From assembly GCA_016200085.1 (NCBI GenBank), contig JACQFL010000045.1, forward strand, positions 29,799 through 93,798: a DNA stretch of 64,000 nucleotides, read 5' to 3'. The position numbers and the translations under genes were made by a program. The notes beneath the pieces are model-generated. The model was not told the origin of the DNA. It worked only from the letters and a program-made list of their open reading frames with translations, and made no database searches. Numbering within the stretch: the stretch's first letter is position 1; the number at the start of each line of letters is the position of its first letter. This document shows, piece after piece, positions 1-64,000 of this stretch. The DNA is from Candidatus Rokuibacteriota bacterium (GTDB lineage: Bacteria > Methylomirabilota > Methylomirabilia > Rokubacteriales > CSP1-6).

Positions 1-142
1 GGAGGCCGCGCGGCGCGGGATCGCCATCGCGCAGAGCGAGCTGGTCGGCCTCGCGCCCCGCGCGGCCTTCGCCGGGCGCGATCCCGCGAGCGTGGGCCTC
101 GCGGCCCTGGGCGCCGAGCGCCTGCTGGACTCCTGGCTCTAG
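1..142 (+). CDS. ftcD: Glutamate formimidoyltransferase, C-terminal fragment (5' truncated by window edge)
   Basis: Frame 2 translation EAARRGIAIAQSELVGLAPRAAFAGRDPASVGLAALGAERLLDSWL*; the SELVGL(V/A)P block is typical of the FtcD C-terminus. Confidence 0.65.
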   Translation, partial: EAARRGIAIAQSELVGLAPRAAFAGRDPASVGLAALGAERLLDSWL

Positions 143-232
143 TTGAACTCCGGGCGCCCCCCAGACCCCCCGACGCTCGGAACGCCCCGGGGAACCCGGG
201 GCTCCTCTCGATTCTCCCGGCAGGCTCCTGGC

Positions 233-1126
233 CTAGCCGGAGGCCAGCTTCAGGAGATCGGCGGTCAGGTCGTAGAGCTGGGCGCAGCCGGTCGCGCCCC
301 CGAGGAGCGTCTGGATGCGCGTGCGCAGCCCGCCGTCCAGCCGCTCGCCGACGAGCGAGGCGATCCGGCCCTGGGGCTCCGAGCAGATCCCCGCGTACGG
401 CAGCCGCGGCGTCATCGAGTCGGCGCGCACGATCCGGCCCGTGGCCGTGTCGACCTCGTAGGTGACGTCGAAGCCGTGGACGTTGTCGTGCATGGACTGG
501 AAGAGGCGGAGCCGCTCGCCCTCCGCGGCGCGCACCCGCTCCAGCCGCGCCACCTTGCGGCGCACGAAGATGCGCTCCTGCCCGGGGCGCGGGCTGTAGA
601 AATCGGGATGCATCGACGCTGCGACCGTGCGCGTCGCGAACAGCGCGCGGCCGGCGGCGCTGTAGGTGAAGCAGGAGTCGGGAAGATCGACCCACCCCGT
701 GGTGTCGAGCTCCCAGCACGCCTCCGGGCCGGCGAGCGCGCGCTCGGCGCGCTCCCGGGGCAGCTTGGCGACCTGCCGGCTGAGGCGCGCGATCTCGACG
801 GCGGCATCGACCACGAGCGCGCTGCCGGCGCCGCGCCCGGTCGCCTCCGCCACGCGACGGGTGAAGCCGGCCACCATCGCCGCGCCGGCGAGATCCGCGA
901 AGCCCTTCGTCACCGCGGCGTCGACCTCACCCGCGAGCGGGTGACACGCCGCCGCGAGGATCCGGTAGTCGGGCGACGGCAGCGCGGTGGCCGTCACTTC
1001 CACCTCGCGGTCGGGCTCGCGCAGGCGCACCGTGTGTCGCAAGGCCTGGCCGGGCGCGTCGTCGATCCAGCCGTCCATCACGCGCTCCCACCGCTCGCGC
1101 CCGATCAGCCGAGGGACGGCGATCAT
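233..1126 (-). CDS. DUF2889-like protein
   Basis: 297 aa ORF; C-terminal GCAQLYDLTADLL pattern resembles the DUF2889 family. Confidence 0.55.
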   Translation of the reverse strand: MIAVPRLIGRERWERVMDGWIDDAPGQALRHTVRLREPDREVEVTATALPSPDYRILAAACHPLAGEVDAAVTKGFADLAGAAMVAGFTRRVAEATGRGAGSALVVDAAVEIARLSRQVAKLPRERAERALAGPEACWELDTTGWVDLPDSCFTYSAAGRALFATRTVAASMHPDFYSPRPGQERIFVRRKVARLERVRAAEGERLRLFQSMHDNVHGFDVTYEVDTATGRIVRADSMTPRLPYAGICSEPQGRIASLVGERLDGGLRTRIQTLLGGATGCAQLYDLTADLLKLASG

Positions 1127-1139
1127 CCCCCCGGGGCCC

Positions 1140-1313
1140 TCATCGCGGGTGCCCGCCGGCGGGGCCGCCGCCGGCGAGGTACCGGTCGGGCTCGCGATCG
1201 AACGCCTTCTTGCAGCCCACCGCGCAGAAGTAATACGTCCGGCCCTGGTAGCTCGACTGCGCCGCCGCCTGGGCGGGCTCGACGGTCATCTTGCACACGG
1301 GATCGACAGCCAT
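1140..1313 (-). CDS. Small YHS-domain metal-binding protein (57 aa, absent from ORF track)
   Basis: Translation MAVDPVCKMTVEPAQAAAQSSYQGRTYYFCAVGCKKAFDREPDRYLAGGGPAGGHPR*; DPVCKM...YYFC..GCKKAF is the YHS signature; 19 nt downstream of copA. Confidence 0.9.
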   Translation of the reverse strand: MAVDPVCKMTVEPAQAAAQSSYQGRTYYFCAVGCKKAFDREPDRYLAGGGPAGGHPR

Positions 1314-1332
1314 GACGACCTCCTGGGCCGGA

Positions 1333-3597
<2,265 letters not shown>

Positions 3598-3599
3598 GC

Positions 3600-3881
3600 C
3601 TAGCGGCCTCCGAAGCGCGCGAAGACGTCGAGCAGCTCGTCGATCTTCCGCTGCCGGTCGCCCCGCGAGCCCGAGCGGAGCGCGTCGGACACGCACGACT
3701 CGATGTGGCGGCCCAGCAGCAGCTTCTGCACCTGCTCGAGCGCCCCCTGCACCGCGGAGATCTGGAGCAGGACGTCCACGCAGTACGCCTCGCTCCCGAT
3801 CATCCGCTGCAGCCCCTGCACCTGCCCCTCGATGCGCCGCAGCCGCCCCAGCGCCTTGCCCTTGGTCTCGCCGTCGATCAC
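3600..3881 (-). CDS. csoR: CsoR/FrmR-family metal-sensing transcriptional repressor
   Basis: [21 protein letters not shown]...[16 protein letters not shown]...HIESCV; 93 aa from GTG at 3881, adjacent to operator. Confidence 0.88.
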
Positions 3882-3887
3882 CGTCAA

Positions 3888-3902
3888 TACCCCCAGGGGG
3901 TA
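3888..3902 (-). promoter_or_regulatory. Putative CsoR operator TACCCCCAGGGGGTA
   Basis: Perfect 15-bp palindrome between the predicted -10 (ATTGTC = rc GACAAT, 3903-3908; -35 rc TTGACA 3926-3931, 17-bp spacer) and the csoR start. Confidence 0.8.
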
Positions 3903-3949
3903 ATTGTCGAACCGGACGCCAATCATGTCAAGCGGCGATCGGGCGCCGC

Positions 3950-4088
3950 CGCGCGCGAGGGTGGGGCAGGGGCTCGGGAAGCCGTTGGGTACGGGGAATA
4001 TCGTCGAACGTGTCACGCGGCGCGCGGACACGCCCATCGAGACCACAGTCAGTCGGCTTCCCGAGCCCCTGCCCCACCCTCGCGCGCG
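3950..4088. repeat. 35-bp perfect inverted repeat with 69-bp spacer
   Basis: Left arm 3950-3984 CGCGCGCGAGGGTGGGGCAGGGGCTCGGGAAGCCG; right arm 4054-4088 is the exact reverse complement. Confidence 0.95.
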
Positions 4089-4101
4089 ACGCTCACGCCG
4101 A

Positions 4102-4467
4102 TCAGTCGAACAAGGACGGCTGCTGGCCCGGCGGCGCCGCCCGGCGCCGGCGCACGCCCTTCCGCGTGCCGCGTTGCGACGCCCGCTTCGCGCGCGTCCC
4201 CGGCGGCGCGGGGCGGGGCAGCTTCCAGCCCTTCTGGGTCGCGATGCGCTCGCCCTGCTTGATGACCATGAGGTCCACCAGCCGCGCGAGCGGGTTGCGG
4301 AGGAGGCCGAGGTACTTCGGCCAGTACCTCGGCGACATCGCCAGCGTGCGCATCTGGTCGAGCGCGATCGTCAGGGCGGCCCGATCGCCCTTCTTCGACG
4401 CCTGGCGCAGCTCCCTCAGGATCGTCGCGGTGTTGATCCGGGAGGGGGACGTTCGCGCCGGGCTCAT
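4102..4467 (-). CDS. Hypothetical protein with C-terminal QPSLFD
   Basis: 121 aa ORF between rng and csoR, same strand. Confidence 0.6.
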   Translation of the reverse strand: MSPARTSPSRINTATILRELRQASKKGDRAALTIALDQMRTLAMSPRYWPKYLGLLRNPLARLVDLMVIKQGERIATQKGWKLPRPAPPGTRAKRASQRGTRKGVRRRRAAPPGQQPSLFD

Positions 4468-4480
4468 GTCGTGGGCTCCA

Positions 4481-6004
4481 TCACCGGAGGTGGATCTCGT
4501 ACTCCTCGCGCGGCTGCTGCGCGCCCGCCTTCTGCACGGTGACCTTGCGATCGACGATGTGCGCGAGCCGATCGAGGGCCTCCCGGGCGTCGCCGTGCAG
4601 ATAGTCGGCCAGCTCGCCGTGCACGCGGATCACCACCTCCCCGCCCGCGGGCGCCTCCGCGGCCTTCTGGCGGGCGGCGCGGAAGATCTCCTCGGCCAGG
4701 GTCGCGTCGGACTTGACGGCCGCGGCGCCCCGGCACGTCGGGCAGACCACGGAGACCAGCGAGCGGAGGTCCTGACGCACGCGCTTGCGCGTCATCTCGA
4801 CCAGGCCGAGCTCCGAGATGTCGAGCACGTTCGTGCGCGCCTTGTCCTCGGCGAAGGCCTTCTGCACGGCGCGGTTCACCTGCTCGCGGTGCTCGGCCGA
4901 TTCCATGTCGATGAGATCGATGATGATGATCCCGCCGAGGTCGCGCAAGCGGACCTGGCGCGCGACCTCGGTCACCGCCTCCAGGTTGATCTTGAGCACG
5001 GTCTGCTCGAAGTCGCGCTTGCCCACGTACTTGCCGCTGTTGACGTCGATGGAGACCAGCGCCTCCGTCTGGTCGATGACGAGGTAGCCGCCGGACTTGA
5101 GCCAGACCCGTCGCCGCAGCGCCTTCTCGATCTCCTTCTCGATGCCGAGGCTCTCGAAGATCGGCGCGCGGCCCTCGTAGAGCTTCACCCGGTCCGCCTG
5201 CGCCGGCACCAGCGTCTCGCCGTACCTCACGCACTTGGCGTAGACCTCTCGGTCGTCCACCAGGAATTCTTCGACGTCGGGCGAGAACAGGTCACGGACC
5301 ACGCGAAAGGTGAGGTCGCCTTCCTCGTGCAGGGCGGCGGGCGCCGCCGCCTGCGCGTGACGCGCCTGGATCTGCGACCACAGGCGGCCGAGGAACTCCA
5401 CGTCGGCGGCAAACTCCTCCTCGCCCTTGCCCTCGGCGTTGGTGCGCACGATGTAGCCGCCGGGCGGCGGGGTCAGGCTGCGGATGGTGGTGCGCAGGCG
5501 CTCGCGCTCGCGCTCGTCGTGGATGCGGCGCGAGACGCCGATGTGGGTCGACTGCGGCATGTAGACCAGGTACCGGCCGGGCAGCGAGATGAAGGAGGTC
5601 ACCCGCGCGCCCTTGGTGCCGAGCGATTCCTTGGCCACCTGCACCAGCACCGTCTGCCCGCGGCGCAGCATGTCCTCGATGGGCGCGCGGGCCTCGCGCC
5701 GGGGCGCCTCGGCCTCCGCGTCCTCGTCGACGTCGGGGTCCTCGTCCTCGACGGGCGTCTCCCCCGACGCCTCCAGCCGGGCCGTGTAGTCGCCAGCGTA
5801 GAGGAAGGCGTCCTTGTGCAGGCCGAGGTCGACGAAGGCGGCCTGCATGCCAGGCAGCACGTTGGTGACGGTGCCCTTGTAGACGCTCCCTACGATCGAG
5901 CGGCGCGCGTGCCGCTCCAGGTAGAGATCGGTGAGGACGTTCTGGTCCTGGACGGCCACCCGGGTCTCGGTGAGGCCGGCGTTGACGACGATCCGTTTGC
6001 CCAC
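4481..6004 (-). CDS. rng: Rne/Rng family ribonuclease (RNase G/E)
   Basis: S1-like GSVYKGTVTNVLPGMQAAFVDLG, DLGGIIIIDLIDM, CPTCRG. Confidence 0.93.
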   Translation of the reverse strand: MGKRIVVNAGLTETRVAVQDQNVLTDLYLERHARRSIVGSVYKGTVTNVLPGMQAAFVDLGLHKDAFLYAGDYTARLEASGETPVEDEDPDVDEDAEAEAPRREARAPIEDMLRRGQTVLVQVAKESLGTKGARVTSFISLPGRYLVYMPQSTHIGVSRRIHDERERERLRTTIRSLTPPPGGYIVRTNAEGKGEEEFAADVEFLGRLWSQIQARHAQAAAPAALHEEGDLTFRVVRDLFSPDVEEFLVDDREVYAKCVRYGETLVPAQADRVKLYEGRAPIFESLGIEKEIEKALRRRVWLKSGGYLVIDQTEALVSIDVNSGKYVGKRDFEQTVLKINLEAVTEVARQVRLRDLGGIIIIDLIDMESAEHREQVNRAVQKAFAEDKARTNVLDISELGLVEMTRKRVRQDLRSLVSVVCPTCRGAAAVKSDATLAEEIFRAARQKAAEAPAGGEVVIRVHGELADYLHGDAREALDRLAHIVDRKVTVQKAGAQQPREEYEIHLR

Positions 6005-6053
6005 GGCAGCACCTCGCCGGCGGGTCGCGCTCGCACGGGCCGCGCGCCTCGCC

Positions 6054-7145
6054 TCATTGGAACTGCCGCATCCGGACCGAGAGCAGGAGCCCCAGCCCCA
6101 TCAGGGACACCAGCATCGAGGAGCCTCCGTAGCTCATCAGCGGCAGGGGGATCCCGACGACCGGCAGCAGGCCGGTGACCATCCCGACGTTGATGAGCAC
6201 CTGGAAGGCGATGAGACCCGTCACGCCCAGCGCCACCAGCCGCCCGACGGGCTCCCGTGACGACGCGGCGATGTCGAAGCCGCGCACGAAGAGCAGGCCG
6301 TAGCAGGTGAGCAGCACGAGGCAGCCGACGAACCCCCACGTCTCGGCGAACACGGCGAAGATGAAATCCGTATGACGCTCCGGCAGGAAGGCCAGACGGC
6401 TCTGCGTCGCGCCCGCGACGCCCTTCCCCAGGAGCTGACCCGAACCGATCGCGATCTTGGCCTGGATCACGTTGTACGCGCTCCCGAGGGGATCGCGCAC
6501 CGGGTCCAGGTACACGAGGATGCGCTCGCGCTGGTAGTCCTTGAGGACCATCCAGGCGGCGGGCAGCGTCCCGAGCCCGGCGGCGGCGAGCGCGCCGAGC
6601 AGCTTCAGGCGGATGCCGGCGCCGACGAGGAGCGCGAGCAGCACCGGAACGAGCAGCAGCGCCGTGCCGAGATCGGGCTGCTTGACCACGAGCACGAAGG
6701 GCACGGCGGCGACGGGGAGCATCATGACGATGGCGGAGCCGCCGGGGGGCTGCGCCCACCGGGAGGTGAGGATCCACACCGCCATCAGGACGAAGCAGAG
6801 CTTGAAGAGCTCGGACGGCTGCACGGTGAGCGGTCCGAGCGCGATCCATCGGCGCGCGCCCGACACGCTTCGCCCGAGCGCGAAGACGGCGGCCAGGCCA
6901 CCGAGCCCCAGGAGGTAGAAGGCGGGCGCGGCGCGCACGAGCTTGCGGTAATCGAGGCTGGCCACCACGAGCAGGGCGAGGACGCCCAGCGCCGCCCACC
7001 CGAGCTGGCGCAGCGCGACGCCGCCCCCCGCCCGGCCGACGTTCAGGGTCGACAGCGTCGTGGCGCTCATGGCGACCAGGCCGGCCGTGGCGAGGAGCAG
7101 CGGCCAGTCGACGTTCTGGAGCAGCCGGCGATCGATGCCGATCAC
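6054..7145 (-). CDS. rodA: Rod shape-determining protein RodA (SEDS glycosyltransferase)
   Basis: FAVFAETWGFVG, LPLMSYGGSSM SEDS motifs; GTG start at 7145 overlaps mrdA stop. Confidence 0.93.
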   Translation of the reverse strand: MIGIDRRLLQNVDWPLLLATAGLVAMSATTLSTLNVGRAGGGVALRQLGWAALGVLALLVVASLDYRKLVRAAPAFYLLGLGGLAAVFALGRSVSGARRWIALGPLTVQPSELFKLCFVLMAVWILTSRWAQPPGGSAIVMMLPVAAVPFVLVVKQPDLGTALLLVPVLLALLVGAGIRLKLLGALAAAGLGTLPAAWMVLKDYQRERILVYLDPVRDPLGSAYNVIQAKIAIGSGQLLGKGVAGATQSRLAFLPERHTDFIFAVFAETWGFVGCLVLLTCYGLLFVRGFDIAASSREPVGRLVALGVTGLIAFQVLINVGMVTGLLPVVGIPLPLMSYGGSSMLVSLMGLGLLLSVRMRQFQ

Positions 7146-8965
7146 GAGCCCGTGAACCCGGCCATCGCGACCTTCTCGAAGAAGATGGCGTTCAGGATCT
7201 GACGGGCGATCGGCGCCGCGGCCGCGCCGCCGTGGCCCCCGCGCTCGACGAAGACCACGACGACGACTTCCGGGTTCGGCGCCGGCGCGTAGGCGGCGAA
7301 CCAGGCGTGGTCCTGGCCCTTCTCGGATTTCGAGTTCGCCACGGTCTGGGCGGTGCCGGTCTTGCCCGCCACGTCGAGGCCGGGGATGCGCGCGGCCGTG
7401 CCCGTGCCGCCCTCGTTGACGACGCCCCACAGACCCTGCCGGAGCACGGCCCACACCATCGGCGAGAGCTCGACGTGGCCCATGACCCGGCCCGGATCGC
7501 TCCAGATCACGCCGCGTTCCGGCCGCTCGACCCGCTGCACGAGACGGGGCTTCCACAGGACGCCGCCGTTGGCCACCGCGGCCATGGCGCGCGCCACCTG
7601 CAACGGCGTGACGAGCAGGGCGCCCTGCCCGATCGCCATGTTGGCCACGTCGCCGGCCAGGAAGGCGCGGCGCCCGCGCCGGCCGGCGCGCGGCTCGGGA
7701 ATGAGCCCGATCTTCTCGCCGGACAGGTCGATGCCGGTGGCCCGGCCCAGGCCGAACGCCTGCGCGTAGCGCGCGATGGTGGTGCCGCCGACCTTGAGGC
7801 CCGCCTGATAGAAGAAGACGTCACAGGAATGCACGATGGCGCGGTGCAGGTCGACGGTGCCGTGGCCTTCTTTCTTCCAGTCGTGGAACGTGTGATCGCC
7901 CAGCGTGAATGCGCCCCCGCAGTGCACGCGGTCCATCGGCGCCAGCGAGCCTTCCTGCAGCCCGGCCGCGGTGACCACGACCTTGAAGACGGAGCCCGGC
8001 GGATACTGGCCCTGGATCACGCGGTTCAGCAGCGGCCGGTCGGGATCCTGCACGACGCGCAGCCACGCGGCGCGGTCGATGGTGCCGGTGAAGCGGTCGA
8101 TCTCGTACGCCGGGGTCGAGACCAGGGCGAGCACGTCGCCGCTGCGCGGATCCATGACCACCACCGCGCCGGCCTTGCCCTCCATCGCGCGCTCGGCCGT
8201 CTCCTGCACCCGGCGATCGATGGTGGTGACGACCTGCGCGCCCGGATTCGGCTCCGCCGCCTGCATGACCCGGATGGAGCGGCCCAGGGCATCGACCTCG
8301 ATGCGCTCGCCCCCGTCGCGCCCGCGCAGGTGCTCGTCGAGCACGCGCTCGAGCCCGCTCTGCCCGACCATGTCGCCCCGTCGGTACCGCCCCTGCTTCA
8401 GCTGGTCGTCGCTCGCCTCGCGGACGTAGCCGAGCAGGTGCGCCGCGAAGCGGCTGCTGGGGTAGGCGCGCTGCGGCTCGACCTCGACGATCACGCCGGG
8501 CAGCTCGAGCTTCCACTCCTCGACCTTGGCCACGTCGCTGAGACTCAGCCCGCGGCGCACCCGCACGGGCATCAACGACTCCGGCGGCACGCGCTCGACG
8601 GCGTCGACGAGCTCGCGGAAGGGAATGTCGAGGAGCGCGGCCACCCGGCCGAGCACGGCATCGCGCCGCTCGCGCTCGCGGTCCAGCTCGCGCGGGATCA
8701 GCGAGAGCGTGAAGGCCGGCCGGTTGTCGACGAGGGGCCGGCCGTGGCGGTCGAAGAGGATGCCGCGCGGCGCGGCGATGGGCCGCACGCGGATCCGGTT
8801 CTTGTCGGACGCGTCCAGGAACCGGCCACCCTCCAGGACTTGCAAATACCAGAGCTGGCCGACGATGGCGAACAGCGCGCCCACGACGACGGCGAAGACC
8901 GCCATGACGCGCGAGCGGCCGAGGTCCCGTCGGTCCGACGGAAACCGGGTGGGCGCGAGTCTCAC
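7142..8965 (-). CDS. mrdA: Penicillin-binding protein 2
   Basis: PBP2 transpeptidase motifs (YPPGSVFK, HSCD, KTGTAQ) and position in mre/rod cluster. Confidence 0.95.
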   Translation of the reverse strand: MRLAPTRFPSDRRDLGRSRVMAVFAVVVGALFAIVGQLWYLQVLEGGRFLDASDKNRIRVRPIAAPRGILFDRHGRPLVDNRPAFTLSLIPRELDRERERRDAVLGRVAALLDIPFRELVDAVERVPPESLMPVRVRRGLSLSDVAKVEEWKLELPGVIVEVEPQRAYPSSRFAAHLLGYVREASDDQLKQGRYRRGDMVGQSGLERVLDEHLRGRDGGERIEVDALGRSIRVMQAAEPNPGAQVVTTIDRRVQETAERAMEGKAGAVVVMDPRSGDVLALVSTPAYEIDRFTGTIDRAAWLRVVQDPDRPLLNRVIQGQYPPGSVFKVVVTAAGLQEGSLAPMDRVHCGGAFTLGDHTFHDWKKEGHGTVDLHRAIVHSCDVFFYQAGLKVGGTTIARYAQAFGLGRATGIDLSGEKIGLIPEPRAGRRGRRAFLAGDVANMAIGQGALLVTPLQVARAMAAVANGGVLWKPRLVQRVERPERGVIWSDPGRVMGHVELSPMVWAVLRQGLWGVVNEGGTGTAARIPGLDVAGKTGTAQTVANSKSEKGQDHAWFAAYAPAPNPEVVVVVFVERGGHGGAAAAPIARQILNAIFFEKVAMAGFTGS

Positions 8966-8969
8966 CAGC

Positions 8970-9458
8970 TCACGACACGCGGCGGCGGTAGGCCTCGACC
9001 CACGCCAGGCCGAGCGCGAGGACGGCGCCGATGAAGCCGTTGTAGAGCGCCTGAGGCAGGACCACGTACGTCATCAGCTCGCCGAAGGCGACCGGAAAGT
9101 GGAAGACCTTGAGCAGGGCGAAGCGCGCGAGCGCCTCCGCCACGGAGAGCAGCACGAGCCCGGGCACCTGCACGAGCGGCTGGGTGACGGAGAGCCGCGG
9201 CGCGGCGGCACCGATGACGAACCCCACGAGAGCCTTGGTCAGCGCCTGCACGCCGAGCAGCCCACCCCCGGCGACGTCCTGCATCAGGCCGACCACGGCG
9301 CCGGCCAGGCAGCCCGTCTCGGCGCCGCGGCGTAACGCCAGGAGCACGACGATGATCAGCGGGATGTCCGGGGTCACGACGCCGATGCGCAGCGCGGGCG
9401 CCAGGGTGACCTGGGCGATGCCGCCGCCGAACACGGTGAGCGCGAGCAGCGCCCGCAC
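8970..9458 (-). CDS. mreD: Rod shape-determining protein MreD
   Basis: Small multi-TM protein between mreC and mrdA. Confidence 0.85.
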   Translation of the reverse strand: MRALLALTVFGGGIAQVTLAPALRIGVVTPDIPLIIVVLLALRRGAETGCLAGAVVGLMQDVAGGGLLGVQALTKALVGFVIGAAAPRLSVTQPLVQVPGLVLLSVAEALARFALLKVFHFPVAFGELMTYVVLPQALYNGFIGAVLALGLAWVEAYRRRVS

Positions 9459-9461
9459 GGC

Positions 9462-10304
9462 CTAGCGCTCCGACCCGCCCGGAAAGAACGCGGTGAGGTC
9501 CTGCATGCGCTCGCCCGTCACCAGCAGCACCTCGTCGATCCTGGCGAAGTCGACGAGCGGCGCGAGCTGCGCGTAGTGGAAGAGCGCGGAGCCACGATCG
9601 TCGATGGCCGTCACCCGGCCGATGGGGATGCCGCGCGGGAACACGCCCGAGAGCCCCGCGGTGACCACGAGGTCGCCGGCCTGGATCCCGCCGCCCTCGC
9701 GGGCCAGGTACTTGAAGCGAATGGTGCCGCGCGGCTCGCCCTCGACGATGCCCGCGGTGCGGGTGCGCACGACGTGAGCGCCCACGGTGGACGCCGGATC
9801 GGTGAGGACCTGGACGATGGACGCCCCCGGGCGCACCTCGACCACCCGACCGACCAGACCCTCGGGCGAGATGACGGCGGTGAGCCGCGCGACCTGGTCC
9901 GCCCGGCCGCGGTTGACGGTGAGCGAGCGCACCCAGCCGCCCCACTCCCGCGCGATGACCTCGCCGGCCATGGTCGGCACGGGGAGCCGGTCGTGCAGCG
10001 CGAGCAGGCGGCGCAATCGCAGATTTTCCTCGGTGGTCTCGGAGACCCATAGCGACTCCACGCGGAGCTGGCGGTTCTCCTCGCGCAACCGGCGGTTCTC
10101 GCCGCGCACGTTCTTCCAGTCGAGATAGGTGGCCCACACCCCGTGGGCGGCGCGGTTGACGGCGGCGACGCCGCTCTGGACGGGGACCGTCACGCGGGCG
10201 AGCGCGTCGGCCGCGCCGGAGGCGTGACCGCGTGTCTGCAGGGACAGCAGGAGCAGACACAGCCCGGCCACGGAGCCGAGCAGGGTCAGCCGGCGAATCT
10301 TCAC
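9462..10304 (-). CDS. mreC: Rod shape-determining protein MreC
   Basis: N-terminal TM/coiled coil and MreC core VIAREWGGWVRSLTVNRG. Confidence 0.92.
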   Translation of the reverse strand: MKIRRLTLLGSVAGLCLLLLSLQTRGHASGAADALARVTVPVQSGVAAVNRAAHGVWATYLDWKNVRGENRRLREENRQLRVESLWVSETTEENLRLRRLLALHDRLPVPTMAGEVIAREWGGWVRSLTVNRGRADQVARLTAVISPEGLVGRVVEVRPGASIVQVLTDPASTVGAHVVRTRTAGIVEGEPRGTIRFKYLAREGGGIQAGDLVVTAGLSGVFPRGIPIGRVTAIDDRGSALFHYAQLAPLVDFARIDEVLLVTGERMQDLTAFFPGGSER

Positions 10305-10332
10305 GAGACAGCCCCTCGACGGCGGCGAGCGG

Positions 10333-11466
<1,134 letters not shown>

Positions 11467-11737
11467 TTAGCGTCTTTGCCGGCCCGGGTGGGGTCGACGG
11501 AGCCCCCCGGGAAGGCAGGAAAGGGAAAGTTTTTCATGGGGTTCCCGACCCGTCCGCGGCGGCAGGGGCGCGGCCTGACGGGCGGCGAGCCGAGCTCCGG
11601 CGGCCGCGGATCGAGACGGAGCCCGCTGGACGCCGCGAGCCCGCGCGGATGTTCAGTCTGGCACGGAGGTGACGCTCATCGTCACCCGGGGAGCATCGGT
11701 CGACCATGCGTGCCCTCCCGGCGACGCGCAAAGGGGG

Positions 11738-11766
11738 TTGACCGGCTTCCGGCGTTCGTGTAAACG
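11738..11766 (+). promoter_or_regulatory. Candidate sigma70 promoter for first cspA
   Basis: TTGACC-N17-TAAACG, about 180 nt upstream of ATG. Confidence 0.45.
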
Positions 11767-11820
11767 TTACGCCGACTCTGGCACCACGGATGGGTTCACC
11801 GGCATCGAGACCGAGCGACA

Positions 11821-11853
11821 CGCTGCGCGAGATCCAGTTCGCGCGGCGTTTTT
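11821..11853 (+). promoter_or_regulatory. Terminator-like hairpin plus T-tract in 5' leader of first cspA
   Basis: CGCTGCGCGA-GATCCAGT-TCGCGCGGCG followed by TTTTT; 10-bp stem with one G:U. Confidence 0.6.
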
Positions 11854-11949
11854 GTTTGCCTTCCCGGAGGAAGGCGCCCCGCTCATGCGAGCGGGTGCAT
11901 CACGGGGCGGCGCGCCGCGCGCCCTCCCCGACAACGAGGTGCGAGGGCT

Positions 11950-12150
11950 ATGGCGACCGGACGAGTGAAGTGGTTCAACGACGCGAAGGGCTACGGCTTC
12001 ATCACGCAGGAGGGTGGCGAGGACGTGTTCGTGCACTATAGCGCCATCGATGGGCAGGGCTTCCGGAGCCTGGCCGAGGGCGATCAGGTCGAGTTCGAGG
12101 TGACCCGCGGCCCCAAGGGCCTGCAGGCCTCCAAGGTCCGCAAGGGCTGA
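11950..12150 (+). CDS. cspA: Cold-shock protein, CspA family
   Basis: [33 protein letters not shown]; canonical CSD. Confidence 0.96.
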
Positions 12151-12175
12151 GGTCCGTCGGGCGCCGCGATCACGC

Positions 12176-12205
12176 TTGACACCGTTTTTTTCTGCATTGT
12201 AGAGT
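12176..12205 (+). promoter_or_regulatory. Candidate sigma70 promoter for second cspA
   Basis: TTGACA-N18-TAGAGT; about 240 nt upstream of ATG at 12452. Confidence 0.6.
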
Positions 12206-12271
12206 TGGCGCGGCTCGTCGATGGGCGGAAGCTCGCTCCGGTTGGTGACGGCACGACATCGCTCGGCTCTG

Positions 12272-12307
12272 AAACGTCGCGAGACCCGAGGTTTCGCGAC
12301 GTTTTTT
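12272..12307 (+). promoter_or_regulatory. Intrinsic-terminator-like hairpin in 5' leader of second cspA
   Basis: AAACGTCGCGA-GACCCGAGGTT-TCGCGACGTTT then TTT; 11-bp perfect stem between promoter and cspA ATG. Confidence 0.75.
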
Positions 12308-12451
12308 GTGTCCGCACGCACGTGGGGACGCCGGCCATGGGGGCCAGGCTCACCGGAGCGGCGCGCCGCGCTCCGCACTAACCAGCACGCGGGCTCGGCC
12401 CGCCAGGCGCCGGCGCCCGCGGCATGCCGGCGGCAAGAAGGAAAGGGAAGC

Positions 12452-12652
12452 ATGGCACAAGGCACCGTGAAGTGGTTCAACGACGCGAAGGGCTACGGCT
12501 TCATCCAGGTCGAGGGCGGCGAGGACGTGTTCGTCCACTACAGTGCGATCCAGGCCCAGGGCTTCAAGAGCCTCAGCGAGGGCGACAAGGTGGAGTTCGA
12601 GGTGACGAAGGGGCCGAAGGGGCTGCAGGCGTCGAACGTCCGCAAGGCCTGA
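12452..12652 (+). CDS. cspA: Cold-shock protein, CspA family (second copy)
   Basis: [33 protein letters not shown]. Confidence 0.96.
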
Positions 12653-12676
12653 TCCCGCCGAGCACGGACCACTTCA

Positions 12677-12711
12677 CGGCCCGCCGAGTTCTTCGGCGGG
12701 CCGAATTTTTT
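12677..12711 (+). terminator. Rho-independent terminator of second cspA
   Basis: CGGCCCGCCGA-GTTCT-TCGGCGGGCCG then AATTTTTT. Confidence 0.92.
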
Positions 12712-12728
12712 GAAGTCAGACGAAAAGA

Positions 12729-13056
12729 GCCCCGACGGACTCTGCGACGCGCTCGATCCGGTTCTGCGGCGCGTCGCCCCGCTGGTGAAGAGCGGGACCG
12801 TCGGGGCCGGTGGCTTGCCTGGGTTCCCAGGCGATTCCACCTAGAGCGAGCGTGGAACTTGCCTAGGAGGCGACCACCTCACAGATCACCGTAGGGGTAC
12901 ACATCGGCTGGATCACCTCCTGTTCTCGGCAAGGGCGCCACGCGGGCCCAGTCCCACTGACCCCCAACCGGATGCCGACTCCCGGCCCGGGGCTCGGTCA
13001 CGTCAGCCGCCGGCGGAATTGTCGGCGGGGACGCTGCAGGAGCCCTGTTAGGCTCC
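12729..13056 (+). ncRNA. Candidate structured non-coding RNA containing a 16S rRNA 3'-end-like segment (no family recognised)
   Basis: Non-coding interval with many perfect helices: 12729-12738/12798-12807 (10 bp), 12744-12752/12769-12777 (9 bp), 12778-12783/12791-12796, 12809-12813/12837-12841, 12817-12822/12827-12832, 12850-12855/12938-12943, 12858-12863/12928-12933, 13039-13044/13051-13056. Confidence 0.5.
12881..12921 (+). other. 16S rRNA 3'-terminus-like segment (h45 plus anti-Shine-Dalgarno)
   Basis: ACAGATCACCGTAGGGGTACACATCGGCTGGATCACCTCCT versus 16S ...ACAAGGTAGCCGTAGGGGAACCTGCGGCTGGATCACCTCCT; last 17 nt identical. Confidence 0.8.
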
Positions 13057-13125
13057 GACCGATTTGTAGCCCTCATCGTACATCAGGCCGCGGGCGCGCC
13101 CAAGAAAAAGTCGTCCGCCGGTGTC

Positions 13126-13482
13126 CTACTTCACCACGATGCGGTCGTGGTTCCGCTCCCACAGCCCGTGACCGACGCCGTCCACCTTCTTGATGTCCTC
13201 CGGCTTCTTGAACGCGCCGTGCGCGTCACGGTACTCCACGATCTTCTCGGCCGCCTTGTGATGCACGCCGTGCAGCGTCATCAGCTCCTTCACGTCGGCG
13301 GTGTTGATGTTGACCTTGTCCGTGTGCTCCGCCGTGGAGGCGGCGGCCTCACGCACCCGCGCGGGATGACGCTCGCGCGTGTGCCCGGGAGCCATCTCGC
13401 GCGCGTTGTCCGACGCGACGGCCACGAGGGGGACGAGCCAGGGACCGACCAGCAGCGCGACGACCAGCAAGCGTGACAGCAT
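13126..13482 (-). CDS. ComEA-like helix-hairpin-helix protein with signal peptide
   Basis: KVNINTADVKELMTLHGVHHKAAEKIVEYRDAHGAFKKPEDIKKVDGVG. Confidence 0.88.
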   Translation of the reverse strand: MLSRLLVVALLVGPWLVPLVAVASDNAREMAPGHTRERHPARVREAAASTAEHTDKVNINTADVKELMTLHGVHHKAAEKIVEYRDAHGAFKKPEDIKKVDGVGHGLWERNHDRIVVK

Positions 13483-13668
13483 CGTCGACTCCTTTGCGGC
13501 CGGACGCATCCGCGCCCGACCGTCCACGAAGGTGAACAGCGCCTCGCGCGCGTCGCCACGCGACGCGCGCGTGACGCCCATTCAAGGAGCGCGACGCTCA
13601 GGAATCAACGCGCAATCTTTTGGACACGCCGCGGAGATACAGGCGCGGCCGCGGCGCGACCGCCGGCG

Positions 13669-13969
13669 TCACCCGCCGGCGGCCCGCTCCTCGAGCGAGC
13701 GGAGATAGGCCTCCCACTCCACGGGCACCAGGGACTGCTTCTTCGTGTTGCAGGCCTTGCAGGCGGGCACGGCATTGCCGCGGCTACTGCGGCCGCCGCG
13801 GCCGAGCGGCACGACGTGGTCCATGGTCAGCGCGCGGGGGCCGACCTGACGGCGGCAGTAGTGGCAGAGCCCGGAGGAGATGCGGCGCTTCCACCACTGG
13901 CTCAGGCGCAGCTCGCGCGCCTTCGCGCGCTCGCGCGTGAGGACGTCGGGGTCGACGGGCGCGTAGTAC

Positions 13970-13977
<8 letters not shown>
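13669..13977 (-). CDS. HNH endonuclease
   Basis: CHYCRRQV...LTMDHVVPLGRGGRSSRGNAVPACKACNTKK; start overlaps ABC-F 3' end. Confidence 0.88.
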
Positions 13978-15976
<1,999 letters not shown>

Positions 15977-15977
15977 C

Positions 15978-16373
15978 CTACCCCATGGTCTGCACGCGGT
16001 CGGGCTCGACCTTCACGATCACGCGCACCTCTCCGGGCTTCCGCCCCGGGTACCTGTCCTGGCCGAGGTACTTCTTGGCCATCTTGTCGATGTGAGCGTC
16101 GGCGCCCTGTGGCGTGATCTCGGCCACGCGCCCGCGCACCTGCACGTAGCGGTACGGGTTGTCCGGGTCCTGGACGGCGATGGCGACCCTGGCGTCGCGC
16201 TGGAGGTTGCGCGTCTTCACCCGGCCCTCGGCGGTGTTGAAGACGACGTGGAGGCCGTCGTACTCCACCCACACCGGCGTGACTTGAGGACGGCCGTCGG
16301 CGCCGACCGTGGCGACGTGGGCGAAGGCCTTCTTGTCGAGGATGTCCCGGTGGGCCCCCAGAGTGGCGCTCAT
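15978..16373 (-). CDS. PPOX-class F420-dependent/FMN-binding oxidoreductase
   Basis: AFAHVATVGADGRPQVTPVWVEYDGLHVVFNTAEGRVKTRNLQRDARVAIAV. Confidence 0.88.
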   Translation of the reverse strand: MSATLGAHRDILDKKAFAHVATVGADGRPQVTPVWVEYDGLHVVFNTAEGRVKTRNLQRDARVAIAVQDPDNPYRYVQVRGRVAEITPQGADAHIDKMAKKYLGQDRYPGRKPGEVRVIVKVEPDRVQTMG

Positions 16374-16726
16374 CGTGCGCTCTCCTTGCTCCTGAGCTGG
16401 TCCATGACCGCGAACGCGTGGCGGACCGACTTGGCGGCCAGCGATCCGCCCATGTAGAGCCCGATGTCCAGCGTCTCCGCGATCTCCGCGTCGCTGGCCC
16501 CGAGGTCGAGGACCTCCTCGACCCGATGATCGACTCAGTCGAAGCAGTTCTGCGAGACGGCCACCGCCAGCGCCGTCAGCTCCTTGTGCTTCCGGCTGAG
16601 CGCGCCGTCGGCGAAGATCTTCGGCCCGACCTCCCGCATGGCGTTGAAGGCCTTCATGGGCGATTTGAGGATCAGGCCGTCGATGCGCTTCCTCTCCCGC
16701 TTCCGCTCGTGGATGTGCTCGTGCAT
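16370..16726 (-). CDS. AhpD/carboxymuconolactone decarboxylase-like protein, predicted selenoprotein (Sec at codon 64, TGA 16535-16537)
   Basis: MHEHIHERKR...ELTALAVAVSQNCFD-U-VDHRVEEVLDLGASDAEIAETLDIGLYMGGSLAAKSVRHAFAVMDQLRSKESAR; frame open across TGA; stop overlaps next ATG; SECIS-like hairpin follows. Confidence 0.85.
16495..16537 (-). promoter_or_regulatory. Bacterial SECIS-like element
   Basis: TGA GTCGATCATCG GGTCGAG-GAGGTC-CTCGACC; apical GGUC-containing loop 19-24 nt after UGA. Confidence 0.7.
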
Positions 16727-16743
16727 GGATGTCCTTTCTGGTC

Positions 16744-17262
16744 TCACCCTTCCGGTGTCGCCAGCTCCGCCGCCCGCGCCTCGCCGAGGCAGCGGAGCGC
16801 CAGGAGCAGGCGCACCACGCACTGCTGGACGAGGAGCGCGTCCTGGGTGAACGGGTCGGCGAGCCACTCGCGCGACTGGCCGCCCTTCTCGTTGGCGAAG
16901 CCAAGCGTCGGCGAGAGCTTCTGCAGCCGCAGGAGCAGGTCGTCCTGCGGCAGCCCGGAGGCCCGGAGCCGCGCCACCACCGCGGCCCGCACCGACGCGT
17001 TCCAGATCCCGGTCAGCCCCTCGACGAGGGCCGCATAGCACGTGAGCTCGGGCTTGTCCTGGAACTGCTGGAGCACGGCGGGCACGAGCGGGTTCACCAC
17101 CGTGTCGCCCTCCTCGTCGACGCCGAACAGCGGGCCGATCACGGGATCCGCCTGGGGGGCCTCGGCGAGCAGCTCGACCGCGGAGGCGGCGGGCACGGCG
17201 GGGAGCTGGGCGAGACGGTCGAGGAACGGCACGTCACCGGCCATGCGAGCCTCCGGCCACAC
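16744..17262 (-). CDS. Hypothetical protein
   Basis: 172 aa ORF directly upstream of and co-oriented with the AhpD-like gene. Confidence 0.65.
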   Translation of the reverse strand: MWPEARMAGDVPFLDRLAQLPAVPAASAVELLAEAPQADPVIGPLFGVDEEGDTVVNPLVPAVLQQFQDKPELTCYAALVEGLTGIWNASVRAAVVARLRASGLPQDDLLLRLQKLSPTLGFANEKGGQSREWLADPFTQDALLVQQCVVRLLLALRCLGEARAAELATPEG

Positions 17263-18652
17263 GCGTGGGCTCGGCGTGCACGTCCCGCGCGAGCTCCTGG
17301 GCCCGGCCCGCCGGCACGAGGAAGGCCGCCAGGAAGGCGAGCCCGCACACGGCGAGACCCGTCACGAACACGCCGTGGAGCGCGTCGACCATGGGGAGCC
17401 CGGCCGACAGCCGCTGCGCCATCACCGCGCCCATCACCGACACGCCGATCGCGCCGCCCACGGCCCGGAAGAACTGCGTCATGGACGTCGCCACGCCCAG
17501 GTCTTCCGGCGGCACGGCGCTCTGCACGGCGATCAGCATCGGGACCATCGTCATGCCCATGCCCGCGCCCGCCAGGAAGGCGTCCCGCATGGCGACGCCC
17601 AGCGTGAGCGTCTGATCCCATCCGCTGAGGAGCAGGAAGGCCACCGTGAGGCAGGCCATGCCCACCACCACGGGCAGGCGGTACCCGATGCGGAGCACCA
17701 GGCGCGCCGTCGCCACCGACATGCCCGTCCAGCCGAAGACGAAGGGGATGAGCGCCCATCCGGTGGCGGTCGCGCTGAAGCTCCTCACGTGCTGCAGGAA
17801 GAGCGGCACGAACGAGATCGCGCCGAACATCGCGGTGCCCGACAGGAAGCCGGTGAGCACGGCGGCGACCACCATGCGGTCGCGGAACAGCCGCAGCGGC
17901 ACGATCGCCTCCGGGGCGCGCCCTTCCACGAGCACGAACCCGGCGAGGACCGCCGCGGCGGCGCCGAGGAGGAGCAGGACCTCGGGCCCGGTCCAGCGCG
18001 CCGAGCGGCCCGCCTCGCCCACCCCGAGCAGGAGCGCCGACACCCCCGCGGCGAAGAGCGCCACCCCCGCGTAGTCGATCACCGGCCGGCGGCGCTCGCC
18101 CTCGTCGCGCAGGTTGGCGGCGAGCAGCCCCATGGCGATGGCCCCGAAGGGCAGGTTGATGTAGAACACCCAGCGCCAGGACACGTAGTCCGTCAGCACG
18201 CCGCCGAGCAGCGGCCCCAGCAGCGACGCCACCCCCCAGATCCCCGAGATGTAGCCCTGCGCCTTCGCCCGCCGCTCGAGGCGGAACAGCTCGCCGACGA
18301 TCGTCATGCCGATGGTGATCAGCGAGCCGGCGCCGAGCCCCTGCAGCATGCGGAACACGATGAGCTCGACCATGTTCCGGGACAGGCCCGACAGCGCGGA
18401 GCCGGCGAGGAAGATCGCCAGCCCGGTGAGGTACGTCGGCCGCCGGCCGAAGAGGTCCGACAGCCGGCCCCAGAGCGGCATGGTCACGGTGGACGTGAGG
18501 AGGAAGCCCGAGATGACCCAGGAGTAGAGCTCGATGCCGCCGAGGCTCCCCACGACCTTGGGCATGGCGGTGGCGACCACCGTCGATTCCATGGCGCCGA
18601 GGAAGATCGACAGCATCACGCCGAGCAGGATGAGCCGCGGCCGCGCGGCCAT
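17234..18652 (-). CDS. MFS transporter, DHA2/EmrB-like
   Basis: 14-TM-like MFS, MESTVVATAMPKVVGSLGG, GRLSDLFGRRP. Confidence 0.9.
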   Translation of the reverse strand: MAARPRLILLGVMLSIFLGAMESTVVATAMPKVVGSLGGIELYSWVISGFLLTSTVTMPLWGRLSDLFGRRPTYLTGLAIFLAGSALSGLSRNMVELIVFRMLQGLGAGSLITIGMTIVGELFRLERRAKAQGYISGIWGVASLLGPLLGGVLTDYVSWRWVFYINLPFGAIAMGLLAANLRDEGERRRPVIDYAGVALFAAGVSALLLGVGEAGRSARWTGPEVLLLLGAAAAVLAGFVLVEGRAPEAIVPLRLFRDRMVVAAVLTGFLSGTAMFGAISFVPLFLQHVRSFSATATGWALIPFVFGWTGMSVATARLVLRIGYRLPVVVGMACLTVAFLLLSGWDQTLTLGVAMRDAFLAGAGMGMTMVPMLIAVQSAVPPEDLGVATSMTQFFRAVGGAIGVSVMGAVMAQRLSAGLPMVDALHGVFVTGLAVCGLAFLAAFLVPAGRAQELARDVHAEPTRVAGGSHGR

Positions 18653-18978
18653 CAGTGTCCGCCCGTGCAGCCCGCGCACCGGCACAGCGCGCGCAGGTCG
18701 GCGTGCGGGTAGCGGCTGGCGTGGCCGTCCGACCACGTGACCACGATGGCGTCGGCGTGCTTCTTGATGTCGCGCGCCACGCCCATGGCCGGCTCCAGCG
18801 CCGTGAGGGCGGCGCAGGCGCCGCACGGGCAGTCGCGCCGGAGCCGGTCGAAGGGAAAGATGCTGCCGTGCTCGTCGGCCCACGTCACCCCGAGCGCATA
18901 GCGTCCGACGAGGTGGACGTCCTTCGGCGTCGCGGGGTCCGGCTGGCCCACGATGGGCAGGAGCAGTTTGCGGTTCAC
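18652..18978 (-). CDS. DUF971 (gamma-butyrobetaine hydroxylase-like N-terminal) protein
   Basis: VGRYALGVTWADEHGSIFPFDRLRRDCPCGAC...ARDIKKHADAIVVTWSDGHASRYPHADLRALC. Confidence 0.85.
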   Translation of the reverse strand: MNRKLLLPIVGQPDPATPKDVHLVGRYALGVTWADEHGSIFPFDRLRRDCPCGACAALTALEPAMGVARDIKKHADAIVVTWSDGHASRYPHADLRALCRCAGCTGGH

Positions 18979-19895
18979 GTGCCGCCTCCCGTCGCGGGCG
19001 CGGCCAGCCGCATGCCGGCGAGCAGATAGTGGATGGCGAGGTTCTGATGCGGCCCCCAGGCCGCGGCCCGACGGCGGATCGCCGCCTCGCTCGGCGTGCG
19101 CCCGCGGCCCCAGTGACGCGCGAACGCCTTGCGCACGGCGAGGTCGCCCGCGGGGCAGACCGCCCCCCGCCCGAGGCACCGCGCGAGGAACCAGTCCGCG
19201 GTCCAGCGCCCCAGCCCACGCAACGCGGTCAGGCGCTCGATGACGACGGCGTCGGGGGCGGTGGCGAGCGCTTCGAGGTCGAGGGCGCCGGCGCGCACGG
19301 CGCGGGCGAGGTCCCGGATGTACTCGGCCTTGCGCGTCGAGAACTGCATGCGCCGCAGATCGCGCACGCGCGCGGCCGCCAGCGTGGCGGGCGCGGGGAA
19401 GGCCCACGCCGTCTGGCCGCCGATCGCCACCGGCGTGCCGTAGCGCCTTACGAGCCGGGCGCGGCACACGAACGCGAAGGGCAGGTTGACCTGCTGGGCG
19501 GCGATGGCGTGCACGAGCATCTCCAGCGGCCTCGCCGCGAGCGTGGGGCGCAAGCCGTACAGCGGCTCGATCAGGGCCGCGAGCACCGGGTCGCCCTTGG
19601 CGAGACGGTAGAAGCCCGCGAGATCGAAGTCGAGGCCGAACACGCGGCGCACCTCGGCGGCGACGGCCTCGCCGACCCGCGTGGCGCGCGCGCCGGGCAG
19701 GCGCACGGTGAGGCGCGCGTCGTCGACGCCGCCGCTCCAGCGGACCTCGTACGGCACCAGCCGGGCGCCCAGCCGGAGCACGCGGCGGAAGACGCCCTCG
19801 CCGAGACGGTTCGAGGGATCCTCGCCCCAGAGGCGATAGCGGGCCAGCGTCGCGTGGACGTCGAGGGGGCCGTCGGGCTCGAGAACGAGGTTCAT
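18975..19895 (-). CDS. DNA-3-methyladenine glycosylase II-like, HhH-GPD
   Basis: LTALRGLGRWTADWFLARCLGRGAVCPAGDLAVRKAF. Confidence 0.85.
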   Translation of the reverse strand: MNLVLEPDGPLDVHATLARYRLWGEDPSNRLGEGVFRRVLRLGARLVPYEVRWSGGVDDARLTVRLPGARATRVGEAVAAEVRRVFGLDFDLAGFYRLAKGDPVLAALIEPLYGLRPTLAARPLEMLVHAIAAQQVNLPFAFVCRARLVRRYGTPVAIGGQTAWAFPAPATLAAARVRDLRRMQFSTRKAEYIRDLARAVRAGALDLEALATAPDAVVIERLTALRGLGRWTADWFLARCLGRGAVCPAGDLAVRKAFARHWGRGRTPSEAAIRRRAAAWGPHQNLAIHYLLAGMRLAAPATGGGT

Positions 19896-19954
19896 GTGCT
19901 GGCGCGCGCGGGAAGCCGCGACCATCGAGTTTACCACCCCGGCCGCCCGGCGCT

Positions 19955-21778
19955 TCAGTGCTTCAGATGATAGGGCACGTCGGTGACGACGACGTTCTCG
20001 TGGAAGAGCAGCGCCCCCTTGATCACGTAGGCCGTCTGGTTGTGCAGCAGCACCTGCCACCACCGCCGCGGGAGGAACTCGGGCAGGACGATGGTGATGA
20101 CCGAATGCGGCCCGCCCTGCTTCTGGAGGTGGTCGATGTACTCGAGCAACGGTCCGAGCAACGACCGGTAGGGCGAGGTCAGCACGATGAGGGGCAGGCC
20201 CATCCCGAACTTCGCCCACTTCTCCTCGAGCCGGTGGGTGCGGTCGGGGTCGCTCTCCACGTACACCGCCTTGGCGTTCGCGGACAGCGACTGCGCCCAC
20301 TGCAGCGCCGGCACCACGCCGCGGTGCAGGTCGCCGACGAGCACGAGCACGAAATTCGTGATCGGCGGCGGGGGAGCGAAGCCCTCCAGCGAGAGCTGGT
20401 GGGCCACCTGCTCGTAGTGGCGGCGCACGAGGAGGAACGTGATGACGAGGGTGGGGATCAGCAGGATGACGATCCAGGCCCCGTGGGTGAACTTGGTCAC
20501 CGCGATCGTCAGCAGCACGAGGCCGGTCACCGCGGCCCCCACGCCGTTGATCCAGCCCCGCCACCACCAGCCGGACTCGCGCCGCGTCAGCCAGCGGCGC
20601 ACCATGCTGGTCTGCGACAGCGTGAAGGAGAGGAACACGCCGACGGCGTAGAGCGGGATCAGCGCGTGGGTGTCGCCGCGGAAGAACACCAGGAGCGCGA
20701 CGGCCAGCCCGCTCAGGATGACGATGCCGTTGGAGAAGACCAGGCGGTCGCCCTGGCGGGCGAACTGGCGCGGGATGAACCCGTCGCGGGCGAGGAAGTA
20801 CGACAGCCGCGGGAAGTCCGCGAACGACGTGTTCGCGGCCAGCAAGAGGATCAGCATCGTCACGGTCTGCGTCTCGTAGTACACGAGTCCGGTGCCGAAG
20901 ATGCGCCGCGCCAGCTGCGAGACGACCGTTTCCGTGTCGCTCGGATGGATGCCGAGGTCGTACGCCAGGTACGTGAGGCCCAGGAAGAGGGTGATGAGGA
21001 TCGCGCCGAGCCACGCCAGCACCATGCGAGCGTTCCGCGCCTCGGGCGGCCTGAAGGCGGGCACGCCGTCAGACACCGCCTCGACGCCGGTGAGCGCGGC
21101 GCACCCGGAGGCGAAGGCCCGCAGGATGAGGAAGAGCCCGACGCCTTCCAGGCCGGGGGCGTGCGGCTGGTAGGGCGCCTCGGGCAGGAACTTGAAGGCG
21201 GTGCCGAGCACGCCGTAGCCCACCAGGCCGAGCACGCTGGCGATGAAGAGGTACGTGGGAGTCGCGAAGATCGCTCCCGATTCGCGGATTCCCCGCAGGT
21301 TCGCGACGGCGACGAGCACCACCGCCGCCACGCAGAGGGCGACGCGGAAGCGGTGCAGCGCGGGGACCGCGGAGGTCAGGGCTGCGACCCCGGCGGCCAC
21401 GCTGACGGATACGGTGAGGACGTAGTCGATGAGCAGCGCCGCGCCCGCGACGAGCCCGGGCGCGACGCCCAGGTTGTCCTTGGCCACGATGTAGGCGCCG
21501 CCGCCACCGGGGTACGCCAGGATGGTTTGCCGGTAGGAGCTGACCACGATCGCGATCAGCAGCGCGATGGCCAGGCCGATCGGCAGCGAGAAGCTGAGCG
21601 CCGCCGAGCCGGCGAGCACGAGGATCAGGAGGATCTCCTCGGTCGCGTACGCGACCGAGGACAGCGCGTCCGAGGCGAAGACGGCGAGCGCGGTCGCCTT
21701 GCCCAGGCGCTCGTGCCGCCCCTGGGCGGTCGGGATCGGGCTGCCGACGAGCAGACGCTTCAGCCGGTACAGACGCAC
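19955..21778 (-). CDS. APC-family amino acid permease
   Basis: Multi-TM; ALSSVAYATEEILL, SYRQTILAYPGGGGAYIVAKDNLG. Confidence 0.9.
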   Translation of the reverse strand: MRLYRLKRLLVGSPIPTAQGRHERLGKATALAVFASDALSSVAYATEEILLILVLAGSAALSFSLPIGLAIALLIAIVVSSYRQTILAYPGGGGAYIVAKDNLGVAPGLVAGAALLIDYVLTVSVSVAAGVAALTSAVPALHRFRVALCVAAVVLVAVANLRGIRESGAIFATPTYLFIASVLGLVGYGVLGTAFKFLPEAPYQPHAPGLEGVGLFLILRAFASGCAALTGVEAVSDGVPAFRPPEARNARMVLAWLGAILITLFLGLTYLAYDLGIHPSDTETVVSQLARRIFGTGLVYYETQTVTMLILLLAANTSFADFPRLSYFLARDGFIPRQFARQGDRLVFSNGIVILSGLAVALLVFFRGDTHALIPLYAVGVFLSFTLSQTSMVRRWLTRRESGWWWRGWINGVGAAVTGLVLLTIAVTKFTHGAWIVILLIPTLVITFLLVRRHYEQVAHQLSLEGFAPPPPITNFVLVLVGDLHRGVVPALQWAQSLSANAKAVYVESDPDRTHRLEEKWAKFGMGLPLIVLTSPYRSLLGPLLEYIDHLQKQGGPHSVITIVLPEFLPRRWWQVLLHNQTAYVIKGALLFHENVVVTDVPYHLKH

Positions 21779-21846
21779 GCCCGCGATTCTACTTCACGCC
21801 CCCATGGCGATCCCCTGTCGAGTGAAGGCCGTCCGGAGGGAAGGGC

Positions 21847-23400
21847 TCAAGAGCCGGCGACGTCCCCCACGACCCGCACCCGGGTCCGCAATGAGTTCCC
21901 GGGCAGATAGGCCAGCGGCAGGTCCTCCACCTCGACCACCGTGAGCGTCGTCCGCTCGGCCCCCGCCAGCACGGCCCGGTCCTCGGCGAGCTGGCGGGCG
22001 GCGGCGATCGCCTCGTCGCGGCTCAGGCCCTGAAAGATCTGATCCGCCTCGCCGCTCACCTGGGCCATGGCCGCCCCCACCGCGTTGGCCACGGCTTGGT
22101 GCGGCACGTGGATCACCTCGGAGATCCCGGCGAGCCTCGGCGGCACCAGGAAGCAGCCGCCGCCGACGGCGATGAGCGGCGCCTCGCGGGCGTCGATCTT
22201 CATCCGGTCCACGCCGTCCTCGATCATCGCGTGCGCGCGGGCCAGGGCCGCCTCGATCAGCCGGGGCGGCAGGGCGGCGACCCGCCGGCGGTCGCCGAGG
22301 TCCAGCAGGCCCGCGGCCACCGCCACGTCCGTCATGGTCAGCTCAAAGCCGCCGAATACGAGGCTGCGCTCGGTCAGCTGGTAGCCGACGCTGTGGGGCC
22401 CGATCGTGAGCCGATCGCCATCGCCCGTCACGATGGTCCCTCCGCCGAGCCCCAGCGACAGGAGATCGGGCATCCGGAACAGCGTGCGCACGCCCCCGAT
22501 CTCGACGACGCTGTTGGCCTCGCGGGGGAAGCCGTGCCGGAGGCTGCCCACGTCGGTCGTCGTGCCCCCCACGTCGATCACGAGGGCGTTGTCCCGGCCG
22601 GAGAGCAGCGCCGCGCCCCGCATGCTGTTGGTCGGCCCCGAGGCGAAGCTGTAGACGGGAAAGGCCTCGGCCGCCGAGGCCAGCATCACGGTGCCGTCGT
22701 TCTGGGTCAGGTAGAGGGGCGCTGCGACGCCGCTGGCGGCCAGGGCCTCCGCGAACGCGCACGCGGTCCGGCGCGCGAGGTCGACCAGGCAGGCGTTGAG
22801 AAGCGCGACGTTCTCGCGCTCGAGGAGCCCGATCCGTCCGAGGTCGTGCGAGCGGGTGACCGCGATGCCCGGGCACTCCTCGGCCAGGATCTCGGCGGCG
22901 CGGTCCTCGCACTCCGGATTCAGCGGCGAGAACACCGAGGCCACGGCGGCCGAGCGGATGCCCGCCTCCCGGATGCGCCGCGCGGCGGCGCGCATCCCGG
23001 CGGTATCGAACGGCACGATCGGCCGACCGTCGTACTCGTGGCCGCCCGCCAGCATGACGATCTCGCCGCGCGCGACGGCGGCCAGATCCTCGGGCCAGTC
23101 CACGAACGGCTCGAGCGAGGCGCTGGCGGGCAGCCCGATGCGGATGGCGGCGACAGCCACCAGGTGACGCCGCTGGACGATCGCGTTGGTGAAGTGGGTG
23201 GTGCCGATCATGACGGCGTCAACGGGGCCGCCGCCGCCGGCCGCGCGCCAGCGCGCGAGGAGGTCGCGGAGGGCGGCGACGATGCCCGAGGTCACGTCCG
23301 CGGTGGTCGGGGTCTTGACCGCGTGCAGGACCCGGTCGTCCTCGAGGAGGACGGCGTCGGTGTTGGTGCCACCCACGTCGATGCCGATCCGGCGACGCAT
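21847..23400 (-). CDS. Hydantoinase/oxoprolinase N-terminal (HyuA-like) protein
   Basis: MRRRIGIDVGGTNTDAVLLEDDRVLHAVKTPTTADVTSGI; DVGGTTTDVGSL. Confidence 0.88.
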   Translation of the reverse strand: MRRRIGIDVGGTNTDAVLLEDDRVLHAVKTPTTADVTSGIVAALRDLLARWRAAGGGGPVDAVMIGTTHFTNAIVQRRHLVAVAAIRIGLPASASLEPFVDWPEDLAAVARGEIVMLAGGHEYDGRPIVPFDTAGMRAAARRIREAGIRSAAVASVFSPLNPECEDRAAEILAEECPGIAVTRSHDLGRIGLLERENVALLNACLVDLARRTACAFAEALAASGVAAPLYLTQNDGTVMLASAAEAFPVYSFASGPTNSMRGAALLSGRDNALVIDVGGTTTDVGSLRHGFPREANSVVEIGGVRTLFRMPDLLSLGLGGGTIVTGDGDRLTIGPHSVGYQLTERSLVFGGFELTMTDVAVAAGLLDLGDRRRVAALPPRLIEAALARAHAMIEDGVDRMKIDAREAPLIAVGGGCFLVPPRLAGISEVIHVPHQAVANAVGAAMAQVSGEADQIFQGLSRDEAIAAARQLAEDRAVLAGAERTTLTVVEVEDLPLAYLPGNSLRTRVRVVGDVAGS

Positions 23401-23412
23401 TATTGGAGCGGC

Positions 23413-23530
23413 GGCCGCGCGGTCGGCTCGGGCCGTGGGTGGCCTGCCGGGGGCGGGGCCTGGCTGCGTTGTCGCGGGGGCCGCGCGGTCGGCTCGGGCC
23501 GTGGGTGGCCTGCCGGGGGCGGGGCCTGGC
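23413..23530. repeat. 52-bp perfect direct repeat, 66-bp period
   Basis: GGCCGCGCGGTCGGCTCGGGCCGTGGGTGGCCTGCCGGGGGCGGGGCCTGGC at 23413-23464 and 23479-23530. Confidence 0.95.
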
Positions 23531-23548
23531 GGCCTTCGTCATGCCGAT

Positions 23549-24643
23549 TCATGGGAGCGTCGTCATTTCGAAGACGGAGCGGAAGTCGAGGTCGTAGCCG
23601 AAGGCGCGCGGGCCGACGTGCTCGAGGCCCTTGGGGGTCAGCAGGATCGCGGGCGCGGGCAGCGCGATGACCGACACCCGCTGGCCGTAGCGCAAGGTTT
23701 CCGTGCCGATGGCGTCGCCGGAGACGGTGTCGAGCACGCAGATGAGATCCGGGGTCGTCACCCGTGGCTCGCCGTCGAGCCAGCCCACCGCGAACTCGTT
23801 CTGGAAGGCGAGCGAGAAGACGTGCCCGCGCCAGGCTTCGAGCCCCTCCACGGTCGCGGTGCCCCGCAGGAAGCCCTCGGTGGTGCGCCGCGCCACGTCC
23901 TGGATCTTGCCCGTGAAGAGGAGCCGGCCGCCTTCGGCCTCCACCACCGCGGCGACGGGATCGTGATGCGCGCGGCGCGCCGCCTGCACCGTCTGGCCGA
24001 GACGGATGGCCTTGCTCGTCGAGTAGAGGATGCCGCACGCCTTGACCTCACGGCCGGTGCGCGGCGCCTTGCACGTGCCCGCCACGGAGCCCACGGCCAC
24101 GCACGCCGTGCGCGAGAGGCGCTCCATCCACTTCCAGCTCTCCGCGCGCGCCACGATCACGGCGTTGTCGCGCACGTCCGCCAGGGTCAGCGGGAACATG
24201 GGCAGGTCGTGGATGGCGAAGCTCGTCATCTGCGCTTCGGGGAAGGCGCGTCCCATGCAGTCGCCGTCCACCACCGGCAGCCCGAGCCCCGCCGCCGCCA
24301 TGAAGGGCTGGATGGCGTTGCCCCCGCCGATCTCCAGCGACATCACGGCCTCGAAGCGCCGGCCGAGGTAGTCCTCCATCATCCGCACCGCCCGCTCGAT
24401 GGTGCGGGGATCGGTCAGGCGCTCCTGGCCGACCAGGGGCGCGCCCATGCTGGACACGACGGCGACCAGCGCGTCGTCGGCGAGATCCATCGGGTCCATG
24501 AGGTCCACGACCACGCCGCGCCGGTAGAGCTGGCGCATGTTCAGGAGCCCGAGGTAGGGGCTGCCGCCGCCGCCCGTGCCGAGGATCCAGGCACCGATGG
24601 CGAGGGACTCGATCGCTTCCAGCGGGACGGGGCGGGTGGCCAT
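23549..24643 (-). CDS. DUF917 family protein
   Basis: GAWILGTGGGGSPYLG...GGGNAIQPFMAAAGLGLPVVDGDCMGRAFPE. Confidence 0.9.
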   Translation of the reverse strand: MATRPVPLEAIESLAIGAWILGTGGGGSPYLGLLNMRQLYRRGVVVDLMDPMDLADDALVAVVSSMGAPLVGQERLTDPRTIERAVRMMEDYLGRRFEAVMSLEIGGGNAIQPFMAAAGLGLPVVDGDCMGRAFPEAQMTSFAIHDLPMFPLTLADVRDNAVIVARAESWKWMERLSRTACVAVGSVAGTCKAPRTGREVKACGILYSTSKAIRLGQTVQAARRAHHDPVAAVVEAEGGRLLFTGKIQDVARRTTEGFLRGTATVEGLEAWRGHVFSLAFQNEFAVGWLDGEPRVTTPDLICVLDTVSGDAIGTETLRYGQRVSVIALPAPAILLTPKGLEHVGPRAFGYDLDFRSVFEMTTLP

Positions 24644-24689
24644 CAGCGTGCCGCCATCGCCCACGGCGACGCCACCCGCGAGGCCACGC

Positions 24690-25379
24690 TCACAGGCCGG
24701 CGATCTCCGCCACCACGCGCGCGACGAGAAGGTTCGCCACGAGGACGGGCACGCCGAGCCGGTGCTGCAGCTCCGCGCGCGTCTTGCGCCGGAACCCGAT
24801 GCAGTCCATGACCACCACGCCGGCGCCGCCGGCGTGGAGGGCATCGGCGGCGCGGCTCACCGCCGCGGGGTCGGATTCCTCGTACGGCGAGAGCGGGATC
24901 ACCAGGGGATCGAAGCCGTCGGCGCGCCAGCGCGCCTCCGTCTGGGGCACGTGGGGCACCGACGGCGTGAGCACGCCGAGCCGCCCAGGACAGACGAGCC
25001 CGCGCAGCACCCCGAGCAGCACCTGCTGGGGCTCCACGAGCGGGCGCGAGGCCCGGAAGGGCGGAAACGCGCCGGTGCACAGCAGCACGTTGACCTCGAC
25101 GCCCGCTCCTTCCAGCGCGTCGACGCACGCCTGCACGCGAGCCACCACGTGATCCTTGGCGACGAACACCGAGCCGCCCCCGGCGAGGCGCGTGACCAGC
25201 ATCTCCTGCCCGGGCCGCGGCGCCAGCGACGCGATGGTGGCGCCGTCCAGCCCGTCCAGCGCGCCCCGCTCCACGATCGCGACGGCGGGCCCGAGGATCT
25301 CGCGCATGTCGGGGACGACGTCCACACGCGGCGACTGTCCCACGGTGATCATCCCGATACGGACGCTCATGTCGGTCAC
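24690..25379 (-). CDS. AroM family protein
   Basis: IGMITVGQSPRVDVVPDM...EPQQVLLGVLRGL...GVLTPS. Confidence 0.88.
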   Translation of the reverse strand: MTDMSVRIGMITVGQSPRVDVVPDMREILGPAVAIVERGALDGLDGATIASLAPRPGQEMLVTRLAGGGSVFVAKDHVVARVQACVDALEGAGVEVNVLLCTGAFPPFRASRPLVEPQQVLLGVLRGLVCPGRLGVLTPSVPHVPQTEARWRADGFDPLVIPLSPYEESDPAAVSRAADALHAGGAGVVVMDCIGFRRKTRAELQHRLGVPVLVANLLVARVVAEIAGL

Positions 25380-25455
25380 CTCAGCCCACTCGTGCCTCGA
25401 CGACGAGCCGGCGCGCCGGGTCGAGGCCGGGATCCAGGACGCTAGGTCGGGGCGC

Positions 25456-27885
25456 TCAAAACGGTTGGAGGGCCTGGGTGCTGCGGTACTCCGCGGCGAG
25501 GTCCTCGAAGCGCGCGTACTGCGCGAGGAACACCACCTCCACCGAGCCGATGGGCCCGTTGCGCTGCTTGCCGATGATCACCTCGGCGATGTTCTGCCGA
25601 TCCGGCGGCAGCTCGTCCTTCCGCTTGTACAGCGACTGCCGGTAGAGGAACAGGATCACGTCGGCGTCCTGCTCGAGCGCGCCCGACTCGCGCAGGTCCG
25701 AGAGCTGCGGCTTGTGCTCCGTCTGCGAGCGCGCCTCCACCGCCCGGGAGAGCTGGGACAGCCCGACCACGGGCACGTTCAGCTCCTTGGCCAGCGCCTT
25801 GAGCGAGCGCGAGATCTCGGAGATCTCCTGCTGGCGGTTCTCCAGCTGGGCGCGGCCGCGCATCAGCTGCAGGTAGTCGATGATGACGAGGTCGAGGCCG
25901 TGCTCGGCCTTCATCCGCCGTGATTTCGCCCGCGCCTCGAGCACGGTGAGCACGGGGCTGTCGTCGATGAAGATCGCGGCCTCGCTGAGCCGACCCGCCG
26001 CCGCGGTGAGGCGATGCCAGTCGCCGCTGTTGAGGTGGCCCGTGCGCACGGCCTGGGCGTCGACCTTGGCCTCCGAGCACAGCATGCGCTGCACGAGCTG
26101 CGGGGCCGACATCTCCAGGCTGAGCACGAGCACCTTGCCGCGGAGCTTCACCCCGACGTTCTGCGCGATGTTGAGCGCGAAGGCCGTGTTGTGTGTGACG
26201 ACGTAGTCGTCGGTGATGTAGAGCCGTGACGGATGCGTCACCGCGATGCACTGCGCCTCCGCCGTGCGGGCCGGTTCGATCGACACGAACACCGGGCGCG
26301 GCTGCCGGGTCGCCGTGGTCAACGCCCGGCCGCGCTTGCTCGAGAGCTGGAAGAGATCCTTGGCGTCGGGATAGTGGACGTTGCAGACGAACGCGCGCCG
26401 GCCGCTCTTCTTCGCGCCCTGGTAGGTGGAGGTCGTGCGCCTCGAGCGAACCGAGCACCACCCGCCGAGGGAACGTACGAGCTCCGCGACGCCGTGAGCC
26501 AGCCGCTCGCTGGTCGAGCCGAAGCGGACGCTGCCCCACCGCTCCACCCACCCATCGGTGTCCATGAGTCCGGACAGCAGCTCCAGGCGCGCGTTGCGCG
26601 AGGCATGAAGATACAGATCGGGAATGAACTTCTCCTCGCTCCGGACGTCCCCGAGCCCGAGCGTCCGCAGCGCGGACATCAACGCATTCGGCACGACACC
26701 GGCGAGGCCTTTCTGGTGCGCCCCCGCCGTCTGAACGATCCGCCAGTCGGACCCGCCGGCGGGGTGCAGCGCGAATGCCGGCTCGATGCGATCCCGCACG
26801 CGCTCGATCATCTCCGGGTCCGCCGTCGAGAACCTCACGCTGCTTCCCGAGAGGTCGCCATCGCCGAGGAGAGCTCCGAGCAGCCACGGATCGATCGGCA
26901 GGGCCCCCTGGTGTCCGTGCTCGCCGGACGGGGTGTCGATCCACAAGCGATGTCGATATCGCACCCTGCGCATCAGCTCCGCCACCCGCTCCGTGCTCAG
27001 CGTCCTCGGCTCACGCCAGCCGCGGTAATGGACCCTCCACAGATGGTCGCCCGTACACTCCGCCGCGCGCCCGTCGGAGAACGTCACGCGGAAGATCGCG
27101 CTCGTTCCCTGGGGGAAAATGCCGCTGACGACCGAGCGGCGGCCGTCCACGGACGCCAGCTCGTCGCCGAGACGCAGGTCGCCCATGCGCTTCCACCCCT
27201 CGACGGTCTTGACCTCCGCGTCGAGAGGCTGGGCCTTCCCCATGCTCGGGCGTCCCGCGATGATGATGAAGTCCGAGGGCTGGAGGCCCGACGTCATCTC
27301 GTCGAGCTTGGCGAAGCCGGTGGCCACGCCGGTCACGTGCTCTTTCCGCTCGTAGAGCTGCTCGATGTACTCGAACGTGTTCTTGAGGATCTTGGCCACG
27401 GGCACCGCGCTGCCCTCGAGCCGGCGCTCCGCGAGCCCGAAGATCCGGCGCTCCGCCTCGTCCACCAGGCTCTGCACGTCCTCCTTGGCCTCGAAGGCCT
27501 GGCCGATGATCTGCGTGGACGTCGAGATCAGCTCGCGCAGCACGGCCATGTCGCGGACGATGCTGGCGTACGAGCTGAGATGGGCCGCGATGGAGGCGTG
27601 CTCGACGAGCAGGGCCAGCGCGGCGGGCCCCCCGACGGCGTCGAGCCGGTCGAGCCGGCGCAGCTCCTCGGTCAGCGTGATGAGGTCGACGGGCTCGGCG
27701 CGGTCGAAGAGCCGCAGCATGGTGTCGTAGATGGAGCGGTGGGCGTCGGTGTAGAAGTCGGAGGTCTTGAGGAGCTCGATGACGCGCGGGAAGGTCTCGC
27801 GCCCCTCGAGCAGGACGGCGCCGAGCACGGCACGCTCGGCGTCGAGGTTGTGCGGCGGGATCCGGGACGGGTACTCGGCCGCCAC
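25456..27885 (-). CDS. dnaB: Replicative DNA helicase DnaB, intein-containing (809 aa precursor)
   Basis: N-extein IPPHNLDAERAVLGA...AGRPSMGK; C-extein TAFALNIAQNV...DYLQLM...GLSQLSRAVE. Confidence 0.97.
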   Translation of the reverse strand: MAAEYPSRIPPHNLDAERAVLGAVLLEGRETFPRVIELLKTSDFYTDAHRSIYDTMLRLFDRAEPVDLITLTEELRRLDRLDAVGGPAALALLVEHASIAAHLSSYASIVRDMAVLRELISTSTQIIGQAFEAKEDVQSLVDEAERRIFGLAERRLEGSAVPVAKILKNTFEYIEQLYERKEHVTGVATGFAKLDEMTSGLQPSDFIIIAGRPSMGKAQPLDAEVKTVEGWKRMGDLRLGDELASVDGRRSVVSGIFPQGTSAIFRVTFSDGRAAECTGDHLWRVHYRGWREPRTLSTERVAELMRRVRYRHRLWIDTPSGEHGHQGALPIDPWLLGALLGDGDLSGSSVRFSTADPEMIERVRDRIEPAFALHPAGGSDWRIVQTAGAHQKGLAGVVPNALMSALRTLGLGDVRSEEKFIPDLYLHASRNARLELLSGLMDTDGWVERWGSVRFGSTSERLAHGVAELVRSLGGWCSVRSRRTTSTYQGAKKSGRRAFVCNVHYPDAKDLFQLSSKRGRALTTATRQPRPVFVSIEPARTAEAQCIAVTHPSRLYITDDYVVTHNTAFALNIAQNVGVKLRGKVLVLSLEMSAPQLVQRMLCSEAKVDAQAVRTGHLNSGDWHRLTAAAGRLSEAAIFIDDSPVLTVLEARAKSRRMKAEHGLDLVIIDYLQLMRGRAQLENRQQEISEISRSLKALAKELNVPVVGLSQLSRAVEARSQTEHKPQLSDLRESGALEQDADVILFLYRQSLYKRKDELPPDRQNIAEVIIGKQRNGPIGSVEVVFLAQYARFEDLAAEYRSTQALQPF
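26188..27234 (-). mobile_element. Intein (349 aa) with LAGLIDADG-type homing endonuclease in DnaB Walker A; class-3 features
   Basis: Starts A218 after GRPSMGK, ends YVVTHN before TAFALN; LLGALLGDGDLS and LLSGLMDTDGW; GDHLW, AQCIAVTHP, +1 Thr. Confidence 0.93.
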
Positions 27886-27894
27886 GCGGGACCG

Positions 27895-28338
27895 CTATTC
27901 CCGCACGACGTTCACTTTGAGCTGCGCCGTCACCTCCGGATGGAGTCGGATCGAGACCGTCACCTCCCCGAGCGCCTTGATCGGCTCGTCGAGCTGCACG
28001 CGCCGGCGCTCGAGCTTCACGCCGTGCTTGTCGAGGAAGTCCGCGATGTCCTGGGGCGTCACCGAGCCGAAGAGCTTGCCCTCCTCGGAGGCCTGGCGGC
28101 GCTCCTCGTAGGTCAACGCCTCGATCCGCTGCTGGACGCTCTCGGCGTCGGTCTTGATGCGGCCGGCCTTGGCGTCGGCCTGCGCCTTGATGTGGGCCAG
28201 GTTCTTGAGATTGCCGGCCGTCGCGCTGAGCGCGAGCTTCTTGGGGAGCAGGTAGTTCCGGGCGTAGCCGTCGGAGACGTCCCGCACCTCGCCGCGCCGG
28301 CCGACCTTCGTCACGTCCTCGAGGAGGATGACCTTCAT
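27895..28338 (-). CDS. rplI: 50S ribosomal protein bL9
   Basis: MKVILLEDVTKVGRRGEVRDVSDGYARNYLLPKKLA. Confidence 0.97.
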   Translation of the reverse strand: MKVILLEDVTKVGRRGEVRDVSDGYARNYLLPKKLALSATAGNLKNLAHIKAQADAKAGRIKTDAESVQQRIEALTYEERRQASEEGKLFGSVTPQDIADFLDKHGVKLERRRVQLDEPIKALGEVTVSIRLHPEVTAQLKVNVVRE

Positions 28339-28345
28339 GGCCGGC

Positions 28346-28573
28346 CTATTCCGTGGACACGTACGGCAGCAGCGCCACCGTGCGCGCCCGCTTGATGGCG
28401 TGGGTGAGCTGGCGCTGGTGACGGGCGCACGAGCCGGAGATGCGGCGCGGGATGATCTTGCCGCGCTCGGTGACGAGCGCCTTCAGGCGGCGCACGTCCT
28501 TGTAGTCGACCAGCTGGATCTTGTCCGCGCAGAACTTGCAGATCTTCCGGCGGCCGAACCGCCGGCGCTTCAT
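28346..28573 (-). CDS. rpsR: 30S ribosomal protein bS18
   Basis: [46 protein letters not shown]. Confidence 0.97.
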
Positions 28574-28620
28574 CGGCTTCTGGGGCGTGGGAATGGCTCA
28601 CCTCCCGTCGTGTCAGTGGA

Positions 28621-29052
28621 TCAGAACGGGACGTCGTCGTCGGACGATGCCGGGGCGCCGTCCTCGTTGGTCGCGAACGATTCGACAGGCGCGCCCGCCG
28701 GGGCGCCGGCGGGAGCGCCCTTGCCGCGGCCCATGAACTGCACGCGCTCGGCGACCACTTCGGTGACGGACCGCTTGCCGCCGTCCTTGGCCTCCCAGTC
28801 GCGCGTCTGCAGCCGGCCCTCGACCATGATCGGGCTGCCCTTGTCGAGATACTCGCCGCAGCTCTCGGCCTGCTTGCCCCAGACGACGACGGTGAGGAAG
28901 CACGTCTCCTCGCGCTTGTCGCCGCCCTGGGTGGTGTAGTTGCGGTTCACCGCCAGTCTCAGATCGGCGACGGCGGTGCCGCTGGGGGTGTAGCGAAGCT
29001 CCGGGGGCCGGGTCAGATTGCCGATCAGGAAGACCTTGTTCAGGCTCGCCAT
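28621..29052 (-). CDS. ssb: Single-stranded DNA-binding protein
   Basis: MASLNKVFLIGNLTRPPELRYTPSGTAVADLRLAVNR; acidic DDDVPF tail. Confidence 0.96.
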   Translation of the reverse strand: MASLNKVFLIGNLTRPPELRYTPSGTAVADLRLAVNRNYTTQGGDKREETCFLTVVVWGKQAESCGEYLDKGSPIMVEGRLQTRDWEAKDGGKRSVTEVVAERVQFMGRGKGAPAGAPAGAPVESFATNEDGAPASSDDDVPF

Positions 29053-29382
29053 CTAGACGACCTCCTCCACCGGTGGCGTGGCTGCCTCGGGTTTCTGGGT
29101 CGACCGAGCCTTCTTCCGCACGGGAATCTGGGTGCTCAGGAAGCGCAGCACGCTCTCGTTGAGACGCGCCTGCCGCTCGAACTCCTTGATCATGGCGGGC
29201 TCGGCCGAGACTTCGAATATGGCGTACGTGCCCTCCCGCTGCTTGCGGATGTCGTACGCCAGCCGGCGCTTGCCCCAGTTTTCCATCTTGACGACCTGCA
29301 CGCCCAGCCCCTGGAGCTGCTCGCCCAGCTGCGTGAACAGCGCGGCGATCTCCTCGTCGGTGGGACGCGGGTCGGCGATCAC
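29053..29382 (-). CDS. rpsF: 30S ribosomal protein bS6
   Basis: bS6 fold motifs and rpsF-ssb-rpsR-rplI order. Confidence 0.93.
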   Translation of the reverse strand: MIADPRPTDEEIAALFTQLGEQLQGLGVQVVKMENWGKRRLAYDIRKQREGTYAIFEVSAEPAMIKEFERQARLNESVLRFLSTQIPVRKKARSTQKPEAATPPVEEVV

Positions 29383-29544
29383 GAGAATTTCGTAGGGCCG
29401 CAGAAACTCACCTCCTCCCGAAGCGCCTTAGGCTATCAAACATCCGCGAGGGGGCGCAAGGCGTCAACGCCCGAAAAAAGATACGGCCCGGACCGGTCGG
29501 ACCCGGCCCGGGCCGTCGCCCGCGCATCGCGCGGACTTGTTGAA

Positions 29545-29697
29545 GCCGGGGGCCCCGACATGGCCCCCAGACCCCCAACGCTCGGAGCGCCGCGGCACAG
29601 CCGTGGCGCTCGATCTTCTAGACTGGGGGCCCCGACATGGCCCCCAGACCCCCAACGCTCGGAGCGCCACGGGAAACCCGTGGCGCTCCTCGATTGA
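29545..29697. repeat. Tandem pair of interspersed hairpin/G-tract repeat (44-bp identical cores, 77-bp offset)
   Basis: GGGGGCCCCGACATGGCCCCCAGACCCCCAACGCTCGGAGCGCC at 29548-29591 and 29625-29668, each followed by a strong hairpin. Confidence 0.95.
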
Positions 29698-29704
29698 GCG
29701 GTTG

Positions 29705-31363
<1,659 letters not shown>

Positions 31364-31651
31364 CTACTCGAGAATGGCCAGGACGTCCTCCTCGCGGAGG
31401 ATGAGGTATTCCTTGTCCTCGATCTTGACCTCGGAGCCGGAGTACTTGCCGAACAGGATCTTGTCGCCGGCCTTGACGTCCAGCGGGATCTTCTTGCCGT
31501 CCTCGCCGACCTTGCCGTTGCCGACGGCGATGACCCTGGCCTCTTGCGGCTTCTCCTTCGCAGTGTCGGGGATGATGATCCCCCCCCGCTTGACCTCCTG
31601 CTCCTCGAGCCGCTCGACGAGGATGCGGTCGTGCAACGGACGAATCTTCAT
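31364..31651 (-). CDS. groES: Co-chaperonin GroES
   Basis: [36 protein letters not shown]; in-frame upstream extension to ATG 31750 possible. Confidence 0.95.
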
Positions 31652-31768
31652 GGAGCCCTTCCCTCCTTTGGTCTGTGGTGGTGCGGGGCGCGATTTGGCC
31701 GCCCCGGAACCGGTCTTCGGCGCGCCAGCCTTGCCCTTCGCCTGCGCCATGTGATCCCCCAATGTGCT

Positions 31769-31795
31769 TTAGCACTCACCTGAAGCGAGTGCTAA
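31769..31795. promoter_or_regulatory. CIRCE element (HrcA operator)
   Basis: TTAGCACTC-N9-GAGTGCTAA exact; adjacent minus-strand promoter TTGATC-N17-TAATAT (31795-31823). Confidence 0.97.
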
Positions 31796-31844
31796 TATTA
31801 GCCGCCCTCCGGAGAGGGATCAAGCGAAAAATGGAGACGGGCCG

Positions 31845-32804
31845 ATGGCCAAAAGCGTCTTGGTTTCAAGGGGCTTGGAGGACGAGGCCCGGCGGCTGCT
31901 GGAGCAGCACGCCACGGTCGATTTCCACGGGGTCGAGGATCCCCTGCCCCGGACCGACCTCATCCGTCGGCTCCAGGGCAAGGACGGGCTGATCTGCCAG
32001 ATCACGGACACCATCGACGACGAGGTCCTCGGCGCGGCCCCTGGGTTGAAGGTCGTCTCGAACATCGCCGTGGGCTACAACAACATCGACGTGGCGGCCG
32101 CGCGGCGGCGCGGCGTGATCGTCACCAACACCCCGGACGTCCTCACCGAGACCACCGCCGACTTCGCGTGGGCGCTGCTCATGGCGGCGGCGCGCCGCCT
32201 CGTCGAGGCTGACCGCTACGTGCGGACCGGCCAGTGGAAACAGTGGGAGTGGCGCCTGCTCTGGGGCGCCGACGTCCACGGCAAGACCCTCGGCATCCTC
32301 GGCTTCGGCCGCATCGGCCGGGCCGTGGCCCGCCGGGCGCGGGGCTTCGACATGCGCATCCTCTACCACGACGCCGTGCGCGCGGACAGCGCCGTCGAGC
32401 ATGAGCTCGGCGCGGCCTTCGTGCCCCGCGAGACCGTGCTGCGGGAGGCGGACTTCGTGACCCTGCACACCCCGTTCATGCCCCAGACCCGGCACCTCAT
32501 CGACGAGGCGGCGCTCCGGAGCATGAAGCGGACCGCCATTGTCGTCAACGCGGCGCGCGGGCCGATCGTCGACGAGGCGGCGCTGGCGCGGGCGCTCCGG
32601 GAGCGCTGGATCGCCGGGGCCGGGCTCGACGTCTTCGAGGAGGAGCCGCGGATCCATCCCGGGCTCCTCGACCTCGACAACGTGGTGCTGGCCCCCCACA
32701 TCGCCAGCGCCTCCCAGGAGACGCGGCTGGCCATGGCCATGCTCGCGGTGCGAAACTGTGTCGCCGTGCTCGAGGGGAACCCGCCGCTCACCCCGGTGCC
32801 GTGA
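31845..32804 (+). CDS. D-2-hydroxyacid dehydrogenase (glyoxylate/hydroxypyruvate reductase-like)
   Basis: Rossmann GKTLGILGFGRIGRAVARRA; NAARGPIVDE; HIASAS. Confidence 0.92.
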   Translation: MAKSVLVSRGLEDEARRLLEQHATVDFHGVEDPLPRTDLIRRLQGKDGLICQITDTIDDEVLGAAPGLKVVSNIAVGYNNIDVAAARRRGVIVTNTPDVLTETTADFAWALLMAAARRLVEADRYVRTGQWKQWEWRLLWGADVHGKTLGILGFGRIGRAVARRARGFDMRILYHDAVRADSAVEHELGAAFVPRETVLREADFVTLHTPFMPQTRHLIDEAALRSMKRTAIVVNAARGPIVDEAALARALRERWIAGAGLDVFEEEPRIHPGLLDLDNVVLAPHIASASQETRLAMAMLAVRNCVAVLEGNPPLTPVP

Positions 32805-33706
32805 TCGTGGTCATCGAGAGGAGCCATCCCATGCTCGTAGGTCGTGCCGCGGTCCTCCTCGCTGTGCCCCTGGCGCTCGCCACCGCGCCCCTCGCCCGCG
32901 GCCAGCAAGCGCCCGCCGCGTCGCCAGAGCGGGAGATCACGAAGATCGCCGGCGAGGTGTACCGCTTCCGCAACGCCGGCCACTACTCGGTCTTTGCCGT
33001 GACGCCGGCCGGTGTCATCGCGACGGATCCGGTCAACGCGGAGGCGGCCCGCTGGCTCGAGGCCGAGCTGAGCCGGCGCTTCAACCAGCCCGTCCGGTAC
33101 GTGATCTACAGCCACGACCACGCCGATCACATCTCGGGCGGCGAGGTCTTCGCCGACACGGCGGTCGTGGTCGCGCACGCCAACGCCAAGACGGTGATCG
33201 TGGGCGAGAAGCGTCCGACGGCCGTGCCCCAGCTGACCTTCACGGACGCGATGACGATCGAGCTGGGCGGCACCGTGGTCGAGCTCGCCTGGGTCGGTCG
33301 CAATCACTCCGACAATTCCATCGTCATGCGCTTCCCGCGCGAGCGCGTGCTGTTCGCGGTGGACTTCATTCCCGTGGAAGCGCTGGCGTTTCGCGACTTC
33401 CCCGACGCGTACGTCGAGGACTGGATCGACTCGCGGCGCCGCGTCGAGGCGATGGACTTCGACGTCCTCGCGCCCGGCCACGGCACGCTCGGGACCAGGG
33501 AGCACGTGCGCCAGTTCCGCGGCGACCTCGAGGACCTCCGCGGCGAGGTCCTGCGCCTGATCCGCGAGGGCAAGAGCCTGGACGAGATCAAGCAGCAGGT
33601 CACGATGGCGAAGTACGCCGGCTGGGCGACCTACAAGGACGCGCTCCCCCTGAACGTCGAGGGCATGTACCGCCACGTCCAGTCGCACCGGCGACCGAAC
33701 TCGTAG
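32801..33706 (+). CDS. MBL-fold metallo-hydrolase with signal peptide
   Basis: YSHDHADHISGG; signal-like LLAVPLALATAPLARG. Confidence 0.88.
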   Translation: MIVVIERSHPMLVGRAAVLLAVPLALATAPLARGQQAPAASPEREITKIAGEVYRFRNAGHYSVFAVTPAGVIATDPVNAEAARWLEAELSRRFNQPVRYVIYSHDHADHISGGEVFADTAVVVAHANAKTVIVGEKRPTAVPQLTFTDAMTIELGGTVVELAWVGRNHSDNSIVMRFPRERVLFAVDFIPVEALAFRDFPDAYVEDWIDSRRRVEAMDFDVLAPGHGTLGTREHVRQFRGDLEDLRGEVLRLIREGKSLDEIKQQVTMAKYAGWATYKDALPLNVEGMYRHVQSHRRPNS

Positions 33707-33736
33707 CCCGACCCGGCGCCGCGGTCACCGGGGGAG

Positions 33737-34534
33737 ATGAGCATGGCCTACGAGCACGTCCTGGTCGAGAAGGAGGGCGGCGTGGCGCTGTTGACCATGA
33801 ATCGCCCCGACACCCTGAACGCGCTGAACCGGCAGCTCTCGCTGGAACTGCACCACGCGGTCAAGACCATGGAGGGCGACGACACGATCGGCTGCATCGT
33901 CATCACCGGCGCCGGCGAGCGCGCCTTCTCCGCCGGCGGCGACATCCACGAGCAGCGCGAGGACGACCGGACGTACACGCAGGCGGAGCTGGACGCCCGC
34001 CGCGCCGTCACCAGCCGCGGCAGCTACGAGATCAGCGCCTGCGCCAAGCCCACCATCGGCATGATCAACGGCCTCGCGTACGGCGGGGCCGCCGTGCTCG
34101 CGTCCTCGCTGGACATGCGGATCGGGTGCGAGCACGCGCGCTTCCGCTTCCTCGCCGCCGCGTACGGCCGCATCAACAGCACGTGGACCCTGCCCAACCA
34201 GGTCGGCTGGCCGATCGCCAAGGAGCTGCTCTTCTCGGCCCGTGTCGTCGAGGCGCAGGAGGCGCAGCGCATCGGCCTGCTGAACCACCTCGTGCCGTGC
34301 GACCGGCTTCGCGACCGGACCATGGAGCTGGCGACGATGATCGCCGGCAACCGTCGGGACGCGGTGATGGGCGTGAAGGCCCTGCTGCTCGGACACCTGA
34401 GCCGCGGTCTGCCGGAGCAATGGGCGGCGGAGCGCGACTACACGACCCGCGTGGTCCGGGGCGCCCGGGCCGAGGACGCCTTCCCGGAGTTCATCGCGCG
34501 CAAGGGTCGACCGCCGGCGCCCCCCGGGTCCTGA
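33737..34534 (+). CDS. Enoyl-CoA hydratase/isomerase family protein
   Basis: MNRPDTLNALN, ITGAGERAFSAGGDI, GLAYGGAAVLASSLDMRIG. Confidence 0.9.
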   Translation: MSMAYEHVLVEKEGGVALLTMNRPDTLNALNRQLSLELHHAVKTMEGDDTIGCIVITGAGERAFSAGGDIHEQREDDRTYTQAELDARRAVTSRGSYEISACAKPTIGMINGLAYGGAAVLASSLDMRIGCEHARFRFLAAAYGRINSTWTLPNQVGWPIAKELLFSARVVEAQEAQRIGLLNHLVPCDRLRDRTMELATMIAGNRRDAVMGVKALLLGHLSRGLPEQWAAERDYTTRVVRGARAEDAFPEFIARKGRPPAPPGS

Positions 34535-34541
34535 CGAGCGG

Positions 34542-35783
34542 TCAGGACGCCGGGACGCCCCTGGCGCGCGCGCGGCGCTCGAGGCGGGCGAGGCGGTGGG
34601 CGAGCGCGCCGCGAGCGCGGCCGGCCAGGCCGAGCGTGGCGGCGGCGTCCAGCGCCCGTGAGACGACCTCGAGCGCGGCGCGGGCATCGCGCTGGCGGTG
34701 CTCGTGGAACTTCGCCAGCTCCTCCCACGGCCGCAGGTCGAAGATGCGGCTCGCCGTCGCCGCCTCCCAGAGCGCGCAGGCGACGTCCCAGCGCGCGCGT
34801 CGCTTCTCCCACCCGGCCAGACGCAGCTGGACGCGAAGCCCTTCCATGCCCTCGAGGCCTGCCGCGAGCGCCGCGCGGTAGTAGTCCGCGCTGCGATCGG
34901 CATCGACCGCCTCGAGCAGGCGGCCGAGGCCCGCCAGCTGCTCGGGCGTCAGGTCCGCAGCGTCGCCGGCCAGCGCGCGCCCGAACCACCCGAGCAGCGC
35001 CACCAGCGACAGCACGTCGTCGCGGTTGTGCCCGAAGACCGGCCCCAGGCGCGCGGGGTTCTTTCGCCGCAGGAAGTCGAAGTAGAGGGAGGGGATCAGC
35101 GCGCCCGGGACGTCGCCGTCGCGCTCGACGCCGAGGACCTCGCGCTCGAGCGTGCCGAGGCGGCAGTCCGCCAAGCCGGCGCGCCACACGCGCCGCGCCG
35201 GGCGCAGGAGGTCGAGATGCCCGACGTCGGCCCGCCAGCGGCGGCGGGCGAGCACGAAGCGCGTCTCCAGCAGGGGCACGTCGAAGCCTCCGCCGTTGAA
35301 GGTCACCAGCGCCGTCGCGCCCTCCAGCACCGGCGCCAGCGCGGTGAGCAGGGCGGGCTCCTCGTCGAGGTCCCGCATGAAGTACTGCGCGACCACGAAC
35401 CGATCGTCCTCGACGCAGCCGACACCGACGAGGAAGGCGTAGGTGCCCGTGCCGCCGGCGAGGCCCGTCGTCTCCGTGTCGAGGAAGACGAGGCGGTCCC
35501 CGGCGACCGGCCCGTCGATCGACCGGCCGAGCAGGCCCAGTGTCTGGGGCGGCACCGCGAGGGCCTCGGCGAGCGCGATCCGGCCGTGACGATGATCGAG
35601 CGGGAACTCCCGGCGCACGACGAGCAGCCGCCCGTCGGCGTTCTCGACCACCTCGCCGCCCAGCGCGACCTCGGGCGCCTCCGCGTGGCGCCGGAAGGGG
35701 TTGCGGCTCTCGATGCGCCGGATGACCCGGCGCAGGTCGGCGAGCGTCGCCGCGCGCGGGCCGGCGTCAGGCGGTGAGAGCAC
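34542..35783 (-). CDS. YprB-like ribonuclease H-like exonuclease (MrfB-like)
   Basis: FLDTETTGLAGGTGTYAFLVGVG...FNGGGFDVPLLETRF...HNRDDVLSLV; adjacent to YprA-like helicase. Confidence 0.85.
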   Translation of the reverse strand: MLSPPDAGPRAATLADLRRVIRRIESRNPFRRHAEAPEVALGGEVVENADGRLLVVRREFPLDHRHGRIALAEALAVPPQTLGLLGRSIDGPVAGDRLVFLDTETTGLAGGTGTYAFLVGVGCVEDDRFVVAQYFMRDLDEEPALLTALAPVLEGATALVTFNGGGFDVPLLETRFVLARRRWRADVGHLDLLRPARRVWRAGLADCRLGTLEREVLGVERDGDVPGALIPSLYFDFLRRKNPARLGPVFGHNRDDVLSLVALLGWFGRALAGDAADLTPEQLAGLGRLLEAVDADRSADYYRAALAAGLEGMEGLRVQLRLAGWEKRRARWDVACALWEAATASRIFDLRPWEELAKFHEHRQRDARAALEVVSRALDAAATLGLAGRARGALAHRLARLERRARARGVPAS

Positions 35784-38121
35784 GGAGCAGGGCCCGGGCG
35801 ATGGGCTTGGCGCGGCGCCCGACCTCGTTCACCGGCCCGACGCACGAGGGGCAGCCCGCCCGGCAGGGACAGGCCTCGAGCGTCTCCAGCCCGCGCGCGA
35901 GGAGCTGGGGGAGGATCTCGAACAGACGCTCGGCCAGGCCGATGCCGCCGGCGTGGCTGTCGTAGAGGTAGATCGTCGGGTTGAACCGCTCCGCGTCGAG
36001 CAGGCGGCGTCTCGTGGATTCGCGGGTGGCGACGGCGCCCGTCTCGGCCGGCGTGGTGTCGCCGAGCCAGGAGCCGACGTCGCGCACGTCGCAGAGCAGG
36101 AAGATCGGCGCCAGGTGATGCAGGAGATAGCTCACCGCCCGGAGGCCGTCGATCAGCTCGTCGCGCGAGCGGCTGATCGCGGCCAGGGTCTCCTCCGTCG
36201 GCGTGAGCCAGGCGCTGGTGGTCTGCATCTCCTGCTGGGGCAGCTCGACCTCGCCGGAGCCGACGTTCTCGAGCGTGCCCATCTTGATCTTCTTGAAGCC
36301 GACGACCTTCTCGGCGACCAGCACCTCGCCCTGCTCGGCGACGTACGCCGGATGCCCGCGGTCGGCCAGGCGCCGCAGGATCCACACGCCCTTGGCGCTG
36401 ACGGCGTCGGTGAAGTAGTCGACGTTGACGCGCTTGACGTAGGCGACCTTCTCCTCGTCCTCGCGGAAGTGGAGCTCCTGCACCTCGAACGGCACGCTCT
36501 CGACGAGGTAGATCGCCTTCGGGTGGATCGTCGCGAACGCGCTGCCCCAGTCCACCTCCGCGATGATGTTGCGCCGCTTCGTCTGCTTCTCGTCTCTCGA
36601 GGTCGTGTCGATGACGAGGAAGTTGTCGGTCGTGACCGTCCGCAGCGAGATGTGGTCGGCCGGGTACGTCTCCGACGCCCAGTGCCACCGTCCGCCCGCG
36701 CGATGCAGGAGCGCCTCGTCCTCCAGCGCGGCGAGGTGCGCGCGCACGTCGACCTCGCCGAAGGTCTCCTCGGCGCCGAAGGGGAGCTCGAAGGCGGCGC
36801 ACTTGAGGTGGTTGACGAGGATGAACGGGTTGTCGGGGTTGATGCGGGCGTGCTCCGGCGCGGTCCCGAAGAGGTAGTCGGGATGCGTCACCATGAACTG
36901 GTCGAGCGGCGCGCTGGTGGCCACGAAGAAGGCCGCCGAGGGGCCGGACCGCCGGCCCGCGCGCCCCGACTGCTGCCACAGCGAGGCGATGGTGCCCGGG
37001 TAGCCGGCGAGCACGGCGACGTCGAGGTGCCCGATGTCGACGCCGAGCTCCAGCGCGTTCGTCGACACCACGCCGAGCACCTCCCCGGCGCGGAGCCCCT
37101 GCTCCACCGCCCGGCGGCGCGTCGGCAGGTAGCCGCCGCGATAGCCGCGCACCATGCCGGCGTCCCCCGTCCTGTCCGCGACGCCGGTCTTGATCGACGT
37201 CAGCAGCACCTCGGTCGCCAGGCGGCTCTGGGCGAAGACGATGGTGGGGATGCGCTCGCGCAGGAAGCGGAGCGCGAGCTTCGCGGCCTCGCCGAGGTAC
37301 GGCGCGCGGATCCCGAGCTCGGGATTGACCACCGGCGGGTTGTAGCAGACGAACAGCTTGTCGCCCGTCGGCGCCCCGCTCTCCGCCACTTCCTCGACCG
37401 GCTCGCCGGTGATCCGTTCGGCCAGCTCGCGCGGGTTGGCGATGGTCGCCGAGGCCATGATGAAGCGCGGCGACGAGCCGTAGTGGCGGCAGAGCCGGCG
37501 CAGCCGGCGAAGGACGTCGGCGACGTGGCTGCCGAAGACGCCGCGGTAGGCGTGCAGCTCGTCGATCACCACGTATCTCAGATTCTGGAAGAGCGCCGCC
37601 CACTTCGTGTGGTGCGGCAGGATCCCGGAATGGAGCATGTCCGGGTTCGTGAGCACGAGGTTGGCGCGGGCGCGCACGGCGCGCCGGGCGTCCTGCGGCG
37701 TGTCGCCGTCGTAGGTGAACATCCGCAGCTCCGGCAGCTGCCGGGCGAGCTGCTCGAGCTCCGCGAGCTGGTCCTGGGCGAGCGCCTTGGTCGGGAAGAG
37801 GTAGAGCACGCGCGCGCCCGGCTGCTCGAGCAGGGCCTGGAGCACGGGCAGGTTGTAGCAGAGGGTCTTGCCGGACGCCGTGGGCGTCACCACCACGACG
37901 CTCGTGCCCGTGGCCACGGTCTCGAACGCCTGCGCCTGGTGCGAGTAGAGCTGCTCGATGCCGCGCGCGCGGAGCGCCTCGGCGAGGCGCGGGTCGAGCG
38001 ACGCCGGGAACGAGTGGAGCACCGGCGGCCGCGGCGTGAAGTGGCGCGTGCAGGTGACGCAGGGTCCCGTCGAGGGCGAGGTCAGCAGGTCGTCGAGGAT
38101 GTCGCGGAGGATCGCGGCCAT
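35767..38121 (-). CDS. YprA/MrfA-like DEAD/DEAH-box helicase with C-terminal Zn-binding domain
   Basis: TPTASGKTLCYNLP, DELHAYRGVFGSH, QSGRAGRR, C-terminal CPCRAGCPSCVGP. Confidence 0.9.
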   Translation of the reverse strand: MAAILRDILDDLLTSPSTGPCVTCTRHFTPRPPVLHSFPASLDPRLAEALRARGIEQLYSHQAQAFETVATGTSVVVVTPTASGKTLCYNLPVLQALLEQPGARVLYLFPTKALAQDQLAELEQLARQLPELRMFTYDGDTPQDARRAVRARANLVLTNPDMLHSGILPHHTKWAALFQNLRYVVIDELHAYRGVFGSHVADVLRRLRRLCRHYGSSPRFIMASATIANPRELAERITGEPVEEVAESGAPTGDKLFVCYNPPVVNPELGIRAPYLGEAAKLALRFLRERIPTIVFAQSRLATEVLLTSIKTGVADRTGDAGMVRGYRGGYLPTRRRAVEQGLRAGEVLGVVSTNALELGVDIGHLDVAVLAGYPGTIASLWQQSGRAGRRSGPSAAFFVATSAPLDQFMVTHPDYLFGTAPEHARINPDNPFILVNHLKCAAFELPFGAEETFGEVDVRAHLAALEDEALLHRAGGRWHWASETYPADHISLRTVTTDNFLVIDTTSRDEKQTKRRNIIAEVDWGSAFATIHPKAIYLVESVPFEVQELHFREDEEKVAYVKRVNVDYFTDAVSAKGVWILRRLADRGHPAYVAEQGEVLVAEKVVGFKKIKMGTLENVGSGEVELPQQEMQTTSAWLTPTEETLAAISRSRDELIDGLRAVSYLLHHLAPIFLLCDVRDVGSWLGDTTPAETGAVATRESTRRRLLDAERFNPTIYLYDSHAGGIGLAERLFEILPQLLARGLETLEACPCRAGCPSCVGPVNEVGRRAKPIARALLRALTA

Positions 38122-38146
38122 GGCTCAGGACCGCGGCGGGGCGGCG

Positions 38147-38599
38147 CTAGGGCTCGCGGGTGAGCTTGATGCGGATCGGCACGTCCACATTCGAGATCCG
38201 CCCCACCATCTGGTCGCCCGACACCGTGAACGCCGCCACCTCGTCACCGAGCTCGTGCCTGACGGTGAGCTTGCTCCCGGAGACCTCGAGCAGAACGGGA
38301 ACGCCGGCCAGGCCCGCCCACCGGATCGTCAGCGGCAGCGCCTCCGCGGCTGCCGTGTCGTCGAGGACGAGCCGCCCGTACCCGTTGCGGCCGGTTTGCG
38401 TGAACTGGGCCGTCGCGAGGGCGGAGCGAGGGATGTCCTGGATCCCGAAGCCGGTCCACGTGCCGGTCCACTTGCCGGTGACGTTCACGGGCGCCGGCGG
38501 AGGCGACAGGGGCCGCGCGGATCGGGGAGCGGGGGGTCGCGACGCACATGCGGCCGTCACCATCGACAGCCCGATCACCAGGAGTCCCAGGCGCCGCAT
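38147..38599 (-). CDS. Predicted lipoprotein
   Basis: Lipobox-like LSMVTAACAS; 150 aa. Confidence 0.65.
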   Translation of the reverse strand: MRRLGLLVIGLSMVTAACASRPPAPRSARPLSPPPAPVNVTGKWTGTWTGFGIQDIPRSALATAQFTQTGRNGYGRLVLDDTAAAEALPLTIRWAGLAGVPVLLEVSGSKLTVRHELGDEVAAFTVSGDQMVGRISNVDVPIRIKLTREP

Positions 38600-38615
38600 G
38601 CGCCAGTACAGTAGC

Positions 38616-39062
38616 ATGTCGCTCGTGTCGCCCGGAAGCCTCTTCCGCGACTGGCTCCCCCCGCTCGTCTGGATGGTGGTCGTCATGATCTTGTCCGGCG
38701 ACCGGTTCTCGGCGGCGGAGACGGGCCACGTCCTGGTGCCCCTCCTCTCCTGGCTGCTGCCCTGGGCGTCTCCGGCGACGCTGGAGGCCCTCCACGGCGT
38801 GACGCGCAAGCTCGCGCACCTCGTCGAGTACGCCGTGCTGGCGGCGCTGTGGCTGCGCGCGCTGCGCGCCGGTGCGGGCTGGCCCCGGGCACGGGCGGCG
38901 GCGACGGCGGTCGCGCTCAGCGTGGGGTGGGCCGTGGTCGACGAGCTCCACCAGGCCACGGTGGCCTCGCGCACGGGCAGTCCGCTCGACGTCCTGCTGG
39001 ACGCGACGGGCGCGGTCGCCGCGGTCGTCTATCGCCCGCGGCGAGCCAGCAGGTCCACGTAA
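38616..39062 (+). CDS. VanZ family protein
   Basis: KLAHLVEYAVLAALWLRAL...VDELHQATVASRTGSPLDVLLDATGA. Confidence 0.85.
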   Translation: MSLVSPGSLFRDWLPPLVWMVVVMILSGDRFSAAETGHVLVPLLSWLLPWASPATLEALHGVTRKLAHLVEYAVLAALWLRALRAGAGWPRARAAATAVALSVGWAVVDELHQATVASRTGSPLDVLLDATGAVAAVVYRPRRASRST

Positions 39063-39553
39063 GCCTCGGCCACCCGGGCCTCGGGCTCGAGCCCGAGCGC
39101 GGCGGCCACCTCCTGCAGCTCCGCGTGCGCCGCCTCGTCGGACTGCCCGGCGAGCACGGTCTCCAGCTCCACGAAGCCGCCCAGGCCCTCGACGTCGTCC
39201 AGGTGGATGCGGGTGGCGCGGTAGAGGAACAGGTGGCGGCGCTTGCTGACCACGCCCGCGGTGCCGAGCGCGTGGCTCAGCGTCGCCGCCAGCGTGATCG
39301 GGTCGGCGACGGGGCAGACGAAGAAGTCACTGGCCCGGGCCTCGGGTGTGTCGGGCCGCCGGTAGCCGATGAGCTCGGCCCGGCCGTCGCCGAAGTCACG
39401 CAGCTTCAGGCGGCCGGGGCCGGCCGGGAAGAAGGTGTCCCGCTGATGCAGCACGCCGGCGTCCCGCGCGCCCAGCGCCTCGGCCCGTCGCCGCACGGCG
39501 GCGAGGTCGGCGGCGCGGCACTTCAACTCGATGTTGCGGCGGGGCGACGTCAG
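39029..39553 (-). CDS. CYTH domain (class IV adenylate cyclase/thiamine triphosphatase-like) protein; CTG start proposed
   Basis: RNIELKCRAADLAAVRRRAEALGA...QRDTFFPAGPGRLKLRDFGDGRAELIGYRRPD. Confidence 0.75.
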   Translation of the reverse strand: MTSPRRNIELKCRAADLAAVRRRAEALGARDAGVLHQRDTFFPAGPGRLKLRDFGDGRAELIGYRRPDTPEARASDFFVCPVADPITLAATLSHALGTAGVVSKRRHLFLYRATRIHLDDVEGLGGFVELETVLAGQSDEAAHAELQEVAAALGLEPEARVAEAYVDLLARRGR

Positions 39554-40467
39554 ACCGTCAGCCGGGGATCGAGGGTGTCGCGCAGGCCGTCGCCGAAGAG
39601 GTTGATGCCGAGCACGGTGACGAGGATGGCGAGGCCGGGAAACGTGGCCAGCCACCACGCGGTGGAGATGTAGACCCGCCCGTCGGCGAGCATGCCGCCC
39701 CACGTCGGCGTGGGCGGCTGCACGCCGAGGCCGAGGAACGAGAGCGCGGACTCGATCACGATCACCCGCGCCATGTCCAGCGTCGCGACCACCAGCCACG
39801 GCGTGAACACGTTGGGCAGCACGTGGCGGAAGATCACGCGCCCGTCGCGGCCGCCCAGCGCGAGCGCGGCCTGGACGAACTCCCGCTCCCGGAGCGACAG
39901 CACCGAGCCGCGGACGACGCGCGCGTAGACCACCCAGCTCGACACGCCGATCACCACGATGATGGTGGGCAGGCTGGGGCCGAGGACGCCGATGACGGCG
40001 ATGGCGAGCAGGATGAAGGGAAACGCGAGCTGGATGTCGGCCAGGCGCATCAGCACGTCGTCGGCGTACCCGCCGAAGTACCCGGCCACCAGCCCGGCCA
40101 GCATGCCGAGGATCCCCGAGATCAGCACCGCGGCCACGCCCACGAGGAGGGCGGGCCGCGCGCCGTGGATCACGCGGGCGACCAGGTCGCGCCCGAGGTG
40201 GTCGGTGCCCAGCACGTGCCGGCGGCCGGCCTCGTCGCTCCAGAGCGGCGGCTTGAGCCGGTCGCCGATGTTCTGCTCGATGGGATCGAATGGCGCCAGG
40301 ACCGGCGCCGCCGCCGCGACCACCACGGTGAGGAGCATCACCGCCAGGCCGAAGAGCGCCGTGCGCCGCCGCACGAGGCGGCGGACCAGCGCCAGCCACT
40401 CGCGCACCGCGGGCGAGCGCTCCCCGCGCAGGGTCAGGGTCCCGGCGGGCGCCGCCGCACCGCTCAT
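39550..40467 (-). CDS. ABC transporter permease (DppC/OppC-like)
   Basis: DHLGRDLVARVIHGARPALLVGV...EALSFLGLGVQPPTPTWG-type motifs. Confidence 0.92.
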   Translation of the reverse strand: MSGAAAPAGTLTLRGERSPAVREWLALVRRLVRRRTALFGLAVMLLTVVVAAAAPVLAPFDPIEQNIGDRLKPPLWSDEAGRRHVLGTDHLGRDLVARVIHGARPALLVGVAAVLISGILGMLAGLVAGYFGGYADDVLMRLADIQLAFPFILLAIAVIGVLGPSLPTIIVVIGVSSWVVYARVVRGSVLSLREREFVQAALALGGRDGRVIFRHVLPNVFTPWLVVATLDMARVIVIESALSFLGLGVQPPTPTWGGMLADGRVYISTAWWLATFPGLAILVTVLGINLFGDGLRDTLDPRLTV

Positions 40468-41381
40468 CGCAGCCGGATCCGGGGATCGAGGTACGTGTAC
40501 ATGAAATCCACGAGGAGGTTGACGACGATGAACGTCGACGCCAGCGTGAACACGGCCGCCTGCACCACGGGGTAGTCGCGGTTGTAGATCGCCTGCACGG
40601 ACAGGCGGCCCACCCCGGGCCAGGCGAAGATCGTCTCCGTGATGACGGAGCCGCCGAGCAGGGTGCCGAGCTCGATGCCGACGATGGTCACGATCGGGAT
40701 GGCCGCGTTCTTGAGCGCGTGCTTCCAGACCACCGGCGGCCCGCTGACGCCCTTGGAGCGCGCGGTGCGGATGTAGTCCTGGTTCAGCACCTCGAGCATG
40801 CCGGAGCGCGTGAGCCGCGTGATGCGGGCGGTGGTGAACAGCCCGAGGGTGACGGCGGGCAGCACGAGGTGGTCCAGGGAGCCCCGGCCCGAGGACGGAA
40901 AGATGTTGAACTGCACCGAGAAGAGCAGGATCAGCATGATGCCGAGCCAGAACGTCGGCATCGACTGGCCGAGCAGCGCCACCACGGTCGAGACGTAGTC
41001 GATGAGGCTGTTGCGGCGCACGGCGGACACGATGCCGGCGGGGATGGCCAGCGCGAGCGCGATCAGCAGCGCGGCGCCGGCCAGCTGGAGCGTCGCGGGC
41101 ATCCGCTCGATCACCAGGCCGAAGGCGGGCTCGCCGTGGCGCACCGACAGTCCGAAGTCCCCCTGCAGCGCGCCCGCGAGGAAGCGCCCGTACTGCACGA
41201 GGAAGGGATCGTTGAAGCCCATCGCCTGGCGGAACTTCTGGAGGTCCTCCACGGTGGCGTCGGGCGGCAGCAACACCGCGGCGGGGTCGCCGGTGAGATG
41301 GAGGATGGCGAAGACCACGAAGGACACGCCGAAGAGGACGAGCACCGACTGGGCGAGCCGGCGCGCGAGGTAGACCTTCAT
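40464..41381 (-). CDS. ABC transporter permease (DppB/OppB-like)
   Basis: MKVYLARRLAQSVLVLFGVSFVVFAILHLTGDPA...TRSGMLEVLNQDYIRTARSKG. Confidence 0.93.
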   Translation of the reverse strand: MKVYLARRLAQSVLVLFGVSFVVFAILHLTGDPAAVLLPPDATVEDLQKFRQAMGFNDPFLVQYGRFLAGALQGDFGLSVRHGEPAFGLVIERMPATLQLAGAALLIALALAIPAGIVSAVRRNSLIDYVSTVVALLGQSMPTFWLGIMLILLFSVQFNIFPSSGRGSLDHLVLPAVTLGLFTTARITRLTRSGMLEVLNQDYIRTARSKGVSGPPVVWKHALKNAAIPIVTIVGIELGTLLGGSVITETIFAWPGVGRLSVQAIYNRDYPVVQAAVFTLASTFIVVNLLVDFMYTYLDPRIRLR

Positions 41382-42739
41382 GCCGCCCGTCGGAGACGGG
41401 CCACCGCCTCGATGTGGGGCGTCTGGGGGAACATGTCGACCGGCTGCACCCACTCCAGCCGGTAGCCCCGGCGCGCGAGGTCGCCGACGTCGCGCGCGAG
41501 CGTGGAGGGGTTGCACGAGACGTAGACGATGCGCGCGGGCCCGAGGTCGGCCAGCGCGCCGAGCGCCTTGGGATGGAAGCCCGCGCGCGGCGGATCGGCC
41601 ACGACCACCTCGGCGCTCACGCCCTGGCGCACGAGCTCCGGCAGCACGTGCCGCACCTCGCCGGACAGGAAGGTGCAGTTGTCGATGCCGTTGGCCTGGG
41701 CGTTGCGGACGGCGTCGGCGACGGCGGCCGGGGCCACCTCGACGCCCCAGACCCGCCGGCAGCGGCGGGCGAGGAGCAGGCTGATGGCGCCGGTGCCGGA
41801 GTAGAGATCGACCACGGTCTCCGATCCCGCCAGCTCGCAGGCTGCCTCCACGACGCCGAACAGCCGTTCCGCCTGCACGGTGTTGGTCTGGAAGAAGGAG
41901 CTGGCGGAGACGTGGAAGATCAGGCCGCCGAGGCGCTCGGTGATGCTGTCGCCGCCGACGAGCCCGTGCTCCTCGGTGCCGACGGCGACGCTGGCCTTCT
42001 TGCTGTTGACGTTGAGGACGACGCTCGCCGTCTCGGGCACGCGCGCCCGCAGCCGCTCCGCCACCGGCCCCAGGGTCTCGACGTCGGGCGCCGCCGCCAC
42101 GAAGTTGACCATCGCCTCGCGCGTGCGCCGCCCCTCGCGCAGAGTGACGAAGCGCAGCAGCCCCTGCCCGGAGTCGGGGTCGTACACGGACAGGCCGCGT
42201 GCCTGCTCGCGGACCTCGGCGAGCAGGGCGTTCATGGTGTCGGACTGGAGCAGGCAACGCTCGATGTCGAGGACGACGTCGTAGCGGTCCGCTTCGTGCA
42301 GCCCGAGGCGCGCCCCCCCGGGCGCGGCGACCACGGTGAACTCCATCTTGTTGCGATAGCCGTAGGGCTCCGGTGCGGGGAGGATGGGGCGCAGCTCGAA
42401 GCCCGTCACCTCGCCGAGGCGCTCCAGGCAGTCGCGGACCTGCTTCTCCTTGAGCGCGAGCTGCGCCGGATAGGCGACGTGCTGCAGGCGGCAGCCCCCG
42501 CACCGCCCGAAGTACGCGCAGGGCGCCGCCACGCGGTCGGGCGAGGGGACGTCCACCGACTCGATGACGGCCCGCCCGAAGCGCGCGCGGGTCTCGGTGA
42601 TGCGCACGCGCACGCGATCGCCGGGGATCCCGCCGCGCACGAACACGACGTAGCCGCTGGCGCGCCCGACCCCCTCGCCGCCGAAGGCGAGATCGTCGAT
42701 GACGAGCTCGACGGTGTCGCCACGACGAGGCTTCGCCAT
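41378..42739 (-). CDS. 23S rRNA (uracil-C5)-methyltransferase RlmD/RumA-like
   Basis: TRAM, CxxCGGCRLQHVAY Fe-S motif, VSCNPSTLARD. Confidence 0.92.
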   Translation of the reverse strand: MAKPRRGDTVELVIDDLAFGGEGVGRASGYVVFVRGGIPGDRVRVRITETRARFGRAVIESVDVPSPDRVAAPCAYFGRCGGCRLQHVAYPAQLALKEKQVRDCLERLGEVTGFELRPILPAPEPYGYRNKMEFTVVAAPGGARLGLHEADRYDVVLDIERCLLQSDTMNALLAEVREQARGLSVYDPDSGQGLLRFVTLREGRRTREAMVNFVAAAPDVETLGPVAERLRARVPETASVVLNVNSKKASVAVGTEEHGLVGGDSITERLGGLIFHVSASSFFQTNTVQAERLFGVVEAACELAGSETVVDLYSGTGAISLLLARRCRRVWGVEVAPAAVADAVRNAQANGIDNCTFLSGEVRHVLPELVRQGVSAEVVVADPPRAGFHPKALGALADLGPARIVYVSCNPSTLARDVGDLARRGYRLEWVQPVDMFPQTPHIEAVARLRRAA

Positions 42740-42808
42740 GAGAGCGTCATGATATCACCGCGTTCGCCACGGTGGCGGCCGGGACGGATCGGGGTAGAAT
42801 ACGGAGCT

Positions 42809-43261
42809 GTGAGACGCGACTCTCCACGCCCCGTCGCCGATCTCCTCGTGAGCGCCATGCCCCAGCTCGAGGAGCGCCTCGCCGCCGAGCGCATCCGGCG
42901 CGCCTGGCCGGAGGTGGTGGGCGCCGCCGCCGGGCGGCGCTCGGTGCCGCAGGCCCTGGTCAACGGCGCGCTCGTGGTCCACGTCGACAACTCCCCCTGG
43001 CTGCAGGAGCTCACGCTGCGCGCCGACGAGCTCGCGGCGCGGCTCGCGCGCCGCTTTCCCGGCGTGCGCTCGATACGGTTCGCGCTCGGGGCCAGCCAGA
43101 CCGCGCCGGCGCCCGAGGCGGCGCGCCGTCGCCCGCCGCGCCCGCTCGCGCCCGAGGAAGCGCGCGCGATCGAGGCGGCGGTGGCCGTGATCCACGACGC
43201 TGAGCTCTCGGCGGCGGCGCGCCGGCTCCTCGTCAAGAGCCGACAGCTCCCGGTCGAGTGA
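42809..43261 (+). CDS. DUF721/DciA-like protein
   Basis: RRAWPEVVGAAAGRRSVPQALVNGALVVHVDNSPWLQEL. Confidence 0.8.
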   Translation: MRRDSPRPVADLLVSAMPQLEERLAAERIRRAWPEVVGAAAGRRSVPQALVNGALVVHVDNSPWLQELTLRADELAARLARRFPGVRSIRFALGASQTAPAPEAARRRPPRPLAPEEARAIEAAVAVIHDAELSAAARRLLVKSRQLPVE

Positions 43262-45027
43262 GGCCGACGACGATGACTCCGAGAAGGCTGCTCCTGGTGC
43301 TCCTGCTCGCGGCCACGGCCGCGGGCTGCGCGACCGCCCCCGGCCCGACGGGCGACGCCGCCGGCGCGCCGCCCGGGCGGCCCGCGTTCGCGTCGTCGAG
43401 TGACGCGGCCGCCGCGTACTACCAGTACTCCCTCGCGCAGCTCGCCGCCCAGGGTGGCCGCTACCGCGACGCCATCGCGGCCATGGAGGAAGCGCTCAAG
43501 CGCGATCCGGACTCCGCGTTCCTGTGGGCGCAGCAGGCCCAGTGGCTCAAGCAGATCAACCAGCTCGACCCGGCCGTGGCGGCCGCGCGGCGGGCCGTGC
43601 AGCTCGACGCCGAGGAGCCGGCGGGCTACATGACCCTGGCCGAGATCCTGCGCGCCCAGCGCAAGTACCTCGAGGCCGAGACGGCCCTCGAGAGCGTCAT
43701 CCGCCTCCACCATGGCGCCGAGGACGGCTACCTCACGCTGGCTCGCTACCAGGTCGAGCAGAAGGCCTACGACCGCGCCCGCGGCGTCCTGCTGCGCCTG
43801 GCCGAGCGCCAGCCGCGCAACCCGCAGGCGCAGTTCCTGCTCGGCCGGCTCGCGGTGGAGACGGAGGCCTGGGACGAGGCCATCGCGCGCCTCACCAGGG
43901 CGGTCGAGCTGGACCCCGATCACGACGGGGCGTGGACCGCGCTCGGCTACGTGTACGAGAGCCGGCAGCAGCCCGAGGAGGCCGTCCGCGTCTACCGGCA
44001 GGCGGCGCGCGCCAATCCCGACAACCCGGCCTTCGTCGAGCGCCTCGGCGACCTCCTCATCAAGCTCGGGCGCTTCGGCGAGGCCGAGAGCGAGATCGAG
44101 GCGCTCGTCCACGTGGCGCCGCGCGACCCGCGCGTGTGGATGAAGCTCGGCGCCGTCTACTACGAGGAGAAGAAGTGGGACCGGGCCATCGAGGCCTTCC
44201 GCCGCGCGCTCGGGCTGGAGCCCACCAACCTCCGGGCCCGGTACTTCCTGGCCACCACCTACATGGACGCCGGGCGTGACGCCGAAGCCCGCGCCGAGCT
44301 CGAGCGCGTCCTGAAGGTGGACCCGCGCTCGATCGACGCGCGCGTGCAGCTGGGCTTCCTGCACGGCCGCGCCAAGCGCTACGACGAGGCGATCGCCGTG
44401 CTCCGGGAGGCGGTCAACCTGGAGCCGCGCCGGCCGGAGCTCTTCCTCTACCTCGGCACCGCCTATTTCCGCGCCAAGGACTACGACCGCGCCCTGACGA
44501 CCATCAAGGAGGGGCTCGGGCTCGACGAGAAGAACCGCGACCTGATCTTCCAGCTCGGCGTGGTCTACGAGAAGCAGGCCAAGTTCGACGACGCCGTCAA
44601 GGCCTTCCGGCAGGTCATCGCGCTCGACCCCAAGCACGCCGAGGCCTACAACTACGTCGGCTACATGTACGCCGAGAAGGGCGAGAACCTCGACGAGGCG
44701 GTGACGCTGATCACCCGCGCCGTGGAGCTCGAGCCGGAGAACGGCTACTTCATCGACAGCCTGGGCTGGGCCTACTACCAGCAGGGCAAGTACCCGGACG
44801 CCCTCCGCGAGCTCAAGCGCGCCGTGGACAAGACGCGCGAGCCCGATCCCGTCATCCTGGATCACCTCGGCGACGCCTACGCCAAGAACGGCCTCGACAA
44901 CGACGCCCTGCGCGCCTGGGAGCAATCGCTGCAGCTCGATCCCTCGGCCGACGGCGTGAAGAAGAAGGTCGAGGACTTCAAGAGCCGCCCGCGGCTCAAG
45001 GGTGAGCGCTCCAAGGCCTCGCAGTAG
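43258..45027 (+). CDS. TPR-repeat lipoprotein
   Basis: Lipobox LAATAAGC and about 12 TPR units. Confidence 0.9.
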   Translation: MRPTTMTPRRLLLVLLLAATAAGCATAPGPTGDAAGAPPGRPAFASSSDAAAAYYQYSLAQLAAQGGRYRDAIAAMEEALKRDPDSAFLWAQQAQWLKQINQLDPAVAAARRAVQLDAEEPAGYMTLAEILRAQRKYLEAETALESVIRLHHGAEDGYLTLARYQVEQKAYDRARGVLLRLAERQPRNPQAQFLLGRLAVETEAWDEAIARLTRAVELDPDHDGAWTALGYVYESRQQPEEAVRVYRQAARANPDNPAFVERLGDLLIKLGRFGEAESEIEALVHVAPRDPRVWMKLGAVYYEEKKWDRAIEAFRRALGLEPTNLRARYFLATTYMDAGRDAEARAELERVLKVDPRSIDARVQLGFLHGRAKRYDEAIAVLREAVNLEPRRPELFLYLGTAYFRAKDYDRALTTIKEGLGLDEKNRDLIFQLGVVYEKQAKFDDAVKAFRQVIALDPKHAEAYNYVGYMYAEKGENLDEAVTLITRAVELEPENGYFIDSLGWAYYQQGKYPDALRELKRAVDKTREPDPVILDHLGDAYAKNGLDNDALRAWEQSLQLDPSADGVKKKVEDFKSRPRLKGERSKASQ

Positions 45028-45775
45028 CGTCGCCCTCGTCCTCCTGCTCGTCGCCGCCGCGGGCTGCGCGCGCGCGCTGCCCCCGCCCAGGACCGCCGTG
45101 TCGGGGGACGCGCGGCGGGCGCTCGATCTCATGACCGCCCGCTGGCGCGAGTTCACCGACCTCCGCACCCTCGCCGACATCACCGTGCAGAAGGGCGGCG
45201 AGCGCCACCGCCTGGCCGGGGTCCTGCTCGCGCGCGGCCCGACCTCGCTGCGCTTCGAGGCCCTCTCCCCGTTCGGCCAGCCGCTGCTCATCGCGACGAT
45301 CGCCGACGGCCGGCTGACCGCCTACCACCCGGCGGTGAACGAGGCGACGGTGGGACCGGCAAACGCCGACACCGCCGCCAGCCTGCTCGGCCTGCCGCTC
45401 GAGCCCCAGGATCTCGTCGCCGTCCTCGGCGGCCGGGCGGCGCCGCCCGCCGACGTGCGCCGTGCCGAGCTGCTGCCAGCCGACGAGCACGGCCCGTCGC
45501 TCGAGGTCATCGGCGGCGATCACCGCCAGCGCGTGTGGATGGACATGACGACGGGCGTGGTGCGCCGGCTCGAGATCACCGGCGGGCGCGTCGAGGCGCG
45601 GGTGGACTTCGTGCGGGCCGCCGACAGCACGGTCCAGGGCTTCGACTTCACGACGTCGCCCGCCTACGTCTCCGGCGCGGTGCGCTACCAGCGTCCCGAG
45701 TTCGGCGTGGGCATCGAGCCCGAGCGTTTCACTCTCACCCTCCCGCCGAACGCGAAGGTCGAGCCGCTGAAGTAA
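45002..45775 (+). CDS. LolB/DUF4292-like outer-membrane lipoprotein
   Basis: Lipobox VAAAGC; FTDLRTLADITVQKGGERHRLAGVLLARGPTSLRFEALSPFGQPL. Confidence 0.75.
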   Translation: MSAPRPRSSVALVLLLVAAAGCARALPPPRTAVSGDARRALDLMTARWREFTDLRTLADITVQKGGERHRLAGVLLARGPTSLRFEALSPFGQPLLIATIADGRLTAYHPAVNEATVGPANADTAASLLGLPLEPQDLVAVLGGRAAPPADVRRAELLPADEHGPSLEVIGGDHRQRVWMDMTTGVVRRLEITGGRVEARVDFVRAADSTVQGFDFTTSPAYVSGAVRYQRPEFGVGIEPERFTLTLPPNAKVEPLK

Positions 45776-46080
45776 GGCGCCGCTCGACGGGCCCGGGACC
45801 GCTCGTGGCCTCGATGCGCCCGTCGGTGCTCGCCGCGCCGCTCGCGACCGAGCGGGCGCCGGAGCCCCATCGCGAGGCGTGGGCGCGCCAGCGACCGTGG
45901 ATCGTCGACGCCGTCACGGGCGGCGCCTGGTGTGGAGCCACGAGCGCCGAGCCGGGGACGAGCGGCGACCTGAGCCGAGCGCACTCGGCGCCCGGCCGCA
46001 CGCGCCCGATTGCCTGGCCGCCGCGCCGCGTGTTACCCTACGCTGTCTTGTCGAAGGCTCAGGGACGCGCCCGTCGCCTG

Positions 46081-46959
46081 GTGCTCAGCGCTGCGGCCAA
46101 GGTGAACCTGGCCCTCGAGGTCCTGGGCAAGCGCGCCGACGGCTATCACGAGGTCGCCACGGTCATGCAGGCCGTGGACCTCTCGGACCGGCTGGTGCTC
46201 GAGGAGGCCGACGGCCTCGAGCTTCGCGTGACCGCCCCCGGCATCCCCACGGATGGCACGAACCTCGCGCTGCGGGCGGCGCGCGCGCTGGCGGAGGCGT
46301 CGGGGGTGAGTCGGGGCGTGAGGATCACGCTCGACAAGCGGATCCCCGCGGCGGCCGGGCTCGGGGGCGGGTCGAGCGACGCGGCCGCGGTCCTGCTCGG
46401 GCTCGATCGCCTGTGGGGGCTGCGCTGGGCACAGCCGAAGCTGGCGGAGGTCGCCGTCACGCTCGGGATGGACGTGCCGTTCTTCCTGCACGGCGGCGCC
46501 GCGCTGGGGCGGGGGCGCGGCGAGCAGCTCGAGCGGCTGGCCGCCGGCACGACGGCGCTGGTGCTGGTGAACCCGCGCTTCGGCTCGAGCACCGCGGAAG
46601 TCTACGGCCGGGTCACCCCGGCGATGTACAGCGACGGCGCCCGGGCCCGCGCCGTCGCCGCCGCCCTCCGGGGGCGGAGTGCTGGCCGTCTCGCCGCGAC
46701 GCTCTACAATGGGCTGGAGCCCGCGGTGGCCCCCGTCGCGCCCGAGATCGCCCAGATGAAGGCGGCGCTCGTCGCCGCCGGGGCCCTCGGCGCGCTGATG
46801 TCGGGGAGCGGGCCCACGGTGCTCGGGATCTGCCGGTCGTTCGAGCAGGCCCGGCAGATCCGCGGCCGGCTCACCCGGGCCTCGTGGGAGTGCTGGGCCG
46901 TGCGGACGCTGGTGGGGCCGGCGATCCGCTTTCCGAGGCCGGCGGCGCGGGCGACGTGA
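46081..46959 (+). CDS. ispE: 4-diphosphocytidyl-2-C-methyl-D-erythritol kinase
   Basis: AAAKVNLALEVLGKRADGYHEVATVMQAV; PAAAGLGGGSSDAAA; exact start uncertain. Confidence 0.93.
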   Translation: MLSAAAKVNLALEVLGKRADGYHEVATVMQAVDLSDRLVLEEADGLELRVTAPGIPTDGTNLALRAARALAEASGVSRGVRITLDKRIPAAAGLGGGSSDAAAVLLGLDRLWGLRWAQPKLAEVAVTLGMDVPFFLHGGAALGRGRGEQLERLAAGTTALVLVNPRFGSSTAEVYGRVTPAMYSDGARARAVAAALRGRSAGRLAATLYNGLEPAVAPVAPEIAQMKAALVAAGALGALMSGSGPTVLGICRSFEQARQIRGRLTRASWECWAVRTLVGPAIRFPRPAARAT

Positions 46960-47058
46960 GCGCGCGCGGATCGAGTCGTGTTCGCGCGGCGGCTGTGCCG
47001 GCGCAGGCGTTGGGGGGAGGCTTCGGAGGGGGGCGGCGCCCCGCTCCGAGTGAGACGA

Positions 47059-47133
47059 TGGGGCGTGGCCAAGCGGCAAGGCGCGGGACTTTGGATCCCG
47101 TATTCGGAGGTTCGAATCCTCCCGCCCCAACCA
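47059..47133 (+). tRNA. tRNA-Gln (anticodon TTG), CCA encoded
   Basis: TGGGGCG/CGCCCCA acceptor, loop CTTTGGA, T-arm GGAGG-TTCGAAT-CCTCC. Confidence 0.95.
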
Positions 47134-47164
47134 CTGCCGTGTCGAAGGACTTGCGGGGGGGACG

Positions 47165-48106
47165 ATGCCGACCTACGACCTGAAGCTGTTCACGGGCAAC
47201 GCGAACCGCCCGCTCGCCGAGGAGATCGCCCGGAACCTCCACATGCCGCTCGGTGATGCCGAGGTCACCCGGTTCTCCGACGGCGAGGTGTTCGTGCGGA
47301 TCAACGAGAGCGTCCGCGGCATGGACGTCTTCGTGATCCAACCCACGTGCCCCCCCGTGAACGACAACCTCATGGAGCTGCTCATCATGTTGGACGCGCT
47401 CAAGCGCGCGTCGGCTCGTCGCATCACCGCCGTCCTGCCCTACTACGGCTACGGCCGCCAGGACCGCAAGGTGGAGTCACGGACGCCCATCTCCGCGAAG
47501 CTCGTCGCGGACCTGCTCGAGAAGGCCGGGGTCGACCGCATGCTGGCGCTCGAGCTGCACGCCGGCCAGATCCAGGGCTTCTTCAACATCCCGGTCGACC
47601 ACCTCTTCGCCAACCCGGTCATCGTGGACTACCTCGGCAAGAAGGATCTGACGGATCCCGTGGTCGTCGCGCCGGACGCGGGCGGCGTGGAGCGCGCGCG
47701 CGCCATCGCCAAACGGCTCAACGCCGGACTGGCCATCATCGACAAGCGGCGCGAGGGGCCGAACCACGCGGTGGCGATGCACCTGATCGGCGACGTGCGG
47801 GACCACGACGTGGTCGTCGTCGACGACATGATCGACACCGCGGGCACGCTGGTGCAGGCCGTGACCGCGGTCGCGCGAGAGGGCGCCCGGCGCGTGCTGG
47901 CCTGCGGCGTCCACCCCGTGCTGTCGGGCCCCGCCATCGACCGGCTCAAGAGCTCGCCGCTCGAGGAGGTCGTCGTCACCAACTCGATCCCGGTATCGGA
48001 CGCCAAGAAAGAGGCGCGCCTCACCGTGCTGTCGGTCGCGCCCCTGCTCGCCGAGGCCATCCGGCGCATCCACGGCGAGGAATCCGTCTCCAACCTGTTC
48101 GTGTGA
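47165..48106 (+). CDS. prs: Ribose-phosphate pyrophosphokinase
   Basis: LKLFTGNANRPLAEEIARNL; RQDRKVESRTPISAKLVADLL; VDDMIDTAGTL. Confidence 0.97.
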   Translation: MPTYDLKLFTGNANRPLAEEIARNLHMPLGDAEVTRFSDGEVFVRINESVRGMDVFVIQPTCPPVNDNLMELLIMLDALKRASARRITAVLPYYGYGRQDRKVESRTPISAKLVADLLEKAGVDRMLALELHAGQIQGFFNIPVDHLFANPVIVDYLGKKDLTDPVVVAPDAGGVERARAIAKRLNAGLAIIDKRREGPNHAVAMHLIGDVRDHDVVVVDDMIDTAGTLVQAVTAVAREGARRVLACGVHPVLSGPAIDRLKSSPLEEVVVTNSIPVSDAKKEARLTVLSVAPLLAEAIRRIHGEESVSNLFV

Positions 48107-48119
48107 AGGAGCGCGTGCG

Positions 48120-48830
48120 ATGCAGATGCAAGAGCTGACGATCACCCGCCGCGAGGGCACCGGCAAGCAGGTGGCCAAGCGGCTGCGCCGCGAGGGCAGC
48201 GTGCCCGCCGTCCTCTACGGCGGGAGGCGGCCCGAGCCGATCACCGTCGACCCCCGGGTCGTGCTCCGGATCATCCACGGCCACGCGGGCACCACCCAGC
48301 TCCTGAGCCTGAAGGTCGACGGCGACGGTGGCGGCACGCGGATGGCGATCATCCGCGACCTGCAGTTCGACCCGGTCTCCGAGCGCCTGATGCACGTCGA
48401 CCTCCAGGAGGTCTCGGCGGACCGCGCCATCACGGTGCGCGTCGCCGTGCACCCGATCGGCGAGCCCGTCGGCGTCCGTGATCAGAAGGGCATCCTGAAC
48501 CTCGCGCTCCACGAGCTCGACGTGTCGTGCCTGCCGACCCAGATCCCCGAGCGCATCGAGGCCGACGTGGCCAACCTCTCCATCGGCAACGTGCTGACGG
48601 TCGGTGATCTCCACGCGCCCGAGGGGGTACGCATCCTGAACGCCCGTGGGCAGGCCGTGGCGACGGTGTCGCCGCCGATGGCCGAGGAAGTCGCGCCCGT
48701 CGCCGCCGAGGCCGCGGTGGTGGCCGCCGAGCCCGAGGTCCTCACCGAGCGCAAGCCCAAGGAAGGCGAGGAGGCCGCGCCGGCCGCCGAGGCCGAGGGC
48801 AAGCGGCCGAGGAGAGAAAAAGAGAAGTAA
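48120..48830 (+). CDS. rplY: 50S ribosomal protein bL25 (CTC form)
   Basis: RREGSVPAVLYGGRRPEPI; long acidic/Ala tail; prs-rplY-pth order. Confidence 0.94.
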   Translation: MQMQELTITRREGTGKQVAKRLRREGSVPAVLYGGRRPEPITVDPRVVLRIIHGHAGTTQLLSLKVDGDGGGTRMAIIRDLQFDPVSERLMHVDLQEVSADRAITVRVAVHPIGEPVGVRDQKGILNLALHELDVSCLPTQIPERIEADVANLSIGNVLTVGDLHAPEGVRILNARGQAVATVSPPMAEEVAPVAAEAAVVAAEPEVLTERKPKEGEEAAPAAEAEGKRPRREKEK

Positions 48831-48845
48831 GGGCGGACGCCGCGC

Positions 48846-49388
48846 ATGGCCCACGCGGTGGTCGGGCTCGGCAATCCCGGGTCCGAGTACCGCGACACGC
48901 GGCACAACGTGGGCCAGCGGGTGCTCGACCTGCTCGCCCAGACCATCCACGCCAGCCCGTGGGCGCGCGAGGGCCAGGCCCTCGTCGCCCGCGGCCGCTG
49001 GCGCCAGCAGACCATCCACCTGGTCAAGCCGCAGACCTTCATGAACCTGAGCGGTCCGGTCGTCGCCGCGACCGTGCGCCGGCTTCACGACGGCCCGGAA
49101 GACACCATCCTCGTCTACGACGACATCGACCTGGCGCTCGGTCGGGTCCGGCTGCGCCTGCGCGGCAGCAGCGGCGGCCACAACGGGATGGAGTCCGTGA
49201 TCGCGGCCCTCGGCACCGAGGAGATCAAGCGCGTCAAGGTCGGCATCGGCCGCCCCGCGCACAAGCGCCAGGTCCCCGACCACGTGCTCACGCCGTTCGA
49301 GGAGGACGAGCGCGAGATCGTCGAGCAGGCGGTCGCGCTGGCCGCCCAGCGCGTCCTCGGCCTCGTCATGGGCCACCCCGCCCGTTGA
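48846..49388 (+). CDS. pth: Peptidyl-tRNA hydrolase
   Basis: VVGLGNPGSEYRDTRHNVG; KPQTFMNLSG; GSSGGHNGMES. Confidence 0.96.
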   Translation: MAHAVVGLGNPGSEYRDTRHNVGQRVLDLLAQTIHASPWAREGQALVARGRWRQQTIHLVKPQTFMNLSGPVVAATVRRLHDGPEDTILVYDDIDLALGRVRLRLRGSSGGHNGMESVIAALGTEEIKRVKVGIGRPAHKRQVPDHVLTPFEEDEREIVEQAVALAAQRVLGLVMGHPAR

Positions 49389-49401
49389 GTGCCGGGGGAG
49401 T

Positions 49402-49424
49402 TCGAGGGGGGTCGCCCCCCTCGA
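49402..49424. terminator. Hairpin between convergent pth and antiporter genes
   Basis: TCGAGGGGGG-TCG-CCCCCCTCGA perfect 10-bp stem; no T-tract. Confidence 0.6.
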
Positions 49425-49426
49425 CG

Positions 49427-50671
49427 TCAACGAAAGAACAACACCGTGACCAGCCCGAACAGCGGGATCAGCACCGCTCCGCTGTAGGCCATGTAGCCGG
49501 CGAACGTCGGCATCCGGACGCCGGCCTTCTCGGCGATCGACTTCACCATGAAGTTCGGCGCGTTGCCGATGTAGGAGTTGGCGCCCATGGCGACGCAGCC
49601 GACGCTGATGGCCGCCAGGATGGCACCGGGCACGCCGGCGACCTCGGGCGCCAGTCCCAGGCCCTGACCGAGCGCGAGGAAGGTCATGTAGGTCGGCGCA
49701 TTGTCGAGGAACGACGAGAGCAGACCCGACGCCCAGAAGAACTGCCACGGCGCGCGCACGCCGAGCTCCCGCCCCCTGAGGTGCAGCAGCTCCAGCGCGG
49801 GGACCATGGTGACGAAAATCCCGAGAAAGATCGCCGCGACCTCCACGATCGGATGCCAGGTGAACCCGTTCGACCGTCGGATGCTCTTCGGCGTGAGACG
49901 CAACGAGACCAGCGCCAGGGCCGCGATGACGGCCTCCCGCCACGGCGCGCGGAGCCACGCCACGGCGAGGACCACCCCGGCGAGCAGCGGCAGGTTGACC
50001 CGGCCGCGCAGGCGGAGCGGCTCGAGCGCGGCGCGGTCGCGACGGATCGCGGCCAGCGGCTCGCGGGTGTAGCGCGTCGAGTCCCACGCGAAGTACACGG
50101 CGAGCAGGACGACCACCATCGTGAGCCAGGCCGGCCAGAGCGACAGCGGCCAGACGAAGGGCACGCCGGCGAGGTAGCCGAGGAACAGCGGCGGGTCGGC
50201 CAGCGGGGTCAGCATCCCGCCGATGTTCGACACCAGGAAGATGAAGAAGATCACCGTGTGCTTCACGTGCGTCCGCTCGCGGTTCGTCTGGAGCAGGGGC
50301 CGGATCAACAGCATCGAGGCCCCGGTGGTGCCGACGCAAGACGCCAGCACGCTGCCCGCGGCGAGGAACGCCGTGTTGACCGCCGGCGTCGCCACGAGGT
50401 CGCCCCGCAGCAGGACGCCGCCCGAGATGACGAACAGGCCGCCGAGCAGGACGAGGAACGACACGTAGTCGGCGGCCACGTGCCCGAGGGCGCGCGGATC
50501 GCGGCCGAGATAGTAGACGAGCACCGGCAACCCGCACGCCCCCGAGAGCAGGAACTTGTTGCGGTTGGGCTCCATCCAGTCGGGCAGGTGGAGCGGAGCG
50601 ATCGCGATGGCGAGCAGCATGACCACGAACGGCAGGATCCACGCGATCGGCGGGGGAACGACGGTCGGCAC
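49427..50671 (-). CDS. Sodium:proton antiporter / CitMHS-ArsB-like ion transporter
   Basis: Multi-TM; IGGMLTPLADPPLFLGYLAGVPF; SSFLDNAPTYMTFLALGQ; ANSYIGNAPNFMVKSIAEKAGVRMPTFAGYM. Confidence 0.88.
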   Translation of the reverse strand: MPTVVPPPIAWILPFVVMLLAIAIAPLHLPDWMEPNRNKFLLSGACGLPVLVYYLGRDPRALGHVAADYVSFLVLLGGLFVISGGVLLRGDLVATPAVNTAFLAAGSVLASCVGTTGASMLLIRPLLQTNRERTHVKHTVIFFIFLVSNIGGMLTPLADPPLFLGYLAGVPFVWPLSLWPAWLTMVVVLLAVYFAWDSTRYTREPLAAIRRDRAALEPLRLRGRVNLPLLAGVVLAVAWLRAPWREAVIAALALVSLRLTPKSIRRSNGFTWHPIVEVAAIFLGIFVTMVPALELLHLRGRELGVRAPWQFFWASGLLSSFLDNAPTYMTFLALGQGLGLAPEVAGVPGAILAAISVGCVAMGANSYIGNAPNFMVKSIAEKAGVRMPTFAGYMAYSGAVLIPLFGLVTVLFFR

Positions 50672-50730
50672 GCCGGAGGCTACCACGGCCCGGCGGCCCG
50701 GGGCGCCTGATTGCACCGCCCGGTGGCCCG

Positions 50731-50755
50731 GGTAGTGTCTCAGTGAGACACTACC
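50731..50755. promoter_or_regulatory. 25-bp perfect palindrome in divergent intergenic region
   Basis: GGTAGTGTCTCA-G-TGAGACACTACC. Confidence 0.7.
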
Positions 50756-50770
50756 GTGGCCCGGGATCAA

Positions 50771-50799
50771 TTGCCGGGCCCCCCGGCGCATGGTATATA
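50771..50799 (+). promoter_or_regulatory. Candidate sigma70 promoter of rpsU
   Basis: TTGCCG-N17-TATATA. Confidence 0.6.
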
Positions 50800-50848
50800 G
50801 TTGTCGTTTATCCAGCGGGCGGGCCGCGTCTCGGAGGGGGGGAACAGC

Positions 50849-51043
50849 GTGACCAGGGTCATCGTCGAGCCCGACGAGTCCTTCGAGAGCGCGCTCAAGC
50901 GCTTCAAGAAACAGTGCGAGAAGGCCGGGCTCCTGTCCGAATTCAAGAAGCGTCAGCACTACGAGAAGCCGAGCGTCAAGCGCAAGCGCAAGGCCCTCGC
51001 GGCGCGCAAGAAGGCGAAGCGGCGCGAGCGGACGTCCGATTAA
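50849..51043 (+). CDS. rpsU: 30S ribosomal protein bS21
   Basis: [50 protein letters not shown] start. Confidence 0.95.
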
Positions 51044-51109
51044 GAATCACGCCGAGCCACGCAGCGACACTCCTGACTCAGGCACTCCCGCGATGCCGGA
51101 CGGGAGCGA

Positions 51110-53506
51110 ATGAGGGGGCAGATGGAGGCGGGCCGGATCTGGGGACGCGGGATCGAGTGGGATGCGGTCCGCGGCCTCCTGGGCGCCGAGGCGCAGACCC
51201 CGATGGGCCGTGAGCGGGCCGCCGGGGCGGCGCCGCTCACCGACCCCGGCGCGGTCCGATCGGCGATCGACGTCACCGGGCGCGCCCGCCTGGCCCTGGC
51301 CCAGGCGGGCGCCCCGCCGTTGGAGGCCATTGCTGACATCCGACCCGTCCTCGAGCGTTGCCGCCTGGCCGGCAGCGTCCTCGACGGCACCGAGCTGGTC
51401 CTGATCCTCCCCGTGCTCGATTGCGGCCCCCGGCTCGCCGCGTACGGCCGCGGCGTCGAGCCCGTCGCGCCCGCCGTGGCCGCGCTGACCGCGAGCCTGC
51501 CGCGCTTGGCCGATCTCGCCGCGGCGCTCCGCGAGGCCCTGGAGGACGATGGCAGCGTCCGGGATGGCGCGAGCCCGCGCCTGCGCGCGGTGCGCCGCGA
51601 CCTGCGCGAGCGGCGCCGGCGCGTCGTCACCGGGCTGGAGCGCCTGTTCGCGGGGGCGGACGCCGAGCGCATCCTCGCCGACCGCTTCGTCACGGTCCGC
51701 CACGGCCGGTACGTGCTCCCGATCCGCGCCGAGGCCCGCGGGCGCGTGCGTGGCATCGTGCACGATCGCTCCCAGAGCGGCCAGACCGTCTTCGTCGAGC
51801 CCGAGAGCGTGGTCGAGGCCAACAACGACCTCGTCCAGCTCGCGCGCGAGGACGAGCAGGAGACGGCGCGGGTGCTCGCGGCGCTCAGCGGCGCCGTGCG
51901 CGAGCGCGCCGAGGCCCTCGCGGCCCTCGTGGAGGGCATCACGGAGCTCGACTGGGTGTTCGCCCGCGCCGCCCTCGCCGAGCGCATGGAGGCCACGGCG
52001 CCGGTGATCGACGAGCGCGGCGGCGTCCTCCTGCGCGGCGCGCTTCATCCCCTGCTCCTGGCCCAGCGCTGGCGCGATCCCGAGCGCACGGTGGTGCCGC
52101 TCGACCTCGAGCTGGCGCGCGAGCGCCCGGTGCTCGTCGTCACGGGTCCCAACGCCGGCGGCAAGACCATCGCCCTCAAGACCCTCGCGCTGCACGTCCT
52201 GCTCGCCCAGACCGGCTGCCACGTCCCCGCCGCCGACGGCTCGCGCCTGCCCGTCTTCGAGGCCGTGCACGCGATCATCGGCGACGACCAGAGCGTGGCC
52301 GAGAACCTCTCGACGTTCTCCGCCTTCGTCAAGCAGGCGCGGGAGATCCTCGACGACGCCGACGATCGCGCGCTCGTGCTCCTGGACGAGCTCGGCGCCG
52401 GCACCGACCCCGACGAGGGCGCGGCGCTGGCGCAGGCCATCCTGGAAGCGCTCGACGCGCAGGGGGCGCTGGTGATGGCCACCACCCACCTCGAGCCGCT
52501 CAAGGCCTTCGCGACCTCGTCCCCGCGCGCGCGCAACGCCTCCGTCGAGTTCGACGGCGCGACCCTGGCCCCGACCTTCCGGCTGGTCTACGACCGGCCC
52601 GGGCAGAGCTGGGCGCTGACCATCGCGGCCCGCCTGGGGCTGGCGCCCGATCTGATCGCGCGCGCCCAGGGCCACCGCTCGGCGCAGTCCGCGCGGATGT
52701 CGGAGCTGCTCGCCTGGCTCGACGCGCACACCCGCGACGAGGCCGAGCGCACGCTCGCGATCGAGCGGCGCGAGCAGGAGGCCGCCGCGCGGCTGACCGC
52801 GGCGCGCGAGGCGGAGGCGGGCGCGAAGAGCCAGGCGCGGGAGGTCGTGGCGCGGGCCAAGTCCGACGCCAGCGCGCTGCTCGCCGACATCCGGCGCGCC
52901 GTGGCCGCGGAGTGGGAGCGGCTCAAGCGCGGCGAGCGTTCGCGCCGGGGCCTCGAGGAGACGCGCCGCCGGCTGCACGACGCCGCGGCGCGTGTCGCCC
53001 CCGAGCCTGCGCCGGCCTTCGAGGAGGACGCGAGCGCGCTCGTCCCGGGGGCGGCCGTGAGCGCCGAGCACCTCGGGCTGCGGGGCGAGCTCGTCGCCCT
53101 CAGTGGCGCGACGGCCACGGTCCGCTCGGGCACGATCACGGTGCGCGTGCCCCGCGACGCCCTCCGCGTGATCGGCCCGGCGATCGGTGCGGCCTCCGAG
53201 GCCGGCCGCGGCGCGCCCGTCCGGCGCGCCGACATCCGCGTGCCTGAGAAGACCGGGGTCGCGCCCGAGCTGCACCTGCTCGGCCGCACCACCGACGAGG
53301 CGCGCGACCTCGTGGAGCAGTACCTGGACGACGCCTTCCTCGCCGGCCTCGGCAGCGTTCGCCTCGTCCACGGCAAGGGCACCGGCGCGCTCCGCAGGGC
53401 CGTGCGCGACCTGCTCGCGGGGCACCCGCTCGTGGAGTCCTACCGCGACGGCGAGGCCTCCGAGGGCGGCACCGGAGCGACCGTCGCCCTGCTGAAGGTC
53501 GGGTGA
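51110..53506 (+). CDS. mutS2: Endonuclease MutS2
   Basis: GPNAGGKTIALKTLAL, LLDELGAGTDPDEGAALA, C-terminal Smr domain LVHGKGTGALRRAV. Confidence 0.96.
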   Translation: MRGQMEAGRIWGRGIEWDAVRGLLGAEAQTPMGRERAAGAAPLTDPGAVRSAIDVTGRARLALAQAGAPPLEAIADIRPVLERCRLAGSVLDGTELVLILPVLDCGPRLAAYGRGVEPVAPAVAALTASLPRLADLAAALREALEDDGSVRDGASPRLRAVRRDLRERRRRVVTGLERLFAGADAERILADRFVTVRHGRYVLPIRAEARGRVRGIVHDRSQSGQTVFVEPESVVEANNDLVQLAREDEQETARVLAALSGAVRERAEALAALVEGITELDWVFARAALAERMEATAPVIDERGGVLLRGALHPLLLAQRWRDPERTVVPLDLELARERPVLVVTGPNAGGKTIALKTLALHVLLAQTGCHVPAADGSRLPVFEAVHAIIGDDQSVAENLSTFSAFVKQAREILDDADDRALVLLDELGAGTDPDEGAALAQAILEALDAQGALVMATTHLEPLKAFATSSPRARNASVEFDGATLAPTFRLVYDRPGQSWALTIAARLGLAPDLIARAQGHRSAQSARMSELLAWLDAHTRDEAERTLAIERREQEAAARLTAAREAEAGAKSQAREVVARAKSDASALLADIRRAVAAEWERLKRGERSRRGLEETRRRLHDAAARVAPEPAPAFEEDASALVPGAAVSAEHLGLRGELVALSGATATVRSGTITVRVPRDALRVIGPAIGAASEAGRGAPVRRADIRVPEKTGVAPELHLLGRTTDEARDLVEQYLDDAFLAGLGSVRLVHGKGTGALRRAVRDLLAGHPLVESYRDGEASEGGTGATVALLKVG

Positions 53507-53516
53507 GGGTCGCCTG

Positions 53517-55349
53517 ATGGCCTCCTACCCCCCGGCGCTGCTCGACGAGATCCGCGGCGCCACCGACATCGTCGAGCTGGTCGGCCGCTTCGTGAATCTG
53601 AGGAAGGCCGGAGCGACCTGGAAGGGGCTCTGCCCGTTCCACGGCGAGAAGACGCCCTCGTTCATCGTCAATCCCCGCCGCGGCATCTTCAAGTGCTTCG
53701 GCTGCGGCGTGGGCGGCGACGCCTTCGGCTTCCTGATGCGCCAGGACAAGCTGTCGTTCCCCGAGGCCGTGCGGGCGCTGGCGAGGAGCGCCAACGTCGC
53801 GCTGCCGGACGAGCGGAGGGATCCGGCCGACTCGGGACGCGAGGAGCTCTACCGGGTGATGGACCTCGCCGCCCGCTTCTACGCCGAGACGCTCTGGAAG
53901 CCGGCGAGCGCCCGCGCACGCGAGTACCTCGAGACGCGGGGGATCGACCCGGAGGTCGCGCGGCGCTTCTCGCTGGGCTTCGCCCCCGAGGGATGGGAGG
54001 CGCTCCTGGGCTTCATGCGCGCCGAGCGCGTCGGAGCCGAGACGCTCGAGACCGTGGGTCTGGTCAAGCCGCGCGAGCGCGGCGGCGGCCACTACGACGC
54101 CTTCCGCGGCCGGCTGATCTTCACGATCCGTGATCTTCAGGGCCGCGTGGTGGCCTTCGGCGGCCGGGGCTTGGGTGACGAGCAGCCGAAGTACCTCAAC
54201 TCGCCCGAGACCCCGCTGTACACCAAGGGCAACCTGCTCTACGCCGCCGACCTCGCGCGGACGACGATCCGGGCGAAGAACCGCGCGCTGCTCGTGGAGG
54301 GCTACGTCGACTGCCTGATGGCGCACCAGCACGGTTTCACCGAGACGGTGGCCGCGCTCGGCACCGCCTTCACCCCCGCGCAGCTCGGCACGCTCCGCCG
54401 GTACTGCGAGGAGGTCATCACCTTCTTCGACGCCGACGCCGCGGGCGCCAAGGCCGCCGAGCGTGCCGCCGACCTGCTCGAGCCGACGGGAGCCGGCGCC
54501 GCGTGGGGCATCAACCGCTCCGGTGACTTCGGCGGCGAGGCCACCTTCCGACTGAAAGTCGCCCTCCTGCCCGCGGGCCACGATCCCGATACCTTCCTGA
54601 GAACGCAGGGGGCGGCGGGCTTCGAGGAGCGGATCGCCGGGGCGCGCAGCCTGCTCGCCTACGCCCTCGATCGCGCCATCAGCGACCCCGACGGCGCGAC
54701 CGGGCCGCGCGCCCGCGCCAACGCCTTTGCCCGCGTGGCGCTCATGCTGGCGAAGGTCGCCGACGCCGAGGAGGCCGCCACGCTCTCGCGCGAGGCCGCC
54801 GTCAAGCTGGGCGTCGATCCCACCCAGCTCTGGATCGAGGCCCAGAAGCTCCAGGGCGCCCTCGGCCGGCCGCACCCCGGCCGGCCGGCGGCCCCCGCGG
54901 CGGCCCCGGGCCCCGCGGCGGGCGCGCCGGAAGGCCTCGACCTCCGGCTGCTGGTCGAGGTGATCGTCCAGCGGTCCGACGCCCGGCAGGCGCTGGTGCC
55001 CCTGCTCGAGGACGGCGACATCCTGGGCGAGCCGTTCCGCACGATCGTCCGGCGGCTCCGCGAGCAGCCCGAGGCGGCGCCCGAGGCGCTCATGGCCGAC
55101 CTCGACGAGGCGGGGCGAACCGCGCTCGCCGCCCTGCTCGTGAACGAGCGTGAGTTCCAGAACGTGGACGGCTACGTCGCCGATTTCCGCCAGCGCATCG
55201 AGCGCATGCAGCGGCGGCGGCGCATCCGCGAGGCGAGCCGCGGCATCGTCGCCGCGCAGGCCGGGGGCGCCACGCCCGATCCGGAGAAGATGGCCGCCCT
55301 CCTCAGAGACGGCAAAGAGGAGCACGAGGTATCCAAGACTCTTGGCTAA
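53517..55349 (+). CDS. dnaG: DNA primase
   Basis: [30 protein letters not shown]; Toprim [12 protein letters not shown]. Confidence 0.97.
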
Positions 55350-55362
55350 GGAGTCGAGACGC

Positions 55363-57210
55363 ATGAGTGAAGAGCCGAAGCTGGAAGAGCTTGACCGTCT
55401 GATCTCGATGGGCAAGCAGAAGGGCTTCCTCACCTACGACGAGGTGAACGACGCCCTCCCGTCGGACATCGTGTCGCTCGATCAGCTCGACGACATCATG
55501 ATGATGTTCGGGGCCATGGACATCGAGGTCGTCGACTCCGCCAAGGCGGCGCGCCTGCCCTCGGAGGTCGAGCGCCCGGCGCCGGCCGACGTCGACGACG
55601 ACGGCGACAGCGAGCCCATCGACCTCACCCCCGGCCCCGTCGGCCGGACCGAGGATCCCGTGCGGCTCTACCTGCGCGAGATGGGGCGCGTCTCGCTCCT
55701 CACCCGCGAGGGCGAGATCGCCCTGGCCAAGCGCATCGAGGAGGGCAAGGAACAAGTCACGCGCGCCATCCTCCAGACCAACCTGGCCGTGGAGCGCTTC
55801 CGCGAGCTGCGCGACCTCCTGCGGCGCGGCGACATCTCGGTCAAGGACGTGGTCGACGTCAACGAGGAGGAGTTCAGCGAGGAAAAGGAGACCGCGCTCA
55901 CGCGCGAGGTCATCAGCACCTTCGTGGCGGTGGACCGCCTCCTGCGCGATCGCGACGCCCTCTTCGCCCAGGCCCGGAAGCTGCGGGCCAGGGTGTCGGG
56001 ACGGAAGAGGGTCAGGGGCCGGGAGCCGGCCTGGAAGAGGCACGAGGGCCAGGCCCACCAGCGCCAGAAGAAGGTCCTCGAGAAGCTCCGCGGCATGAAC
56101 ATCGGCAACCAGATCATCGACCGTGAGGACGGCGATCCGCAGCGCCGCGGGCTGGTGCAGCGGCTGCGCGATCTGGTCGAGGAGATCGAGCGGGCGGAGC
56201 GGGTGATCGCGCTCTGGACGGAGGGCCGCCGGCCCTCGCTGGAGGAGGTCCAGAACCTCATCTACGTGTCCTTCCGCGATCCGGGCGCGGCCGGCGCGAC
56301 CAACGGCGCCAGCGGCCTCAACGGCGACCTGCACCTGCGCGCGGCCAAGAAGTTCTCGAGCCCCAAACAGCAGCAGATCTGGGTCGCCCACCAGGAGATC
56401 CGCGCCTCCGAGGTCCGCGCCAACGCCAAGGCCGACGAGCTCAAGCGCGTGATGGCGGTGATCAAGCAGGGCCAGCAGAAGGCGGCGCAGGCCAAGAAGG
56501 AGATGGTGGAAGCCAACCTCCGGCTGGTGATCTCGATCGCAAAAAAGTACACCAACCGCGGCCTGCAGTTCCTGGACCTGATCCAGGAAGGCAATATCGG
56601 ATTGATGAAGGCGGTCGACAAGTTCGAGTACCGCCGCGGCTACAAGTTCTCGACGTACGCGACGTGGTGGATCCGGCAAGCCATCACCCGGGCCATCGCC
56701 GACCAGGCGCGCACGATCCGGATCCCCGTGCACATGATCGAGACCATCAACAAGCTCATCCGCACCTCCCGCCAGCTCGTGCAGGAGCTCGGCCGCGAGC
56801 CCACCCCCGAGGAGATCGCGGTCAAGATGGAGGTGCCGGTCGACAAGGTCCGCAAGGTCCTCAAGATCGCGCAGGAGCCCATCTCGCTGGAGACCCCCAT
56901 CGGCGAGGAGGAGGACAGCCACCTGGGCGACTTCATCGAGGACAAGCAGGTGGTCTCGCCGGTGGAGTCCATCATCGGCCTCAGCCTGCGCGAGCAGACC
57001 AACAAGGTGCTGAACACGCTGACCCACCGCGAGGAGAAGGTGCTCCGCCTGCGCTTCGGCCTCTCCGATGGCTGCGAGCACACGCTGGAGGAGGTCGGGC
57101 AGGACTTCGCGGTCACCCGCGAGCGCATCCGCCAGATCGAAGCCAAGGCGCTGCGCAAGCTACGCCATCCCTCGCGCTCCAAGAAGCTCAGGAGCTTCCT
57201 CGAATCGTGA
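55363..57210 (+). CDS. rpoD: RNA polymerase primary sigma factor
   Basis: [87 protein letters not shown]. Confidence 0.98.
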
Positions 57211-57228
57211 CGACATCCCGCACCCGAC

Positions 57229-57303
57229 GGGCCCATAGCTCAACGGCAGAGCCGCCGGCTCATAACCGGTCAGATCCTGGTTCGAGTCCGGGTGGGCCCA
57301 CCA
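57229..57303 (+). tRNA. tRNA-Met (anticodon CAT; elongator Met or Ile-lysidine not resolved), CCA encoded
   Basis: GGGCCCA/TGGGCCC acceptor; loop CTCATAA; T-arm CCTGG-TTCGAGT-CCGGG. Confidence 0.92.
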
Positions 57304-57316
57304 ACACGGAGACGAC

Positions 57317-58030
57317 GTGGACCCTCACCTCCGCACGCTGATCGACCTGCAGGCCCTCGACACGCGCATCGCGGCGCTCGATGCCGACGCCGCCCGGATA
57401 CCGAAGCAGATCGAAGCCATCCAGGCGGCCGTCCAGGAGGCCCGCAAGACCCTCGACGCCCTGAAGGCCCGCCAGGACACCGCACGCAAGGACCTCCGCG
57501 CCAAGGAAAAGGACCTCGAGGTCGTGACCGCGAAGCGGGCCAAGGGCGAGGCCCGGCTCTACGAGGTCAAGACCAACAAGGAGTACTCCGCGGTCCTCAC
57601 CGAGATCGAGGACATCAAGCAGGAAAAGTCGCGCACCGAGGAAGAGATCCTCGGGCTCATGGAGCTCGGCGAGCGCCTGTCCGCCGACATCCGCGAGGCG
57701 GAGAGCCGCCACACGACCCGCGAGGAACAGGGCACGCAGGACGAGGCCGCCGCCCGCCAGCGCCTGGCCACCGTCGAGCGTGAGCTCGCGGGCGTGCGCG
57801 GCGAGCGCGCGACCCTGGCCCGCGAGCTGCCGAAGGGCCTGCTCGGCGATTACGAGCGCGTGCTCAAGGCGCGCGCCGGGCTGGGCATCGCTCCCGTCAA
57901 CGCCGCCGGCGTCTGCGGCGGCTGCCGGGTGGCCATCCGCCCGCAGGCCATCCAGGAGATCCGCTCCGGCACCGCCCTCACCCACTGCGAGAGCTGCGGC
58001 CGGTTCCTCTACTGGCAGGACACGGCCTGA
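57317..58030 (+). CDS. CT398-like coiled-coil protein with C4 zinc ribbon
   Basis: Coiled coil then CGGCRVAIRPQAIQEIRSGTALTHCESCGRFLYW. Confidence 0.88.
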   Translation: MDPHLRTLIDLQALDTRIAALDADAARIPKQIEAIQAAVQEARKTLDALKARQDTARKDLRAKEKDLEVVTAKRAKGEARLYEVKTNKEYSAVLTEIEDIKQEKSRTEEEILGLMELGERLSADIREAESRHTTREEQGTQDEAAARQRLATVERELAGVRGERATLARELPKGLLGDYERVLKARAGLGIAPVNAAGVCGGCRVAIRPQAIQEIRSGTALTHCESCGRFLYWQDTA

Positions 58031-58491
58031 CCGGCCCGTCCGGCGTCACGCTCTACACCGACGGGGCCTGCCGCGGCAACCCCGGGCCCGGCGGCTGGGC
58101 GGCGATCATCATCGAGCACTCGGGCGAGCGGATCGTCTCCGGCGGCGAGCCCGCGACCACCAACCAGCGCATGGAGCTCCGCGCGGCCATCGCAGGGCTG
58201 GCGGCGATCCCCGGCCGCCGGTCCGTGCACCTCTACACGGACAGCTCATACGTGATGAACTGCTTCCGCGATCGGTGGTGGGAGCGCTGGGAGACGAACG
58301 GCTGGATGGGCACGGCCAAGAAACCCGTCTCGAACCGCGATCTCTGGGAGCGCCTCATCGCCGAGACGCGCCGCCACGACGTGGTCTGGCACAAGGTCGC
58401 CGGCCACAGCGGCGAGCGGCTGAACGAGCGCGTGGACGCCCTCGCGCGCGGGGCGATCGTCCGGCCCGCCGGCGACCCGACCGCGGGCTGA
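58027..58491 (+). CDS. rnhA: Ribonuclease HI; CTG start proposed
   Basis: VTLYTDGACRGNPGPGGWAAII; TTNQRMELRAAI; YTDSSYVMNCF; VAGHSGERLNERVD. Confidence 0.92.
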   Translation: MTGPSGVTLYTDGACRGNPGPGGWAAIIIEHSGERIVSGGEPATTNQRMELRAAIAGLAAIPGRRSVHLYTDSSYVMNCFRDRWWERWETNGWMGTAKKPVSNRDLWERLIAETRRHDVVWHKVAGHSGERLNERVDALARGAIVRPAGDPTAG

Positions 58492-58516
58492 CGGCTCGCG
58501 CGCTATACTGGAAGAA

Positions 58517-58881
58517 GCGCCAGAGAGGGCTGGGCGGTCGCCGGCCGCGGTCAAGCGGCGGGAGGAAAGTCGGGGCTCCACAGGGCAGGGTGCTGGGTAA
58601 CACCCAGGGGGGGCGACCCCACGGACCAGTGCCACAGAAAGTAGACCGCCGCTCCTCGGAGCGGTAAGGGTGAAACGGTGAGGTAAGAGCTCACCAGCGG
58701 CGCGGGTGACCGTGCCGGCTCGGTAAACCCCACCCGGAGCAAGGCCAAATAGGAGAGCGATGGGGTGGCCCGCCCCGCTCTCGGGTTCGGCCGCTCGAGA
58801 CGCCGGGTAACCGGCGCCCTAGAGAAATGACCGTCACCCCTCACGGGGGACAGGACCCCGCTTACACGCCCTCTCTGGCGC
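58517..58881 (+). ncRNA. rnpB: RNase P RNA, bacterial type A
   Basis: GAGGAAAGTC..GGCTCCACAGGGCAG, CCAGTGCCACAGAAAGTAGACCGCC, 14-bp P1 GCGCCAGAGAGGGC/GCCCTCTCTGGCGC; -10 TATACT at 58504. Confidence 0.96.
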
Positions 58882-59063
58882 CCCTTCTTTGCTGCCTGCT
58901 CGGGTAAGGGAACGATCGGCGCACGTGCCCCGCCGACGTCGTCGCGGCGCGTTTCGTTTGTTGCCTTTCGGGCGCTCTGCCAGGAAGAGAAATGCTTGAC
59001 CGGAACCCGGGCGGGCGTAGACTCGGCGCGGAGTAACGCATCAGATGCGCGGGAACGAGACCG

Positions 59064-59342
59064 GTGGACGGTAGCACAGCCGCCCCTCCGGCGTCGGGGG
59101 TGGTGATCGTCGTGTCCCCCGAGGAGCCCTCGCTCTTCAAGTACCTCTCCGAGTGCTTCCTCGATTTCGTCAGCGTCCGCGTGGTGCAGGACCGCCGTCA
59201 CGCCGAGCGCCGGCACCCCACGACACTGGCGGTCTCGGAGGAGCGCTACCTCGAATCGCGTCACGGCGACCGCCGCCAGCAGCGACCCATCCGGGGTGGA
59301 CTGGCCCTGGTGGGCTGGGAGGTCGTCGGCCAGGGCGCCTGA
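59064..59342 (+). CDS. Hypothetical protein
   Basis: 92 aa ORF between rnpB and uspA; no family recognised. Confidence 0.4.
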   Translation: MDGSTAAPPASGVVIVVSPEEPSLFKYLSECFLDFVSVRVVQDRRHAERRHPTTLAVSEERYLESRHGDRRQQRPIRGGLALVGWEVVGQGA

Positions 59343-59422
59343 CCGAGAGGGGGCCTCGCCCGGGCCCCCCAAGCCCCCCCCACGCTTGGAAGCGCGGCCG
59401 GGGAACCGGGGCGCTCCTCGAT

Positions 59423-59863
59423 CTAGGTTCCGCGCACCGTGAGGACGGGGCAGCGCGCGAGCGCGATCACGCGCGAGGCGACGCTGCCGAGCATCATCCG
59501 CACGAGGCCGCTGCGCCCGTGGGTGCCCATCACGATCATCTCGGCGCGCTTGCCGCGCGCCGCTCGCACGATGGCCTCGGCGGACGACCCCTCGAGCAGC
59601 AGGCCGGTCGCGCGAGCCCCGCGCGCGCGGGCCTGCGTCACCACGCGGTCGAGACTCCGCCGCGCGCCCCGGCGAATCGAGCTGATCAGATCCTCGTAGA
59701 TCTGGGGGGGCATCATCATGTCGCCGCCCACCATCACCGGCGGTGACACGACGTGCACCACGAGGACCGGCCGGCGCATGCGCCGGGCGAGCTCCACGGC
59801 CTGCCTGAACGCGGGGCGGGACGCGGGCGAGAAATCCGTCGGGTGCACGATCGGTTTTGCCAT
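59423..59863 (-). CDS. Universal stress protein family
   Basis: KPIVHPTDFSPASRPAFRQAVELA; MGTHGRSGLVRMMLGSVASRVIALARCPVL. Confidence 0.94.
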   Translation of the reverse strand: MAKPIVHPTDFSPASRPAFRQAVELARRMRRPVLVVHVVSPPVMVGGDMMMPPQIYEDLISSIRRGARRSLDRVVTQARARGARATGLLLEGSSAEAIVRAARGKRAEMIVMGTHGRSGLVRMMLGSVASRVIALARCPVLTVRGT

Positions 59864-60041
59864 CGGGGCCTCCTGGCCTCACTCACACCGTACACCTCTC
59901 GGCGCCCGGCACGGCCACACCGGCAACGCCCAGGTGTGGTCCGTCGTGCCGCGCGCGCCGCGGATCGTCAGCCCCCACGACGCGGTCGCGCCGCGACCCC
60001 TGCGCCCGCGGCGCGGGTGCGAGGCCGCCGGGCCGGGCGCC

Positions 60042-61670
60042 TCACTCGATGAGCCCGTAGACGTCGCGGGCGACCTTCCGGGAGATCACGCCCTCGGCGA
60101 GGTCGCGCCACACGAGCGCGCGGTCGCGCGCGGCCGGGTCGCCGTAGCCGCCGGCGCCGGGCGTGATGATGGCGACGGACTGACCGGGCTCGAGGAAGCC
60201 CTGCGCTCGCACGGGAGGCTCGACCCCCGCGCCGTATTCGATCCGGCAGCGCCCGCCCTCGCGCCCGCCGAACAGGCCCCAGGGGGCGGACTTCCGCCGG
60301 CTGCCGTGGATGAAGGCGTGGCACGCGTGGCCCTCGGCGCGGATCTGGCGCCACAGCCCGAGACCGCCGCGCCAGCGGCCCGGCCCGCCGGAGTCGTCCA
60401 CGAGCGCGTAGCGCTCCACGACCAGGGGGTACTCCGCCTCCAGCGCCTCCACGGGCAGGTTCGAGGTGTTGGTGATGTGCACGTGAACGCCGTCGAGCCC
60501 GTCCTTGGTTGCCCGGGCACCCGAGCCGCCGCCGATCGTCTCGAGGTAGACGTAGAACTCGCCGGTCCGGGGATTGACCCCGCTGAACGTCGATGACACG
60601 CACGCCCCGTTGCACGCGGCGATGATCCGCTCGGGGATGGCCGGCGCGAGCGCGCCGTGGATCAGGTCGACCACCCGCTGGCAGGTCTGGGTGCGGGAGT
60701 TCACGGCCGCGGGCGCCACGCAATTCAGCATCGTGCCCGGCGCGGCCTCGACGTGGATCGGGCGGAAGAGCCCCCCATTCGCGGGGATCTCCGGGCCCAC
60801 CAGCGTCTTGACCGCGTAGTAGACGGTCGCGAGGAGACCCGTCCAGACGAGGTTGAGCCCCGCCCGGACCTGGGGCGGGCTGTCGAAGCCGAGGAAGATC
60901 TCGTCGCCGCGCACCTCGATCCGGGCGCGGAAGACCTTCTCGTCGGCGATCTCGTCGGTGTCGAAGCGGTCCGCGAACTCGTAGACGCCGGGCGGGATCG
61001 TCGCGATGCCGGCGCGGGTCAGCCGCTCCGTGTAGTCGAGCAGCGCGTCCCCGGCCGCGACCACGAGGGCGCGACCGTACTTGCGGCAGAGCGACTGGAA
61101 GCGCCGGAGGCCTTGCCGGTTGGCCGCCATCTGGGCCCGGAGATCGTTGAGCCGCTCGCGCGGGACCTGGCAGTTCAGCAGGATGAGATCGAGAACATCC
61201 TGCTGCATCTGTCCGGCCCGGTACAGCCGCACCGGCGGGATCCGCAGTCCTTCCTGGTAGATGTGGGCGTGGCCCCGGTCCACGAAGTCCGCGTGGTGGG
61301 CGATGTTGGTCGCCCAGGCGACGACCTCGCCCTCGAAGAAGACGGGCTCGACCATCACGATGTCGGGCAGGTGCGTGCCGCCGCCGGTGTAGGCGTCGTT
61401 GCCGATGAAGACGTCGCCCTCGCGGACCTCGGCCAGGGCGTGGCGCGCCGTCACGTGCTCCACCACGCCGAGGAGCGAGCCGAGGTGCATGGGGATGTGC
61501 ATGGCCTGGCACAGCGTCCGGCCGCGCACGTCGAAGAGGCAGGTGGAGCTGTCGCGGCGCTCCTTGACGTTCGTCGAGTAGGCGGCGCGCACGAGCGTCT
61601 CGCCCATCTCCTCGACGATCGACGACAGCGCGTTGCCGATCACCTCCACCGTGATGGGATCCACGGTCAT
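60042..61670 (-). CDS. Hydantoinase B/oxoprolinase family protein
   Basis: TVEVIGNALSSIVEEMGETLVRAAYSTNVKERRDSSTCLFD; GGSGARATKDGLDGVHVHITNTSN. Confidence 0.95.
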   Translation of the reverse strand: MTVDPITVEVIGNALSSIVEEMGETLVRAAYSTNVKERRDSSTCLFDVRGRTLCQAMHIPMHLGSLLGVVEHVTARHALAEVREGDVFIGNDAYTGGGTHLPDIVMVEPVFFEGEVVAWATNIAHHADFVDRGHAHIYQEGLRIPPVRLYRAGQMQQDVLDLILLNCQVPRERLNDLRAQMAANRQGLRRFQSLCRKYGRALVVAAGDALLDYTERLTRAGIATIPPGVYEFADRFDTDEIADEKVFRARIEVRGDEIFLGFDSPPQVRAGLNLVWTGLLATVYYAVKTLVGPEIPANGGLFRPIHVEAAPGTMLNCVAPAAVNSRTQTCQRVVDLIHGALAPAIPERIIAACNGACVSSTFSGVNPRTGEFYVYLETIGGGSGARATKDGLDGVHVHITNTSNLPVEALEAEYPLVVERYALVDDSGGPGRWRGGLGLWRQIRAEGHACHAFIHGSRRKSAPWGLFGGREGGRCRIEYGAGVEPPVRAQGFLEPGQSVAIITPGAGGYGDPAARDRALVWRDLAEGVISRKVARDVYGLIE

Positions 61671-63718
61671 CCGCCGACCTCCACGATCAGGTTGAGATAG
61701 GGGTCGACGACGACCGTCTGCCCGGCCAGCAGCAGCGTGGTGGCGTCCATCTGCTCGATGACCGCCGGCCCGTCGAGGCGGTGCCCGGCTCCCAGCTTGT
61801 CGCGGTCGTACACGGGACAGCTCGCGAAGCCGGCCGACTCGGCGAGCCAGACGTCGCGCCGGCCCACGATGGCCGTCGAGGCCTCCGTCCCCGCCGGGGG
61901 GTGCGCGCGCAGCTCGGCCCGCCGCACGGCGCCCACCGCCTCCAGCCGGAACGTCACGGCCTGGATCGGCTCCTCGGCGGCCACGTAGCCGTATATCTGC
62001 TCATGGGCGCGCTCGAAGCCGGCCCGGAGCTCGCCGAGGACCGCCTCTCCCTGCGGACCGTCGGGAAAGGCCACGGGCAGCTCGTAGTTCTGGCCGGCGT
62101 AACGCATGTCGACGGTGCGCCGCACCGCGCGCGCTCCCGGCGCGATCCCCTCGCGATCGAACCACGCCGCCGCCCGCCGCTCCAGCGCCTCGAACGTCTC
62201 CACCATCGCGGCCCAGGCGCCCGCGGTCACGGGCATCAGACGCGTCTGCGCGAAGTTCGTCTTGAGGTCGCTCAGCAACAGGCCGAGCGCGCACAGGATC
62301 CCGGGGTTGCGCGGCACGACGATGCGCGGGATCTCCAGCTCGCGCGCGAGGCGGGCGGCGTGCAGCGGGCCGGCGCCGCCGAACGCCACCAGCGTGTAGT
62401 CGCGCGAGTCGTGCCCGCGCTGCACGGAGATGACACGGATGGCCCTGGCCATGGTGGCGGTGACCACGCTGACGATGCCCTGCGCCGTGGCCATGACGTC
62501 GAGCCCGAGGCTCCCGGCGAGACGGTGGATCGCGGCCGCGGCCCGGGCGCGGTCGATCGCCATGCGGCCGCCCAGCAGGTGCGTCGGGTTGAGGGTCTGG
62601 AGGACCACGTTGGCGTCGGTCACCGTGGGCTCCTCGCCGCCCAGCCCGTAGCACACCGGCCCGGGCACCGCGCCCGCCGAGCGCGGCCCGACTTTCAGCA
62701 GGCCGCCCGGGTCGACGAACGCGATGGACCCGCCCCCGGCGCCCACCGTGTGGATGTCGAGCGCCGGCATCTTCAGCGGGTAGCCGTGCACCTCCAGCTC
62801 GCGCGCGAGCCTGGGCCGGCCGTCCTCGATCAGCGAGACGTCGGTGGAGGTGCCGCCCATGTCGAACGTCACGAGACTCCTGAAGCCGGCCCGCAGGCCC
62901 ACGTCGAGCCCGCCGACCACCCCCGTGGCGGGGCCGGACAGGACAGCGCCGACGGGCTGGGCGCGAGCGGTCTCGAGCGACATCACGCCGCCGTTGCTCT
63001 GCGTGATGTGCGCGGGCACCCGCACGCCGGCCCCGGCCAGGCGCGGCCCCAGCCGCGCGATGTAGCCGTCCATCACCGGGCCGAGGTAGGCGTTGACGAC
63101 GACGGTCGAAAGACGCTCGTACTCCCGGAACTCCGGCGCGACCTCGTGCGAGCAGGTCACGAACGCCTCCGGCAGCTCCTCCTCCACGATCTCGCGGGCG
63201 CGCCGCTCGTGGGCCGGATCGACGTAGCAGTAGAGGAAGCACACCGCGATCGAGCGCGCCCCGGCGTCCCTCAGCGCCCGGGCCGCCGTCCGCACCTGGG
63301 ACTCGTCGAGCGCCCGCTCGACGCGCCCGTCGTGGCGGAGGCGCTCGGCCACCTCGAAGCGCCGCGCCCGGGGCACGAGCGTCGGCGGCTTGTCGGCCTG
63401 GAGATCGTAGAGGTGCGGTCGGCGCTGGCGGCCGATCTCGAGGAGATCGCGGAACCCCTCGGTGGTGATGAGCCCGGTGGGCGCGCCGCGATGCTGGAGC
63501 AGTGCGTTGGTCGCCACGGTCGTCCCGTGGCCGAGGTAGCCGACGGCGGCCGCGTCCGCCCCCGCGGCGCGGAGGCCTTCGACCACGCCGAGGGCGATCG
63601 CGCGCGACGGGTCGTCGGGCGTGCTCGGCACCTTCCAGACGCGGATCCCCCCGCTCGCCTCGTCGACGAGACAGATGTCCGTGAACGTGCCCCCCGCATC
63701 GACCCCGACCCGCCACAT
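61667..63718 (-). CDS. Hydantoinase/oxoprolinase A family protein
   Basis: MWRVGVDAGGTFTDICLVDE; GHGTTVATNALLQHRGAPTGLITTEGFRDLLEIGRQ; DMGGTSTDVSL. Confidence 0.95.
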   Translation of the reverse strand: MWRVGVDAGGTFTDICLVDEASGGIRVWKVPSTPDDPSRAIALGVVEGLRAAGADAAAVGYLGHGTTVATNALLQHRGAPTGLITTEGFRDLLEIGRQRRPHLYDLQADKPPTLVPRARRFEVAERLRHDGRVERALDESQVRTAARALRDAGARSIAVCFLYCYVDPAHERRAREIVEEELPEAFVTCSHEVAPEFREYERLSTVVVNAYLGPVMDGYIARLGPRLAGAGVRVPAHITQSNGGVMSLETARAQPVGAVLSGPATGVVGGLDVGLRAGFRSLVTFDMGGTSTDVSLIEDGRPRLARELEVHGYPLKMPALDIHTVGAGGGSIAFVDPGGLLKVGPRSAGAVPGPVCYGLGGEEPTVTDANVVLQTLNPTHLLGGRMAIDRARAAAAIHRLAGSLGLDVMATAQGIVSVVTATMARAIRVISVQRGHDSRDYTLVAFGGAGPLHAARLARELEIPRIVVPRNPGILCALGLLLSDLKTNFAQTRLMPVTAGAWAAMVETFEALERRAAAWFDREGIAPGARAVRRTVDMRYAGQNYELPVAFPDGPQGEAVLGELRAGFERAHEQIYGYVAAEEPIQAVTFRLEAVGAVRRAELRAHPPAGTEASTAIVGRRDVWLAESAGFASCPVYDRDKLGAGHRLDGPAVIEQMDATTLLLAGQTVVVDPYLNLIVEVGG

Positions 63719-63793
63719 GTCCCGCCGTCTCCCAGGCACGCAGGCTCCCGCGAGGCGCGCGCCGCGTCATTCTTGCGTACCGATCGGACGCGG

Positions 63794-63859
63794 TCAATCC
63801 GCGAGTATGGTCATGGCCAGCGCCGGGCCGGCGAGGCCGCCGCCGACGACGATCGGGTC
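63794..63859 (-). pseudogene. Possible remnant of FAD-dependent oxidoreductase N-terminus
   Basis: Between stops: DPIVVGGGLAGPALAMTILAD*; dinucleotide-binding GxGxxG-like motif without continuation. Confidence 0.3.
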
Positions 63860-64000
63860 CTAGCGTGAGTTTACTCCGGTGCCCGTGGGTCTTTCGGGCA
63901 ACGGGTTGAGATCACACGTGATTCTCGCCCGAGCGGCGTAGCTACTACGGACCCGGAAGCAAGTCGAAGCACGCGGCCAAGCGCTGCGCGGCTTCGGGCA

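Follow-up and report, generated by a model that had tools for sequence, protein, structure and literature searches.

An apparent fragment of 16S rRNA on the plus strand of the window (the whole 64-kb stretch of DNA analysed here) is most likely the complement of a giant Shine-Dalgarno (SD) sequence that lies on the opposite strand. With a probability of roughly one half, this strand would carry a small, ancient and autonomous RNA gene, homologous to the Rfam family Ms_IGR-5, whose product captures ribosomes or senses the supply of free ribosomes. The anatomy of the RNA (Table 1) is well supported, and from that anatomy we infer ribosome capture or sensing. A single-copy RNA that is found across several phyla, pairs with the ribosome and has an invariant micro-ORF ending suggests that translation control includes an element not yet recognised, which, if the proposed role is correct, would amount to an RNA-based device that senses or parks ribosomes. 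The same proposal supplies a concrete hypothesis for Ms_IGR-5 of mycobacteria and Streptomyces.

The first-pass annotation drew attention to a match to the 3' tail of 16S rRNA lying outside any rRNA gene, an observation that holds. On the plus strand, ACCGTAGGGG (12888-12897) and CGGCTGGATCACCTCCT (12905-12921) belong to a block that is similar to the final 33 nt of 16S rRNA and that sits, as had been described, between cspA and a comEA-like gene (minus strand, 13126-13581); an Rfam scan of the window gave no match to the small-subunit rRNA model RF00177. The final 17 nt of the block are identical to the 16S 3' end, CCGTAGGGGAACCTGCGGCTGGATCACCTCCTTTCT, of three genomes of the same family (G018, G019 and G026), which served as the standard for this comparison, the organism's own 16S tail being absent from an assembly whose only detected 16S gene (G000 contig C30:183-1100), on a different contig from the window, is broken at the contig edge. 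The segment CCGTAGGGG matches as well. The sequence GGATCACCTCCT has a single exact occurrence in the 64-kb window; across the 3.57-Mb genome GGCTGGATCACCTCCT is likewise found only once, and controls gave no hits.

Read on the minus strand, AGGAGGTGATCCAGCCG forms with the Rokubacterial 16S tail a duplex of -35.8 kcal/mol, the strongest among 25,590 scanned 25-nt stretches of the window, while the regions upstream of long open reading frames reach a median of -11.0 kcal/mol against that tail. Among family members the complement of the mature 16S 3' tail spans 12-18 nt. By plain DNA similarity a 420-bp block is kept in 42 of 60 relatives and, with this conservation and the strongest 16S duplex in the scan, the block is far beyond chance. 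The minus-strand RNA does not bear the free anti-SD that had been proposed for the locus but instead its complement, a super-SD, and the case offers a caution for genome reading, namely that a striking 16S fragment may be the antisense image of an extended SD. In register with the SD match, CCCCTACGG (minus strand, 12888-12897, in the first half of the micro-ORF) is complementary to the 5' strand of 16S helix h45; its counterpart in locus L085 is TTCCCCTACGG, and L112 was likewise noted. This second 16S match is confined to the Rokubacteria-type group and absent in other clades, and it may reflect either extended pairing with 16S or an origin from the antisense of the rrs 3' end.

The minus strand is most likely the transcribed one, and transcription in the source organism is predicted from the DNA, because a U-tract terminator, promoter-like sequences, a better consensus fold, a frame-fixed micro-ORF and the orientation of actinobacterial transcripts all point the same way. 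All 43 of the Rokubacteria-type loci have a terminator-like stem with a T-rich tail, the stem showing compensatory changes, and only in the minus-strand reading does the T-rich tail follow the GGCCCCGACGG/CCGTCGGGGC stem. The consensus fold of 18 loci (RNAalifold, one set for both strands) reaches -124.5 kcal/mol on the minus strand as compared to -87.3 kcal/mol on the plus strand, the fold z-score of the RNA gene is -3.7, and the micro-ORF is present on the minus strand only. A strict promoter scan did not list the promoter of the window; in actinobacterial homologues, a promoter consensus TTG...TAc.gT precedes GTACACAGG, immediately upstream of the SD. The Streptomyces homologue has been mapped as a separate transcript (PMC8780764) and validated by RNA-seq (PMC8079986), and Ms_IGR-5 is expressed as a separate small RNA in both Streptomyces and mycobacteria. 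The earlier idea of a structured, conserved, translation-related element that is not rRNA stands, with its functional reading moved from the plus to the minus strand.

Table 1. Features of the predicted RNA gene and its convergent neighbour (window coordinates).
Feature	Position	Strand	Basis and remarks
Whole RNA gene	12719..13067	-	~345 nt; approximate ends, start inferred from the -10 and end from the U-tract
-35-like TTGGGC	13098..13103	-	Read from sequence; 17 nt before the -10; under strict scan threshold
-10-like TACGAT	13075..13080	-	Read from sequence; TAGGAT in relatives; position conserved in alignment
5' structured domain	12923..13066	-	Consensus fold with several compensatory pairs
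Super-Shine-Dalgarno AGGAGGTGATCCAGCCG	12905..12921	-	Perfect complement of the 16S 3' tail; same site as the plus-strand "16S mimic"
Micro-ORF, ATG...TAG, MCTPTVICEVVAS then stop	12863..12904	-	Conserved frame, start and stop
GAGGTG (codons E-V)	12875..12880	-	Second box complementary to the anti-SD, 6 nt ahead of the final sense codon; invariant
P1 helix, 5' strand (last codons, GGTGGTCGCCT)	12868..12878	-	Anchored permutation test
CCTCCT at ORF end	12865..12870	-	Can cover the SD (AGGAGG 12916-12921); invariant consensus pairs; Rokubacteria/Deltaproteobacteria type only
P1 helix, 3' strand AGGCAAGCCACC	12809..12820	-	Anchored permutation test; interrupted in window copy
Terminator stem, 5' arm GGCCCCGACGG	12798..12808	-	Consensus fold and terminator survey of loci
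Terminator stem, 3' arm CCGTCGGGGC and U-rich tail	12719..12738	-	Consensus fold and terminator survey
Convergent cold-shock protein gene (cspA)	12452..12652	+	Own terminator 12677-12709; neighbour in Rokubacteria, not in other clades

The micro-ORF of the window has 13 codons (ATG TGT ACC CCT ACG GTG ATC TGT GAG GTG GTC GCC TCC TAG) and begins 11 nt after AGGAGG, and across the family its length ranges from 12 to 19 codons. A stop in the GAGGTG frame at a fixed distance (E-V-x-x-x-stop) was found in 68 of 68 non-redundant copies, most of which were retrieved by a pattern that contained GAGGTG and left start and stop free. In 63 of the 68, an ATG, GTG or TTG in the GAGGTG frame lies 7-13 nt after GGAGG, as compared to 17 and 0 of the 68 for the other two frames. 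Loci found by sequence model have the same ending, namely 30 of 30 inspected actinobacterial loci, 15 of 15 in the phylum of the Solibacteraceae and three of four in that of the Manganitrophaceae. Among close kin, the length from start to E-V differs by multiples of three (+3 in L016, L046 and L108), and the spacing from SD to start varies by single nucleotides. The stop is TAG in 55 of the 68 copies, though most hosts are GC-rich.

This conservation of frame, start and stop across phyla is, as far as sequence comparison can tell, a well-supported signature of translation. The encoded peptides include WTCEVAAR, RTREVAAS, GPREVTGC, VICEVVAS, WTCEVIVT and PTASEVAAS, in which only E-V and its distance to the stop are constant. 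Changes at codon positions 1, 2 and 3 number 109, 50 and 92 and form no clean protein-coding pattern, and therefore the peptide itself may matter little; the T and A codons show some synonymous bias. In 99 close pairs the GAGGTG box is unchanged at all codon positions, synonymous ones included, which points to constraint at the level of the RNA.

The last codons of the micro-ORF, which in most actinobacteria read GGTGGCTGCC, form helix P1 with a 3' motif (GGCAGTCACC or a variant of it) that immediately precedes the terminator arm; P1 does not overlap the terminator. In a permutation test whose anchor was independent of the tested positions, 237 of 312 cells were paired, whereas 5000 permutations averaged 199 and never exceeded 217, with compensation exemplified by GGTGGCTACG:CGTAGCCACC, GGTGGCTCG:CGAGCCACC and GGTGGCTGGG:CCCAGTCACC; when P1 was sought by free scanning, shuffled controls often reached 8-10 bp. 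The extra 5' domain of about 140 nt belongs to the Rokubacteria/Deltaproteobacteria type and is missing from the actinobacterial and Methylomirabilis types, which appear to begin about 10 nt before the SD. The minimum-energy fold of the window copy, in which P1 is interrupted, favours covering of the SD. In the Rokubacterial type the CCTCCT at the ORF end can cover the SD in place of forming P1, so that two mutually exclusive folds exist. A candidate start-codon hairpin, P0 (GUCC:GGAC), was rejected; it was complementary in 42 of 68 copies against about 5 when shuffled, but permutation gave 42 versus 40, with no covariation.

The only named relative of the RNA is Ms_IGR-5, and the actinobacterial part of the family is already known to Rfam. 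The window copy gives a full-length (1-184), colinear, minus-strand match to RF02471 at 30.3 bits (E=3.5e-5), which falls short of the gathering score of 45; the most fitting description is a divergent, elongated relative. In other Rokubacterial genomes the RF02471 match falls at the same locus as the DNA hits (e.g. G010, E=3.2e-6), and 14 genomes from two other families of the class match above the cut-off, at 50-72 bits; DNA similarity and RF02471 combined place the element in 56 of 60 genomes, and none of 14 control genomes has an RF02471 match. Ms_IGR-5 and the window RNA have in common the super-SD, GUGAGGUG, the stop, the 3' motif and the terminator, in the same order, whereas the 5' domain and the SD-covering CCUCCU are additions of the window copy. 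The open-licence literature searched held no description of a function for Ms_IGR-5, nor of its complement to the 16S tail, its micro-ORF with fixed ending or members outside Actinobacteria.

The groups with homologues are Methylomirabilota, Actinomycetota, Acidobacteriota, Nitrospirota and "Deltaproteobacteria". Among the matches listed by a pattern scan were named genomes of mycobacteria, Streptomyces, Brachybacterium, Saccharopolyspora, Jiangella, other actinomycetes and Rokubacteria, together with records titled Deltaproteobacteria and Desulfuromonadales, a Manganitrophaceae, a Zixibacterium and a Solibacteraceae; the core pattern found no match in viral contigs. A sequence model of 73 positions (R1) mostly found one strong copy per genome. 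In the genomes sampled it matched 74 of 247 from the Mycobacterium phylum, 26 of 149 from that of the Solibacteraceae and 4 of 198 from that of L119, and among 148 from the Manganitrophaceae phylum it gave 3 credible matches. A second model (R2), built from actinobacterial copies only, matched the window once (12862-12923, minus strand, E=7e-7) and recovered representatives of all the listed clades; its signal comes partly from the SD itself and otherwise from GTGAGGTGG and the stop region, and these cross-clade matches support homology over a merely shared SD.

At nearly all Rokubacterial loci examined, a convergent cold-shock gene adjoins the RNA, at a distance that is usually 190-310 nt, and a comEA-like gene flanks the RNA on its other side. 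The window has near-identical tandem cold-shock genes (11950-12150 and 12452-12652), and the pair or one of them recurs beside the RNA in Rokubacterial relatives. When neighbourhoods were compared across clades, no conserved neighbour gene was found and, since the RNA also has its own ends, it most likely acts on its own.

How such an RNA might act can be sketched from its parts. The super-SD would recruit 30S subunits with exceptional affinity, and the recruited ribosome would translate the micro-ORF. At the stop codon, the GAGGUG box, which lies 6 nt ahead of the P-site codon, a good SD-to-P-site distance with the stop codon in the A site, could tether the terminating ribosome, which would keep P1 open. 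The free RNA would have P1 closed, with covering of the SD by CCUCCU as a further option in Rokubacteria, and the ribosome-held RNA would have P1 open, so that the two-state RNA could serve either to capture ribosomes or to sense the supply of free ones. Ribosome footprints on the homologue in M. abscessus and M. smegmatis agree with the capture model, in a study that footprinted other ncRNAs too (PMC4974804). That the whole family forms a multi-phylum class of autonomous RNAs, with capture through the 16S tail, a micro-ORF, a hold at the stop codon by the second anti-SD box and a fold that reports ribosome supply, is put forward only tentatively, at odds well short of even.

Other explanations must account for the same features, the chief ones being a peptide mRNA and a pure 16S antisense RNA. 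The RNA might be a plain tiny mRNA for a regulatory peptide of 12-19 amino acids, in which the super-SD serves simply as a very strong ribosome-binding site and the message is protected by P1 and the terminator. The conserved frame, start and stop fit this explanation, as does the synonymous bias of the T and A codons, but the peptide varies widely between phyla except for E-V and its length, and the fixation of GAGGTG at synonymous positions points to a constraint on the RNA, leaving a simple mRNA unlikely, though worth serious thought. Less probable again is a non-coding antisense RNA whose pairing partner is the 16S 3' end, joined in the Rokubacteria type by the h45 5' strand, and which sequesters 30S subunits or affects 16S maturation, with translation incidental. 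Such an RNA would make sense of the 12-18 nt complement and of the in-register second match in the window copy and L085, yet the precise conservation of frame and stop would go unexplained, and other clades have no second match.

A short ORF, structure and a terminator also recall leader-peptide attenuators, in which translation of the micro-ORF would control read-through into a neighbouring gene. This improbable alternative was dropped; neighbours vary, no downstream gene is conserved and the gene that follows in Rokubacteria is convergent. Nor do P1 and the terminator overlap, and hence they are not an exclusive terminator/antiterminator pair. The SD decoy or ribosome mimic that the first-pass annotation envisaged, a plus-strand RNA with a free anti-SD, has the plus-strand match to the 16S tail in its favour, but it is contrary to all the directional evidence, from terminator, promoter-like sequences and fold to homologue orientation and a micro-ORF that exists on the minus strand only, and is very improbable. 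The further suggestion of a functionless rrn fragment captured by rearrangement is scarcely credible, despite the likeness to the last 33 nt of 16S; a single locus kept across the family, homologues across phyla and covariation all oppose it, and conservation refutes a recent scar, even if part of the Rokubacteria-type ORF may have arisen from antisense rrs.

The preferred reading, a ribosome-capturing or ribosome-sensing RNA, invites comparison with known systems. SgrS/SgrT and RNAIII/hld are dual-function small RNAs, each of which encodes a peptide and, like the window RNA, is a standalone structured RNA with a short ORF; in the window RNA, however, the ORF, of 12-19 codons across the family, has a fixed position relative to an RNA helix and the SD extends over the whole 16S tail. 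TnaC, a leader in which ribosomes arrest at the stop codon, is likewise a short ORF whose constraint is measured from the stop codon, but the window RNA has no regulated downstream gene, its peptide is poorly conserved beyond E-V, and arrest is hypothetical here. SD and anti-SD sequences are also involved in RsaE and the alphaproteobacterial CUCCUCCC-loop sRNAs, which have the anti-SD sense and base-pair to mRNAs, whereas the window RNA carries the SD sense.

Weak hits in alphaproteobacteria were rejected as family members, being mostly short SD-only matches or members of a different small-ORF family. Among the weak hits, in L226, L227, L230, L231, L233, L234 and L244 (matches near position 1501), CAAC.GAAAGGAGGTGATCCAATGTC recurs, an arrangement in which a full complement of the 16S tail is followed by a small ORF of about 23-26 codons, often with CCTCC near the ORF end, and which is probably a separate, analogous super-SD small-ORF family. 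Elsewhere in the window, the plus strand carries a class A RNase P RNA (58522-58880) and two tRNA genes (47059-47130 and 57229-57300).
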